A DNA stretch of 64,000 nt from Sporosarcina ureae (GCF_029267015.1 NZ_JARIEA010000042.1:62001-126000), one strand, 5' to 3'. Positions 1-64,000 are shown, counted from the stretch's first letter. Numbers and translations are program-made. Notes: generated from the sequence alone by a model not told the origin.

Positions 1-1
1 G

Positions 2-214
2 CTACTACTGTTCCCATTGCCTTTCTTATTATCGGAGCTCGGTACTGCGTTTATAGTTTTTGCAACACTGTTGAATGTCGGGTGGCTTTATCTAGCGCTG
101 AAAGGATTTAAAGCCAAAGAGGATTTGAAGTGGGCAACCGGGATGTTTGTATATTCATTGAATTACATGACAATCTTGTTTGTATCTATGATTATCTTCT
201 CAATATTCATCTAA
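2..214 (+). CDS. ctaB: C-terminal fragment of protoheme IX farnesyltransferase (truncated by window edge)
   Basis: Open frame from the window edge, hydrophobic, directly upstream of ctaCDEF; C-terminal TM segments fit CtaB/CyoE. Confidence 0.75.
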
Positions 215-316
215 CGTATCGGAATTCTTTCTTTAAAACAGGAATTCATCATAAAGAGGCATTCAGTCCTCCATAGTAGAAAAACATTTTTTTAGAAAGA
301 GAGGTATTAGTTAGCG

Positions 317-1384
317 ATGATTAAAGGACTCAAAAAGTGGCGTCTCTTTTCTTTACTAGCGGTTTTTGCTGTGTTCATGGCAGGTTGTGGTAATGAAGAA
401 ATTTCAACCTTCCAACCGGCTGGACAAGTCGCTAATGACCAGTTCAAATTGTTGCTATTAGCATCAGGCATCATGTTACTGGTTATCATTGTAGTAGTAA
501 TTATTTACACTGTTGCATTATTCCGCTTCAGACGTTCCAAGTTGGGTGAAGATCATATACCAGAGCAAGTAGAAGGAAGTCACACACTTGAACTGATTTG
601 GACATTCATTCCAATCGTATTACTTCTTATCCTTGCAATTCCTACTGTTCACTACACGTATAAATTAGGTGATGTGCAAGCAATGGGAGCAGTTGATGAT
701 GATGGTAATGCGGAAAACTTGGTAGTAGACGTTACAGCGAAATTGTATTGGTGGGAGTTCGAGTATCCTGATCTAGGAATTGTTACGGCTCAGGAACTAG
801 TAGTACCTACTGATGAAAAAGTTTATTTCAACTTGATTGCAGCAGACGTAAAGCACTCATTCTGGATTCCGTCAGTTGGCGGTAAGCTAGACACGAACGT
901 TGAGAACGTGAATAAGTTCTATTTATCATTTGAGAAAGAATCTGAAGGCTTGAAAGATGGCGTTTTCTACGGAAAATGTGCTGAGCTATGCGGACCTTCT
1001 CACGCATTGATGGACTTTAAAGTAAAAACATTACCGAGAGATCAATTTGACAGCTGGGTTGCAGCTATGCAGGAATCAGCAGAAAAACCTGTTGTTGCAA
1101 ATGCTGACGGCGAAGAAGTCTTCTCTCAAAGCTGTATCGGGTGTCACGCAGTTTCGGGTGTAGGTGAGTCTGGTGCACAAGGACCTAACTTGACTTCATT
1201 CGGTGATCGCAATCGTGTTGCAGGATTCCTTAAACACGATGAAAAAGAATTAAAAGAGTGGATTCGAGATACACAGAAATACAAGCCAGGCAACACAATG
1301 CCTTCATTCAGTAAAGATCAAATTTCTGATGAAGAATTGGATGCATTAGCTGAATACTTAATGGGCTTAAAAGTCGCAAAATAA
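317..1384 (+). CDS. ctaC: Cytochrome c oxidase subunit II (caa3-type, C-terminal cytochrome c domain)
   Basis: N-terminal lipobox-like signal (MAGCGN), CuA region CAELCGPSHALM, C-terminal heme motif CIGCH. Confidence 0.97.
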   Translation: MIKGLKKWRLFSLLAVFAVFMAGCGNEEISTFQPAGQVANDQFKLLLLASGIMLLVIIVVVIIYTVALFRFRRSKLGEDHIPEQVEGSHTLELIWTFIPIVLLLILAIPTVHYTYKLGDVQAMGAVDDDGNAENLVVDVTAKLYWWEFEYPDLGIVTAQELVVPTDEKVYFNLIAADVKHSFWIPSVGGKLDTNVENVNKFYLSFEKESEGLKDGVFYGKCAELCGPSHALMDFKVKTLPRDQFDSWVAAMQESAEKPVVANADGEEVFSQSCIGCHAVSGVGESGAQGPNLTSFGDRNRVAGFLKHDEKELKEWIRDTQKYKPGNTMPSFSKDQISDEELDALAEYLMGLKVAK

Positions 1385-1417
1385 TTTTCAAACGGAAATT
1401 GAATAGGAGGTAACACA

Positions 1418-3295
1418 GTGAGTTCAGTTGCTCAAAAAAGTGGCTTTGGCGCAACGCTATGGGATTGGCTGACAACAGTCGACCATAAGAAGATCGGAAT
1501 TCTGTATCTCCTTGGGGGATTATTCTTCTTCGTTCTAGGTGGTATTGAAGCGATGATCATTCGTCTTCAGTTGATAACCCCAAACAACGATCTCGTAAGC
1601 GCAGGGCTTTTTAATGACTTAATTACAATGCACGGAACAACCATGATTTTCTTGGCAGCGATGCCGATTCTCTTTGGTTTTATGAACGCGATCATGCCGC
1701 TTCAAATCGGAGCACGTGACGTAGCATTCCCATTCATCAACTCATTAGGTTTTTGGATGTTCGCATTTGGTGGTTTATTCCTTAACATCTCTTGGTTATT
1801 TGGTGAAGTTCCGGATGCTGGATGGACGTCTTATGCATCGTTATCACTTCACTCGCCAGGACATGGTGTAGACTTCTATGCCATTGGTTTACAAATCGCA
1901 GGTGGTGGTACGTTAATGGCAGGGATTAACTTCCTTGTAACGATCATCAACATGCGTGCGCCAGGTATGACGTATATGCGTATGCCACTATTCACATGGA
2001 CAACATTTGTTGCATCTGCAATGATCTTGTTCGCATTCCCTCCATTGACAGTTGGATTGTTCTTCTTAACATTCGATCGAATGTTTAGTGGTAACTTCTT
2101 CGACCATACAATGGGCGGAAACACGATTATCTGGGAGCATATTTTCTGGATATTCGGTCACCCTGAAGTATATATCTTGATTTTACCGGCATTCGGTATT
2201 TTCTCAGAAATATTCTCTGTATTTGCTCGGAAACGTCTTTTCGGTTACACGGCGATGGTATTCGCAACAGTGTTAATCGGTTTCTTAGGATTTATGGTAT
2301 GGGCTCACCATATGTTTACAGTTGGTCTTGGACCGACAGCGAACGCAATCTTTGCGGTTGCTACAATGGCTATTGCTGTACCTACAGGAGTTAAAATCTT
2401 TAACTGGTTGCTTACAATTTGGGGCGGTAGTATTAAGGTTACGACTCCAATGCTTTACGCTTTAGGTTTTATTCCTTCATTCGTAATGGGTGGAGTAACA
2501 GGCGTTATGCAAGGGGCAGCACCACTTGATTATCAGCTACACGATTCATATTTCATCGTAGCTCACTTCCACTACGTAATTGTAGGTGGGGTAGTACTCG
2601 CTATTTTTGCAGGCCTTCACTACTGGTGGCCGAAAATGTTCGGTACTATGTTGAATGAGTTTTTAGGTAAAATTACTTTCGTATTCTTCTTTATCGGTTT
2701 CCACATGACATTCCTAATTCAACACTGGTTAGGTTTCTGGGGAATGCCACGTCGCGTTTGGACGTTTATGGATGGACAAGGTTGGAACATTGCGAACTTA
2801 GTAAGTACAATCGGTGCTCTATTAATGGCAATTGGTTTTACAGTAATGGTGATCAACATCATTATGACAACTATTAAAAATGAGCGCGTTGGAAATGACC
2901 CTTGGGGCGACGGACGTACACTTGAGTGGGCGATTCCATCTCCACCACCTTTCTATAACTTCCCAGCAACTCCATTAGTTCGTGGTTTAGATACACTTTG
3001 GATTGAGAAGATGGAAGGTAGTAAGGAAATGATTACACCAGCTGAGCCTATTACGGACATTCATATGCCGCACGGTTCAATCATCCCAATGTTGATGACT
3101 CTTGGATTATTCATTGCTGGATTTGGTGCAATGTTCCATCAAGAAACTTCATGGGGATTAGGAGTATTGATCTTTGGTCTTGCTTTCACATTCGTTGCAA
3201 TGGCAGCTCGTTCATTAAAAGATGATCTTGGTTATTATGTAACGAAAGAGCAAATCTTGCAGGATCAAGAAAATATTAAAAGGGGGCGTAACTAA
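1418..3295 (+). CDS. ctaD: Cytochrome c oxidase subunit I
   Basis: WIFGHPEVYILILPAFG and HDSYFIVAHFHYV motifs. Confidence 0.98.
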   Translation: MSSVAQKSGFGATLWDWLTTVDHKKIGILYLLGGLFFFVLGGIEAMIIRLQLITPNNDLVSAGLFNDLITMHGTTMIFLAAMPILFGFMNAIMPLQIGARDVAFPFINSLGFWMFAFGGLFLNISWLFGEVPDAGWTSYASLSLHSPGHGVDFYAIGLQIAGGGTLMAGINFLVTIINMRAPGMTYMRMPLFTWTTFVASAMILFAFPPLTVGLFFLTFDRMFSGNFFDHTMGGNTIIWEHIFWIFGHPEVYILILPAFGIFSEIFSVFARKRLFGYTAMVFATVLIGFLGFMVWAHHMFTVGLGPTANAIFAVATMAIAVPTGVKIFNWLLTIWGGSIKVTTPMLYALGFIPSFVMGGVTGVMQGAAPLDYQLHDSYFIVAHFHYVIVGGVVLAIFAGLHYWWPKMFGTMLNEFLGKITFVFFFIGFHMTFLIQHWLGFWGMPRRVWTFMDGQGWNIANLVSTIGALLMAIGFTVMVINIIMTTIKNERVGNDPWGDGRTLEWAIPSPPPFYNFPATPLVRGLDTLWIEKMEGSKEMITPAEPITDIHMPHGSIIPMLMTLGLFIAGFGAMFHQETSWGLGVLIFGLAFTFVAMAARSLKDDLGYYVTKEQILQDQENIKRGRN

Positions 3296-3921
3296 TGGAT
3301 TTGAATACAAAATTCACCCCTGAAACGTGGCCCGCTCATCCTGAGAGAGCGACTATGGAAGCAAAGAATAAATTCGTTGGTTTCTGGCTATTCCTTGGCG
3401 GAGAGACAATTCTCTTCGCTACGTTGTTCGCAACGTATATGGCTTTGAAAAACAAAGGTCCAAGTGGCTTTGGTTTCACAACACAAGAATTATATACATT
3501 ACCGTTAGTATTTGTTATGACAATGCTTCTTTTGACATCGTCACTAACAAGTGTATACGCAATGTATCATTTGAAGAGTTTTAACTTCAAAAAAATGCAG
3601 CTATGGTTAGGTATTACAGCATTATTAGGACTAGGATTCTTAATGTTAGAAGTGTATGAGTTCTCTCATTACGTTCAAGAAGGATTTACGTTCAGTAATA
3701 GTGCGTTCAGTTCTGCGTTCTATACATTAGTAGGAACACACGGCTTCCACGTTGCAGTTGGTTTAGTATGGATCACATTGTTGATCTTCCGTAACTCGAA
3801 GCGTGGATTGAACTTGTATAACGCAACTAAATATTATACATTTTCACTTTACTGGCACTTCATTGACGTAGTTTGGGTATTCATCTTTACTGTAGTCTAC
3901 TTGATGGGAGTGGTCGGTTGA
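3295..3921 (+). CDS. ctaE: Cytochrome c oxidase subunit III
   Basis: GTHGFHVAVGL and YWHFIDVVWVFIF motifs; operon position. Confidence 0.97.
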   Translation: MDLNTKFTPETWPAHPERATMEAKNKFVGFWLFLGGETILFATLFATYMALKNKGPSGFGFTTQELYTLPLVFVMTMLLLTSSLTSVYAMYHLKSFNFKKMQLWLGITALLGLGFLMLEVYEFSHYVQEGFTFSNSAFSSAFYTLVGTHGFHVAVGLVWITLLIFRNSKRGLNLYNATKYYTFSLYWHFIDVVWVFIFTVVYLMGVVG

Positions 3922-4268
3922 TGTCAGAAGTTCAAATGATTAAAAGATCTCCTGCTGAACAGTCACTGTCTCAACGTCGTGCAAAAGAATCAATGCGCAG
4001 TCAAGTTGCGATGTTTGCTCTGATGATTTTCTTAACACTTGTATCGTTTTCTATGGTGTTTGCTCATCTAAATGACGTTGCTGGTTTCTCAAAATTCTTT
4101 ATCATTCCAACATTATTCCTCTTTGCAGCTGTACAAGTTGGTCTTCAACTTTACTACTTCATGCATATGAATGAAAAAGGACATGGCATTCCACAAATGT
4201 TTATGTTTACAGGTGCTTTGCTAGGATTCTTGATCCCACTTACATTTGTAACTATCGTTTGGTGGTAA
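3921..4268 (+). CDS. ctaF: Cytochrome c oxidase subunit IV (CtaF)
   Basis: Start set at ATG 3921 (MSEVQMIKRSP), overlapping the ctaE stop; three TM helices with YYFMHMNEK. Confidence 0.92.
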   Translation: MSEVQMIKRSPAEQSLSQRRAKESMRSQVAMFALMIFLTLVSFSMVFAHLNDVAGFSKFFIIPTLFLFAAVQVGLQLYYFMHMNEKGHGIPQMFMFTGALLGFLIPLTFVTIVWW

Positions 4269-4276
4269 GCAATAGA

Positions 4277-4312
4277 AAGAGCTTATGGATTTTTCCATAA
4301 GCTCTTTTTTAT
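4277..4312 (+). terminator. Rho-independent terminator after ctaF
   Basis: AGAGCTTATGG/CCATAAGCTCT stem followed by a T-run. Confidence 0.93.
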
Positions 4313-4481
4313 TCGTTTTTAGATGAAATTGTCAAAGTTCGTACATTGAGTTATCGTTTATAAGCTCGTATAATAGGCGTAGGAAAGAACTTCGTCAACT
4401 TTTTGCTGTGATGGTGAGTATGTTGCGAGTAACTCAGCACTACGCACAGAGTAGATTCAGCGAATTGATTATAAAAGGAGA

Positions 4482-5414
4482 GTGATTGTTTTGCCGTTAA
4501 GTATTTTTGGTTTTAGGGCTTTGTGGAGTCCTTATTTCTTAATAGCCATTGCACTTGGAATCGTTTTATATTATCTCATAACCGTTAAATGGCGTGATCG
4601 TTTCGAGGGGTCACAACCGTTAAAGAAACACCAAGCTGTTTATTTTTTATCGTCCATGGTGTTGCTCTATGTTGTCAAAGGCTCTCCTATGGATTTAATT
4701 GGTCATATTTTATTTTCTGTCCACATGGCTCAAATGGCTATATTGCTTTTAATCGTTGCACCGTTCTTCATTATCGGTATACCGAACTGGATATGGGAAA
4801 AGCTTCTATCCTTCACGATTTTCAGAAAAGTATTCATGCTATTGACTAAACCGCTCATTAGTTTGTTAGTATTTACATTTATGTTCTCGATGTATCACTA
4901 TCCACTCATATTAGACCAAGTGAAGTTAAGTTTGCCATTACACACTATTTTCACCATCACACTTTTCTTCTCTGCTATTTGTCTCTGGTGGCCAGTAGTC
5001 AATACGGTAAAAGGGCAGCCACAATTACACGGTTTGAAAAAAATCGGTTATGTAATATTGAGTGCTTTGCTCATTACACCTGCCTGTTCGTTGATCATCT
5101 TTGTCGACGTGCCCGTTTACGAAACATACAGCAGTGGTGAAGCGTGGCTACAAGCGATGGCTTTATGTGTGCCAAGTGGAACTCTAGCTGGACTATCAGG
5201 CCTTGGCATCTCAGGACCTGAGCTGTTCACAAATATGCCTACGTTATACGATCAGCAATTAGGCGGTATCCTGATGAAAGTGATTCAGGAACTCGTTTAT
5301 GTAGTTGTTATCGGTCGCATTTTCTTAAGTTGGTCACAGTATGAAAGAGATAATGCGGAAGAAATTACTAGACAAGATTTACTCAAACGCCAGAATTTGA
5401 CTATGCATGGCTGA
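4482..5414 (+). CDS. ctaG: Cytochrome c oxidase assembly factor CtaG
   Basis: Polytopic membrane protein downstream of ctaF; caa3_CtaG-like residues (HILFSVHMAQM, MYHYPLILD). Confidence 0.92.
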   Translation: MIVLPLSIFGFRALWSPYFLIAIALGIVLYYLITVKWRDRFEGSQPLKKHQAVYFLSSMVLLYVVKGSPMDLIGHILFSVHMAQMAILLLIVAPFFIIGIPNWIWEKLLSFTIFRKVFMLLTKPLISLLVFTFMFSMYHYPLILDQVKLSLPLHTIFTITLFFSAICLWWPVVNTVKGQPQLHGLKKIGYVILSALLITPACSLIIFVDVPVYETYSSGEAWLQAMALCVPSGTLAGLSGLGISGPELFTNMPTLYDQQLGGILMKVIQELVYVVVIGRIFLSWSQYERDNAEEITRQDLLKRQNLTMHG

Positions 5415-5439
5415 TTGAGCAAAAAGGAGTTAGTGTAGG

Positions 5440-5901
5440 ATGGGACTACCACTATTACCGACGATCAGCACATTTTTTATCATCTTATCTGCTGTTTTGG
5501 TTGCGGTTGGTTGGAATTTAGTACGACAAAGGAAGATAGAAGCGCATAAGAAAACGATGATTGCAGCCGCTGTATCAGCAGTTCTATTCTTTATTATTTA
5601 TATCTCTAGAACAATATTTATAGGTAATACTGCTTTTGGTGGACCGGATGAGTTGAAAATTTATTACACAGTGTTTTTAATATTCCACATTGTATTAGCA
5701 ACGACAGGGGCCGTCTTCGGCGTTATTACGATCAATGCAGGTTTAAAGAACAATCTTGCACGTCATCGTAAAATCGGTCCTGTTACAAGTATCATCTGGT
5801 TTTTCACAGCCATTACAGGAGTCGCTGTGTACTTGTTGCTCTATGTCTTCTATACAGGCGGAGAAACTACTTCGATGTTTAAAGCAATTCTCGGCTTTTA
5901 G
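5440..5901 (+). CDS. DUF420 membrane protein
   Basis: Short four-TM protein following ctaG, as in other Bacillales. Confidence 0.85.
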   Translation: MGLPLLPTISTFFIILSAVLVAVGWNLVRQRKIEAHKKTMIAAAVSAVLFFIIYISRTIFIGNTAFGGPDELKIYYTVFLIFHIVLATTGAVFGVITINAGLKNNLARHRKIGPVTSIIWFFTAITGVAVYLLLYVFYTGGETTSMFKAILGF

Positions 5902-5987
5902 TAAAATTTATGATTGAAGTCGAATCACCTGTATACATGTGTGTAACATCAGCCTTTTACCTAAGAACATTATAGCTATATAAAACA

Positions 5988-6019
5988 AAAGGGATATCTC
6001 AATCGAGATATCCCTTTTT
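5988..6019. terminator. Bidirectional terminator between convergent genes
   Basis: AAAGGGATATCTC-AATC-GAGATATCCCTTT with A-tract and T-tract. Confidence 0.92.
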
Positions 6020-6023
6020 GACA

Positions 6024-7079
6024 TTAAATTTTGAAATTCAGTTTGATCATACCTGCTTCTCTTGCTGTATTGAATAGAATGACGAGCATTGGTCCAATGA
6101 AGAAGCCAAGAAATCCAATTAGCTTTAAACCGATAAACATCGCAATCAAAGTAGGTAATGGAGACAATCCGATTTGTGAACCCATTACTTTCGGTTCGAT
6201 TGTTCGTCTGATGACTAAGAGAATGACAGCTAATATCGCCAATTTTGTACCCATTGCAATATCGCCTGAGACATATTGATAGATCGACCAAGGAGCGAGA
6301 ATAATAATGGAACCGAGTATTGGAATGATATCAACAATCCAAATAACTAACGCCATAACCACTGCGTATTTGGGGATAATTAGCAACAAGCCGATAAAGG
6401 AAACGACTAGAATGATTACACTAACGAGCAATTGTGCTTTGACGAAGCCTAATATGACATAACGTAATCTGTTCATCATATAGTGGACCTTTTCTGCAGT
6501 AGCCTCTGTTAAGTGGAAATAGAAAGTCTTTTTCAAGTTAGGTAATTCCAACATGAATAAGAATAGGGCAATCATAAACACGATAAAACTAACGAGGAAA
6601 TTAGGGATATCAGAAATCAAAGCCAAAATCCGATCATAGCTCAAAAGCGTAATAATTGAAATACGTATCGATTCAATGATTTCATTAAATTCATTTTCCA
6701 GCATCGCCAGTATATCTTCCGGCATTCCAACGGTGTACTGAAATAATTTGCTTTGAGTGTTAATCCATACACTTGAAAGGGAATTTAAATAATTTGGAAT
6801 TTCTTTTGTGAAATAAACTATTTTACCGATGAGTGTAGTAACCGTATAGTAAAGTAGAAAAACACTGATTCCAACAAATACAATAAAATTCACAATAACA
6901 GAAACTTTACGCTTCCATTTAAATCGCATTTCTACCCATTTAACGAGGGGATCTAAAAATAGAGCGGTCAACAACGCTAAAATGATAGGGATAGAGACGG
7001 GTAAAACAAAGAATATGATAACTAATAATACGATAATACTTAACACAATCATGATATTTCGTTTTGTCAGCAATTTCAA
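6024..7079 (-). CDS. AI-2E family transporter / permease
   Basis: Multi-TM architecture with IWIVDIIPILGSIIILAPW and C-terminal IGPMLVILFNTAREAG typical of the family. Confidence 0.9.
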   Translation of the reverse strand: MKLLTKRNIMIVLSIIVLLVIIFFVLPVSIPIILALLTALFLDPLVKWVEMRFKWKRKVSVIVNFIVFVGISVFLLYYTVTTLIGKIVYFTKEIPNYLNSLSSVWINTQSKLFQYTVGMPEDILAMLENEFNEIIESIRISIITLLSYDRILALISDIPNFLVSFIVFMIALFLFMLELPNLKKTFYFHLTEATAEKVHYMMNRLRYVILGFVKAQLLVSVIILVVSFIGLLLIIPKYAVVMALVIWIVDIIPILGSIIILAPWSIYQYVSGDIAMGTKLAILAVILLVIRRTIEPKVMGSQIGLSPLPTLIAMFIGLKLIGFLGFFIGPMLVILFNTAREAGMIKLNFKI

Positions 7080-7141
7080 AAGTGATCGTCCTCCACATAG
7101 ATACTGTTTTTATTATAACCAAATTAGTGGAGTAATAGTAG

Positions 7142-7178
7142 AAAAAGCCGAAGAACATTTAGCTCTTCGGCTTTTCGT
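7142..7178 (-). terminator. Terminator of the yugN-like gene (minus strand)
   Basis: AAAAGCCGAAGA...TCTTCGGCTTTT inverted repeat just 3' of the 7183 stop. Confidence 0.85.
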
Positions 7179-7182
7179 ATCA

Positions 7183-7542
7183 TTACAAACTATATTGCTT
7201 TAACTCATCATATACTTTCTTTAGCGTGAGTTCGCAGTCCTTAACTAGGCTAGCTGGGAAGTTTTCTTCTTCGCCATACTCCACACCGTGTGGATAGTAG
7301 TGCTTTCCTAAAACTGGTTGTTTTAGACGAACTGTAGCTTTTCTACCATCTATATCGCCTTCAACTAGTTCACCAAAAACTCGCAAGTAATATGTACCTT
7401 CTTTGACAATATACTTTTTGTCAAAAGTTACACGCTCATAATCCCATTGTCCATCAATCTCAAGATTATTCTTATTCATAATTTCTTCCATTACGCGTAA
7501 ATCTGCTACAAGGCCTTTAAGACCAATATTTTCAACATACAT
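7183..7542 (-). CDS. YugN-like family protein
   Basis: MYVENIGLKGLVADLRVMEEIM start; ~120 aa; resembles YugN. Start trimmed from ORF 7602 to the ATG behind a good RBS (gagggggata). Confidence 0.75.
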   Translation of the reverse strand: MYVENIGLKGLVADLRVMEEIMNKNNLEIDGQWDYERVTFDKKYIVKEGTYYLRVFGELVEGDIDGRKATVRLKQPVLGKHYYPHGVEYGEEENFPASLVKDCELTLKKVYDELKQYSL

Positions 7543-7790
7543 CAGTATATCCCCCTCTATGTTCATCCTGACGAATACGTATACTATTATATCATAAAAC
7601 AAATCGATTTTACTTGCAATGACAACATTGTGTCAACGCTTTCTTTCTGACTTATATAAGTGACTAGAGCGAGTGTCTTCTGTACAATGAAGGAAAGTTG
7701 CATTTTAAATTAAATATTCATCACACCATGATTTTTACAATACGCTAAACTAACAGAGTAACAACAGATACGTGTGGAAAGGGAGATTAC

Positions 7791-8870
7791 ATGTGGAGAG
7801 TAGGATGGAAGATTCTTCTTTTACTTTTTATCGTAATGGGAGTCTTTTATTTCATGAGTGATAAAGTGAGTGAGAACGAGCTGCTGGAATCACCCGTGCA
7901 GCACGGTTCGCCAATAGCCGTTCCTGAAAAAGGTCCGTCAATAGGCGGGGAAGGAATGCCGCGGCCAACAGAAGGTATGTCAGTACTTGTTGGACAGAAA
8001 GTTGAGAAGATGGAAGAACAATATGGAGAACCATCTAGGATTGAACCTTCAAGTTTTCAATATGAGTGGTGGATCTATACGGAAGAACCGCGCTTCATGG
8101 CGGGAGTTTTAAAAGGGAAAGTGAATCAGATTTATACTGCTGATAGTACGTCAGATATTGTTCCTTTTAAAATCGGTCAAAATGTACAAGAAATTCATCG
8201 ATTTACACCCATCGAATCTGAGATTGATGTAAAGATTCAAGAGAATATTTATACATTTTCATTAAATAGTGAAGATATAAAAAATCGTATACTGATCCCA
8301 TATGAAAATTTATTCGTGCAATTATATATTGATCAGATAGATGGTGGGATTGAAGGGGTTCGCTTTATTAGCCCAAGTACTTTGGTGAAGCATCAGCCTT
8401 ATGATATGACGTACTTAGGGGAAATGATGGAAGCACCTAAGCCTTCGTCAACCGTACAGACTGAGGTAGATCGTGCTATGGAACGACAGACGTTTGAATT
8501 GACTAATCAGTTGCGTCAAGAACATGAACTGCCACTTTTATCTTATAACGATAAGCTGGCTATACTTTCAAGAAAGCATAGCCAGGAAATGATATTTCGT
8601 AAATATAGTTCCCATGAGGAAGAGCCTGTTCAAGTATATACTGAGCGTTTAAAATCGGTCGGACTAACCCCTAGCAAAGCTGGGGAAAACATAGCGTTCA
8701 ATTATATCGATGCGATTGAAACTGTGCACGGTTGGTTGAATTCTCAAAAACACCGAGATGTCTTATTAAATCCTGACTTCACTGATACTGGCATAGGTGT
8801 TTATAATAAATACTATACACAGGCATTCATAGCGCAAATTGAAACTGAACAATCAATAGAAGAAGACTAA
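7791..8870 (+). CDS. ylbC: CAP (SCP/PR1)-domain secreted protein, YlbC-like
   Basis: N-terminal TM/signal; C-terminal CAP domain (TNQLRQEHELPLLSYNDKLAILSRKHSQEM...AGENIAFNY); first gene of a ylb-type gene order. Confidence 0.9.
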   Translation: MWRVGWKILLLLFIVMGVFYFMSDKVSENELLESPVQHGSPIAVPEKGPSIGGEGMPRPTEGMSVLVGQKVEKMEEQYGEPSRIEPSSFQYEWWIYTEEPRFMAGVLKGKVNQIYTADSTSDIVPFKIGQNVQEIHRFTPIESEIDVKIQENIYTFSLNSEDIKNRILIPYENLFVQLYIDQIDGGIEGVRFISPSTLVKHQPYDMTYLGEMMEAPKPSSTVQTEVDRAMERQTFELTNQLRQEHELPLLSYNDKLAILSRKHSQEMIFRKYSSHEEEPVQVYTERLKSVGLTPSKAGENIAFNYIDAIETVHGWLNSQKHRDVLLNPDFTDTGIGVYNKYYTQAFIAQIETEQSIEED

Positions 8871-9598
8871 GGAAGAATCCATGTACCTTCCTCATTTGAG
8901 CCGATGCCTCGTATATGAAGAGGCATCGCTTTTTGTTGTGCATAAATGGCTGCTTTCTCTTGAATGACAGGTCGATCACATTTTAATAACGGAAGGAACT
9001 CATCAAATAGGAGTTTGTCAAACCGCTTATAGTCAGACGTTTTGTGAGGATCTGCTGACATAACGCCTGGTACATCTTTATAAAACTCTACATGACTGGC
9101 TTGTAATGCAGAGGCTAATGCGATCGCAGTCAGATCACTGCCACCTCTGCCAAGAGTCATAAATTGCCCCTGTATATTCATCCCTTGAAATCCAGGGACG
9201 ATGATGCATGAGTGCTTTTGTAGTGTATTGACGATATGTGTGCTGTTTATTTTGTCAATCGTTGCATTGCAGAATTCGCCTGATGTGCGAATGCCTGTAT
9301 TTTGTCCATAGATTATCGTGTTGTTTATACCTTCAGTAGATAATTCTGCAGATAAGACTGCCGAAGCAATCAATTCCCCGCATGCAGCCGCCAAATCTCT
9401 GGCTTCGCCGGATTTCGAGAAGGAGTCCGTAAGAGTAAGTAAATCGTCTGTGGAATAGGCGTCGCCTCCTCTACCCATTGCAGATACTACAACGATGACA
9501 GCACGATGCTTCGACAAAGCCTGTCGAATATGCTGAATACACTTTGCCCGTTGTTGTTGATTCTGCATGGCAATCCCGCCAAACTTCTGGATAATCAT
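8867..9598 (-). CDS. Aspartokinase catalytic-domain protein (DapG-like) lacking ACT domains
   Basis: KFGG...VVVVSAMGRGGDAYSTDDLL, GRGGSDLTAIALASAL, PGVMSADPH motifs align with DapG; ends after ~243 aa without a regulatory domain. Confidence 0.85.
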   Translation of the reverse strand: MIIQKFGGIAMQNQQQRAKCIQHIRQALSKHRAVIVVVSAMGRGGDAYSTDDLLTLTDSFSKSGEARDLAAACGELIASAVLSAELSTEGINNTIIYGQNTGIRTSGEFCNATIDKINSTHIVNTLQKHSCIIVPGFQGMNIQGQFMTLGRGGSDLTAIALASALQASHVEFYKDVPGVMSADPHKTSDYKRFDKLLFDEFLPLLKCDRPVIQEKAAIYAQQKAMPLHIRGIGSNEEGTWILP

Positions 9599-9619
9599 AG
9601 AATCCCAACTTTCTTCGTG

Positions 9620-9647
9620 ACATTCTTCTTACGCCTTTCATAGAATA
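9620..9647 (+). promoter_or_regulatory. Candidate sigma-K-like promoter (AC-N17-CATAGAATA) upstream of murE
   Basis: AC at 9620-9621, 17-nt spacer, CATAGAATA at 9639-9647; matches the AC-N16/17-CATAnnnTA sigma-K pattern. Confidence 0.4.
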
Positions 9648-9709
9648 CTTTATGCTTCGTTTCATTATATTCTCTGACGAATAAAATGTTCGGGAAGGGG
9701 CGGGATACC

Positions 9710-11116
9710 TTGCTTTTATCTGAATTACTAAAAGATTGGCCATGCACTATTTTACAAGGATCCATACGGTTAAATATCAATGGAATCACGGAATCATCAA
9801 AGAGGGTAAAGGAGAAGTATGTATTTGTTGCAAAGAAAGGGGTTCTGGCAGATGGAACGTCATTTATTGAAGAAGCAATATGTAATGGAGCAAAGACACT
9901 CGTAATCGATCGAACGAACATAGATCTTACGCATATACCATCTAATATTACGGTAGTTCTTGTGCCTGATAGTTCGCTATTTATATCATATGGAAGTGCA
10001 AAACTTTCAGGTGATCCGGCTGAAGTACTACAAATCATTGGCGTTACAGGAACGAATGGTAAAACGACTGTCAGTCACTTTATAGGGCAATTGTTAAATA
10101 AACTTGGGCATAAAACAGCTGTTATAGGAACGACAGGACTTTATATTGACGGGAAGTTAATGGAGACGATTCAAGACTCGATGACAACGATGCCAGCGGA
10201 ACAATTTCATCCGATTTTACGTAGATGTATTAATCAGCAAGTGACGCATATCGTCCTTGAGGCTTCTTCGATTGGATTATCAACTAACCGCTTAGCGCAT
10301 TGTCCGTTAACCGTAGGTGTTTTCTTGAATATCGGAATGGATCATTATGCAGAACATGGGGGGAGACAGCCGTATATAGAGGCGAAGAAGTTATTGACCT
10401 CACTGGCTGATCAGCTTGTGATAAATGAAGACGACGAAATTTGTCGCGCAATAGGCGGGGGAATGTCTGAAACACCTATTTATTTCAGTAGTCAACATAT
10501 CAATGGAAGGCAACAGCAAGCACCACTATTTCCAAATCAAGGTCAACATAATGAAATGAATGCTAGGGCAGCTATATGTGCAGTTATGGCTCTAGGTTAT
10601 TCTTTACGGGCCATTAGACCACATTTGAGCGATTTACGTTTACCTACTGGACGTCTAGAGAAATACGAAGAAGCGGGAGTCGAAGTATATGTGGACTATG
10701 CACATACACCGGATGCATTGCAAGCCGTTCTGCAGGCGTTGTCAGATCGCTCTAGACGGTTAATCACTGTATTTGGGTGTGGAGGTGAAAGAGACCGTGA
10801 GAAACGCCCGCAAATGGGTGCAGTAGCTGCTCACTATAGTTCCCATGTAATTTTAACGTCGGATAATCCAAGGAAAGAGGATCCATCACAAATTATCATA
10901 GACATATTGACAGGCATGGCAGGTTTTTCAACGCCGATTGATATTTTGGTTGATCGTCATCTTGCAATTCAATATGCTATCAGCCAAGCGCAACCAGGAG
11001 AAATTGTACTCATTGCAGGTAAAGGACATGAACAGATTCAGCAAATAGGAAATCAAACTACTCACTTTTGCGATATGGAAGAAGTAAAAAAATCATTTAT
11101 TAGCCGAAATACGTAA
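9710..11116 (+). CDS. murE: UDP-N-acetylmuramyl-tripeptide synthetase, MurE family (DAP-type DNPR motif)
   Basis: GVTGTNGKTTVSH P-loop, VDYAHTPDAL, VFGCGGERDREKRPQMG, SDNPRKEDP. ORF track starts at 9686, but TTG 9710 has a better-placed RBS (ggaagggg) and aligns with typical MurE N-termini. Confidence 0.93.
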   Translation: MLLSELLKDWPCTILQGSIRLNINGITESSKRVKEKYVFVAKKGVLADGTSFIEEAICNGAKTLVIDRTNIDLTHIPSNITVVLVPDSSLFISYGSAKLSGDPAEVLQIIGVTGTNGKTTVSHFIGQLLNKLGHKTAVIGTTGLYIDGKLMETIQDSMTTMPAEQFHPILRRCINQQVTHIVLEASSIGLSTNRLAHCPLTVGVFLNIGMDHYAEHGGRQPYIEAKKLLTSLADQLVINEDDEICRAIGGGMSETPIYFSSQHINGRQQQAPLFPNQGQHNEMNARAAICAVMALGYSLRAIRPHLSDLRLPTGRLEKYEEAGVEVYVDYAHTPDALQAVLQALSDRSRRLITVFGCGGERDREKRPQMGAVAAHYSSHVILTSDNPRKEDPSQIIIDILTGMAGFSTPIDILVDRHLAIQYAISQAQPGEIVLIAGKGHEQIQQIGNQTTHFCDMEEVKKSFISRNT

Positions 11117-11187
11117 AAATAAAAATCTTAATGAATAGTCGAGCAACCCGTTTTTTGATATGATGGTTGTGATAGGAGGTGCGGCAA

Positions 11188-11634
11188 TTGGTAATGATGA
11201 CAGATGAGTGGATGCGAGTCATCGATATGGCGGAAGATCTTTCCGATATGCTGCTGCGTTCTGAAGTGGTGAAAACCTATCAAGACGCACACGACCGTGT
11301 ATATTCAAACGCTGATCTACGAAAGCAGATCATGGATTTCACTAAAATGAAAGAACAATATGAGGATGTACAGCGCTTTGGGCGCTATCATCCAGATTAT
11401 AAAGTAATTATGAAGAGCATACGTCTTCAAAAGCGTGAACTGGATTTACAAGATGAAGTGGCGGCCTTGCGTCTAGCTGAAAATGACGTACAGGATTTGT
11501 TAGATGAAATAGGCATTCTGATTGGCCGGTCGGTTTCCGAAGCAGTGAAAGTACCTGCAGGAGACGGAACATTCTCCAACAGTTCTTGTGGCGGCGGATG
11601 CGGCTCAGGCGGCAGCTGTTCTTGTTCAGCATGA
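11188..11634 (+). CDS. ylbF: YlbF family regulator (Y-complex component) with Cys-rich tail
   Basis: YlbF-like helical protein; C-terminal SSCGGGCGSGGSCSCSA; RBS aggaggt upstream of TTG 11188. Confidence 0.9.
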   Translation: MVMMTDEWMRVIDMAEDLSDMLLRSEVVKTYQDAHDRVYSNADLRKQIMDFTKMKEQYEDVQRFGRYHPDYKVIMKSIRLQKRELDLQDEVAALRLAENDVQDLLDEIGILIGRSVSEAVKVPAGDGTFSNSSCGGGCGSGGSCSCSA

Positions 11635-11648
11635 TGAACTTTATAACT

Positions 11649-11694
11649 ACAAATAACCCCTTGCAGAGAAATTTATCTGCAAGGGGTTATTTAT
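11649..11694 (+). terminator. Terminator after ylbF
   Basis: Perfect 17-bp stem AAATAACCCCTTGCAGA...TCTGCAAGGGGTTATTT. Confidence 0.92.
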
Positions 11695-11768
11695 ATTTGT
11701 TGTATATGTTACGGGTCGGCTGAAAATATCGATCCACGGTGCCATATCCAATCACTATATCCATAAAT

Positions 11769-11793
11769 AAAACCCTGCAAAAACCAGCAGGGC
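11769..11793 (-). terminator. Terminator of the GDPD-like gene (minus strand)
   Basis: On minus strand AGCCCTGCTGG...TTTTTGCAGGGTTTTATT. Confidence 0.75.
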
Positions 11794-12663
11794 TTAGTTC
11801 TCGTTAAAAAAAGTTAGCAATTGTTTGGGTTGACTTGTAATACAGCCGTCTATATTCAATTTAACTAGCTTCGAAAGTTCATTTGTTTCATTCATCTCAA
11901 AAAACACAGTGATATTCAGGTCTTGTAAAAAGTGAATGAAACCTTCTGAAGCCAGTGGGAACACGCCAAGTTTTTCGGGCAAGCAGAAAAGGTCTGCGTT
12001 CGGACGATACAAATGACCGAACTTGCTTGAATATGCGACGTACGCCTTTTTGATTTCCTCACTTCCGGCACCTAACGCAACGGAATTCTGTGCATATAGA
12101 TTAAACCGATCAATTTGTTCATCGTATAGACTTGTTACGACAACCCGTTCAGTAGCATCCATTTCTTTTAGTAAACGCCACAACTTGGAAGGAATTAAAC
12201 TACCTTCATACGTAGTAGGTGAATCACTCATAGAGATGACCAGCAATAGTTGAGGGAATTTCTTCAACAGTTCGCGAAGCGACACGACAGATAAACCACC
12301 GTGCAAAGTATCAAGTTCATCGGAACTGCTAAATTCACTTTGGATTTCTTGTAGTGTATAGTCGGAGATTTCGTCGGAAAGTATAACTTCCTGACTTGGC
12401 ACTAAAAGAATTTCTTCATCTTTTGTCAGCTGTACATCTATCGCGAATCCATGAACACCTAAATCTGCTGCTTTCGTATAAGCGGAAAGTGGATCAACTT
12501 CTGTATCTTGGCACATTTGTGGGTCAGTCAAAACAGCTACTTCTGAAAAAAGAAGCGCTTTCTTTTCAGCACGAGGTTCTTGTTTTGCTATTACTTTTGA
12601 AGCAGCCCATGCAGCTACACTCGCTGCCCCCACAGTTATTGCAACATTTGTTTTTCTTCCCAA
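11794..12663 (-). CDS. GDPD-like protein with N-terminal membrane anchor; catalytic residues apparently lost
   Basis: Recognisable GDPD block (ADLGVHGFAIDVQLTKDEEILLVPSQ) but His-Arg-Gly, the E of E-x-D and the His-Asp motifs are missing. Confidence 0.65.
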   Translation of the reverse strand: MGRKTNVAITVGAASVAAWAASKVIAKQEPRAEKKALLFSEVAVLTDPQMCQDTEVDPLSAYTKAADLGVHGFAIDVQLTKDEEILLVPSQEVILSDEISDYTLQEIQSEFSSSDELDTLHGGLSVVSLRELLKKFPQLLLVISMSDSPTTYEGSLIPSKLWRLLKEMDATERVVVTSLYDEQIDRFNLYAQNSVALGAGSEEIKKAYVAYSSKFGHLYRPNADLFCLPEKLGVFPLASEGFIHFLQDLNITVFFEMNETNELSKLVKLNIDGCITSQPKQLLTFFNEN

Positions 12664-12944
12664 TTTAGAACCTCCTCAATAAATAGTATATCTTCTCTTT
12701 TTGTATAGCAGAAGTTTGTGTTGCAGCCGAATATAAAATATTTGTAATCCTCATCATGTATAAAATAGACAGAGAGGATTCAAATAAATGTCTTATTAAG
12801 TGTAACCTATCTAAGAGAAGGTGTGCAAACAAAGATTGAGGTTCGGTCCGAGAGCACATAGCTTTATTCAAACATTTCATATGCAAGGTTGCAGGACTTT
12901 TCTCACCTATGGTATTGTATGGAGTAAGAAAGAGGGGGAGAATC

Positions 12945-13217
12945 ATGATTGATCGACAAGGAATAATTGTCTATCTCCATCATTTAAAACAAGCAAAATC
13001 ATTGCGCAAATTTGGGCATGTTCATTATATTTCAAAACGAATGAAATACGTTGTGCTTTACTGTGATATGGAAGACGTGGAAACAACAATCACTAAGTTG
13101 GAGCGTTTATCGGCTGTACGGAAAGTATTGCCCTCGCAGCGTCCCTTTGTCAGCACAGTATATGAAAATGCAAAGCCAGACAAAGCAAAAGAATACGATT
13201 ATAAAACAGGTTTGTAA
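12945..13217 (+). CDS. ylbG: YlbG family protein (DUF2129)
   Basis: [44 protein letters not shown] aaagagggggag; ATG 12945. Confidence 0.92.
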
Positions 13218-13262
13218 CTTGTTGCCGCTTTGTTAATTTAGCGGCGGCAACAAGTGGTTTAA
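13218..13262. terminator. Hairpin between convergent genes
   Basis: ACTTGTTGCCGC...GCGGC(gg)CAACAAGT stem-loop overlapping the minus-strand gene end. Confidence 0.6.
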
Positions 13263-13634
13263 GCGTAAGATCCCGGTGATATACTGATAAAATAGCTCCT
13301 TCTCAGCAAATTGAGATGAATGCTTTATTTCTACTCTAACGGGTTTTTTATTCAGTGATTCTGCATGTTCAACAAACATGTCATAGCGTTTAGATGGCTT
13401 GTCTGCAGAATAACGAATTCCTTCCCTGCAAATATAGATCGGCATAAAGTGGTTGTTCTCGGTAGCAGGGGAAAAAGAAACAGCGAATGACAACTGTTCA
13501 TTCGAGTTGTGTTTAGATGAAAAAATATAAGATTTATGAATTCGATGGGAGTTTGTGGACATTAATTCAAGCAATTCATAGATGTCACTATAGCCTTCTC
13601 CTAGTTCGATAAAACGTTGTTGGATCATAATCAA
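13233..13634 (-). CDS. Conserved hypothetical protein (~130 aa), family not identified
   Basis: Full ORF with RBS-like ggaagcgc upstream, convergent with ylbG; fits the syntenic gap. Confidence 0.6.
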   Translation of the reverse strand: MIMIQQRFIELGEGYSDIYELLELMSTNSHRIHKSYIFSSKHNSNEQLSFAVSFSPATENNHFMPIYICREGIRYSADKPSKRYDMFVEHAESLNKKPVRVEIKHSSQFAEKELFYQYITGILRLNHLLPPLN

Positions 13635-13699
13635 GCGCTTCCTTTCAGGCGATTAGTAATGGTTCGTATCCATCATACCATGTGATGAGGTGTTGTACG

Positions 13700-15138
13700 T
13701 TGAAAGCTATTGTCAGGATTTTATTTCTTTTGGCGGCAGTAAACGGTGGACTCGTTTATTTACACTACAGCCAGTCAGCAAATGCAGATGGAGAAGGCGC
13801 GAATTCAGGAACGTATCGTCAGGAAATCGAAGTCGTTAATCGAGCAGATGGATTGTATATCCGTCATCACTTTTATAACTTATCCGAAAGCAGACACGAA
13901 ATTATTTGGCCAGAAGGAAGTGTCGAGCGAGGTTGTGAAGTGGAGGATTCTTCGTCGTGTGCCCGTCTGAATGATTCTAGTGTAGCGTTTGAAGAGGGAG
14001 AACGTGATCAGCAGTCCATTATGTATAAAATGCCCAAAAAACAGCCGCTGACTAGTAGAAAGTTATTTAAAAAGCCATTTGTATTATTGAAGGATGCCAA
14101 ACCATTGACGACTGTTCTTCATATGACAGATGAACAAAATATTGGTGGTATGTGGGTAACAGGTCTTGAACGTGTAGGAAAGGCCGATAAAGAGCGTATA
14201 ACGTATCGATTATACCGCGGAGTAGGATTTGTTAATGAGTTGTATTGGCAGCCTGAGGACGTTCCACTGGCATACTCCTCAAACAAGCTGACTCTGTTCG
14301 GTGAAGGTATTGACAAAAAACACAATGATCGTTTAGTGAAAATGCTTGAAAGTGTCGGTGGAAACCATGTGAATGTAGTGTTAGCTCCACGTAATCAACC
14401 ACTGTATGCTGAGCGATTTATTGTGGAGAAAACCAGCAATATGTCTCAAGTGATGAAACAAGTAGCTAGAATGAGTGTGCAGTCACGTTTCGTGTTACCA
14501 ACGGACGAGCCATCTATGAATAGTATGCTTGCTTCTATACTTGGAGACGAGCCAGTGGGAACGAAAGCGGAACAAGGAGCATTTCTTCGTTTGAAAGATT
14601 CGATTTCTGAAGAGCAGTATCAATCATTCCGTCAAAACATCTATGAGAAAATAGGGAAACAAATTTCGTCTTCCGATTTAGATCAATCATTGTCAAAAAT
14701 ACTGGCATTCGATACGCAGTATTTCCAAAAAACAATGAAAGAGGAACGATATAACTATCCATTCCTATTACTGGATCCACGTCTGGTGATGCTCGATGGA
14801 GAAGAAGTTCCTGAAGTCAAAGTAGTTGTGCAGAATGGGAAAAGTTTTTATCCGGCAGAAGAGTTATTATCGAAGATGGGCTATACTATTCGTTCAAACG
14901 AACAGTCGATTTATATCGATGGTCCAAGCCGAACCTATCGTTTTTCTAAAGTAGAGCCATTTTACGTCATGAATAATCGCAAATATGATTATAAAGAAAA
15001 GCCTTATACTACAATTAATAAAAAAATGTACTTTGATGAAAATTGGTTACGACGTATCTTTTTAGTGTTAATTGATAAGTCCGATGAAACCATAACGATC
15101 GAACAAATTGAAAAGTTGATAAAGGAGATGGAAAATGA

Positions 15139-15142
<4 letters not shown>
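13700..15142 (+). CDS. Secreted/anchored protein with C-terminal stalk-like (copper amine oxidase N-terminal-like) domain
   Basis: N-terminal signal; C-terminal LVMLDGEEVPEVKVVVQNGKSFYPAEELLSKMGYTIRSNEQSIYIDG resembles stalk domains. TTG 13700 follows gatgaggtg. Confidence 0.65.
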
Positions 15143-16180
<1,038 letters not shown>

Positions 16181-16197
16181 GAGTGTATTTAGAGTAT

Positions 16198-16231
16198 AAA
16201 AAAGGATGTCTATTATAGGCATCCTTTTTTG
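16198..16231 (+). terminator. Terminator after coaD
   Basis: AAAAAGGATG(tctattatagg)CATCCTTTTTT. Confidence 0.9.
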
Positions 16232-16267
16232 TGTAGAATTTAGTGCAGCAATGAATACTTTTCCACC

Positions 16268-17149
16268 TCAATAAATCCAAATGAACAATATAGGCACGAG
16301 CAGCGTGTTCCAGACCCTTGCGATGATATAAGGGAATATTCGTATGCCTGCCGCTTTGGCGATCGTCATGACTTGCATATGGATGCTCAGGCCGTTGATC
16401 GAGAGAATCGCTGCAATGAGCATCGGATATATTGCATCCCCGGCAAAATGCTCTGTAGCAGACTGGACACCGGAAGTCATTTCGAACACAGCGAGCAATA
16501 AAGTCTCTGTCACGCCCATATCAACCATAAATACAGAAGAAATGGAATGCGAAAGCACGTTGCTGAGTGAAGAGAAGAAAATAACTGTTGTTGCCACCAA
16601 TAAAATAACAGAGGAACTGTCCTTGATAGAGCGAAGTAAAGGAGACGTGCTATGTTGTTTAGGAACAATTGGTACAATGTTCTCTTGATACCGCCTGCCT
16701 ATAATTGACATCGCCAATATGAAAAATATGATATTAGCTAAATGAATGGCGATCAACAACTTCCAGCCACTTGTCGTGTTGCCGAATAATTCGTTACCAA
16801 CAAAGCCAATAATAAACATGGGGCCTGGTGCATGGCAGGAGGCAACGAGCAAACTACTTTCAGCTGCAGAAATCTCACCGTTCTTCTTCATTTCACTAAC
16901 AGTCACGGCACCTACAGGAAAGCCACCAAACGAACCAAGCACATAAGCTTTTATGTATCGACTCCATTGACCGGTGACGCGTTTGCTAGGCATTTTCAAT
17001 AACCACTGCGTTAAAATAATATAAGGTAGCAAATAGGGAAGTAACGCAGTAGTGAACAATTGGGCACCAGTGACGGCTCCTTCATGTGCGACATCTGGTT
17101 GCAAAATAAATAAAATAATCAGTGCCCAGATGACGAGTACGTTACTCAT
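16268..17149 (-). CDS. ylbJ: YlbJ-like nucleoside-recognition-domain membrane protein (sporulation)
   Basis: Polytopic protein with SFGGFPVGAVTVSEMKKNGEISAAES...CHAPGPMFIIGFVG; ylb synteny. Confidence 0.82.
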   Translation of the reverse strand: MSNVLVIWALIILFILQPDVAHEGAVTGAQLFTTALLPYLLPYIILTQWLLKMPSKRVTGQWSRYIKAYVLGSFGGFPVGAVTVSEMKKNGEISAAESSLLVASCHAPGPMFIIGFVGNELFGNTTSGWKLLIAIHLANIIFFILAMSIIGRRYQENIVPIVPKQHSTSPLLRSIKDSSSVILLVATTVIFFSSLSNVLSHSISSVFMVDMGVTETLLLAVFEMTSGVQSATEHFAGDAIYPMLIAAILSINGLSIHMQVMTIAKAAGIRIFPYIIARVWNTLLVPILFIWIY

Positions 17150-17277
17150 TGTTCGATACGGCAGAATCGTAATTTAATAAGCATCTGTCGCACTCCTTCC
17201 TTATTTTTGAAATACAATAAAATCTACCGTAATATATATGTAGTATTCGTACAGGCTATTAATGGAGGTGAACTTTT

Positions 17278-18324
17278 ATGAAAATGCGGAAATGGGGAAT
17301 AGCGGCAGTAATCCTGATAGTAGTAGCTGTTATAGCACTTTATCCGTTAGATATGTATATTTCTCGGCCAGGTGGAGCGTACGATTTAGCGCCGCTTGTA
17401 GAAGTAGTAGGTGGAGATACAGATGATGTAGGAACATTTAGTTTGATGACGATTGCAATCGGCAAAGCGACCCCCATGACTTATGCGTGGTCAAAGTTTT
17501 CCGATAAAATGAAACTACTACCAGCTACCCAAGTGAGAAGGCACGGTGAAAGTGACGAAGAGTACGGAGTGCGTCAGAAGAAACTGATGAATGATTCCAA
17601 AACACATGCCATATCCGTCGCATTTGACAAGGCAGGTTTGCCAATCAATCGGAAGTTTACCGGTGTTTTTGTGGCAGGCGTATTACCTGCAGGGGCTTCT
17701 GCAGGTAAGTTAGAAGTTGGGGACCTCATTCAATCAATCGATCTGCAAGAGCTTGCTTCAGCAAAAGAATTTATGCAAGAGATTGGTGATAAGCCTGAAG
17801 GTCAGAAGGTACAATTGCGAGTGAAACGAGGGAAACAGGAACTGGATGTTCCAATAGAATTAAAAGAATTACCTGATTCAAATGGTCGTGCAGGGCTTGG
17901 TATAGAGTTTGAAGAACAGATCAAACTAGAAACAGAGCCAAAGGTCGACATACGCACAGAAGACATTGGTGGGCCTTCAGCGGGCTTGATGTTTACGCTG
18001 GAATTGATGAATCGTTTAGTGGATGTCGATTTGACAAAAGGCTATAATATCGCAGGAACCGGTGAGATGCTCGAAGATGGTTCAGTAGGAAGAATCGGTG
18101 GAATTGATTTTAAAGTTATGGCTGCCGATCGTCAAGATATCGAAATATTTTTCGCGCCTGACGACGAATTACCGGATGAAGTGAAAAAGAAAAACCCGCA
18201 GCTTCGCTCAAACTATGAAGAAGCGAAAGCAACTGCGGATAAAATCGGTACGAAAATGAAAGTCGTACCCGTAAAAACGATTGATGATGCACTGAGTTAT
18301 CTGGAAAAGCTGGATGAAAAGTAA
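17278..18324 (+). CDS. ylbL: PDZ-Lon (S16) type serine protease YlbL
   Basis: N-terminal TM, PDZ region, EDIGGPSAGLMFTLELMNRL and GEMLEDGSVGRIGGIDFKVMAA. Confidence 0.93.
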   Translation: MKMRKWGIAAVILIVVAVIALYPLDMYISRPGGAYDLAPLVEVVGGDTDDVGTFSLMTIAIGKATPMTYAWSKFSDKMKLLPATQVRRHGESDEEYGVRQKKLMNDSKTHAISVAFDKAGLPINRKFTGVFVAGVLPAGASAGKLEVGDLIQSIDLQELASAKEFMQEIGDKPEGQKVQLRVKRGKQELDVPIELKELPDSNGRAGLGIEFEEQIKLETEPKVDIRTEDIGGPSAGLMFTLELMNRLVDVDLTKGYNIAGTGEMLEDGSVGRIGGIDFKVMAADRQDIEIFFAPDDELPDEVKKKNPQLRSNYEEAKATADKIGTKMKVVPVKTIDDALSYLEKLDEK

Positions 18325-18328
18325 TCAC

Positions 18329-19507
18329 TCACAGTAAAATGGGCGGAGTTTTAAAATCGAGTCCTGGTTCACCTTGTATACCGCACATATAAATATCTGT
18401 ACTTTTGATATCCATCAATAGTGATGGATCTTTGTGAGAACCAGCGCGGCTTACGAGTGGCAACGGCAATTCTTTTTTTACAGACCGTAAATAACTTCTC
18501 CCATTTTCCGATATGCCGAGAAGTCTTAAATAAGACGGGCTACAAATTTGTGCGCGTGTCGTTTTACGATAACCTGTCAATATGTGCACTAGCATGCGTT
18601 GTATACGTGTCCACGTATAGCGTTTTGATTTGACGGCCTGCATGAACTGTTGGAATGTAGAATTTTCTTTTGCGGCGCGCCAAAAAGAAAACTCGATGCC
18701 TTCCGTGATATCTGCAATGAGAGCTAATTGTTCAGGTCCTTCCCGAAGAATCGTGTACCGAAGAAATGGGTAGAGATGATTCCAACTCTGATGTGGCTGT
18801 TGTTTGAGAAGGTTAAAGGAAGCTGGTGGCATGAATGTTTGCACGTGCTCCGTATCGGTTGCAAACAGCTCTTTGCGTATTCCTGTAGCACTAGCAATAG
18901 AGTTCTCAGGTAAAGCTTCATCGTGAAAATGTGTACCTTTTCTTGCGATCGTGACAGGCAGTATATCCGACCTGATTTCTCTTGCAGACTGCATATAATG
19001 AAAACCTAAAATGTTATTTGGTTCTGACAAGTCAGCTAAGGGTTCATCAGTGTTGTGTGAAATTTCTTCATATGCAATCCGCAATGCGTTTGGATAACTA
19101 ATACCTTCTTGCACGGAAGACATTATTGTTTTTTCATAAAGTTCTTTATTTGTGTCTATTGTGTCTAAACTATTCGTAAACGGTGCGATACTCCCTTCTT
19201 CACTGCCGAAGCAAATGTATTTGCATTGAAGGGCGTCAAGGATTTGTACGGAACCTTTTGCGAATTTTGGGGCATGTGCTGTAGAAAAAGCATAGGGTAA
19301 CTCGATGACGAGATCAGCCCCACCAGCGAGAGCCATTCGCGTCCGTGTCCATTTATCGACAATCGCGGGTTCACCACGTTGAAGGAAATGCCCACTCATC
19401 ACAGCGATGATTACATTCGCGTTCGTTAGCCTTTTTGCTTCATTCAGATGGAATAAATGACCGTTATGGAAGGGATTATATTCGACGACAATACCAGTAG
19501 CTATCAA
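18329..19507 (-). CDS. tmcAL: tRNA(Met) cytidine acetate ligase (TmcAL/YlbM)
   Basis: ATGIVVEYNPFHNGHLFHLNEAK; start set to TTG 19507 behind gaggagg, trimming the 49-codon extension in the ORF track. Confidence 0.93.
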   Translation of the reverse strand: MIATGIVVEYNPFHNGHLFHLNEAKRLTNANVIIAVMSGHFLQRGEPAIVDKWTRTRMALAGGADLVIELPYAFSTAHAPKFAKGSVQILDALQCKYICFGSEEGSIAPFTNSLDTIDTNKELYEKTIMSSVQEGISYPNALRIAYEEISHNTDEPLADLSEPNNILGFHYMQSAREIRSDILPVTIARKGTHFHDEALPENSIASATGIRKELFATDTEHVQTFMPPASFNLLKQQPHQSWNHLYPFLRYTILREGPEQLALIADITEGIEFSFWRAAKENSTFQQFMQAVKSKRYTWTRIQRMLVHILTGYRKTTRAQICSPSYLRLLGISENGRSYLRSVKKELPLPLVSRAGSHKDPSLLMDIKSTDIYMCGIQGEPGLDFKTPPILL

Positions 19508-19633
19508 TGAAATCCTCCTCTGTACTTGCGTATAATGAATTATAACGTTAAACTTATTAGGGTGACAAGAAAATATCTTGACATCCCATATTTTAAATAC
19601 TATAATCAACATTGTTGTCTTGAGGTGATAGAC

Positions 19634-20164
19634 ATGAAATGGTCCATTCATCAATTACGGAAACATAGGCAAGGTCCGCTACTGTTTGACGAAGCAGTAA
19701 ATTTAGATTCTGTGAAAAATCGGAATCAAGAAATTAGGGCAATTCAGCCTGTTCGAGTAAGTGGAACATGTACAATTGGTGAGAAAAAGTTAACATGCCG
19801 GCTTAAGTTAGAAGGTTCAATGACTTTGCCTTGTGCACGTACGTGGGAAGACGTCGATTATCCTTTCTCTATCGAATCGTTTGAGCAATTCAGCTGGGAC
19901 GATGAGACACTTCAGATGGATGATGAAATTCATCCGGTTGAAGGAGAAATAATTGATTTTATTCCTGTATTGGAAGAACTCATTTTGCTAGAGATCCCGA
20001 TGCAAGTATTCTGTGATAACGCAGATGAAATGCAGCAGGTTGAAGGCAAAGGTTGGTCCTATACAACCGATGAAGAATTGGAAGCGCAACGACAAGAAGC
20101 AGGAGAAAAAGTGGATCCTCGCTTAGCAGGATTGGCTAATTTTTTTGAAACCGATAAAGAGTAA
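19634..20164 (+). CDS. ylbN: DUF177/YceD family protein (YlbN)
   Basis: MKWSIHQLRKHRQGPLLFDEAV...; RBS gaggtgata; directly upstream of rpmF. Confidence 0.92.
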   Translation: MKWSIHQLRKHRQGPLLFDEAVNLDSVKNRNQEIRAIQPVRVSGTCTIGEKKLTCRLKLEGSMTLPCARTWEDVDYPFSIESFEQFSWDDETLQMDDEIHPVEGEIIDFIPVLEELILLEIPMQVFCDNADEMQQVEGKGWSYTTDEELEAQRQEAGEKVDPRLAGLANFFETDKE

Positions 20165-20188
20165 ACCCTTATAAGGAGGTGCCCCCCA

Positions 20189-20362
20189 ATGGCAGTACCA
20201 AAGAGAAGAACTTCTAAAACGAAGAAAAATATGCGTCGAACTCATTACAAAATTGAAGCGCCAGGTATGACTACTTGTAGCAACTGTGGAGAAATGAAGT
20301 TGGCACACCACGTTTGCAAATCATGCGGACACTACAAAGGAAAAGACGTTGTAGGCGAATAA
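20189..20362 (+). CDS. rpmF: 50S ribosomal protein L32 (57 aa; below the ORF-track cutoff)
   Basis: [60 protein letters not shown] aaggaggt. Confidence 0.99.
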
Positions 20363-20386
20363 TTTAGATTCTGCACAACGAAATAG

Positions 20387-20425
20387 AAGACTACCTTGAG
20401 ACCATGGCTCAAGGTAGTCTTTTTT
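20387..20425 (+). terminator. Terminator after rpmF
   Basis: AGACTACCTTGAG/CTCAAGGTAGTCT stem plus T-run. Confidence 0.95.
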
Positions 20426-20469
20426 GTTTTACACAAAAATGGTATGCTGAGTAAAAAGGGGGAATTTTT

Positions 20470-21231
20470 TTGTCTTATTCAATAAATATAGATCAGTCCT
20501 TAGCTCGCTTCACAATTAATCGTCCTGCTATGCGAAATGCAATAAATTATGACGTTATGGAGGGGCTTGAACTCTTCCTGGATAAAATCGAGGATGATCC
20601 TGAAATTTCTTTCGCTGTCATAACAGGAGAGGGGAGCCTTGCATTTTGTTCAGGCGGAGACCTAAGTGATTTTCATGGCTTTCAAACAGCGGAGGATGCT
20701 ATTCCAATGCTTAGTAGGGGAGCAAGTATATTGTACCGTATTGCCACGTTACCGATGCCTACAATAGCGCTTGTGAATGGAACAGCTGTTGGTGGCGGTT
20801 GTGAACTGGCAACAGCTTGTGATTACCGTCTAGTTGCGTCGCACGCAAGAGCAGGTTTCATTCAGGGTACGTTAGCTATCACGTCAGGCTGGGGTGGCGC
20901 AACACTGTTATTCGAGAAAAACAGTCCACATGATCGTATGTTGCAGTTTACGAGTAGAGCGAGCGTTCATTCGCCTGAAGAATTACTTGAGCTTGGATGG
21001 GCGACTGAAGTGTATGAGGGGGATGCCCGAACTGCACTTGATCGATTCTTAGCTCCTAAGCTGAAAGTGCATAGAAATGTACACCGTGCATATAAATCTA
21101 TCGCAACTAGAAAGTGGGAAGCGAGTGGGCTTGAGCAAGCGATGCAAGAAGAGGCTCGAATTTGTTCTGTTCTGTGGGAAAGCGATGCGCATCATGAAGC
21201 AGTTCAACGATTTTTAACGAAAAGCAAGTAA
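20470..21231 (+). CDS. Enoyl-CoA hydratase/isomerase (crotonase) family protein
   Basis: NRPAMRNAINYDVM, LAFCSGGDLSDF, NGTAVGGGCELATACDYRL. Confidence 0.88.
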   Translation: MSYSINIDQSLARFTINRPAMRNAINYDVMEGLELFLDKIEDDPEISFAVITGEGSLAFCSGGDLSDFHGFQTAEDAIPMLSRGASILYRIATLPMPTIALVNGTAVGGGCELATACDYRLVASHARAGFIQGTLAITSGWGGATLLFEKNSPHDRMLQFTSRASVHSPEELLELGWATEVYEGDARTALDRFLAPKLKVHRNVHRAYKSIATRKWEASGLEQAMQEEARICSVLWESDAHHEAVQRFLTKSK

Positions 21232-21367
21232 AGTTACGGTCCCGATAGACATAGACTGTCGGGACTGTTCAACATTTACTTGTAAACGGTTTCATAAATA
21301 AGATACACTAACTATAAAGAAATAGTTTTCAACAAATGTAAGTACTAAGAATATGAGGAGTGATTGT

Positions 21368-21583
21368 ATGCAAGAAGTAAAAGCAGCGATGGCAGGGACG
21401 ATCTTTCAGATTGAAGTGAAAGAAGGAGACGCAGTGACGAAGGGACAAGTTGTCGTCATTTTGGAATCGATGAAAATGGAGATTCCGCTTGAAGCAGAAA
21501 TCGATGGAACAGTAAGTAAAATCCACGGAGCTGAGGGCGATTTCGTAGATGAAGATGACGTATTGGTTACTATTCAATCGTAA
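21368..21583 (+). CDS. Biotin/lipoyl carrier protein (BCCP-like, YngHB type)
   Basis: 71 aa; VVVILESMKMEIPLEAEIDGTVSKI biotinylation motif; ATG 21368 behind gaggagtg. Confidence 0.92.
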   Translation: MQEVKAAMAGTIFQIEVKEGDAVTKGQVVVILESMKMEIPLEAEIDGTVSKIHGAEGDFVDEDDVLVTIQS

Positions 21584-21601
21584 TGGAAGGCGGGAAATCC
21601 C

Positions 21602-23152
21602 TTGAAAAATGAATCGACAAAGACAGCTTATAATGAAAAGCTTGAAGAGATCACTACTCGCATTATGGCAGGCGGTGCGGAAAAATATCATGCTAAATCT
21701 GAAGAACAAGGAAAGTTGTTTGTAAGAGAACGGCTTCGCTTATTATTCGATGAAGGTAAGTATGCTGAAGATGGTAAATTTGCGAATTGTGAAGCAAAAG
21801 ATCTTCCTTCAGACGGGGTTGTAACGGCTACTGGGAAAATCGACGGTCAAACCGTTTGTGTGATGGCCAATGATTCGACAGTCAAAGCAGGTTCGTGGGG
21901 TGCGCGAACAGTAGAGAAAATTATTCGTATTCAGGAAACTGCTGAAAAACTTCGCGTACCTCTACTTTATTTAGTGGACTCTGCAGGAGCGCGAATTACA
22001 GATCAGTTGGATATGTTCCCGAATCGCCGTGGCGCTGGTAGGATATTCCACAATCAAGTACGTTTATCTGGCGTCATTCCACAAGTTTGTCTTTTATTCG
22101 GACCTTCTGCAGCAGGTGGAGCTTATATTCCAGCCTTCTGTGACATTGTCATTATGGTAGAAGGCAATGCCTCGATGTATCTAGGGTCACCTCGGATGGC
22201 TGAAAAAGTTATAGGGGAGAAAGTGACGTTAGAAGAAATGGGCGGGGCGCGCATGCATTGTTCCGTAAGTGGTTGTGGTGATGTGTTGGTAGATAGCGAG
22301 GAGCAAGCCATTGTAGAGGCCCGCAGATACTTGTCTTACTTCCCTGAAAACTATGAAGCGCCTGCCAAAATGGTTGAACCTCGTGAGGCGAAGATAGGAC
22401 GCACGCTGGAAGAGATCATACCAGAAAATCAAAACGCTCCATTCGATATGCATGAGGCAATCGATCAATTGGTAGATGAAGATAGTTTGTTTGAAATCAA
22501 GAAGTTGTTTGCTGGGGAGGTCATCACTACTCTTGCGCGTATTGACGGCCGGCCTGTAGGGATTATTGCCAATCAGCCGAAAGTAAAAGGTGGCGTACTG
22601 TTTGTAGACTCCGCTGACAAAGTAACGAAGTTCATCACCTTATGTGATGCTTTCTCTATTCCGTTGTTGTTCCTTGCAGATGTGCCAGGATTCATGATTG
22701 GGACGAAAGTGGAACGACAAGGAATTATCCGCCATGGGGCAAAGTTAATTATGGCGATGAGTTCCGCTACTGTACCAAAAATTTCGGTTGTTGTGCGCAA
22801 AGCTTACGGAGCTGGCCTATATGCGATGGCAGGACCTGCGTTTGAGCCTGATGTCTGTATTGCCTTGCCAACTGCGCAAATCGCTGTAATGGGCCCTGAA
22901 GCAGCCGTCAATGCAGTGTACTCGAATAAAATCGAAGCCATTACAGATCCGAAAGAAAAAATCGCATTTATTAAAGAGAAGCAGCGAGAGTATAAAGAGG
23001 AAATTGATATTTATAGAATGGCATCAGAACTCATTATTGACGAAGTAGTTGCACCACATAATCTTCGCTCAGTACTAGCTGAGAGATTTGGATTCTATGA
23101 AACGAAAAAAATTATGAATTCTTCGAGAAAACATCCTGTCTATCCTGTATAA
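21602..23152 (+). CDS. Acyl-CoA carboxylase carboxyltransferase (propionyl/methylmalonyl type, YngE-like)
   Basis: LLYLVDSAGARITDQLDMFPNRRGAGRIFHNQVRLSG, GPSAAGGAYIPAFCDIVIMVEG, VVRKAYGAGLYAMAG. Confidence 0.94.
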   Translation: MKNESTKTAYNEKLEEITTRIMAGGAEKYHAKSEEQGKLFVRERLRLLFDEGKYAEDGKFANCEAKDLPSDGVVTATGKIDGQTVCVMANDSTVKAGSWGARTVEKIIRIQETAEKLRVPLLYLVDSAGARITDQLDMFPNRRGAGRIFHNQVRLSGVIPQVCLLFGPSAAGGAYIPAFCDIVIMVEGNASMYLGSPRMAEKVIGEKVTLEEMGGARMHCSVSGCGDVLVDSEEQAIVEARRYLSYFPENYEAPAKMVEPREAKIGRTLEEIIPENQNAPFDMHEAIDQLVDEDSLFEIKKLFAGEVITTLARIDGRPVGIIANQPKVKGGVLFVDSADKVTKFITLCDAFSIPLLFLADVPGFMIGTKVERQGIIRHGAKLIMAMSSATVPKISVVVRKAYGAGLYAMAGPAFEPDVCIALPTAQIAVMGPEAAVNAVYSNKIEAITDPKEKIAFIKEKQREYKEEIDIYRMASELIIDEVVAPHNLRSVLAERFGFYETKKIMNSSRKHPVYPV

Positions 23153-23207
23153 TAAAATGTACCAACAGAGACGCCTTTACTGGGTCTCTTTTTTAAGGAG
23201 GAAAGCT

Positions 23208-24101
23208 ATGCGATTTGTAGTGGTGGGAGCAGGATCAATAGGTTTGTTAATTGGTTCCTATTTAGCTCAACATCAGGCAGAGGTTACCTTCTGGGTAAGA
23301 CGCGAAGAACAAGCAAAGCGCTTACGTAGTGGTCTAGTGAGAGAGCCTGAAAAAAATACATATGAAGTACGTTCAACCATACATATTGAGGAATTACCGA
23401 CAGATGCGTTGTGGATTATTGCGGTGAAGTATGATGCCTTGCCAGTTATCTTGTCTGAAATTAGTACATTATCTGTACAACCAAATTTGTTATTTGTTCA
23501 AAACGGGATAGGTCACCTGTCGTTGGCAAAGCAATATTCGCTAGGGCATGTGTCGTTCGCAACAGTTGAGCATGGTGCAGGAAGGATAAATGATCGAACA
23601 GTTTCACATAACGGTGTTGGGCCTATAACCATTGCGGAAAACGAGCAGATTTTATCAACGATTCAGTGGATGGCTGAAATCGATCCGCTGAATTTTCCAA
23701 TCGCTACACAAAAAAGTCCGGAACGCTTACTTTTCCGTAAAGTATTGATAAATTGTGCAATTAATCCTCTCACAGCACTGTATCAAGTGAAGAACGGACA
23801 ATTGTTGGAGAATCCCCATTATTATTCATTGTTCCGTCAGTTATGTGAAGAGTTGTTAAGTAATTTTGAAGAGTATAGTGATCTATTGAATTATAAGGAT
23901 ATAGAAGAGGTGTGCCGTAAAACAGCTCATAATCAATCTTCTATGCTAGTGGACAGAAAAAAAGGAAGAAAGATGGAAGTCGAAACAATTCTAACAGCAG
24001 TCTTGAAGGAGATTGAAAGAAAAGGTGGAAGTGCTCCTTTTTTGCAAATGCTTGAGACGATGTTGCTTGGAATAAACAGGAGTGAATCTAGCGGATGTTG
24101 A
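23208..24101 (+). CDS. panE: 2-dehydropantoate 2-reductase
   Basis: MRFVVVGAGSIGLLIGSYLA Rossmann motif; KVLINCAINPLTALYQVKNGQLL; RBS aaggagg. Confidence 0.92.
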   Translation: MRFVVVGAGSIGLLIGSYLAQHQAEVTFWVRREEQAKRLRSGLVREPEKNTYEVRSTIHIEELPTDALWIIAVKYDALPVILSEISTLSVQPNLLFVQNGIGHLSLAKQYSLGHVSFATVEHGAGRINDRTVSHNGVGPITIAENEQILSTIQWMAEIDPLNFPIATQKSPERLLFRKVLINCAINPLTALYQVKNGQLLENPHYYSLFRQLCEELLSNFEEYSDLLNYKDIEEVCRKTAHNQSSMLVDRKKGRKMEVETILTAVLKEIERKGGSAPFLQMLETMLLGINRSESSGC

Positions 24102-24475
24102 CGAATATACTTGGGGCATTATTATTGTTTCCGTTTATTATTTTAGTTGTATTAATTATTGTGGCAAAGAAGATTGGAATTACGAAGAAAAAAAGAATTG
24201 GCTGGGCTATTGACTGGACAACGCCATTCATGGTTCTAACCGTGCTCATCTTAATTCGAGCTATTTGGGATGTTTGGCTGCCTATTTTATTGATAGGTGT
24301 ATTGTGCATAATTGCGATAGGCTTCTCTATCATGGAACGTTCCAGAGAAAAGGAATTCCGGACTTCTTGGGTTCTGCGCAGAACGTGGCGGGCTTATTTC
24401 TTGTTGTTGACTGTAACTTACTTCTTGCTGTTCGTTATCGGAATCACATTGCAAATTATTCGCTATGTGAACTAA
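24095..24475 (+). CDS. DUF3397-like membrane protein
   Basis: Four-TM ~126 aa protein between panE and bshC, overlapping the panE stop. Confidence 0.7.
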   Translation: MLTNILGALLLFPFIILVVLIIVAKKIGITKKKRIGWAIDWTTPFMVLTVLILIRAIWDVWLPILLIGVLCIIAIGFSIMERSREKEFRTSWVLRRTWRAYFLLLTVTYFLLFVIGITLQIIRYVN

Positions 24476-24560
24476 TTTGCGCTCATAAGCGTATCAATTC
24501 ATCCTATTCGGATGAAATGATATACTTGCGATAAGTATGCGACATAAAGGAGTTTGTGAC

Positions 24561-26177
24561 ATGTATTTGGACACAATGGAATTGCCGAAAAAGAATAAAT
24601 TGATGGAAGCGTATCGGCATGATCCACAATTTTTTCATACATTTTTTGATTATGAAGTAACACAGACTGGATATGAGAAAAGAGCAGAAGAGTTGCAGGG
24701 GCGTTCATTTCAACGGGAACAACTAGCTATTGCCATAGAACACTATATGGAGCCGTTTGGTATATCGGATTTGGCTGCTCAACATATTCAAGAACTTTCT
24801 AATGATGCGCTCGTCGTCATAGGAGGGCAACAAGCGGGAATTTTGACGGGGCCTTTGTATTCTGTTCATAAGGCTATTTCTGTTATTTTACTGGCAAAAG
24901 AACAACGCAAAGCACTAAAGAAACCCGTAATTCCTGTTTTTTGGATTGCAGGAGAAGATCATGACATCAATGAAATTAATCATACATATACTGCCAAAGC
25001 AGGAAAGGCGGCCAAACGACAGTTTAAACAGCCGACCATTTTGAAAACGATGGCTTCGGATACGCTATACGATCAAAAAGAAATGGCTGCTTTCATTAGA
25101 AAAGTTTTCAAAAGTTATGGAGAAACAATTTATACACGTGGGTTGCTAGATAATGTACTGCAAACCGTGAAACAACAGCAAACGTTCACAGGTTTTTTCA
25201 CTTCTTTAATGAACGATCTGTTTACAAAGCACGGGTTGTTGTTCATGGACGCGGCCTATAAACCACTACGCCAATTGGAATCACCATACTTTTCGCAAAT
25301 GATTGAAAGCTCTGAAGCGATGGCAAGAAGTATCCACGCAACAGAACAACAGCTTCAGTCACATGGTTACTCGAAGCCGATCGAAGCCGAAGAGCAAGAT
25401 GCCAACATCTTTTACGTTCATGATACAGGGAGAATTTTGCTCCGAAGAAAAGACGGTAAGTTCGTTAATGAACAATCTGGTATTTCCTTCACTGAGCAAA
25501 AGATGTATGAGCTTGCCAAGAATGAACCTTGGTTGCTGAGTAATAACGTAGCAACTAGACCCATTATGCAAGATTTAGTATTTCCTGTATTAGCATTCGT
25601 TGGCGGACCGGGTGAAATTGCGTATTGGTCTTTGCTGAAAGACGCATTTCATATTATGGGTATCCATATGCCGGTCATCGTCCCAAGGCTTTCTATCACA
25701 CTGGTCAACAGACAAGTCCAAGACGCACTGGAACTGACAAATATTACGATGGCACAAGTAATGGATTATCAATTACCGGAACATCAAGAACAATGGCTAG
25801 AGCAACAAAGGGATGAGGCGTTTGATCGATTGCTTGACGAGACGAAGAGTCAACTAGAAGCACAGTATGAAATGTTGTATACGCATTTAGAAACGACAGA
25901 TCCAAGCTTACTTCAATTACTTCAAAAGAATTTGCAGTTTCATAAGAGTCAGTTTGATTATTTACAGAAGAAAAAAGAACAATCAATCTTAGTAAAACAT
26001 CATGTACAGTACGAACGTTACCATGTCATTTCTGAGCAGTTATTTCCAGAAGGCTCCTTGCAAGAACGTCTCTATTCCCCTTACTTCTACATGAATCAAT
26101 TTGGAGAAGATTTGATAGACGAGTTACTGAAACAGTCGTATACCTTCGATGGATCTCATCAGCTCGTGTATTTATAA
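24561..26177 (+). CDS. bshC: Bacillithiol biosynthesis cysteine-adding enzyme BshC
   Basis: VVIGGQQAGILTGPLYSVHKAISVILLAKE, FWIAGEDHDINEINH; start at ATG 24561 after aaaggag. Confidence 0.96.
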   Translation: MYLDTMELPKKNKLMEAYRHDPQFFHTFFDYEVTQTGYEKRAEELQGRSFQREQLAIAIEHYMEPFGISDLAAQHIQELSNDALVVIGGQQAGILTGPLYSVHKAISVILLAKEQRKALKKPVIPVFWIAGEDHDINEINHTYTAKAGKAAKRQFKQPTILKTMASDTLYDQKEMAAFIRKVFKSYGETIYTRGLLDNVLQTVKQQQTFTGFFTSLMNDLFTKHGLLFMDAAYKPLRQLESPYFSQMIESSEAMARSIHATEQQLQSHGYSKPIEAEEQDANIFYVHDTGRILLRRKDGKFVNEQSGISFTEQKMYELAKNEPWLLSNNVATRPIMQDLVFPVLAFVGGPGEIAYWSLLKDAFHIMGIHMPVIVPRLSITLVNRQVQDALELTNITMAQVMDYQLPEHQEQWLEQQRDEAFDRLLDETKSQLEAQYEMLYTHLETTDPSLLQLLQKNLQFHKSQFDYLQKKKEQSILVKHHVQYERYHVISEQLFPEGSLQERLYSPYFYMNQFGEDLIDELLKQSYTFDGSHQLVYL

Positions 26178-26184
26178 GAAACCC

Positions 26185-26223
26185 TTTAAACCCGCCATTC
26201 GTTCTATGAATGGTGGGTTTAAT
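26185..26223 (+). terminator. Terminator after bshC
   Basis: TAAACCCGCCATTC/GAATGGTGGGTTTA. Confidence 0.85.
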
Positions 26224-26230
26224 TTGCGTT

Positions 26231-26420
26231 GAAAGGATCGGCTAGCAAGGATGCTGGGTAGGGATTTTGAGTGTAAAGCTGTGCTCTCAACGCTCTGCTT
26301 TTACTCGCCAAAGCAGTCCTTCGTTACGGCTCTTCCCGCTGGCACACCGGAAAGCATCCGCAACAGGAGCTTCAATCCCCTCGTATTTACTAAATGTTTA
26401 ATTTTCACTGGGATTTCACC
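26231..26420. repeat. Candidate dispersed intergenic repeat element (approximate bounds)
   Basis: Non-coding, GC-shifted, internal hairpin CTGCTTT-tactcgcc-AAAGCAG (26295-26316); 26347-26379 matches 44113-44145 at about 24 of 33 positions. Confidence 0.5.
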
Positions 26421-26541
26421 TTACGACAATTCCTAGTGTTACTAGCGAAAACAGTGGTTTTTTCGCGATATGAGCAGGAAAACAAATCAGAAAGAAGTAC
26501 TATTGACACATTTTAATAAATATGAGAAGAAAAATAGCCAA

Positions 26542-26590
26542 GTGGGTGGAGGAAAGTGGGGGGATGTGGTACATTATTTCATACAGTGGG
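26542..26590 (+). promoter_or_regulatory. Candidate MraZ operator (10-bp phased GTGGN repeats)
   Basis: GTGGA 26546, GTGGG 26556, GTGGT 26566, GTGGG 26586, on a 10-bp period immediately upstream of mraZ. Confidence 0.65.
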
Positions 26591-26599
26591 GTGAATTAT

Positions 26600-27031
26600 A
26601 TGTTCATGGGAGAGTATCAACATTCAATTGATATGAAAGGTCGTCTAATCGTTCCTTCGAAATTTCGGGATCTGTTGGAAGATGGCTTTATTTTAACCCG
26701 TGGACTTGATAATTGCTTGTTTGGATACCCACTGGACGAATGGCAAAAGCTTGAAGAAAAGTTGAAAGCGTTGCCGGTCACAAAAAAGGATGCTCGTGCA
26801 TTCACTCGCTTCTTCTTCTCGGGAGCATGCGAAGCAAGTCTTGATAAGCAGGGGAGAGTCAATATACCTGCTAATTTACGAGAGTTCGCAAAGATTGAAA
26901 AGGACTGTATGATTATCGGTGTATCCAGCCGGATTGAAATTTGGTCTGCAGAACTTTGGGAAGCGTACTACGAGGAATCTGAGGAATCATTTAATGACAT
27001 TGCAGAAAACCTTATTGATTTTGAATTTTGA
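26600..27031 (+). CDS. mraZ: Transcriptional regulator MraZ
   Basis: [24 protein letters not shown]; first dcw gene. Confidence 0.97.
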
Positions 27032-27048
27032 AAGCAGGCGGAATAAAC

Positions 27049-27981
27049 ATGTTTAACCACACAACAGTATTACTGCATGAAGCCGTCGATGGCTTGCATG
27101 TAAAGGAAGATGGCATTTACGTGGATTGCACACTTGGTGGTGCAGGTCACAGTGAAGAAATAGTCAAACTACTTTCATCTAAAGGCCAACTAATCTGCTT
27201 TGACCAAGATATGACGGCCATTGAAGCAGCACAACAAAAACTAGCGCACTATACAGCACAAGTACAATTTGTCCATGCAAACTTTAAGGACTTGAAAAAT
27301 GAACTAGCGAAATTAGGAATATCTCATGTAGATGGCATTTTATATGACCTAGGAGTTTCTTCTCCACAATTGGATACAGCCGAGCGAGGATTCAGTTACC
27401 ATCTTGATGCACCATTGGATATGCGTATGGATACGTCTGCGCCATTGACAGCTTACGAAGTAGTTAATGAATGGTCGTATTCCGACTTGGTTAGGATATT
27501 TTTCCGCTACGGTGAAGAGAAGTTCTCAAAGCAAATCGTCCGTAAAATTGAAGAAGCACGCGCTGATGCGCCTATACGTACAACAGGGGAACTCGCGGAA
27601 CTTATTAAAACGGGTATTCCAGCAGCTGCCAGAAGAACCGGTGGCCATCCTGCGAAACGTGTTTTTCAGGCTATCCGAATTGCAGTAAATGATGAGTTGG
27701 GAGCAGCTGAGCAATCTTTAACTGACGCCCTCACGTTATTACGTGAAGGAGGTCGAATCAGCGTCATTACTTTCCATTCACTTGAAGATCGCTTATGTAA
27801 AACCATATTTAAGGAAGCATCTTCTATGCCGGAGTTGCCGCCGAACTTACCTATTATACCTGAGGGAATGGATCCGGACTTCCGTCTTATTACTCGCAAG
27901 CCGATCATCCCGACAGATGAAGAAATAGAACATAACAAACGTGCTAGATCAGCAAAATTACGAATCATTGAGAAAAAATAG
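27049..27981 (+). CDS. rsmH: 16S rRNA (cytosine1402-N4)-methyltransferase RsmH
   Basis: [42 protein letters not shown]. Confidence 0.98.
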
Positions 27982-27998
27982 AAAAGGGGAATCAAGCC

Positions 27999-28370
27999 AT
28001 GGGACTAGAACAACGGAACCTTAATACGCCACAGACACCGGAGGTAGAACAACATACTGACCAAAATCAGCAACAGGTTGTCCGCCGTGTGAAAAAACGT
28101 TTTTCTAAGGGCGAAAAGATATTGTTCACTTTATTTGCAGCATTTACAATCGGCACTTCATCTATGCTTTTACAGACACATTCAGATATAAACGCTGTCA
28201 ATAAAGAAGTGCAGTTGATGAATACGGAAATTGAAAATACTAAAAAACAGAATAATGAATTGTCCATTCAAGTGAGTGACAAATCCACTTACGAACGTAT
28301 TTGGAAAAAAGCACAAGAGAATGGTTTGAACCTTAACGAAAGTAACGTAAAGGTCGTACCAGGACGATGA
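27999..28370 (+). CDS. ftsL: Cell division protein FtsL
   Basis: Single-TM coiled-coil protein between rsmH and pbpB. Confidence 0.88.
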   Translation: MGLEQRNLNTPQTPEVEQHTDQNQQQVVRRVKKRFSKGEKILFTLFAAFTIGTSSMLLQTHSDINAVNKEVQLMNTEIENTKKQNNELSIQVSDKSTYERIWKKAQENGLNLNESNVKVVPGR

Positions 28371-30589
28371 AGAAGTTTCGCTTTCAATGGGGAGCCTTTC
28401 TAATGTTTGTAGTATTCGGAGGGCTCTTTTTCATATTATTCGGCAGAATTCTTTTTATTCAGATGACGGGCCAAGTAGATGGTAAAGAATTAGCGAAGAT
28501 CGCTTCTAACCAATATGAAAGAAATGCAGTCTTACAAGCTAGCCGAGGGGCTATCGTAGACCGAAACGACGTGGCGATTGCATCGGATACATTAAGCTAC
28601 CATGTGGTGGCTGTAGTGAACGAAGCGGCAAGTAATAACAGCAAAAAGAAATATCATGTAGTCGATTATAAAGAAACGGCAAAAGTATTAGCTAAGTATT
28701 TGCCACTAAAAGAACGTGAAATATACGATAAATTGAAAAATGCCAGAGAAGGTGCTTGGCAAATTGAATTTGGTCGCGCTGGCAAAGATTTGAATCGTGA
28801 CACGGTATTGAAAATGAAGGAAGAACTCGATAGAAAAAAATTATCGGGTATTTTGTTTGTAGAAGGTAAAAAACGATTCTATCCCAATGGTCGTTTCGCT
28901 TCGTATTTAGTGGGCTTTGCTCAAAAAGAAGAAACGGAAAATAACCAAACGGTCACCAAAGGAAAAATGGGGCTTGAAAAAACGTATGACAAGCAACTAA
29001 CCGGTGTCGATGGGAAAGTGAATTACCAAGCGGATGTCTGGGGTACTTTATTACCTACTGCTAGCAAACAAATTGAAGAACCACAAGACGGTCAGACGAT
29101 TAAACTGACATTGGATAAGACAATCAGTAATTTCGTGGAAGAAGCAATGGATAAAGTAGAAGAAGAATACTCACCTAAAAAAATGCTAGTGCTCGTATCT
29201 AATCCTAAAACAGGAGAAATTTTAGCGATGAGCCAACGGCCTACGTTTAATCCTATGACTAGGGAAGGTCTGACAGAAAACTGGCTGAATGATGCAGTTG
29301 AGCAGACGATTGAACCAGGTTCACCAATGAAGATGTTCACGTTGGCAACTGCCGTGGAAGAAGGCAAATGGGAACCAGACGAATATTTCCGATCTGGATC
29401 TTATCAAATCTACGATCAAACAATTCGTGATGTCAATGTAGACGGCTGGGGAACAATAACCTTCCTTGAAGGATTGCAACGTTCCTCTAACGTTGGGATG
29501 GCGTACTTGCTCGAAAGAATCGGAGATCAGAAATTTATCGAGTACGTTCATAAGTTCGGTTTTGGAAAACGAACTGGGATAGATTTGCCGAATGAAGCTC
29601 CTGGTGTTGTACTAGATAATTATCCAGCTGAACGATTGACGACTTCTTACGGGCAAGGGTCCACGGTAACGCCATTACAGATGATTCAGGCGGCTTCTGC
29701 AATCGCAAATAACGGGGTAATGATGAAGCCGTATGTAATTGATAAAATTATTGATCCGAATACGGAAGAAGTATTGGAGAATCATGAGCCTGAAGAGAGC
29801 GGAACACCTATCTCTGCAGCGACCGCTAAGGAAGTGCGGGAAATTTTAGCGACAACAGTTACTTCAGAAAATGGTACTGCAAAAAAATATCATTTAGAAA
29901 ACTATGCAGTAGGTGGTAAAACAGGAACTGCCGAACTACCTAAAGAAGGTGGGGGGTATCAGAAAGGAGGGGGTAATTATTTGTACTCATTCCTAGGAAT
30001 GGCACCAATTGATGATCCACAACTTCTGATTTACGTAACAGTTCAGCAACCGAAATTAAAAGCAGGAGAGCTAGGTTCAGATCCTGTATCGAAAGTGTTT
30101 AATCCAATTATGGAAAACAGCTTAAAGTATTTGAATATCGCACCTGATGATGAACAAGTAGTTCCAGTGAAAAAGGTTGGGGATTACGAAGGAGAAGATG
30201 CAGAAACGGCAGCTTCTTTGGCTGTTGAGGACGGCTTCCAAACCGTGTTGATCGGAGAGGGCGGCAAGGTATCCAAACAAATACCAAAAGCAGACACGAA
30301 GTTAACAGAGGATTCGATAGTCTTGTTGGAAACAAAAGGAGACACGACATTCCCTGATATGACAGGATGGTCTAAAAAGATGGTTCTTTCATTTATGCAT
30401 CTTTCAAAGTTGGATATTCGAATCAATGGTGAAGGCTATGTTGTTGGACAAAGCATCACGGAAGGAACGTTAGTAAATAAGAAAGATCCAATTGTCGTCG
30501 AACTTCGAACACCGGAGCAACAATATAATAAAAAGAAGAGTAATGACAATAAAGAAGAGGACGAAGAGGACCAAATCATGGGTGGCTAA
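28367..30589 (+). CDS. pbpB: Penicillin-binding protein 2B (transpeptidase with PASTA domains)
   Basis: Class B PBP; EPGSPMKMFTLA (SxxK), GGKTGTAELP; PASTA-like C-terminus. Confidence 0.93.
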   Translation: MKKFRFQWGAFLMFVVFGGLFFILFGRILFIQMTGQVDGKELAKIASNQYERNAVLQASRGAIVDRNDVAIASDTLSYHVVAVVNEAASNNSKKKYHVVDYKETAKVLAKYLPLKEREIYDKLKNAREGAWQIEFGRAGKDLNRDTVLKMKEELDRKKLSGILFVEGKKRFYPNGRFASYLVGFAQKEETENNQTVTKGKMGLEKTYDKQLTGVDGKVNYQADVWGTLLPTASKQIEEPQDGQTIKLTLDKTISNFVEEAMDKVEEEYSPKKMLVLVSNPKTGEILAMSQRPTFNPMTREGLTENWLNDAVEQTIEPGSPMKMFTLATAVEEGKWEPDEYFRSGSYQIYDQTIRDVNVDGWGTITFLEGLQRSSNVGMAYLLERIGDQKFIEYVHKFGFGKRTGIDLPNEAPGVVLDNYPAERLTTSYGQGSTVTPLQMIQAASAIANNGVMMKPYVIDKIIDPNTEEVLENHEPEESGTPISAATAKEVREILATTVTSENGTAKKYHLENYAVGGKTGTAELPKEGGGYQKGGGNYLYSFLGMAPIDDPQLLIYVTVQQPKLKAGELGSDPVSKVFNPIMENSLKYLNIAPDDEQVVPVKKVGDYEGEDAETAASLAVEDGFQTVLIGEGGKVSKQIPKADTKLTEDSIVLLETKGDTTFPDMTGWSKKMVLSFMHLSKLDIRINGEGYVVGQSITEGTLVNKKDPIVVELRTPEQQYNKKKSNDNKEEDEEDQIMGG

Positions 30590-30590
30590 T

Positions 30591-30619
30591 GTATAGCACG
30601 CAATTTCACAGCATACCTT
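30591..30619 (+). promoter_or_regulatory. Candidate sigma-E promoter for spoVD
   Basis: GTATAGC (30591-30597)-N14-CATACCTT (30612-30619), directly after the pbpB stop. Confidence 0.5.
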
Positions 30620-30643
30620 AATAGAAAAAAAGGTAGTGAGTCT

Positions 30644-32557
30644 TTGCGGTCATTTATTGATATGCAGTCAAAAAAACGTTTACGTGTAGCCTTCATTTGT
30701 TTTCTCTTCGGTCTACTACTCGTTATAGGGAAACTATTTCATGTGCAGATCATTAAACATGAGTGGCTGAAAGAAAAAGCAGAAGAAAACTGGGATATTG
30801 AAGTGCCTTTTGGGGCTATGCGAGGGAATATTACGGATCGAAGTGGGAAGTTAATTGTTGGAAACAAACTAGCGCCCACATTATATTTCATGCCAGCACA
30901 AAATCCTGACATTTCCAGTGATATACCTGCGATTGCAAAAATCCTTCAAATGCCTCCGGAAAAATTAGAGGAGAAACTGAAGAAAAAAACCTATATGGTG
31001 AAACTGGCTCCCGAAGGAAAAAATATCACCAAAGAACAAGGGGATGAAGTCTCGAAACTGCAAGTAGCCGGCTTGTATGTAGGAGTAGATTTCATCCGCT
31101 ACTATCCATATGATGATCTGTTAGCTCGTTTGCTCGGTTTTACTGGATATGATGGCAATGGCTTAGCGGGAATTGAGTACGCGTACGATGAAATTCTGAA
31201 CGGAACAGGGGACAAAGTACGACTGTTCACTGATGCTAAAGGAATTGCCTTGCCCCATGTAGAGGATAGCTTTGAACATGGTAAAGATGGCTCGACTTTG
31301 GAACTGACGATTGATCTTAAAATGCATCAAATCGTCGAACGCGAACTGATTCAAGCGATGGAAAAGTATGATGCAACACAGGCGTTAGCTATTATTATGA
31401 ACCCGAAAACGGGTGAATTGTTGTCACTAGCATCCGTGCCAGGTTTTGATCCGCGCGAATATCAATCAGCGGATTCCACTATCTATAACCGCAACTTGCC
31501 TGTCTGGATGACATACGAGCCGGGTTCTACATTCAAAATTCTTACCTTGGCTGCTAGCTTAGAAGAAGACGTCATCGATTTGGAAAATGAAAACTTTTAT
31601 GATCCTGGTTACAAAATCGTTGCAAATGCCAGATTACGATGCTGGAAAAGAGAAGGTCATAAAGATCAAACATTTTTGGAAGTAGTAGAGAATTCATGTA
31701 ACCCTGGCTTCATTACGATGGGGCAGAGACTCGGTAGTGAAAGGTTAGATCGTTATATTCGTGAATTTGGCTTTGGTAGCTCAACAGAATCAGGTATTGC
31801 CGGAGAATCGAAAGGTATTTTATTTTCTAAGGAAGCATTTGGACCTGTTGAACAGGCAACCACTTCGTTCGGGCAAGGAATCTCTGTCACCCCGATCCAA
31901 CAAGTGCAAGCTGTTGCCGCAGCTATTAACGGTGGTAAACTTTATAAGCCCTATATTGTCAAATCTATAAAGGACTCTGATGGTAAGACGATTAAACAGT
32001 TCAAACCTGAATTGAAAAGACAAGTAATCAGCGAAGAAACATCAGCTAAGGTGCGTCACGCTCTTGAATCGGTTGTAGCGAATGGATCAGGTCGTAATGC
32101 TTTTGCAGATGGCCTTCGAATAGGTGGTAAAACAGGGACCGCACAAAAAGTAGAGAATGGTCGCTATAAAGATGGTGATTATATAGTCTCCTTCATTGGT
32201 TTCGCGCCTGCAGATGATCCTGAACTACTCGTATATCTAGCGATCGATAGTCCGAAAAACTCGATTCAATTCGGAGGAGTTATCGCTGCACCGATTGTCG
32301 GGCGAATCATTGAAGAAATTGCTCCGATCGCTAACATAGAACGAAGGAAAGAACAGTTAGAAAAAGAGTACCGATGGGGTGACGCGATCACATTCCGTTC
32401 ACCTGATTTACTTGGAATGAATGAAAAAGAATTGTTGTCTCAAAATTACACATTCAAAATAAAGTGGCATGGAAAAGGTAAGAAGGTTATTCGACAGTTA
32501 CCAGCTCCTAATTCTTTGATGACTGTGGAAGACACAATTCATTTATACACAGAATAA
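30644..32557 (+). CDS. spoVD: Stage V sporulation protein D-like class B PBP with PASTA
   Basis: YEPGSTFKILTLAA, IGGKTGTAQKVENGRY; tandem with pbpB. ATG 30662 is an alternative start. Confidence 0.92.
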   Translation: MRSFIDMQSKKRLRVAFICFLFGLLLVIGKLFHVQIIKHEWLKEKAEENWDIEVPFGAMRGNITDRSGKLIVGNKLAPTLYFMPAQNPDISSDIPAIAKILQMPPEKLEEKLKKKTYMVKLAPEGKNITKEQGDEVSKLQVAGLYVGVDFIRYYPYDDLLARLLGFTGYDGNGLAGIEYAYDEILNGTGDKVRLFTDAKGIALPHVEDSFEHGKDGSTLELTIDLKMHQIVERELIQAMEKYDATQALAIIMNPKTGELLSLASVPGFDPREYQSADSTIYNRNLPVWMTYEPGSTFKILTLAASLEEDVIDLENENFYDPGYKIVANARLRCWKREGHKDQTFLEVVENSCNPGFITMGQRLGSERLDRYIREFGFGSSTESGIAGESKGILFSKEAFGPVEQATTSFGQGISVTPIQQVQAVAAAINGGKLYKPYIVKSIKDSDGKTIKQFKPELKRQVISEETSAKVRHALESVVANGSGRNAFADGLRIGGKTGTAQKVENGRYKDGDYIVSFIGFAPADDPELLVYLAIDSPKNSIQFGGVIAAPIVGRIIEEIAPIANIERRKEQLEKEYRWGDAITFRSPDLLGMNEKELLSQNYTFKIKWHGKGKKVIRQLPAPNSLMTVEDTIHLYTE

Positions 32558-32603
32558 GCAGTGCTTCACTGACACGCAATTGATAGTAGAAGGAGAACTT
32601 AAC

Positions 32604-33575
32604 ATGACACTCGGCACCACAGTCACGATAATCGCTGTTTCATTTTTTGTATCAGCGATTATCGGGGTGATCATCATCCCATTACTTAGAAGGTTGAAAT
32701 TTGGTCAAAGTATACGAGAAGAGGGCCCACAAGCGCATATGAAAAAAGCGGGTACTCCCACTATGGGAGGGCTCATCTTCCTTCTCTCTATATTGATTTC
32801 AACACTAACTTTATCTTACATAAACGACACACTAACTACTCATACGATTGTGTTATTGATCGTGCTGATCGGTTTCGGAATCATTGGCTTCCTCGATGAT
32901 TTTATTATTATCGTAGCGAAGCGCAACTTAGGGTTGACATCACTTCAGAAATTAATCGGTCAGATCATCATTGCGATCGTTGCCTTTTTCTTACTGAAAC
33001 TCGGACCATTCGAAACGACCGTAACGATTCCTTTCACGGATCTTGGGATAGATCTCGGTGTGTTTTATGTGGCGTTTTTAGTATTTTGGCTTGTAGGTTT
33101 TTCTAACGCAGTCAATTTAACGGATGGCTTAGATGGTCTAGTAGGCGGTACATCGGCTATTGCATTCTCTGCCTTCGGTGTATTTGCGTTAGCGTATGAG
33201 CAAAATGATATCGCGTTATTTTCATTTGTAGTAGCGGGTGCAATGCTTGGGTTTTTATTATTCAACATCAAACCAGCGAAAGTATTTATGGGGGACACAG
33301 GTTCACTGGCATTAGGAGGCGCACTCGCTATGATTTCAGTATTGATCAAACAGGAGTTGTTGCTGTTGGTCATCGGAATTGTATTCGTAGTAGAAACGCT
33401 TTCTGTCATTATTCAAGTCATCAGTTTTAAAATGACTGGAAAACGTGTATTTAAAATGAGTCCCATTCATCATCACTTTGAATTATCTGGCTGGTCAGAA
33501 TGGAAAGTAGTCATTGTGTTCTGGGGTGTGGCATTACTTGCTGCCCTCGTACCGGTCTTTTTGGAGGTTATGTAA
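32604..33575 (+). CDS. mraY: Phospho-N-acetylmuramoyl-pentapeptide-transferase
   Basis: GTPTMGGLIFL, FSNAVNLTDGLDGL, MSPIHHHFELSGW. Confidence 0.98.
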   Translation: MTLGTTVTIIAVSFFVSAIIGVIIIPLLRRLKFGQSIREEGPQAHMKKAGTPTMGGLIFLLSILISTLTLSYINDTLTTHTIVLLIVLIGFGIIGFLDDFIIIVAKRNLGLTSLQKLIGQIIIAIVAFFLLKLGPFETTVTIPFTDLGIDLGVFYVAFLVFWLVGFSNAVNLTDGLDGLVGGTSAIAFSAFGVFALAYEQNDIALFSFVVAGAMLGFLLFNIKPAKVFMGDTGSLALGGALAMISVLIKQELLLLVIGIVFVVETLSVIIQVISFKMTGKRVFKMSPIHHHFELSGWSEWKVVIVFWGVALLAALVPVFLEVM

Positions 33576-34925
33576 ATGAAGAATACAGAACAATTCATAG
33601 GGAAACGGGTACTTGTAGTCGGACTTGCGAAGAGCGGAGTCGCAACGGCAAGTTTGCTTCAGCGTCTTGGCGCGGAAGTTGTAGTCAATGATTCAAAGCC
33701 TGCAGAAGGTAATGAAGAAGCGATGGAACTTCAAGCACAAGGAATTGAAGTCATTGGAGGGGGGCACCCGAGTGATTTACTAGAGCGGAATTTCGACTTC
33801 ATCGTAAAAAATCCGGGTATCCCTTACACTAATTCGTTACTAGCGAAGGCTGTTGAGCAGAATATTCCGATTTGGACTGAAGTTGAATTGACTAGTATTC
33901 TTAGCGAGGCTCCAATTATTGCGATTACTGGATCGAACGGAAAAACGACGACCACTACATTGTTGTATCACATGCTAAACATGGGTAAGAAACATCCATT
34001 AATAGCTGGTAACATTGGAACGGTTTCTTGTACGGTTGCTGAAAAGGCGAAAGCGAATGAAGTAATTGTACTTGAGGCTTCGTCGTTTCAGTTAGCTGGG
34101 ACAGAAAGCTTTACTCCGCATATTGCAATTTTTACGAATTTGTATGAAGCGCATTTGGATTATCATGGATCGATGAATGAATATCTCGATGCGAAGTTGC
34201 ACGTAGCACGCAACCAAACTTCGGAAGAATACTTAATCTTTAATGCGGATCAACAGCTAATTAAAGAAGCAATAGAATCATTCGAATCCCACAAAGTACC
34301 TTTTTCAGTTCTTGGAAAAACTAGAGAAGGTATTTCAGCAGATGAAGAATGGATTTATTGGCTTGGTGAACCTTTCATAGAAATTAAGCATATTAAATTA
34401 CCGGGCCGTCACAATTTAGAAAATGTTTTATCCGCAACGGCAGCAGCCATATTGTCCGGGTGTGAAAAAACAGCGATAGAAAATGTTTTGAGTTCTTTCA
34501 CCGGTGTTCGCCATCGCATGCAATTTGTTCGTGAAGCAAATAGCCGTACAATATACAATGACTCAAAAGCTACGAATACATTGGCTACAAAAAGTGCTCT
34601 TTCCTCATTTAAGAAGCCAATCGTTTTGATTGCAGGGGGACTAGACAGAGGTCATTCATTTGAAGAATTACGACCTTATATGAAAAATGTTCGTGCTGTC
34701 GTCACGATAGGGGAGACGGCAAACCGTTTTGCAGACTTTGCTAGGTCTTGTGGCGTTGCTGAGACTGTCCAAGCAACAACAATGCAAGATGCAGTCCAGA
34801 AGGCATATAAGTGTAGCTGTGAAGATGATGTGATTCTACTGTCGCCGAGCTGTGCAAGTTGGGATCAATATAAGAGCTTTGAAATTCGGGGCGACGAATT
34901 TATTGATGCAGTAATGAAGTTGTAA
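33576..34925 (+). CDS. murD: UDP-N-acetylmuramoylalanine--D-glutamate ligase
   Basis: GLAKSGVATASLLQRLGA, AITGSNGKTTTTTLLYHML, FTGVRHRMQFV. Confidence 0.98.
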   Translation: MKNTEQFIGKRVLVVGLAKSGVATASLLQRLGAEVVVNDSKPAEGNEEAMELQAQGIEVIGGGHPSDLLERNFDFIVKNPGIPYTNSLLAKAVEQNIPIWTEVELTSILSEAPIIAITGSNGKTTTTTLLYHMLNMGKKHPLIAGNIGTVSCTVAEKAKANEVIVLEASSFQLAGTESFTPHIAIFTNLYEAHLDYHGSMNEYLDAKLHVARNQTSEEYLIFNADQQLIKEAIESFESHKVPFSVLGKTREGISADEEWIYWLGEPFIEIKHIKLPGRHNLENVLSATAAAILSGCEKTAIENVLSSFTGVRHRMQFVREANSRTIYNDSKATNTLATKSALSSFKKPIVLIAGGLDRGHSFEELRPYMKNVRAVVTIGETANRFADFARSCGVAETVQATTMQDAVQKAYKCSCEDDVILLSPSCASWDQYKSFEIRGDEFIDAVMKL

Positions 34926-34982
34926 ATCCTTTGTAATAGTTGGAGAGTAAAATGAAAAACTGACTGATTAATTTGAGGAAGG

Positions 34983-36071
34983 ATGCGAACGCTGGAGAGA
35001 ACCTACCGAATAATCTTTTTGACAACCGCCTTACTATTGTCGCTGATCGGATTAGTATTCGTGCAATCGGCAGGATCTTATTGGGGAGAAGTTCATTATC
35101 AAGATTCTTCTCCATTTATCGTCAAGCAAGGCATCTATATGATTATATCTTTGGCTGTCGCTTATGTGCTGGTCAAAAGTCCGTTGACATCACATCCTAA
35201 ATTCTGGACGTATTGTTATATTGGATCGATTCTCATGTTGGTTGCGGTACTGATCCCAGGTATTGGAGCTGTGCGAAACGGTTCTCAAAGCTGGATCGCG
35301 TTTGGTCCAATCAGTTTGCAACCGGCGGAATTTGTAAAGGTAGCATTGCTTGGAAAATTAGCAAGCGGTATGAAGAAACATAAAGACAAGTCTTGGCAAT
35401 GGCAACATTTCGCTTGGATTTTATTACCCGCAACGTTGATCATGTTGCAACCTGACCTTGGCTCTGCCGTCATCATGATAGTATCTGCTTTTGTCATTCT
35501 TTTCTTAGCGGGCTACCCATTGTCATTCTTTATTTTTCTTTTTGTCTCAGGACTCGGTGCTTTTATCGCACTTATTCTAGCTGCACCCTATCGTCTGGAT
35601 CGAATTAAATCCTATATTGATCCATGGAACGATCCTCTCGGTACGGGGTTTCAAAGTATTCAATCCTTATTCGCGATTGCTCCTGGTGGATTATTCGGCC
35701 ATGGCTTCGGGAATAGTCGTCAAAAGTTTTTGTACTTGCCTGAACCTCAAAATGATTTTATTTTTTCCATTATTGCAGAAGAAATTGGATTTATAGGTGC
35801 AGCAACTATCGTCTTGCTGTTTATCTTGCTATTCGCTTCTGCATTCGGCATAGCGATTCGATTGAATAACTGGAATTCATTTTTAATTGTCACCGGTATG
35901 GTGTCCATGATCACTTTCCAAACGTTTTTAAATATGGGAGTCGTCTCGGGTTTGCTGCCTGTAACAGGGGTGACGTTGCCTTTCATTAGTTATGGAGGGT
36001 CCTCGCTGTTGACTACTTGGCTGGCTATCGGAACGATTCTACATTACTCTGCGAATAAAAAGGCAGGATGA
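34983..36071 (+). CDS. spoVE: SEDS-family glycosyltransferase (SpoVE/FtsW-like)
   Basis: GSQSWIAFGPISLQPAEFVKVALL, PEPQNDFIFSIIAEEIGFIGA, LPFISYGGSSLL. FtsW versus SpoVE not resolved by sequence alone. Confidence 0.88.
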   Translation: MRTLERTYRIIFLTTALLLSLIGLVFVQSAGSYWGEVHYQDSSPFIVKQGIYMIISLAVAYVLVKSPLTSHPKFWTYCYIGSILMLVAVLIPGIGAVRNGSQSWIAFGPISLQPAEFVKVALLGKLASGMKKHKDKSWQWQHFAWILLPATLIMLQPDLGSAVIMIVSAFVILFLAGYPLSFFIFLFVSGLGAFIALILAAPYRLDRIKSYIDPWNDPLGTGFQSIQSLFAIAPGGLFGHGFGNSRQKFLYLPEPQNDFIFSIIAEEIGFIGAATIVLLFILLFASAFGIAIRLNNWNSFLIVTGMVSMITFQTFLNMGVVSGLLPVTGVTLPFISYGGSSLLTTWLAIGTILHYSANKKAG

Positions 36072-36946
36072 AAGGAGAACAGGATGTGGAGAAAGTAATA
36101 GATATTGAAGATCGAATTCCATCCATGCGTAAAAAACGCAGAAGAAGAGCCAATATAAGTTTTCTTCTGCTCGTTGTAATATTCGTCCTTGTTCTTCTTG
36201 CCTTGTTGTATTTCCAATCTTCATTAAGTGATGTTTCGAAAATATCCATTAATGAGACTGTTTTACACGAAAGCGAGGAGTATATAGACCAAAGCGGGTT
36301 GTACAAGGGACAATCACTATGGGGCTTCCGTGCTAAAGATATAGAAAAAAACATCAAGAAAATTCCTGGTGTAAAAGATGCGAAAGTCAAAAGAAATTTT
36401 TATAATGATGTTTCCATTAACGTTGCGGAATGGGAACCCATTGCCTATGTAGAAAGTCAAACGCAATATGACCTTCTATTAGAAAATGGTGAACGACTGG
36501 TAACAGCCGATCCTGATATTCTTTCACACGCACCGATTCTTTCTGGTTTTAATGAACCTGAAGCGACAGATCGAATGATTGAACAACTACAAGAGATGGA
36601 TAGTTCAGTCTTTGAACTTCTCTCGGAGCTTCGTTATGAAGGAAAAGACAAAATTGACGTATTTATGAGTGATGGATATGAAGTCCATGCTGTAATTTTA
36701 GGTTTTGCTGAAAAAATGTCCTACTACCCAGATATTATTGCGCAATTGCCTAAAGAAGAAAAAGGGGTACTAGATATTGAAATTGGCGTGTTCTTTAAAA
36801 CATATACAGATTTCTACAAAGAACCAATACCGGTAGATATGGAAATCCCACTACTAGACGGAAAGCCGGACGTAACAAAAGGGAAACCGGCGGATGTAGA
36901 AATTGAAAAGGAGGAAGAAAGTGAGCAAGAAACTGAAGAAAACTAG
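36068..36946 (+). CDS. divIB: Cell division protein DivIB/FtsQ
   Basis: TM then POTRA-like KIPGVKDAKVKRNFYNDVSINVAEWEPIAYVE. Confidence 0.92.
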   Translation: MKGEQDVEKVIDIEDRIPSMRKKRRRRANISFLLLVVIFVLVLLALLYFQSSLSDVSKISINETVLHESEEYIDQSGLYKGQSLWGFRAKDIEKNIKKIPGVKDAKVKRNFYNDVSINVAEWEPIAYVESQTQYDLLLENGERLVTADPDILSHAPILSGFNEPEATDRMIEQLQEMDSSVFELLSELRYEGKDKIDVFMSDGYEVHAVILGFAEKMSYYPDIIAQLPKEEKGVLDIEIGVFFKTYTDFYKEPIPVDMEIPLLDGKPDVTKGKPADVEIEKEEESEQETEEN

Positions 36947-37646
36947 AGAGAAGCGCGGCAAACAACTTGTGTTGTCTATCGTCTTTTTAGTACTGGGCTT
37001 CATGCTTGCATTTTCCTATCGAACAATTGGCAGTAAGCAACAAGTATTGAGTCCGGAGCAAACCAATTTATTTCAGCAAGAAGAACAGTACCGTGCGGAT
37101 CTAATTGAACAGCAAGAAAGAAACAAAGAATTGACCAATGAATTACTTGAGAAACAAAAAGAAGTGCATTCGTTTGAACAAGACTTCTCCGATAAAGAAA
37201 AAAATCATGCAGTTCTTGTAGAGAAAGCGCGGGATTTAAGATTATTACTAGGTGATATTCCGTCAAAAGGTCCGGGGATTAAAGTGACACTGGAAGACGC
37301 GGATTATGATCCCTCAGTACAGAATCCCAATGATTATATTGTTCATGAAAGTCATGTCTTACGTGTAATTAATGAATTGAAAATCGCAGGTGCGCAAGGA
37401 ATGACTATAAACGGCCAACGAATTAATTCGAATTCGTATATAAAATGTACAGGCCCTGTTATTATGGTTGATGGTAGAACGTTTCCGGCACCTTTTATTA
37501 TAGAAGCAGTAGGGGATCCGAAAGTGCTGTCTCCAGCTCTGCATTTAAAAGGCAGTGTCATCGATGGCTTGTTGCGAGATAATATTGTCGTCACATTAGA
37601 GGACATGAAGGAAGTTCAACTGCCTGCGATTCGTGACGAAGTATGA
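36921..37646 (+). CDS. ylxW: DUF881 family protein (YlxW-like)
   Basis: TM + coiled coil + GPGIKVTLEDADYDPS; GTG 36921 behind aaaggagg. Confidence 0.88.
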   Translation: MSKKLKKTREKRGKQLVLSIVFLVLGFMLAFSYRTIGSKQQVLSPEQTNLFQQEEQYRADLIEQQERNKELTNELLEKQKEVHSFEQDFSDKEKNHAVLVEKARDLRLLLGDIPSKGPGIKVTLEDADYDPSVQNPNDYIVHESHVLRVINELKIAGAQGMTINGQRINSNSYIKCTGPVIMVDGRTFPAPFIIEAVGDPKVLSPALHLKGSVIDGLLRDNIVVTLEDMKEVQLPAIRDEV

Positions 37647-37665
37647 TGGATTGTGGGGGGGTAGA

Positions 37666-38382
37666 GTGAAGCAGAAAATACACTGGAAGTTCACATTAAT
37701 ACTAGGTATAGTGGGATTTGTATTGGCTTTACAATATAACTCGATGAATACTACATCTCCACGTGATACACGAGATTTATGGGCTATTCGTAAAGAGTTG
37801 TCGAATGAAAAGAAAATACACTCTGAACTTTTAGAAGAACTTAGAGGAATTGACCAGACGCTTGCTTCGTACAATGCATCACCTGAAGCAAATGCAACTG
37901 GCGTACTACAAGACACATTGGACAAACTGTACAAACAAGCGGGATTCATGCCGACCACTGGTCCAGGATTTGTAATAGAGGTTGCTCCATCCCCAGAAAG
38001 TATTGCGTTCGGTTATGAAGTAGTACCAGTATCGTCTGAACTACTGGCTTGGTTTATTAATGTGGTCAATCAACAACAAGGAAACGAGTTAGAGATTGAT
38101 GGCAAGCGCTTCACCACGTTAAGTTGGATCCGAGATATTAACGGCAACCTGACTGTTAGTGGGGAAGTAGTTTCCACACCACCGTTCGATATTAAAGTCG
38201 TGTCTCCTACAAAGGAAGCCAGTGAAAAATTGTATAATCAATTATTGACGACTACCATTCAGGATGAATTTTATTTAGACGACTTAGTTTTAACAATTAG
38301 TGAACCGGCGAACCGTATTACTTTACAAGGCTGGACGGGTGGTTTTGAAAACCGATTTTTAAAAGAACAAACAAAGGAGTAA
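37666..38382 (+). CDS. ylxX: DUF881 family protein (YlxX-like)
   Basis: Paralogous to the preceding gene; GPGFVIEVAPSPES; GTG 37666 behind gggggg. Confidence 0.88.
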   Translation: MKQKIHWKFTLILGIVGFVLALQYNSMNTTSPRDTRDLWAIRKELSNEKKIHSELLEELRGIDQTLASYNASPEANATGVLQDTLDKLYKQAGFMPTTGPGFVIEVAPSPESIAFGYEVVPVSSELLAWFINVVNQQQGNELEIDGKRFTTLSWIRDINGNLTVSGEVVSTPPFDIKVVSPTKEASEKLYNQLLTTTIQDEFYLDDLVLTISEPANRITLQGWTGGFENRFLKEQTKE

Positions 38383-38389
38383 TGACAAT

Positions 38390-38755
38390 ATGTGGCTACC
38401 CTTACTTGGGCTCCTCCTTGGCGTTTCACTAGGTTTGCTCTCGGATATACAGATCCCGCAAGTATATAATAACTATTTAACTATTGCGATTCTCGCTGCA
38501 TTTGATACACTATTTGGTGGAATCAGAGCCTATCTTCAGCAAGTGTATGACGACAAAATATTCGTCAGCGGATTTTTCTTCAATATTCTTTTAGCAGCAG
38601 CACTTGCTTTTATCGGAGTGCACCTTGGTGTAGATCTGTACTTGGCAGCCGTCTTTGCGTTTGGTGTGAGATTGTTTCAAAACATCGCGGTTATCCGAAG
38701 AATCCTGCTTGCAAAATGGACAGGAAGAAACAAAAATCCCAATACAAATGTGTGA
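38390..38755 (+). CDS. sbp: Small basic protein Sbp (DUF1290)
   Basis: LLGVSLGLLSDIQIPQVYNNYLTIAILAAFDTLFGGIRAYLQQVYDDKIF. Confidence 0.92.
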   Translation: MWLPLLGLLLGVSLGLLSDIQIPQVYNNYLTIAILAAFDTLFGGIRAYLQQVYDDKIFVSGFFFNILLAAALAFIGVHLGVDLYLAAVFAFGVRLFQNIAVIRRILLAKWTGRNKNPNTNV

Positions 38756-38855
38756 TATTAAATGTTTTTAGAAGAGGGTGTTGAAAATATTTAGACAAAG
38801 CAGTCATAATACAATAGAATGGAAGTTACTAGTTACATTAAGGAGGTGTCAATAA

Positions 38856-40142
38856 TTGAGTAAATCAAATCATTACGTATCACTTGATATAGGATCATCC
38901 ACAATTAAAGTCTTGATTGGGGAGATGGATCAAAATGCCCTACATGTTATAGGCGTGGGGAATGTACAATCTGCTGGAATTCGAAAAGGAACAATTATTG
39001 ATATTGATGCCACTGTCCAGTCAATCCGTAAAGCGATTGAGCAGGCTGAACGAATGACAGGCTTAAAAATTGAAGAGGTGGTTCTTGGTATACCTGCAAA
39101 TGGTGTCCAGTTCCAAAACGTTAAAGGTGTAGTAGCAGTAAACTCTGAAAATCGTGAAATTACAGATGATGATTTGGAAAGAGTTATGAAATCATCACAA
39201 GTAATGAATGTTCCACCTGAAAGAGAATTCGTCAATTTAGTGCCTAAGCAATTTATTGTCGATGACTATGATGAAATAACAGATCCACGTGGTATGATGG
39301 GAGTAAGATTGGAAATGGACGCAACGTTGATTACGACGTCCAAAACTCAACTACATAACATTTTACGCTGTGTAGAAAAAGCAGGGTTACAGATTCGTGA
39401 AATTTATTTGCAACCATTGGCGGCAGGTACATTCGCATTATCTGAAGATGAAATGTATCATGGAACTGCCTTCATCGATATTGGCGGAGGGTCAACTACG
39501 GTATCGGTATTTGCTGAAAATCGTTTGATCAGTACGTCTGTATTACCAGTCGGCGGGGATCATATTACAAAAGACTTATCCATTGTCTTAAAGACGCCTA
39601 CAGAACAAGCAAGAATGATTAAGCATCAGTATGGACATGCCTATTATGATGACGCTTCCGATGAAGAATTATTTGAAGTGCCAGTAGTAGGGTCGGATGC
39701 TAAAGATCAATACAGTCAGCGTTATATCTCTGATGTTATCGGTTCACGTCTAGAAGAATTGTTCGAATTGATTCTTGAAGATTTATATGCAACAGGTATT
39801 CGTGACTTGCCTGGTGGTATCGTCATTACTGGCGGAACAGCTAAATTGGACGGTATTTTACAGTTAGCTCGTGATGTCTTCAAAACTAGAGCAAGATTAT
39901 ACACACCAGAGTATATTGGTGTCCGTGAGCCGATGTATTCCACAGCGGTTGGCTTAATTCGCTATGCGTACATGGAAGATGTATTCTTTGGTTATGAAGA
40001 AGAGCCAGCTGGTTCACCTCAATCACCAGACTCCATATATGAAGTCGCGGAACCTTCGGCTAAACCGGTTAAACCGAAAAAAGAAAAAAGTCAAGGATTC
40101 ATGAAACGCGCTAAAAAAGTATTCGACAATTTCTTTGAGTAA
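38856..40142 (+). CDS. ftsA: Cell division protein FtsA
   Basis: SLDIGSSTIKVLIGE, FIDIGGGSTTVSVF, C-terminal amphipathic RAKKVFDNFFE; TTG start behind aaggaggtg. Confidence 0.97.
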   Translation: MSKSNHYVSLDIGSSTIKVLIGEMDQNALHVIGVGNVQSAGIRKGTIIDIDATVQSIRKAIEQAERMTGLKIEEVVLGIPANGVQFQNVKGVVAVNSENREITDDDLERVMKSSQVMNVPPEREFVNLVPKQFIVDDYDEITDPRGMMGVRLEMDATLITTSKTQLHNILRCVEKAGLQIREIYLQPLAAGTFALSEDEMYHGTAFIDIGGGSTTVSVFAENRLISTSVLPVGGDHITKDLSIVLKTPTEQARMIKHQYGHAYYDDASDEELFEVPVVGSDAKDQYSQRYISDVIGSRLEELFELILEDLYATGIRDLPGGIVITGGTAKLDGILQLARDVFKTRARLYTPEYIGVREPMYSTAVGLIRYAYMEDVFFGYEEEPAGSPQSPDSIYEVAEPSAKPVKPKKEKSQGFMKRAKKVFDNFFE

Positions 40143-40191
40143 TATATTGCTTTAGATGGGGAATTGCAGATAATTTAGAGGAGGAAAATCA

Positions 40192-41364
40192 ATGCTTGAA
40201 TTTGAGACGAACATAGATGCATTAGCAGTAATTAAGGTTATTGGAGTAGGCGGCGGCGGAAATAATGCGGTCAACCGTATGATCGAACATGGGGTGCAGG
40301 GCGTAGAGTTTATCGCGGTAAACACAGATGCACAAGCATTGCAATTATCATCAGCTGAAATCAAACTACAAATTGGTGAGAAGCTTACTAGAGGACTAGG
40401 CGCAGGCGCTAACCCTGAAGTAGGTAAAAAAGCGGCTGAAGAAAGTAAAGAACAGATCGAAGAAGCTCTACGTGGAGCAGATATGGTATTCGTTACAGCG
40501 GGTATGGGCGGTGGAACGGGTACGGGTGCAGCACCGGTTATTGCCCAAATCGCTAAAGATATTGGCGCATTGACTGTAGGTGTAGTTACACGTCCATTTA
40601 CATTTGAAGGTAGAAAGAGATCAACTTCAGCAGCTGGCGGTATCGCAAGCATGAAAGAAGCAATTGATACTTTAATCGTTATTCCAAATGATAAACTACT
40701 TGAGATTGTAGACAAAAACACGCCAATGCTTGAAGCGTTTAGAGAAGCTGACAATGTATTGCGCCAAGGTGTCCAAGGTATCTCTGATTTGATCGCAGTA
40801 CCTGGATTGATTAACCTCGACTTTGCTGACGTGAAAACAATCATGTACAACAAAGGTTCTGCATTGATGGGTATCGGTATGTCTACTGGTGAAAATCGTG
40901 CTGCAGAAGCTGCGAAAAAGGCGATTTCCAGTCCATTGCTTGAAACATCGATCGATGGAGCAAAAGGTGTCTTGATGAACATTACAGGCGGTTCGAACTT
41001 AAGTTTGTTTGAAGTACAGGAAGCGGCGGACATTGTTGCTACTGCATCAGACGAAAACGTCAATATGATCTTCGGTTCTGTTATCAACGACGACTTGAAA
41101 GATGAAATCATCGTCACAGTTATCGCGACAGGATTTAACGAAGAACAACTAGCTCCTTCAAGACAAAGAGGTCCTGGTGTAACAGGCGGCATGCGTCCAC
41201 AACGTCCTGTACAACAGCAGCCACCAACACAACAAAGCAGATATGAAGAGCAACCACGTTACGAGCAACAGTCTGAGCCGAGACAGCCACAAGCTAATCA
41301 GCATCAGCACGATGAACAACTAGATATTCCAACGTTCTTACGTAATCGTACGCGTCGTAAATAA
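40192..41364 (+). CDS. ftsZ: Cell division protein FtsZ
   Basis: [28 protein letters not shown]-terminal [14 protein letters not shown]. Confidence 0.99.
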
Positions 41365-41373
41365 TAGATAGAA

Positions 41374-41418
41374 CAAGCTCCCCGCTTGAGAAGAAATTCT
41401 CTAGCGGGGAGCTTTTTT
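41374..41418 (+). terminator. Terminator after ftsZ
   Basis: AAGCTCCCCGCT...AGCGGGGAGCTTTTTT. Confidence 0.95.
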
Positions 41419-41458
41419 GCTTTCATAACAATCGCTCGCTCCGTCATATTTAAAAATA

Positions 41459-41521
41459 TGTCGAAGCTTTTATCTTAAAGCATCCAAAGCCTGACAGGTT
41501 TTTCATTACACCCATGATAAT
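41459..41521 (+). promoter_or_regulatory. Candidate Spo0A box plus sigma-A-like promoter with long spacing for spoIIGA-sigE
   Basis: TGTCGAA (41459-41465); CTGACA (41491-41496)-N19-GATAAT (41516-41521). Confidence 0.45.
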
Positions 41522-41543
41522 CTGTTTGTAAGGAGGCCGGCAT

Positions 41544-42392
41544 ATGTATGGTGAACTGATGATAGGGATCAACATGCTCTTTAACTACGCCATCCTATCA
41601 TTTACTAATAAAGTTGGAAATCATCAAACGAGCAGAAGGAGGTTATGGAGCGCAGCATTTATCGGTGCCTTCTTTGTTACATTGTTCCCGTATTCTGTGC
41701 CAGCGATGATCTTCACTTTTTTAGGAATGACGTATATTGCATTTGGACAAACAATTGGTAGTTGGAAAAGTTCCATCCTTGCTGTATTAATTGCAACATT
41801 TTTTGCAGGAGGATTGCTGACACTCATCTATGCACAAATTAGTATCAGCGCACATCAGAGCTTTTTATTCGTAGCTATTGGCCTCACGTATCTATCTTTA
41901 TATATTGTGAAGCATAAATGGATTGATACACGCATGATGAATAAGTTAATGAGCTTTACGCTCGATTCGGAATTGATGTTATGGGGACAATCCATTCCAC
42001 TTAAAGTATTCATCGATACGGGTAATCATTGCGTAGAACCGTTATCAGGGGATCCTGTACATTTTATTGGCTATCGGGCAGTTAAAGAAAAACTACCCGT
42101 AGATTTTGCTTCAGCGCTAGAGTCTTGGAATCCTGCAGAATCCCCAGACTTGGCCTGTTTCCCCGCTACTTATCAAAGAAGTCTTCGATTGATACGATTG
42201 CAAACTGTTCAAGGTGCTTCGTGGGCTGTAGGAATCAAGTATGATAGTTGGCTTCTCGATGGAGCATTATTACCTACTGGATATATTGTCTTGACGAAAG
42301 AACAGCGTAAATATCCACAAGGTGCTGCAGCTATTTTGCAAGTGAGCGCAATGGATGTACTAAAAGAAGAAGGGAGAACAGCTACATGTTGA
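41544..42392 (+). CDS. spoIIGA: Sigma-E processing peptidase SpoIIGA
   Basis: Five-TM N-terminus, IDTGN aspartic protease motif; upstream of sigE; aaggagg RBS. Confidence 0.95.
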
Positions 42393-43096
42393 TAGAAGTG
42401 AAAAAGTGGGTTTCATATATTGCAGGATTCTTCAGACGAAAAGGTGGCATATTTTATATCGGGGGTCATGAATCTCTTCCAAAACCCCTCAATAAAGAAC
42501 AAGAAGCAAAAACCATTGCAGCATTAATGAATGGAGATCCTGCTGCACGTGACACATTAATTGAAAAGAATTTACGTCTAGTCGTCTATATCGCAAGACG
42601 TTTTGATAATACCAATACGAATATTGAAGATCTAATCAGCATAGGGACGATCGGATTGATTAAAGCAATCGAAACATTTAAAGCGGATAAGAATATTAAG
42701 CTTGCAACATATGCTTCACGCTGCATTGAAAATGAAATTCTCATGCACTTACGTAAAACTAATCGTATTCGCTCCGAAATTTCATTTGATGAACCGTTAA
42801 ATTCAGATGCAGATGGCAATGAATTGCTACTATCAGATATTTTAGGTACTGATGAAGATATTATTACAGACGATGTAGAGAAAAAGTTGGAGCGTCAATA
42901 TATGATTGATGCCATTTCCATTTTAGATGAAAGAGAACGTTACATTATGGAACAGCGATTCGGATTGATGGGTACAAACGAAATGACACAAAAAGAAGTA
43001 GCGGATCTTCTAGGTATTTCACAATCCTATATATCGAGATTGGAAAAGAAAATAATTTCTGAACTCCGTGATCGGCTAAATCAACCAATTTCCTAA
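42386..43096 (+). CDS. sigE: RNA polymerase sigma-E factor
   Basis: [19 protein letters not shown]-terminal pro-region; sigma-70 region 4. Confidence 0.97.
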
Positions 43097-43133
43097 ATGG
43101 ACTTATCGGCAGAAATTGGCGATTCGTGAATTC

Positions 43134-43163
43134 GCATATTCTAAAGAGTTGAGGACAGACTAC
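43134..43163 (+). promoter_or_regulatory. Candidate sigma-F-type promoter for sigG
   Basis: GCATA (43134-43138)-N14-GGACAGACTAC (43153-43163), close to GYWTA-N15-GGNNANANT. Confidence 0.45.
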
Positions 43164-43200
43164 TCTGTACACTCACCTATAGAATGCGGAGGAAAAGCCA

Positions 43201-43986
43201 ATGGTACGTACAAGAGTAGAAATTTGTGGAATCAATACGTCCGAGCTGCCATTATTGACGCCAACTGTGATGAAAGAAACATTCATTCGTTTGCAAAGCG
43301 GTGACGAATTTGCCAGAGATGAATTGGTGTTTGCGAATTTGCGTCTCGTACTCAGCCTAGTTCAACGCTTTAACTATCGTGGAGAACAGGCTGATGATTT
43401 ATTCCAAGTTGGTTGTATTGGGTTGTTGAAAGCCATAGACAATTTTGATTTAAAACATAATGTCAGGTTTTCCACCTATGCCGTGCCAATGATTATTGGA
43501 GAAATTAAACGGCATCTTCGTGATCATCATGCTGTCCGTGTATCCAGATCGTTACGTGATATAGCTTATAAAGCCATTAGAGCAAAAGAACAATATGTCA
43601 ACGAGCATCAACACGAACCAAGAATTTCTGATCTGGAGAAGATTACGGGAATACCGGAAGAAGATATACTCTTCGCTTTAGATGCTATACAAGATCCTAT
43701 GTCGTTGCATGAGCCGATGAACAGTGATGGCGGCGATCCGATTTATATGATGGATCAGCTGCATGATCAGAGGGTGTCAGAAGACCGCTGGATGAACTAT
43801 GTGTCCATTAAAGATAAAATGGGCGATTTAGATGAACGTCAACAGCTTATCGTCTCCAAACGATTTTACCTCGGTCAGACGCAAACCGAAATTGCCAAGG
43901 AGCTTGGAATATCGCAGGCGCAAATTTCTAGAATTGAAAAGCATGCGATGGAGCAGATTCGGCTTGGAATTGAGCAGAAGAAATAG
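43201..43986 (+). CDS. sigG: RNA polymerase sigma-G factor
   Basis: MVRTRVEICGINTSELPLLT, QADDLFQVGCIGLLKAIDNFDL. Confidence 0.97.
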   Translation: MVRTRVEICGINTSELPLLTPTVMKETFIRLQSGDEFARDELVFANLRLVLSLVQRFNYRGEQADDLFQVGCIGLLKAIDNFDLKHNVRFSTYAVPMIIGEIKRHLRDHHAVRVSRSLRDIAYKAIRAKEQYVNEHQHEPRISDLEKITGIPEEDILFALDAIQDPMSLHEPMNSDGGDPIYMMDQLHDQRVSEDRWMNYVSIKDKMGDLDERQQLIVSKRFYLGQTQTEIAKELGISQAQISRIEKHAMEQIRLGIEQKK

Positions 43987-44005
43987 TAATAGCTAGTAAT
44001 ATACA

Positions 44006-44048
44006 GAGACTGTCCTTGCCACTTGATTGTGGGGAGGGCAGTTTTTGT
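44006..44048 (+). terminator. Terminator after sigG
   Basis: ACTGTCCTTGCCAC...GTGGGGAGGGCAGTTTTTG. Confidence 0.75.
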
Positions 44049-44081
44049 TTTGTTTGGCTGAGTTAGTAGAAGAGGAAAAGA

Positions 44082-44150
44082 CAACGTTGATCGACGTTCT
44101 AGGCAGACGCCTCGGGAAAGCGTCCGTATCTGGAACGAAAATCCCGAACC
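44082..44150. repeat. Dispersed intergenic repeat, copy between sigG and ylmC
   Basis: CAACGTTGATCGACGTTCTAGGCAGAC matches 63974-64000 at 25/27; 44113-44145 resembles 26347-26379. Confidence 0.7.
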
Positions 44151-44251
44151 ACTTACCATGTGATTTCTCCCTAGCACTCCGAAACTGCAAGTCATTTTTT
44201 GCGTTCTCATTAAAACTCACTATGCATAGTATGAAAGAAGGAGGGGAAACT

Positions 44252-44497
44252 ATGCGTTTTTCCAGCTTGCAGAAAAAAGAAGTGATTGAATTGAAAAAAG
44301 GATCATTCCTCGGATTTGTTCAAGATGCCACAATAGACATTGAAAAAGGGCAAATCGCACAACTTCATATTGGGGAACTTGAACGCTCATTTTTCACGGA
44401 CAGCAAGTCAAAAGGTGTGCAGAAAATCGATTATAAAGATGTCATGACGATCGGAAAAGATATTATCTTGATAGATAATAAACAGCTTAATAAGTGA
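44252..44497 (+). CDS. ylmC: YlmC/YmxH family PRC-barrel protein
   Basis: MRFSSLQKKEVIELKKGSFLGFVQDATIDIEKGQI; ATG 44252 behind gaaggagggg. The longer ORF to 44027 reads through the intergenic repeat. Confidence 0.9.
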   Translation: MRFSSLQKKEVIELKKGSFLGFVQDATIDIEKGQIAQLHIGELERSFFTDSKSKGVQKIDYKDVMTIGKDIILIDNKQLNK

Positions 44498-44542
44498 CTT
44501 ATCGTTGATATAAAGTGCTCTAATTGATACAATGAAATAAAG

Positions 44543-45256
44543 ATGATGAAAAGTAGTGATAATATGGAACAAGTAGAACAACGACTAGCAACTATACAAA
44601 AACAAATAAATGAAGCATGTGAAACGTCAAATCGTTCAGTAGAAGACATCACGTTGATAGCCGTCACGAAGCAAGTTTCTTCAGCTCGGGCACAATCTCT
44701 ATTGGATGTGGGTATACGGGACTTAGGAGAAAATCGTCTTGAAGGCTTGCTTGAAAAGCAAGAAGCGATTAAGGATTCGGTACATTGGCATTTCATTGGT
44801 AACTTACAGACACGAAAAGTAAAAGAATTAGTCCATACAATTGACTGTCTTCATTCGCTAGACCGTATGAGTCTTGCGAAAGAAGTGAATAAGCGGGCAA
44901 GTCAGCCGCTGGATTGTTTTGTACAAGTCAATGTTTCGGGTGAAGAATCTAAATCGGGTATTACTCCTGATGAAGTAGATGAATTTTTTGAGCAATTAGC
45001 AACTTATGAGAATGTTCATGTTATTGGACTTATGACGATGGCGCAAAATACGGAGGATGAATCCATAATTCGCGATACATTCCGTTCTTTACGTGAACTT
45101 CGTGACCGAATTGCAGCGAAAAAGTACTCCTACGCACCCTGTACAAAGCTGTCTATGGGGATGTCCAATGACTTTACAATCGCAATAGAAGAAGGTGCAA
45201 CCCATATACGCATCGGCACTGCATTGGCCGGATCAGAAAGCGAGGAAACTGAATGA
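44543..45256 (+). CDS. ylmE: YggS/YlmE-type PLP homeostasis protein
   Basis: [71 protein letters not shown]. Start may be ATG 44564. Confidence 0.95.
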
Positions 45257-45756
45257 GCCTCAAAAAACGATTAGAAAAAATGTTTTGGGTACAAGAAGAA
45301 GACTTAGTTCAACAGCCTCAACCTAAACCTCAAAGTAAGCCTTCAAAAAGTGAACAGACTATTTCTCGCAAAGAGATGAAGAAACTTGGAGGTAAGAAGA
45401 GAGCTGTCAATAGCCGTCTTCAAAGTGGACAACAACAGTCTTCGTCTGCTCAAGCTCCAGTGATTAGCTTACAAAGTCTTCAAAAATCATCAAAAGTTAT
45501 TTTACTCGAACCACGTTCTTATGCAGAAGTAGAAGACATTGCAGAACATTTAAAGAACCGTCGTTCCGTTGTAGTAAACTTGCAACAGATAGAACGAGAT
45601 CAAGGGTTTCGTATCATTGATTTCTTGAGTGGGACAGTTTATGCACTCGGTGGCGATATTCAGCGGATTGGCGCAGATATTTTTCTATGTGCACCTGACA
45701 ACGTAGAAGTAGCCGGTAAAATCACAGAATTTCTATCAGAGCAACAAGAACGATAG
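45253..45756 (+). CDS. sepF: Cell division protein SepF
   Basis: [59 protein letters not shown]. Confidence 0.97.
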
Positions 45757-45821
45757 GCTACACAACTTAGGACTTTCACTAAATGAAGGTTGAACAATTT
45801 GAATGAGGTGTACATGTTATT

Positions 45822-46112
45822 ATGATCGCATTATTAAATAATTCGTATCTTTTGATCTCTGGAGCGTTACAACTATTTTCAATCCTGTTAGTCATTTATA
45901 TCTTGATGTCATGGGTTCCCTCCACTAGAGAAACAAAATTTGGTAAACTTATAGGGAAAATAGCGGAACCTTATTTAGGGTTTTTCCGTAAATTCATTCC
46001 ACCATTCGGAATGATTGATTTTTCACCTATTGTCGCATTGCTGGCATTACAATTAATCAGTAGAGGAATCGGTCAAATTTACTTAATGATCTTCCAAGCA
46101 TTGGTATATTGA
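45822..46112 (+). CDS. ylmG: YggT family protein YlmG
   Basis: LMSWVPSTRETKFGKLIGKIAEPYLGFFRKFIPPFGMIDFSPIVALLALQ. Confidence 0.95.
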   Translation: MIALLNNSYLLISGALQLFSILLVIYILMSWVPSTRETKFGKLIGKIAEPYLGFFRKFIPPFGMIDFSPIVALLALQLISRGIGQIYLMIFQALVY

Positions 46113-46135
46113 GTATAACCTTAATTGAAAATGGA

Positions 46136-46162
46136 AATCCTCACAAGGTGAGGATTTTTTTA
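46136..46162 (+). terminator. Terminator after ylmG
   Basis: AATCCTCAC-AAG-GTGAGGATTTTTTT. Confidence 0.85.
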
Positions 46163-46181
46163 TATAAGGAGAAGAAATAAA

Positions 46182-46958
46182 ATGGATTCCATATTTCAAC
46201 ATTTTCGTAAAGACGAACAACCTTTTATTGAGAAAGTAAATAGTTGGGTGAAGGAAGTAGAAGATACTTATGCACCCAAGTTAACAGAATTTCTAGACCC
46301 TCGCCAGCGCTTTATTACTGAATCAATCGTCAGGAATTCAGATCTTACACTGACAGCTGAAGGTGGTTTTTCAGATGCAGAGCGACAGAGAGTACTCATT
46401 TATCCAGATTACTACATGCCGACTAAAGATGATTTTCAAATCAGTATTTACCAAGTGAACTACCCGCAAAAATTTGTTACGATGAAACATTCTCAATTGC
46501 TTGGATCCCTAATGTCTATAGGTATTGAACGTTCCCGATTTGGCGATATTCAATTAATGGAAGAAGCGGTGCAATTCGCGGTTGCACAAGAAGTTTCAGA
46601 GTATATTCATGTCAATTTCACCCAAGTTGGTAAAGTGAAAGTATCTGTGGAGCCGGTACTAAACGCTGAAGATTTCATTGATATAAAAGAAGAATGGACA
46701 GAAGAGCTATATATTATAAGCTCATTGCGTCTTGATACTGTCGTAGCCGCATTAACGAACAGTGCAAGAGCCAAAGCTTCTTCTTTAATTAAAGGAGAAA
46801 AAGTAAAAGTAAATTGGGCTATGATTGATCAACAGGCATTTGAAATAGAGGAATACGATGTTATTTCAATTAGAGGATATGGCCGGTTTAGAATTATGAG
46901 TATCGAAGGACGCACGAAGAAAGACAAAATCCGTGTGATGATTGGTGCGCTAGTATAG
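46182..46958 (+). CDS. ylmH: S4-domain RNA-binding protein YlmH
   Basis: LRLDTVVAALTNSARAKASSLIKGEKVKVNW S4 domain; sepF-ylmG-ylmH-divIVA synteny. Confidence 0.93.
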   Translation: MDSIFQHFRKDEQPFIEKVNSWVKEVEDTYAPKLTEFLDPRQRFITESIVRNSDLTLTAEGGFSDAERQRVLIYPDYYMPTKDDFQISIYQVNYPQKFVTMKHSQLLGSLMSIGIERSRFGDIQLMEEAVQFAVAQEVSEYIHVNFTQVGKVKVSVEPVLNAEDFIDIKEEWTEELYIISSLRLDTVVAALTNSARAKASSLIKGEKVKVNWAMIDQQAFEIEEYDVISIRGYGRFRIMSIEGRTKKDKIRVMIGALV

Positions 46959-47057
46959 AGAGAATCCTTGATAAATTAGGAAAAGTAGTGTTTAATCAAG
47001 TAGTAAACACAATCACACTGTAAACTATGTAAGCATACTGAAAGGAGAAAGCGTATT

Positions 47058-47624
47058 ATGGCTTTAACCCCTACGGATATACATAACAAAACGTTTAATA
47101 CGAAATTTCGTGGCTATGATGAAGATGAAGTTAATGGGTTTTTAGAGCAACTTATGAAAGACTATGAAAACGTCTTAAAGAAAAATGAAGATCTTGAAAA
47201 AACGGTTTCTGATAATGAGGTAAAGATTACTCATTTTAATTTAATTGAAGAAACAATGCAGAAATCTATTTTGATTGCACAAGAGGCTGCAGAAGATGTA
47301 CGAAAAAATGCGATTCAAGAATCAAAATTAATTATCTCTGAAGCGGAAAAGAATGCAGATCGTCTTGTGAATGATGCACTCGCGCAAGCAAGAAAAATTG
47401 CACTCGAAGTGGAAGTGTTGAAGAAACAGTCAAAAGTATTCAAAAGCCGTTTCAAAATGATGGTAGAAGCGCAGCTTGATATGATCAATACGGAAGACTG
47501 GGACGATTTGTTGAAGTATGAATTGGATACAACGAGCGTAGAAAGTGTAGCAGAGCAAGAATTAGATCTTCCGAATGTAGACAGTCTAGGCGAAGAACTA
47601 GTTAAGAAGACGGAAGAAGCTTGA
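47058..47624 (+). CDS. divIVA: Cell division initiation protein DivIVA
   Basis: LTPTDIHNKTFNTKFRGYDEDEVNGFLEQLMKDYE; coiled coil. Confidence 0.97.
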   Translation: MALTPTDIHNKTFNTKFRGYDEDEVNGFLEQLMKDYENVLKKNEDLEKTVSDNEVKITHFNLIEETMQKSILIAQEAAEDVRKNAIQESKLIISEAEKNADRLVNDALAQARKIALEVEVLKKQSKVFKSRFKMMVEAQLDMINTEDWDDLLKYELDTTSVESVAEQELDLPNVDSLGEELVKKTEEA

Positions 47625-47664
47625 CAACTTACGACCACATTTTTATAATGAAATGTAAATTAAA

Positions 47665-47905
47665 ATGAAGAAGCGTTGACGGAAAGAGTACTTTCTAATT
47701 ATACTCATAGCGAGCCGGGGGCGGTGTAAGCCCGGTGGTACAGTAGAAACGAAAATCACTCCTGAGCTAGAACCTTTATATAGATCTTGGTTCTCGGTAT
47801 CACACTGCCGTTATTAGTGTCTAAGCGGCAATTGCTTTATGCAATTGCAAGTAGGGTGGTACCGCGAGAATGAACCTCGTCCCTTTTTGGGATGGGGTTT
47901 TTTAT
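47665..47905 (+). ncRNA. T-box leader (Ile specifier) of ileS
   Basis: AGGGTGGTACCGCG at 47853-47866; specifier ATC in GAAAATCACTCCTGAGC (47755-47757); terminator CCTCGTCCCtttttGGGATGGGGTTTTTT. Confidence 0.95.
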
Positions 47906-47909
47906 ATTC

Positions 47910-47975
47910 TAAAGCGAAACGCCCCGAGAACCTGGTGCTTGTGGCTAGCTGAATTCAAAAGCGAAAAGCACCGTT
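47910..47975. repeat. Candidate second intergenic repeat-like element between T-box and ileS
   Basis: AAAGCGAAACGCCCCGAGAACCTGGTGCTTGTGGCTAGCTGAATTCAAAAGCGAAAAGCACC; GGTGCTT/AAGCACC inverted repeat and repeated AAAGCGAAA. No second copy in this window. Confidence 0.35.
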
Positions 47976-48039
47976 TAAGATCGAAAAACGTTCAAACCAA
48001 TCACAAAATGATTCACACATATTTTAAGGAGGAATTATA

Positions 48040-50799
48040 ATGGAATATAAAGATACATTGCTTATGCCGAAAACTGATTTCCCTATGCGTGGCAATCTGC
48101 CAAATAATGAGCCGAAAATGCAGGAAGAATGGAATGAAAAGAATATCTATCAGCAAGTACAGGAACGTACTGCAGATCGCCCGTCCTTCATATTGCATGA
48201 TGGACCACCCTATGCGAACGGTGACTTACACATGGGCCACGCACTTAACAAAGTACTAAAAGATTTTATCATCCGTTATAAATCAATGTCTGGCTTCCGC
48301 GCTCCGTATGTACCGGGATGGGATACACATGGTTTGCCAATTGAGCAAGCCCTTGTAAATAAAAAAGTCGATCGCAAAAAAATGAGCACGGCTGAATTCC
48401 GTAAAATGTGTGAGGAGTATGCACTTCAACAAATCGACAATCAGCGTACACAGTTTAAGCGTCTTGGCGTTCGCGGAGATTGGGACAATCCATATATCAC
48501 GTTGAAGCCTGAATTTGAATCTCGTCAAATTCAAGTATTTGGTGAAATGGCTAAAAAAGGATATATCTATAAAGGATTAAAGCCTGTTTACTGGTCACCT
48601 TCAAGTGAAACAGCATTGGCGGAAGCAGAAATTGAATATCAAGATAAAAAGTCTGCGTCTATTTATGTAAGCTTCCCGATCCAAGATGGAAAAGGTGTAC
48701 TAGATGAAGATGTGAAGTTCTTAATCTGGACAACAACGCCATGGACAATTCCAGCCAACTTAGGAATTTCTGTTCATCCTAAATTTACGTATGCAGTAGT
48801 AAAAGTGCAGAATGAGAAATTTGTAGCAGCAAAAGATTTAGTGGAATATTTGGCGGAAGAGCTGGAGTGGGAAGAGTATTCCATCGAAAAAGAAGTTCAA
48901 GGTGCAGAGCTTGACCGGATTGTCGCCAGACATCCATTCTATGACCGTGATTCATTAGTTATGCTAGGTGAGCATGTTACAGCAGATGCTGGTACAGGAT
49001 GTGTTCATACAGCACCAGGTCACGGTGAAGACGACTTCTACGTTAGTAAGCAATACGGAATCGATGCATTATCTCCAATTGATGACCGCGGTGTCATGAC
49101 GGAAGAAGCGCCATTTTTCGCTGGTATGTTCTATGAGGATGCGAATAAAGCGGTAACTGAAAAGTTGGAAGAAGTCGGCGCACTTCAAAAGTTGTCATTC
49201 TTCACTCACTCGTATCCGCATGATTGGCGTACGAAGAAGCCGGTCATCTACCGTGCGACTGCACAATGGTTCGCTTCTATTGAATCGTTTAGAAGTGATT
49301 TACTCGACGCGATCCGTACTACTACATTCACACCGTCTTGGGGTGAAACACGTTTATTCAATATGGTCCGTGACCGTGGCGACTGGTGTATTTCTCGTCA
49401 GCGCGTATGGGGTGTTCCGATTCCGGTATTCTATGCGGAAAATGGTGAAGTAATTCTGACTGACGAAACGGTCAGTCATGTAGCCGATTTATTCCGTGAG
49501 CATGGATCAAATATTTGGTTCGAACGTTCTGCAAAAGAACTATTGCCTGAAGGCTACACGCACGAAGGAAGTCCGAATGGCGAGTTCACGAAAGAAACGG
49601 ACATTATGGATGTCTGGTTCGACTCAGGAACAACACATCAAGGTGTACTTGATGAGCGTGATGATCTTCGTTATCCGGCAGATTTATATCTTGAAGGTTC
49701 GGATCAATACCGCGGCTGGTTTAACTCATCATTGACAACTAGCGTAGCGATCAATGGTATTGCACCGTATAAAGGTATCTTGAGCCATGGTTTCACATTG
49801 GACAAAAATGGTCGTAAGATGAGTAAATCTCTAGGAAATGTAATCGTCCCTTCAAAAGTCATCAATCAACTTGGCGCAGACATCGTGCGTCTATGGGTAT
49901 CATCTGTAGATTATACAGCTGATGTTCGTGTGTCTGATTCGAACTTTAAGCAAGTTTCAGAAGTTTACCGTAAGATCCGTAATACGATTCGTTTCTTGCA
50001 CGGTAACGTAGCCGACTTTAATCCAGCTACAGATCGCGTAGCATTTGATGATATGCGGGCAGTTGATCAGTACGTCTATGTGAAGTTGCAAGATTTGACT
50101 GAGGAAGTGCTTACAGCTTACGAGCAATATGCGTTCCCTACGGTCTATCACGCAATCAATAATTTCTGTACAGGCGTGCTCAGCTCGCTCTACTTGGATA
50201 TTGCGAAAGATGTAGTCTATATTGAAGCTGCGAATCATCCGGATCGACGTGCAATGCAGTCGGTGATGCATGATACATTGATTACACTAGTCAAGCTCAT
50301 CACACCGGTCTTGCCACACACAGCAGATGAAATGTGGAAATATATTCAGTATGTTGAAGAAGACAGTGTCCAATTGACGGATATGCCGAAAGCGGATCAT
50401 AAAGGCGAACAAGCGGACAAGCTTCGTGAGCGCTTCGATAACTTGATGGAGATCCGTGATGATGTCTTGAAGGCACTAGAAGAAGCCCGTAACGCGAAAG
50501 TAATCGGTAAATCTTTGGAAGCCAAAGTGACAGTTGTATTACCTGAAGATCAACGTAGTGTTCTGCAAACAGAGGATATTGATTTTGCGCAATTCTTTAT
50601 CGTATCCGCATTTGAAGAAAGTACGAATGCAGAACTGCCAAATGCAATGAAACTAGATCGCGCAACGGTCTTGGTTGAACCTGCAGAAGGTGAAAAATGT
50701 GAACGATGCTGGACTATCTCCAAGACAGTTGGAGAAGACACAGACCATCCGACACTATGTACACGATGCGCAACTGTTGTGAAAGAAAACTATGCGTAA
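48040..50799 (+). CDS. ileS: Isoleucyl-tRNA synthetase
   Basis: [32 protein letters not shown]-terminal zinc [11 protein letters not shown]...CTRC. Confidence 0.99.
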
Positions 50800-50814
50800 G
50801 CAATCTTGATGTCT

Positions 50815-50856
50815 CAGCCATCATCATTCATTCGTGGATGATGATGGCTTTTTTTT
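50815..50856 (+). terminator. Terminator after ileS
   Basis: AGCCATCATCATTC.../...GGATGATGATGGCTTTTTTT. Confidence 0.92.
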
Positions 50857-50938
50857 ACACAGTAGGACTGACAATCATATTGCAAGACAAAATTTGTGGT
50901 AAACTAAAGAAGAAATTAGCTGGACGGAGGGTAATGAA

Positions 50939-51415
50939 GTGATCGTTTATTATGCTATTGCTGTACTGGTCATCGGCTTGGATCAGCTGACGAAGTGGCT
51001 AATCGTAAAAAATATGGAACTAGGTGAACATATATCTGTTCTGGATCCTTATATCGCATTACTGTCCCACCGTAACCGTGGTGCTGCGTGGGGAATGCTA
51101 GAAGGGAAAATGTGGCTGTTTTTCATTGTAACTATTGTAGTAGTGGTGGCTATAATTTATTTCTTCCATACAGAAGGTAAAAAGGATCGACTACTAGGTG
51201 TGAGTCTGATGCTATTGCTCGGCGGTGCGATCGGTAACTTCATCGATCGACTAGTAAGGGGAGAAGTAGTAGATTTTATTAGCGTCCTGATTCCTGTGAT
51301 TAACTATGATTTCCCGATATTTAATGTGGCGGATGCTGCACTGACAATTGCTGTCATATTGATTTTGTTACATGTACTACTTGATGAGAAAAAGAAAAAG
51401 AAAAAGGTGTCGTAA
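50939..51415 (+). CDS. lspA: Lipoprotein signal peptidase
   Basis: LDQLTKWLIVKNM, NRGAAWGML, GGAIGNFIDRLVRGEVVDFI, FNVADAAL. Confidence 0.97.
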   Translation: MIVYYAIAVLVIGLDQLTKWLIVKNMELGEHISVLDPYIALLSHRNRGAAWGMLEGKMWLFFIVTIVVVVAIIYFFHTEGKKDRLLGVSLMLLLGGAIGNFIDRLVRGEVVDFISVLIPVINYDFPIFNVADAALTIAVILILLHVLLDEKKKKKKVS

Positions 51416-52320
51416 TGGAAAGATTTGAATATGTAATAACAGAAGAACTTACAGGTAATAGAATAGATAAAGCATTGGCTACTCTTCAGCCAGACTGGTC
51501 ACGTACGCAAATCCAGCAATGGGTGAAAGATGGGAATGTTCAAGTAAATGATAGTTCAGTTAAACCGAACTATAAAGTCAAGACAGATGATAAGATCGCT
51601 TTAGAGCAACCAGATGTGGAAGAGTATGATATAGAAGCAGAAAACTTAAACCTAGAAATCGTCTATGAAGATCAAGACGTGTTGGTTGTCAACAAACCAG
51701 TCGGTATGGTTGTCCATCCGTCAGCTGGCCATGTGAGTGGGACATTAGTGAACGGGTTGATGTACCAAGTGACGGACTTGTCAGGTATTAACGGCATCAT
51801 GAGACCAGGCATCGTGCACCGTATCGATAAAGATACTTCAGGGTTATTGATGGTAGCTAAAAATGATAAAGCACATGTTTCATTAGTGAATCAGCTAGTG
51901 GATAAATCAGTAAATCGTGTCTATACAGCATTAGTTCACGGACATATTCCACATGACAACGGTACGATTGATGCACCAATTGGACGAGACAAACGAGATC
52001 GTCAAAGAATGGCAGTTGTGGATGATGGAAAACATGCTGTTACACATTTTAAGGTTCTTGAACGTTTTGGAGACTATACATTGGTTGAATGCCGTTTGGA
52101 AACAGGAAGAACTCACCAAATCCGCGTGCATATGAAATATATTGGCTATCCACTTGTAGGAGATCCGAAATATGGCCAAAGAAAAACAATAGATTTTGGA
52201 GGACAAGTACTCCATGCTGGAACGGTAGGATTTGATCATCCCGAAACGGGTGAATATATGGAATTTACCGCTCCGTTGCCTGAAAATTATAAACAATTAC
52301 TCAATGAATTACGTCCTTGA
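51415..52320 (+). CDS. rluD: RluD-type 23S rRNA pseudouridine synthase
   Basis: S4 domain then GIVHRIDKDTSGLLMVAKND; ETGRTHQIRVH. Confidence 0.95.
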   Translation: MERFEYVITEELTGNRIDKALATLQPDWSRTQIQQWVKDGNVQVNDSSVKPNYKVKTDDKIALEQPDVEEYDIEAENLNLEIVYEDQDVLVVNKPVGMVVHPSAGHVSGTLVNGLMYQVTDLSGINGIMRPGIVHRIDKDTSGLLMVAKNDKAHVSLVNQLVDKSVNRVYTALVHGHIPHDNGTIDAPIGRDKRDRQRMAVVDDGKHAVTHFKVLERFGDYTLVECRLETGRTHQIRVHMKYIGYPLVGDPKYGQRKTIDFGGQVLHAGTVGFDHPETGEYMEFTAPLPENYKQLLNELRP

Positions 52321-52369
52321 TAGTCGTTGACAAACGCTTGTGGTGAGATGTATACTCTATTAAGCAATT

Positions 52370-52511
52370 GAATAGCGATACCTTTAATGTCAGTCCTGTG
52401 AGGCTGGGAAGGTTGCACGGAATTACATGATAGCTTACTGCGGTAAGTATCGATGTATGCTTTTTTCTGCACGTCCGCCCTCCAGTCTACTCTGACTGGA
52501 GGGTTTTTTGT
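52370..52511 (+). promoter_or_regulatory. PyrR-dependent attenuator upstream of pyrR
   Basis: PyrR-binding-like AGTCCTGTGAGGCTGGGAAGG (52392-52412) and terminator CCCTCCAGTC-tactct-GACTGGAGGG-TTTTTT (52478-52509). Confidence 0.93.
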
Positions 52512-52524
52512 AGACTATAGGTGA

Positions 52525-53094
<570 letters not shown>

Positions 53095-53114
53095 GCAGCT
53101 GGGGGAAATGACGG

Positions 53115-54401
53115 ATGAGCGTTAAAGTATTGGATGTACATGAAAAGCCGCAACCGGTGCGCTGGCTTGCATTAAGTTTACAGCATATGTTTGCTATGTT
53201 TGGCGCGACAATCTTAGTACCACAACTAGTAGGTTTAAGTCCTGCTATCGCACTATTAACAAGCGGAATTGCAACTATCGTATTTATAATCGTAACTAAG
53301 TTTCAAGTGCCCGCATATCTAGGCTCTTCATTCGCCTTTATTGTTCCGATACAGATGGCGACTCAATCTGGCGGTATAGGCAGTGCGATGATTGGTAGCA
53401 TGTTCGTTGCGCTAGTCTATGCCATCATATCGTTACTGATTTACAAGACAGGTTATAACTGGATTATGAAGTTATTACCGCCAATCGTAGTTGGTCCAGT
53501 CATCATGGTAATTGGATTGGCAATTGCACCAACAGCTATTAGTATGGCAAGCACGATTAATGTGGATGGAGCAGATGTTTATAGTGGATTGCACTTTTCA
53601 GCAGCTCTAGTCACACTTGCTTCTGCAGTGTTCTGCCTAATGTTCTTTAAAGGAATTATCAGCTTGATGCCAGTACTAATCGGTATTATGGTCGGGTATA
53701 TCTACTCTGCCTTCATCGGCATACTGGATTTCAGCAAAGTAGTAGAAGCGAAATGGTTTGCGGTACCGGAGATGCTAATTCCAGGCATTGACTATGAATT
53801 TGTCGTAACGCCAACGCTACTGATCATCATGGTGCCAATCGCGATTGTAACTATTTCTGAACATATTGGTCACCAGCTTGTGTTGGGCAAAGTAGTAGAT
53901 CGGAATTATATCGAAAGTCCAGGATTGCATAGGTCATTGCTTGGTGATGGACTAGGTACTCTACTGAGTGGATTGGTCGGAGGACCACCTAAAACTACAT
54001 ACGGAGAGAATATTGGTGTACTAGCTATTACACGTGTTTACAGTGTGTATGTCATTATGGGGGCCGCTGTATTTGCGATACTCTTCTCTTTCATAGGTAA
54101 AATTATGGCGTTAATTGCTACAATTCCTACAGCGGTACTTGGTGGAATATCGATTCTATTGTTCGGTATCATTGCTTCATCAGGGATGCGGATGCTCATC
54201 GATCACAAAATCGACTTTGATAATCAACGGAATCTAGTCATCGCATCCATCATTTTGGTTATCGGAATCGGTGGAGCGACTATCAATATAAGCGAGACAT
54301 TCCAAGTCGGAGGTATGGCATTGGCAGCAATTGTAGGAGTGCTGCTGAATCTAGTATTGCCAGGTAAAACGAATGATACCTTGATGGATGAAGAAGAATA
54401 G
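53115..54401 (+). CDS. pyrP: Uracil permease
   Basis: NCS2 family; LQHMFAMFGATILVP, TISEHIGHQLVLGKV, GPPKTTYGENIGVLAITRVYS. Confidence 0.97.
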   Translation: MSVKVLDVHEKPQPVRWLALSLQHMFAMFGATILVPQLVGLSPAIALLTSGIATIVFIIVTKFQVPAYLGSSFAFIVPIQMATQSGGIGSAMIGSMFVALVYAIISLLIYKTGYNWIMKLLPPIVVGPVIMVIGLAIAPTAISMASTINVDGADVYSGLHFSAALVTLASAVFCLMFFKGIISLMPVLIGIMVGYIYSAFIGILDFSKVVEAKWFAVPEMLIPGIDYEFVVTPTLLIIMVPIAIVTISEHIGHQLVLGKVVDRNYIESPGLHRSLLGDGLGTLLSGLVGGPPKTTYGENIGVLAITRVYSVYVIMGAAVFAILFSFIGKIMALIATIPTAVLGGISILLFGIIASSGMRMLIDHKIDFDNQRNLVIASIILVIGIGGATINISETFQVGGMALAAIVGVLLNLVLPGKTNDTLMDEEE

Positions 54402-54445
54402 AAAACAAAAAGTAGTACGTGCACTTCGTGAAGGGGGAATATGTG

Positions 54446-55324
54446 ATGGAACATTTAGTTTCAATGAAAGACCTGAAAGTGGAAGAAATCATGCTCATAC
54501 TCGATAGGGCAGCGATTTTTAAGCGGCTGGGCTTCCGGGAATTGCCTGGAACTTATACCGTCTGCAACTTGTTTTTTGAACCTAGTACAAGAACAAAAAC
54601 GAGTTTTGAAATGGCAGAGCGTAAAGTAGGCGCGCAAATTATCCCCTTTGAGACGAGTTTCTCTAGTACGTTAAAGGGAGAAACGCTATATGATACGATT
54701 AGGACGTTGGAAGCAATAGGTTTGGATGCACTGGTTATAAGACATCCAGCCGATGGTTTCTATGAAGAGTTAATTAAACGAACGAATGTCGCAATCATTA
54801 ATGCAGGAGATGGATCCGGTCAACATCCTACACAATCCTTGCTCGATATCTTCACGATTCAAGAAGAGTTCGGTCAATTTGAAGGGTTAAAAGTATTGAT
54901 TGCAGGAGACATCGCCCATAGTCGAGTAGCACGTTCGAACGCAGAAGCTTTGCGCAAGTTAGGAGCTGACGTCACGTTCCTTTGCCCGCCGGAATGGGCA
55001 GGAGAATTCGATAGCGTCGACAACTGGGATGAGGTTATTGAAACGAGTGATGTAGTCATGCTTCTCCGAGTACAACATGAACGTCACAATACAGAGATGG
55101 CGTATACGAAAGCTGCTTATCACGAACAATATGGTCTTACGATTGAACGGGCGGCCAGAATGAAAAAAGGTGCGATCATCATGCATCCTGCTCCAGTCAA
55201 CCGTGATGTAGAAATAGCAGACTGTTTAATAGAAAGTCCACAGTCGAGAATTTTTAAACAAGTAGAAAACGGCGTCTATATTCGGGCTGCTGTTCTAGAA
55301 CTTATATTGAAGGGGCGGAAGTAA
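54446..55324 (+). CDS. pyrB: Aspartate carbamoyltransferase
   Basis: [42 protein letters not shown]. Confidence 0.98.
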
Positions 55325-55325
55325 T

Positions 55326-56603
55326 ATGAACACGTTAATACAACAAGTACAAATGGTAAACGCAGAGGGCAAGATCGTCGTAACAGACATCAAAATTGTA
55401 GATGGAAAGATTGCAGAAATCGGCAATCAATTAGAAGCAGCCGGATGTGAAATCGTTGAAGGGGAAGGATTACTTGTATCTCCTGGCTTCATCGACGTGC
55501 ATGTCCATTTACGTGAACCGGGTGGCGAACACAAAGAAACAATTGAAACAGGTACATATTCAGCAGCTAAAGGCGGATATACGACCATTTGTCCAATGCC
55601 AAATACACGCCCAGTACCCGACACGAAAGAAAATCTTGAAAAGATCAATACATTAATTAAAGACAATGCAAAAATTCGTGTACTTCCTTATGCGTCGATC
55701 ACGATCAGAGAAGCAGGAAAAGAACGCACTAATCTATCTGAATTAAAAGAACACGGCGCATTCGCGTTCACGGACGACGGTGTAGGTGTACAAGAAGCGG
55801 GTATGATGTACGAAGCGATGCAGGATGCGGCGAAGATCGATATGGCGATTGTTGCGCACTGCGAAGACAACACATTGATCTATGGTGGCGCAATGCACGA
55901 AGGAAAGCGTAATAAAGAACTGGGCTTGCCAGGAATTCCTTCTATTGCAGAATCTGTACATATCGCGCGGGATGTTTTACTCGCGGAAGCAGCTGGTGCA
56001 CATTACCACGTATGTCACGTCAGCACAAAAGAATCTGTTCGCATTATCCGAGATGCAAAAAAAGCCGGTATTCATGTTACAGGAGAAGTTAGCCCGCACC
56101 ACTTGTTGTTGACTGAAGATGATATACCTAACGATGATGCAGATTGGAAAATGAATCCGCCACTTCGTTCAACGGAAGATCGAGACGCATTACGTGAAGG
56201 TTTGATGGATGGCACATTGGATTGTATCGCAACAGATCACGCACCACATACGGCAGATGAAAAAGCAGTTGGATTTGCAAAAGCACCATTTGGAATTACA
56301 GGATTTGAAACGGCATTTCCTTTACTGTACACAAACTTCGTTAAGCCAGGACACTGGACACTCAAACAGCTTCTTGACTGGATGACAGTGAAACCAGCGG
56401 AAGTGTTCAACTTGCCATACGGTAAACTTGAAGTAGGTGCTGAAGCAGATTTAGTATTACTTGATCTGGAAAAACAACAAAAGATCGACCGTACGACATT
56501 TGTATCAAAAGGAAAGAACACACCATTTGACGGCGTAGAATGCGCTGGATGGCCTGTAATGACAATTTTCGGTGGAAACATCGTATGGAAGGATGGTCAA
56601 TGA
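55326..56603 (+). CDS. pyrC: Dihydroorotase
   Basis: [34 protein letters not shown]. Confidence 0.98.
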
Positions 56604-57703
56604 TGACAAAAAGATACTTAGTATTAGAAGACGGCTCTATTTTTGAAGGGAAAGCATTTGGAGCAGACAGCGCTTCAGTAGGAGAAGCTGTATTTGCAAC
56701 AGGCATGACAGGATATCAGGAGACGATTTCAAATCCATCAGGTTGTGGACAAATTGTCGTTATGACCTATCCGCTAATCGGTAACTACGGTATTAACCGA
56801 GACGATTATGAGTCCATCGATTTAGCAATTAACGGTTTAGTCGTTAGAGAGCTAACAGAAGAGCCTTCAAATTTCCGTAGCGGCATGTCACTAGGAGAAT
56901 TGCTAATTTTAAAAGGAATCCCAGGTATTCAAGAAATAGATACACGTAAACTAACACGTCTTTTACGTGATAAAGGTTCGCTACGAGGTAAGTTAACGGC
57001 TGCTGGAGAAGAAATCGATACGGATGCAACAGTTGCAGAACTTCAACAATATGAATTGCCAACAGATTTAGTAGCGAAAGTATCTACTAAGCGCCCATAT
57101 CCAAGTCCAGGCTTAGGCAAACGTGTCGTCGTCATCGACTACGGCATTAAACATGGTATTTTGCGTGAATTAAATAAGAAAGACTGCGACGTAATAGTCG
57201 TTCCTTATGATACATCTGCAAAAGAAATTTTAGCGCTATTCCCAGACGGCATTTTGCTGTCAAACGGACCAGGAAATCCTGAGGACGTAGAAGGTGCAGT
57301 TGAAACAATAAAGGATTTAATTGGTAAAAAACCTATCTTCGGCATCGGATTGGGCCATCAATTATTCGCACTCGCATGCGGTGCTAAAACGGCGAAGATG
57401 AAGAACAGCCATATTGGAGGAAATTATCCGGTTAAAGACTTGAATACGAATCGTACTGATCTGACATCACAAAGTCATGGATATGAAGTGCTTGAAGACT
57501 CTTTAGCAGGAACAGGTCTTGAAATAACGCATAGAGCGTTGAACGACAATTGTATTGAAGGGCTTCGAAGTGAAAAGTTGGAAGCATTCACTGTTCAGTT
57601 CCATCCAGAAGCATCACCAGGACCACAAGATTCTAACTATATATTCGAACGTTTCATTCAATTGATGACTGCAAGCAACCGAAAGGAGAATACTAATGCC
57701 TAA
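56603..57703 (+). CDS. carA: Carbamoyl-phosphate synthase small subunit with Cys to Gly change in the glutaminase nucleophile motif
   Basis: ATG 56603; [49 protein letters not shown]; family clear, active-site Cys absent. Confidence 0.96.
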
Positions 57704-60700
57704 ACGTACTGACATAAAATCCATCCTCGTGATTGGTTCAGGTCCTATTGTAATTGGACAAGCAGCAGAATTTGACTATGCAGGTACACAAGCCTGTTTA
57801 TCTCTTAAAGAAGAAGGTTATCGAGTTATTCTGATCAACTCAAACCCTGCGACTATAATGACGGATACTGAAATGGCAGATAAAGTGTATATTGAGCCGA
57901 TCACACTTGAATTCGTTAGTCGTATTATTCGTAAAGAACGTCCAGATGCACTACTGGCAACTCTAGGCGGACAAACAGGTTTGAACATGGCAATTGAACT
58001 ACATGAATCAGGGATCTTAGATGAACTAGGAATTGAGATTTTGGGTACAAAGCTTGATGCAATCCATAAAGCAGAAGACCGCGATTTGTTCCGTACATTA
58101 ATGAATGAAATGGGCGAACCTGTTCCAGACAGTGAAATCATCCATAACATTGATGAAGCTTATGCATTTGTTAAGGAAATCGGTTATCCGGTTATCGTCC
58201 GACCTGCGTTCACACTAGGTGGAACAGGTGGCGGGATTTGTCATGACGACGAAGATTTGGAAGAAATCGTAGCAAGCGGTTTGAAATATAGCCCAGTTAC
58301 ACAGTGTCTGCTTGAGAAATCGATCGCTGGATTTAAAGAAATTGAATATGAAGTCATGCGTGACTCCGCAGATAATGCAATTGTCGTATGTAACATGGAG
58401 AACGTCGACGCAGTTGGAATCCATACAGGAGATTCTATCGTAGCGGCGCCATGTCAGACATTGACCGACCGTGAAAACCAGATGCTTCGTAATGTTTCGT
58501 TGAACATCATTCGCGAGTTGAAAATCGAAGGTGGCTGTAACGTTCAGCTTGCTCTCGATCCGCATAGCTTTGATTACTACATTATCGAGGTTAACCCACG
58601 TGTCAGCCGTTCGTCTGCATTAGCATCTAAAGCGACAGGTTATCCAATCGCAAAACTTGCGGCGAAAATTGCTGTCGGTTTAACGCTAGATGAAATGATG
58701 AACCCTGTAACAGGCAATACGTATGCTTGCTTCGAGCCGACATTAGACTATGTAGTAACGAAGATTCCACGTTGGCCTTTTGATAAGTTCGAATCAGCGA
58801 AGCGTAATTTAGGTACACAGATGAAAGCAACGGGCGAAGTAATGGCGATGGGCCGTACATTCGAAGAATCTATCATGAAAGCTGTTCGTTCATTGGAAAC
58901 TGGCCAATTTGATTTGTCACTTCCGGGTGGTAGTGAAATGTCCGACGAATGGATCGAACAACGTATTCGCAAAGCAGGCGATGAGCGTCTATTCTTCATC
59001 GGGGAAGCATTGCGTCGAGGTGTAACGATCGAAACATTACATGAATGGAGCGCAATTGATTTATTCTTCTTGCGTAAATTCGAAAACATCGTTCATTATG
59101 AAGAAATATTGAAAGATAATCCATACGATAAAGCGATTGGTTATAAAGCAAAGCGACTTGGATTCCCAGATATGACGATTGCACAATTATGGAAGACAAC
59201 AGAACGTGAAGTATACGACTGGAGACAAGAACAAGGGTTGGTTCCAGTTTATAAGAAAGTAGATACATGTGCAGGAGAATATGAGTCTGATACACCATAC
59301 TTCTACGGTACGTACGAAGATGAAAATGAGTCTGTACGAACAGGTAAGAAAAGTGTAATCGTCTTAGGATCAGGTCCAATCCGTATTGGGCAGGGTGTGG
59401 AATTCGACTATGCGACCGTACACTGTGTATGGGCGATCCAAGAATCTGGTTACGAAGCGATTATCATCAACAATAATCCTGAAACGGTTTCGACTGATTT
59501 CTCTATCTCGGATAAGTTGTACTTTGAACCGTTAACAATTGAAGATGTTATGCATATCGTAGATCTCGAGCAACCAGAAGGTGTCATCGTACAGTTCGGT
59601 GGTCAGACAGCGATTAACTTGGCAGATGAATTGGAAGCGCGTGGAGTGAAAATTCTTGGTACATCACTGGAAGATATCGACCGCGCAGAAAACCGTGATA
59701 AGTTTGAAAGTTCATTGCATGAAATTGGGGTACCACAACCACTTGGTAAGACCGCTTTATCAGTACCTGAAGCAGTTGTTATCGCATCAGAAATTGGCTA
59801 TCCAGTATTAGTACGACCGTCGTATGTATTAGGTGGACGCGCAATGGAAATCGTTTACTACGAAGAAGAATTACTTCAATACATGGAGAATGCGGTAAAA
59901 GCTAGCCCAGAACATCCGGTATTGATCGACCGCTACTTAACAGGAACGGAAATCGAAGTGGATGCAATTTGTGACGGTGAAACGGTATTAATACCGGGAA
60001 TCATGGAGCATATCGAGCGTGCAGGCGTTCACTCGGGTGACTCGATTGCAGTCTATCCGCCACAAAACCTTTCTCAATCCATGATCGAAACGATTGCGGA
60101 TTACACGAAACGCTTGGCACTCGGACTCAAGATTCGTGGATTAATGAACATCCAGTTCGTTATTTCAGAAGGACAAGTTTATGTAATCGAAGTGAACCCG
60201 CGTTCAAGCCGTACAGTACCGTTCTTGAGTAAAATCACAAATATTCCGATGGCAAATGTGGCAACACAGGCGATCTTGGGTAGATCAATTTTAGAACAAG
60301 GCTATTCTGACGGTCTTGCAGAAGCTCCAGCAGGCGTCTACGTCAAAGTACCAGTCTTCTCTTTCGCAAAGCTTCGTCGTGTAGACATTACTCTAGGGCC
60401 AGAAATGAAATCGACGGGCGAAGTTATGGGTAAAGACGTTACACTGGAAAAAGCATTGTACAAAGGCTTAGTAGCGGCCGGAATGGAAGTAAAAGAATAC
60501 GGAACAGTCTTGATGACAGTATCTGATAAAGATAAAGAAGAAATTGTCGATATCGCGAAACGTTTCATTGAAACGGGATATCGTATTGTGGCAACCGAAG
60601 GAACGGCAAAAGCTTTGGAAGCAGAAAATATCGAAGTGAAAACAGTAGGTAAGATTGGCACGGAAGGTCCGACTTTGATCGACGTGATACAAAAAGGACA

Positions 60701-60889
60701 AGCGCAATTAGTCATCAATACTTTGACTAAAGGAAAACAACCGGCACGTGATGGCTTTAGAATCCGTCGTGAAACTGTCGAAAATGGCATTCCTTGCTTA
60801 ACTTCAATTGATACAGCGGCAGCTATGTTGTCCGTCATCGAATCCATGACATTCCAGACGGATGCCATGCCAAAACCACAGGTGATTAA

Positions 60890-60893
<4 letters not shown>
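57696..60893 (+). CDS. carB: Carbamoyl-phosphate synthase large subunit
   Basis: [27 protein letters not shown]; duplicated ATP-grasp; 1065 aa. Confidence 0.98.
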
Positions 60894-63286
<2,393 letters not shown>

Positions 63287-63290
<4 letters not shown>

Positions 63291-63916
63291 CTAGAGAAAC
63301 AGAAGTTGCGCAAATCCTGTTGAATGTAGGAGCTGTGGCGATCAATCCTGAAGAGCCATTTACATGGGCTTCAGGTATTAAGTCACCTATCTATTGTGAC
63401 AACCGCCTAACGATGGCAGATCCGGTAGGACGTAAAGAAATCGCAGAAGGGCTTGCGGCATTGATTCGTGTTCATTACCCTGAAACGACAGTCATTGCAG
63501 GGACAGCAACTGCGGGTATTCCTCATGCAGCGTGGGTTGCGGATATTCTAAAGTTGCCGATGGTATATATACGTTCTACTGCAAAAGCACATGGTAAGAG
63601 TCGTCAAATTGAAGGAAGAATCGAGCCGAATGCGAAAGCAGTTATTATTGAAGATTTGATTTCGACAGGTGGAAGCAGCTTGAATGCAGCGAATGCATTG
63701 ATTGCAGAGGACGTGGAAGTATGCGGAATCGTTTCGATCTTTACATATGAATTGCAGAAGGCGGATGAGAAGTTCGCTGAGGCGAATCTTTCGTATCATA
63801 GCTTGACGAATTTTGCAGCGCTTGCCGAGGTTGCGAAAGAAGAGGGCGCGGTTAAGGAAGAGTCTATGAATGAATTGATGGAATGGCATACGAAGCTGAA
63901 GCTTGGTACGCTGTAA
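63287..63916 (+). CDS. pyrE: Orotate phosphoribosyltransferase
   Basis: FTWASGIKSPIYCDNRLTM; AVIIEDLISTGGSSLNAANAL; ATG 63287. Confidence 0.98.
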
Positions 63917-63917
63917 T

Positions 63918-63952
63918 GAAAAACGGTTCCCGTAATGGGAGCCGTTTTTCAT
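63918..63952 (+). terminator. Terminator of the pyr operon
   Basis: AAAAACGGTTCCC-gtaat-GGGAGCCGTTTTT. Confidence 0.93.
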
Positions 63953-63973
63953 TTAGAGAAGGGTACGGGGAGG

Positions 63974-64000
63974 CAACGTTGATCGACGTTCCAGGCGGAC
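63974..64000. repeat. Dispersed intergenic repeat, truncated by window end
   Basis: CAACGTTGATCGACGTTCCAGGCGGAC, 25/27 identical to 44082-44108. Confidence 0.7.

Follow-up and report, generated by a model that had tools for sequence, protein, structure and literature searches.

A candidate mother-cell meso-DAP ligase gene divergent from an ACT-less aspartokinase gene in Sporosarcina ureae and spore-forming relatives

In the Bacillus sphaericus group a single cell builds two walls, an outer one containing lysine and a cortex containing DAP, as was described biochemically decades ago. A sporulation-induced DAP ligase activity of B. sphaericus was reportedly studied by Linnett and Tipper in the 1970s, by enzymology in extracts. 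The mother cell provides the precursors of the cortex, and dipicolinate (DPA) derives from the lysine pathway (PMC7985256). Through its Asn and Arg, the DNPR motif of the E. coli and M. tuberculosis MurE enzymes binds the second carboxylate of DAP; the A409R mutant of S. aureus MurE shows that possession of the motif is not enough for DAP use (PMC3829189).

Here we describe a pair of genes in a 64,000-nucleotide stretch of Sporosarcina ureae DNA (hereafter, the window), one encoding a MurE-type ligase (MurE2) and the other a short aspartokinase (AK-short). Our preferred reading, to which we assign a probability of about 0.8, is that MurE2 is a mother-cell meso-DAP ligase for the cortex precursor, and that AK-short feeds DAP, and probably dipicolinate, synthesis without feedback control. 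It draws on the genes present, their motifs and phylogeny, the promoter-like elements, purifying selection, and a distribution and decay that go together with sporulation. The substrate preference of MurE2, the timing and compartment of expression, the activity of the kinase and its loss of feedback are what we predict from these.

The gene pair and two types of MurE

A preliminary description of this DNA had placed a divergent aspartokinase–MurE pair between ylbC and ylbF, with a DapG-like kinase on the minus strand and DNPR at 10862-10873. Both open reading frames were confirmed at the positions it gave (Table 1), PRK08210 is the best NCBIfam model for the kinase (233 bits), and DNPR is encoded at exactly those nucleotides. 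The two genes diverge from a gap of ~110 bp. The frame of MurE2 is already open from an ATG at 9686; since this codon reads AGG in a close relative (L049), the TTG at 9710, which is preceded by GGGAAGGGG, is the likelier start. The position and reading frames of the pair are retained across dozens of genomes, and the dN/dS against close relatives (0.03-0.07 for the kinase, 0.05-0.09 for MurE2 and 0.03-0.06 for MurE1, the second MurE described below) indicates purifying selection. Because place and frames are kept so widely at such low dN/dS, the pair is not a chance arrangement. The ylbC-like flank is also conserved in genomes that lack the pair.

Table 1. Features of the window discussed in the text
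Feature	Coordinates	Strand	Remarks
ylbC-like CAP protein, left flank	7791..8870	+	domains CAP, CAP_assoc_N; convergent end with kinase gene
AK-short, ACT-less DapG-type aspartokinase, 243 aa	8867..9598	-	PRK08210 best model, AA_kinase domain
Divergent intergenic control region	9599..9709	.	41 relatives compared
CATAGAATA, predicted mother-cell-type (sigma-K/sigma-E) -10 element for MurE2	9639..9647	+	CATAnnnTA; -35 AC at 9620-9621
CATAAAGTA, overlapping divergent -10 for kinase (tentative)	9646..9654	-	kept in most genomes of the window's genus
MurE2, DAP-type MurE, 468 aa counted from TTG 9710	9710..11116	+	NF001126, DNPR
DNPR, meso-DAP carboxylate-binding motif of MurE2	10862..10873	+	from sequence; motif role PMC3829189
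ylbF, right flank	11179..11634	+	Com_YlbF; synteny conserved
spoVD	30644-32557		TIGR02214 666 bits, just below 688 cut-off
22-bp spoVD-mraY junction, murE site in other Bacilli	32558..32579	+	spoVD and mraY nearly contiguous
mraY	32580-33575

MurE2 scores above the cut-offs of both NF001126 (409.5 bits; cut-off 373) and TIGR01085 (396.8 bits; cut-off 257.3). Assignments to MurF or FolC were rejected by the profile-model matches, and a pseudogene by the dN/dS of 0.05-0.09. The pattern D-N-x-R is present in all 69 MurE2-type proteins collected (61 DNPR, 5 DNAR, 2 DNSR and 1 DNCR). Forms with DN[A/S/C]R were seen at loci L100-L105, L110 and L111, from the kinase-less genera g13, g18 and g19, where the proline varies and the Asn and Arg are constant. 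For the AlphaFold model of MurE2 (pLDDT 89.7), the DAP-adding MurEs of M. tuberculosis and E. coli rank first among PDB folds, with the lysine enzyme of S. aureus close behind, so the fold alone leaves the specificity undecided. In addition, a scan with the MurE2 alignment found a match with 50% identity in Sporosarcina highlanderae.

The preliminary description had proposed searching the genome for a second MurE lacking DNPR, and there is one. The genome encodes five Mur-ligase-type proteins: MurD and MurE2 inside the window, MurF and MurC elsewhere, and a fifth, MurE1 (G000:C58:10166-11656, upstream of the window), which rules out MurE2 as the sole MurE. MurE1 is 32% identical to MurE2, carries DDPR at the DNPR site (as do 31 of 31 MurE1-type proteins among the collected loci) and is followed by prfC. 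In the PDB it matches the L-lysine ligase of S. aureus best by a wide margin (413 bits; the next scores 287). Two staphylococcus-like MurEs with DNPA also adjoin prfC, and in the tree MurE1 and these staphylococcal DNPA MurEs of the prfC locus form one clade (100/98). Relatives such as Lysinibacillus have been described with Lys-Asp walls (PMC6971209). From its clade, its prfC synteny and the Lys-type walls that have been described for relatives, we infer that MurE1 is the L-Lys-adding MurE. In T. maritima, a MurE with DDPR is able to use DAP in vitro (PMC9434261); thus DDPR by itself cannot exclude DAP use, and MurE1 might make both precursors. Since NCBIfam labels MurE1 and MurE2 alike as 'DAP ligase', automatic annotation masks the difference between them.

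MurE1 is absent from g4 and g2, where the other MurE has DDLN (L146 and L147 in g4, L148 in g2) and is possibly a vegetative enzyme for ornithine or another non-DAP residue. DDLN MurEs also occur as extras in some genomes of g7 and g10. A genome of family f15 (G164; L298 and L314) has a DDPR MurE together with a second MurE that reads HDVR at the motif site.

No murE was found in the dcw cluster of the window's genome, where spoVD and mraY almost touch. In the Bacilli genomes examined outside the family, a DNPR murE follows spoVD in this cluster. The tree of MurEs splits three ways, into MurE2, the lysine type of MurE1 and the dcw DAP type, and MurE2 is not nested in the dcw clade. A genome from another Bacilli family (G257; L295 and L313) has a DDPR MurE, 55% identical to MurE1, plus a DNPR MurE in dcw between spoVD and mraY, and possibly resembles a stage before a putative relocation of MurE2.

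Promoter elements and the link to sporulation

The control region of MurE2 contains AC (9620-9621), 17 nucleotides and then CATAnnnTA (CATAGAATA), which matches the -10 consensus of sigma-K and is close to that of sigma-E. CATAnnnTA lies within 100 bp upstream of MurE2 at 42 of 51 loci, which are related and non-independent sequences but span more than 10 genera; shuffled sequences gave a mean of 1.5 and a maximum of 5. The element is present alike in genera with and without the kinase, and it was found upstream of MurE1 at none of 28 loci. The MurE2 promoter is thus predicted to be of the sigma-E/sigma-K, mother-cell type; the -10 element alone cannot separate the two sigmas, and the -35 varies.

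On the minus strand, CATAAAGTA overlaps this element and may serve the kinase gene. It recurs in g4 and across most of the window's genus, and is mostly absent from g3, g5 and g17. A search for sigma-E -35 elements of the kinase promoter, with relatives compared, gave no consistent fit.

We surveyed 151 genomes of the family in 19 genera; spoIVA is present throughout 12 genera, absent from six and mixed in g2. Every one of the 12 uniformly spoIVA-positive genera has MurE2, and none of the six spoIVA-negative ones does (genus-level Fisher p 5e-5, a statistic that ignores phylogeny). For six g4 genomes with split MurE2 hits, presence was confirmed from the fetched locus. The spoIVA-negative genera have an intact ylbC-ylbF site that lacks the pair. 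The mixed genus g2 holds both states: one genome (G020) has intact spoIVA and an intact pair, and in three (G001, G038 and G053) only fragments of spoIVA and C-terminal pieces of MurE2 and the kinase survive. Such remnants are what one would expect if the shared 5′ region of the pair had been lost. The phyletic pattern of MurE2 follows sporulation, with co-decay in g2.

The ACT-less aspartokinase

AK-short matches PRK08210 over profile positions 3-245 of 405. No ACT domain was found in it or in 15 homologues (16 proteins in total), all of which end after the AA_kinase domain; this truncation had escaped the preliminary description. The AlphaFold model has a pLDDT of 91.7, and its best PDB match is the P. 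aeruginosa aspartate kinase 5yei. In a tree of catalytic domains AK-short joins DapG (100/100), apart from LysC, as a single clade on a long stem branch. The short kinase (~250 residues) is present in all sampled genomes of g1, g3, g4, g5, g11 and g17, plus G020 of g2. It is absent from six MurE2-bearing genera, and thus accompanies MurE2 in about half of them; because the six form one clade in the MurE2 tree (100/99), one loss or one gain suffices. Among 301 Bacilli genomes the short form was seen only in the family of the window's organism; DapG-type relatives outside the family are full length (~406 residues or more), with the exception of one hit at a contig end. In another genome of the window's genus (L114 of G039), the AK-short frame is lost after about residue 213, either by a frameshift or by an error of assembly.

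Outside the family, dapG neighbours dapA in the dipicolinate operon of 10 of 10 genomes, with the order dpaA-dpaB-asd-dapG-dapA wherever all parts were detected. The dipicolinate locus of the window's genome reads dpaA-dpaB-asd-dapA, with dapG missing, and the only other aspartokinase of this genome is ThrD-like and lies beside hom. The simplest reading, in a direction that we infer, is that dapG moved out of the operon, was stripped of its ACT domains and now shares a divergent control region with MurE2. The genome also has lysA, and therefore lysine and DAP coexist. Its DpaA (L199:12063-12869(-), G000:C46) is very divergent, at 64.8-66 bits against a TIGR02853 cut-off of 319.65, and its DpaB is normal.

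AK-short, as the relocated dapG of the spoVF operon, could instead act mainly for dipicolinate, its adjacency to MurE2 being the convenience of a shared promoter and not the sign of a DAP-cortex module. The company of dapG and dpaAB in all the outside genomes, its absence from that place here and the fact that DPA draws on the same pathway (PMC7985256) fit such a role; but AK-short and MurE2 have stayed adjacent in seven genera, which argues against dipicolinate as the only destination, and we regard this account as possible but unlikely. The dipicolinate and DAP roles are themselves compatible, because DPA and DAP share the product of AK-short, and the kinase probably serves both.

We are more doubtful still of an account in which MurE2 is the cortex DAP ligase and AK-short a partner that is inactive or has taken on another task, such as regulating MurE2 or LysC/ThrD-type kinases. 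Throughout the AK-short family GG[I/V/A]A replaces the GGTS of KFGGTS, and YKDVPGV, with Lys 174 invariant, replaces TDVDGV. The missing GGTS, the missing TD of TDVDGV, the invariant Lys 174, the long stem branch and the absence of the kinase from half of the MurE2 genera would all suit a protein without an aspartate kinase role. However, Lys5, Ser39, Glu75, Arg151 and Asp155 are invariant in the family, the best folds are aspartate kinases, the dN/dS is 0.03-0.07, and the genome's one other aspartokinase is the ThrD-like protein beside hom.

The preliminary description had proposed that the pair is a sporulation unit for DAP. The MurE2 half of that proposal is supported by the finding of MurE1, by the tracking of spoIVA and by a mother-cell-type -10 element that MurE1 lacks. 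The kinase half is weaker, because AK-short, a DapG derivative without ACT domains, accompanies MurE2 in about half of its genera and differs from other aspartokinases at its ATP site.

Proposed cortex pathway and comparison with described systems

That MurE2 arose by a general MurE duplication, and adds DAP to the vegetative wall or acts as a condition-dependent alternative without a sporulation role, is very improbable: nothing favours it directly beyond the DAP motif of MurE2 and the missing dcw murE, and against it stand the loss or decay of MurE2 wherever spoIVA is lost, the mother-cell-type -10 element and the Lys-Asp walls of relatives such as Lysinibacillus (PMC6971209).

If MurE2 is indeed the cortex ligase, MurE1 would add L-Lys to the wall precursor during growth. 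During sporulation the mother cell would transcribe MurE2 from its sigma-K (or sigma-E) type promoter, and MurE2, as a UDP-MurNAc-L-Ala-D-Glu:meso-DAP ligase, would switch the nucleotide precursor from the L-Lys to the meso-DAP form for the cortex. AK-short would supply aspartyl phosphate, the start of the aspartate pathway, free of feedback by DAP or lysine; we propose that the sporulating cell could therefore make both cortex DAP and core dipicolinate. On the scale of the family, we lean towards a developmental switch of peptidoglycan chemistry, in which one ancestral event moved DAP ligation from dcw to a mother-cell-controlled gene coupled to an ACT-less aspartokinase, as a supply unit for spore DAP and dipicolinate that was lost by genera ceasing to sporulate.

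For the two-wall question there is now a specific candidate gene with a predicted promoter, together with a paralogue for comparison and relatives that lost MurE2, so that single deletions can test it. The ACT-less aspartokinase, if the reading is true, would be a natural case of feedback removal by domain loss, which bears on lysine and dipicolinate production. A literature search, with most subscription journals outside its coverage, found no gene named for the two-wall switch and no description of an ACT-less DapG.

With the meso-DAP-adding MurEs (EC 6.3.2.13; E. coli 1e8c and M. tuberculosis 2xja) MurE2 has in common the fold, the P-loop, the carbamylated-Lys region and D-N-x-R. Unlike them, it lies outside the dcw cluster, forms a deep clade of its own, has a predicted sporulation-type promoter and is the second MurE of an organism with a lysine-type MurE; its middle domain is shortened in the window's lineage. 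MurE1 resembles the S. aureus L-lysine MurE (4c12, of the murE-prfC locus) in clade and prfC synteny and differs from it in having DDPR in place of DNPA; MurE2 belongs to a separate clade from 4c12. AK-short is like DapG (aspartokinase I of the spoVF operon) in its grouping at 100/100 and in belonging to the same aspartate pathway, and unlike it in the missing ACT domains, the other locus and the altered ATP-site residues.

A further parallel is the DAP ligase activity of B. sphaericus. A MurE2 reserved for the spore wall, as the genomic evidence makes it appear, would put a gene to a puzzle that biochemistry has posed since the 1970s. That activity is known from extracts, with no gene assigned as far as we found, whereas MurE2 is known here from its gene, and its predicted activity, its predicted timing and its organism group match those of the ligase of Linnett and Tipper.
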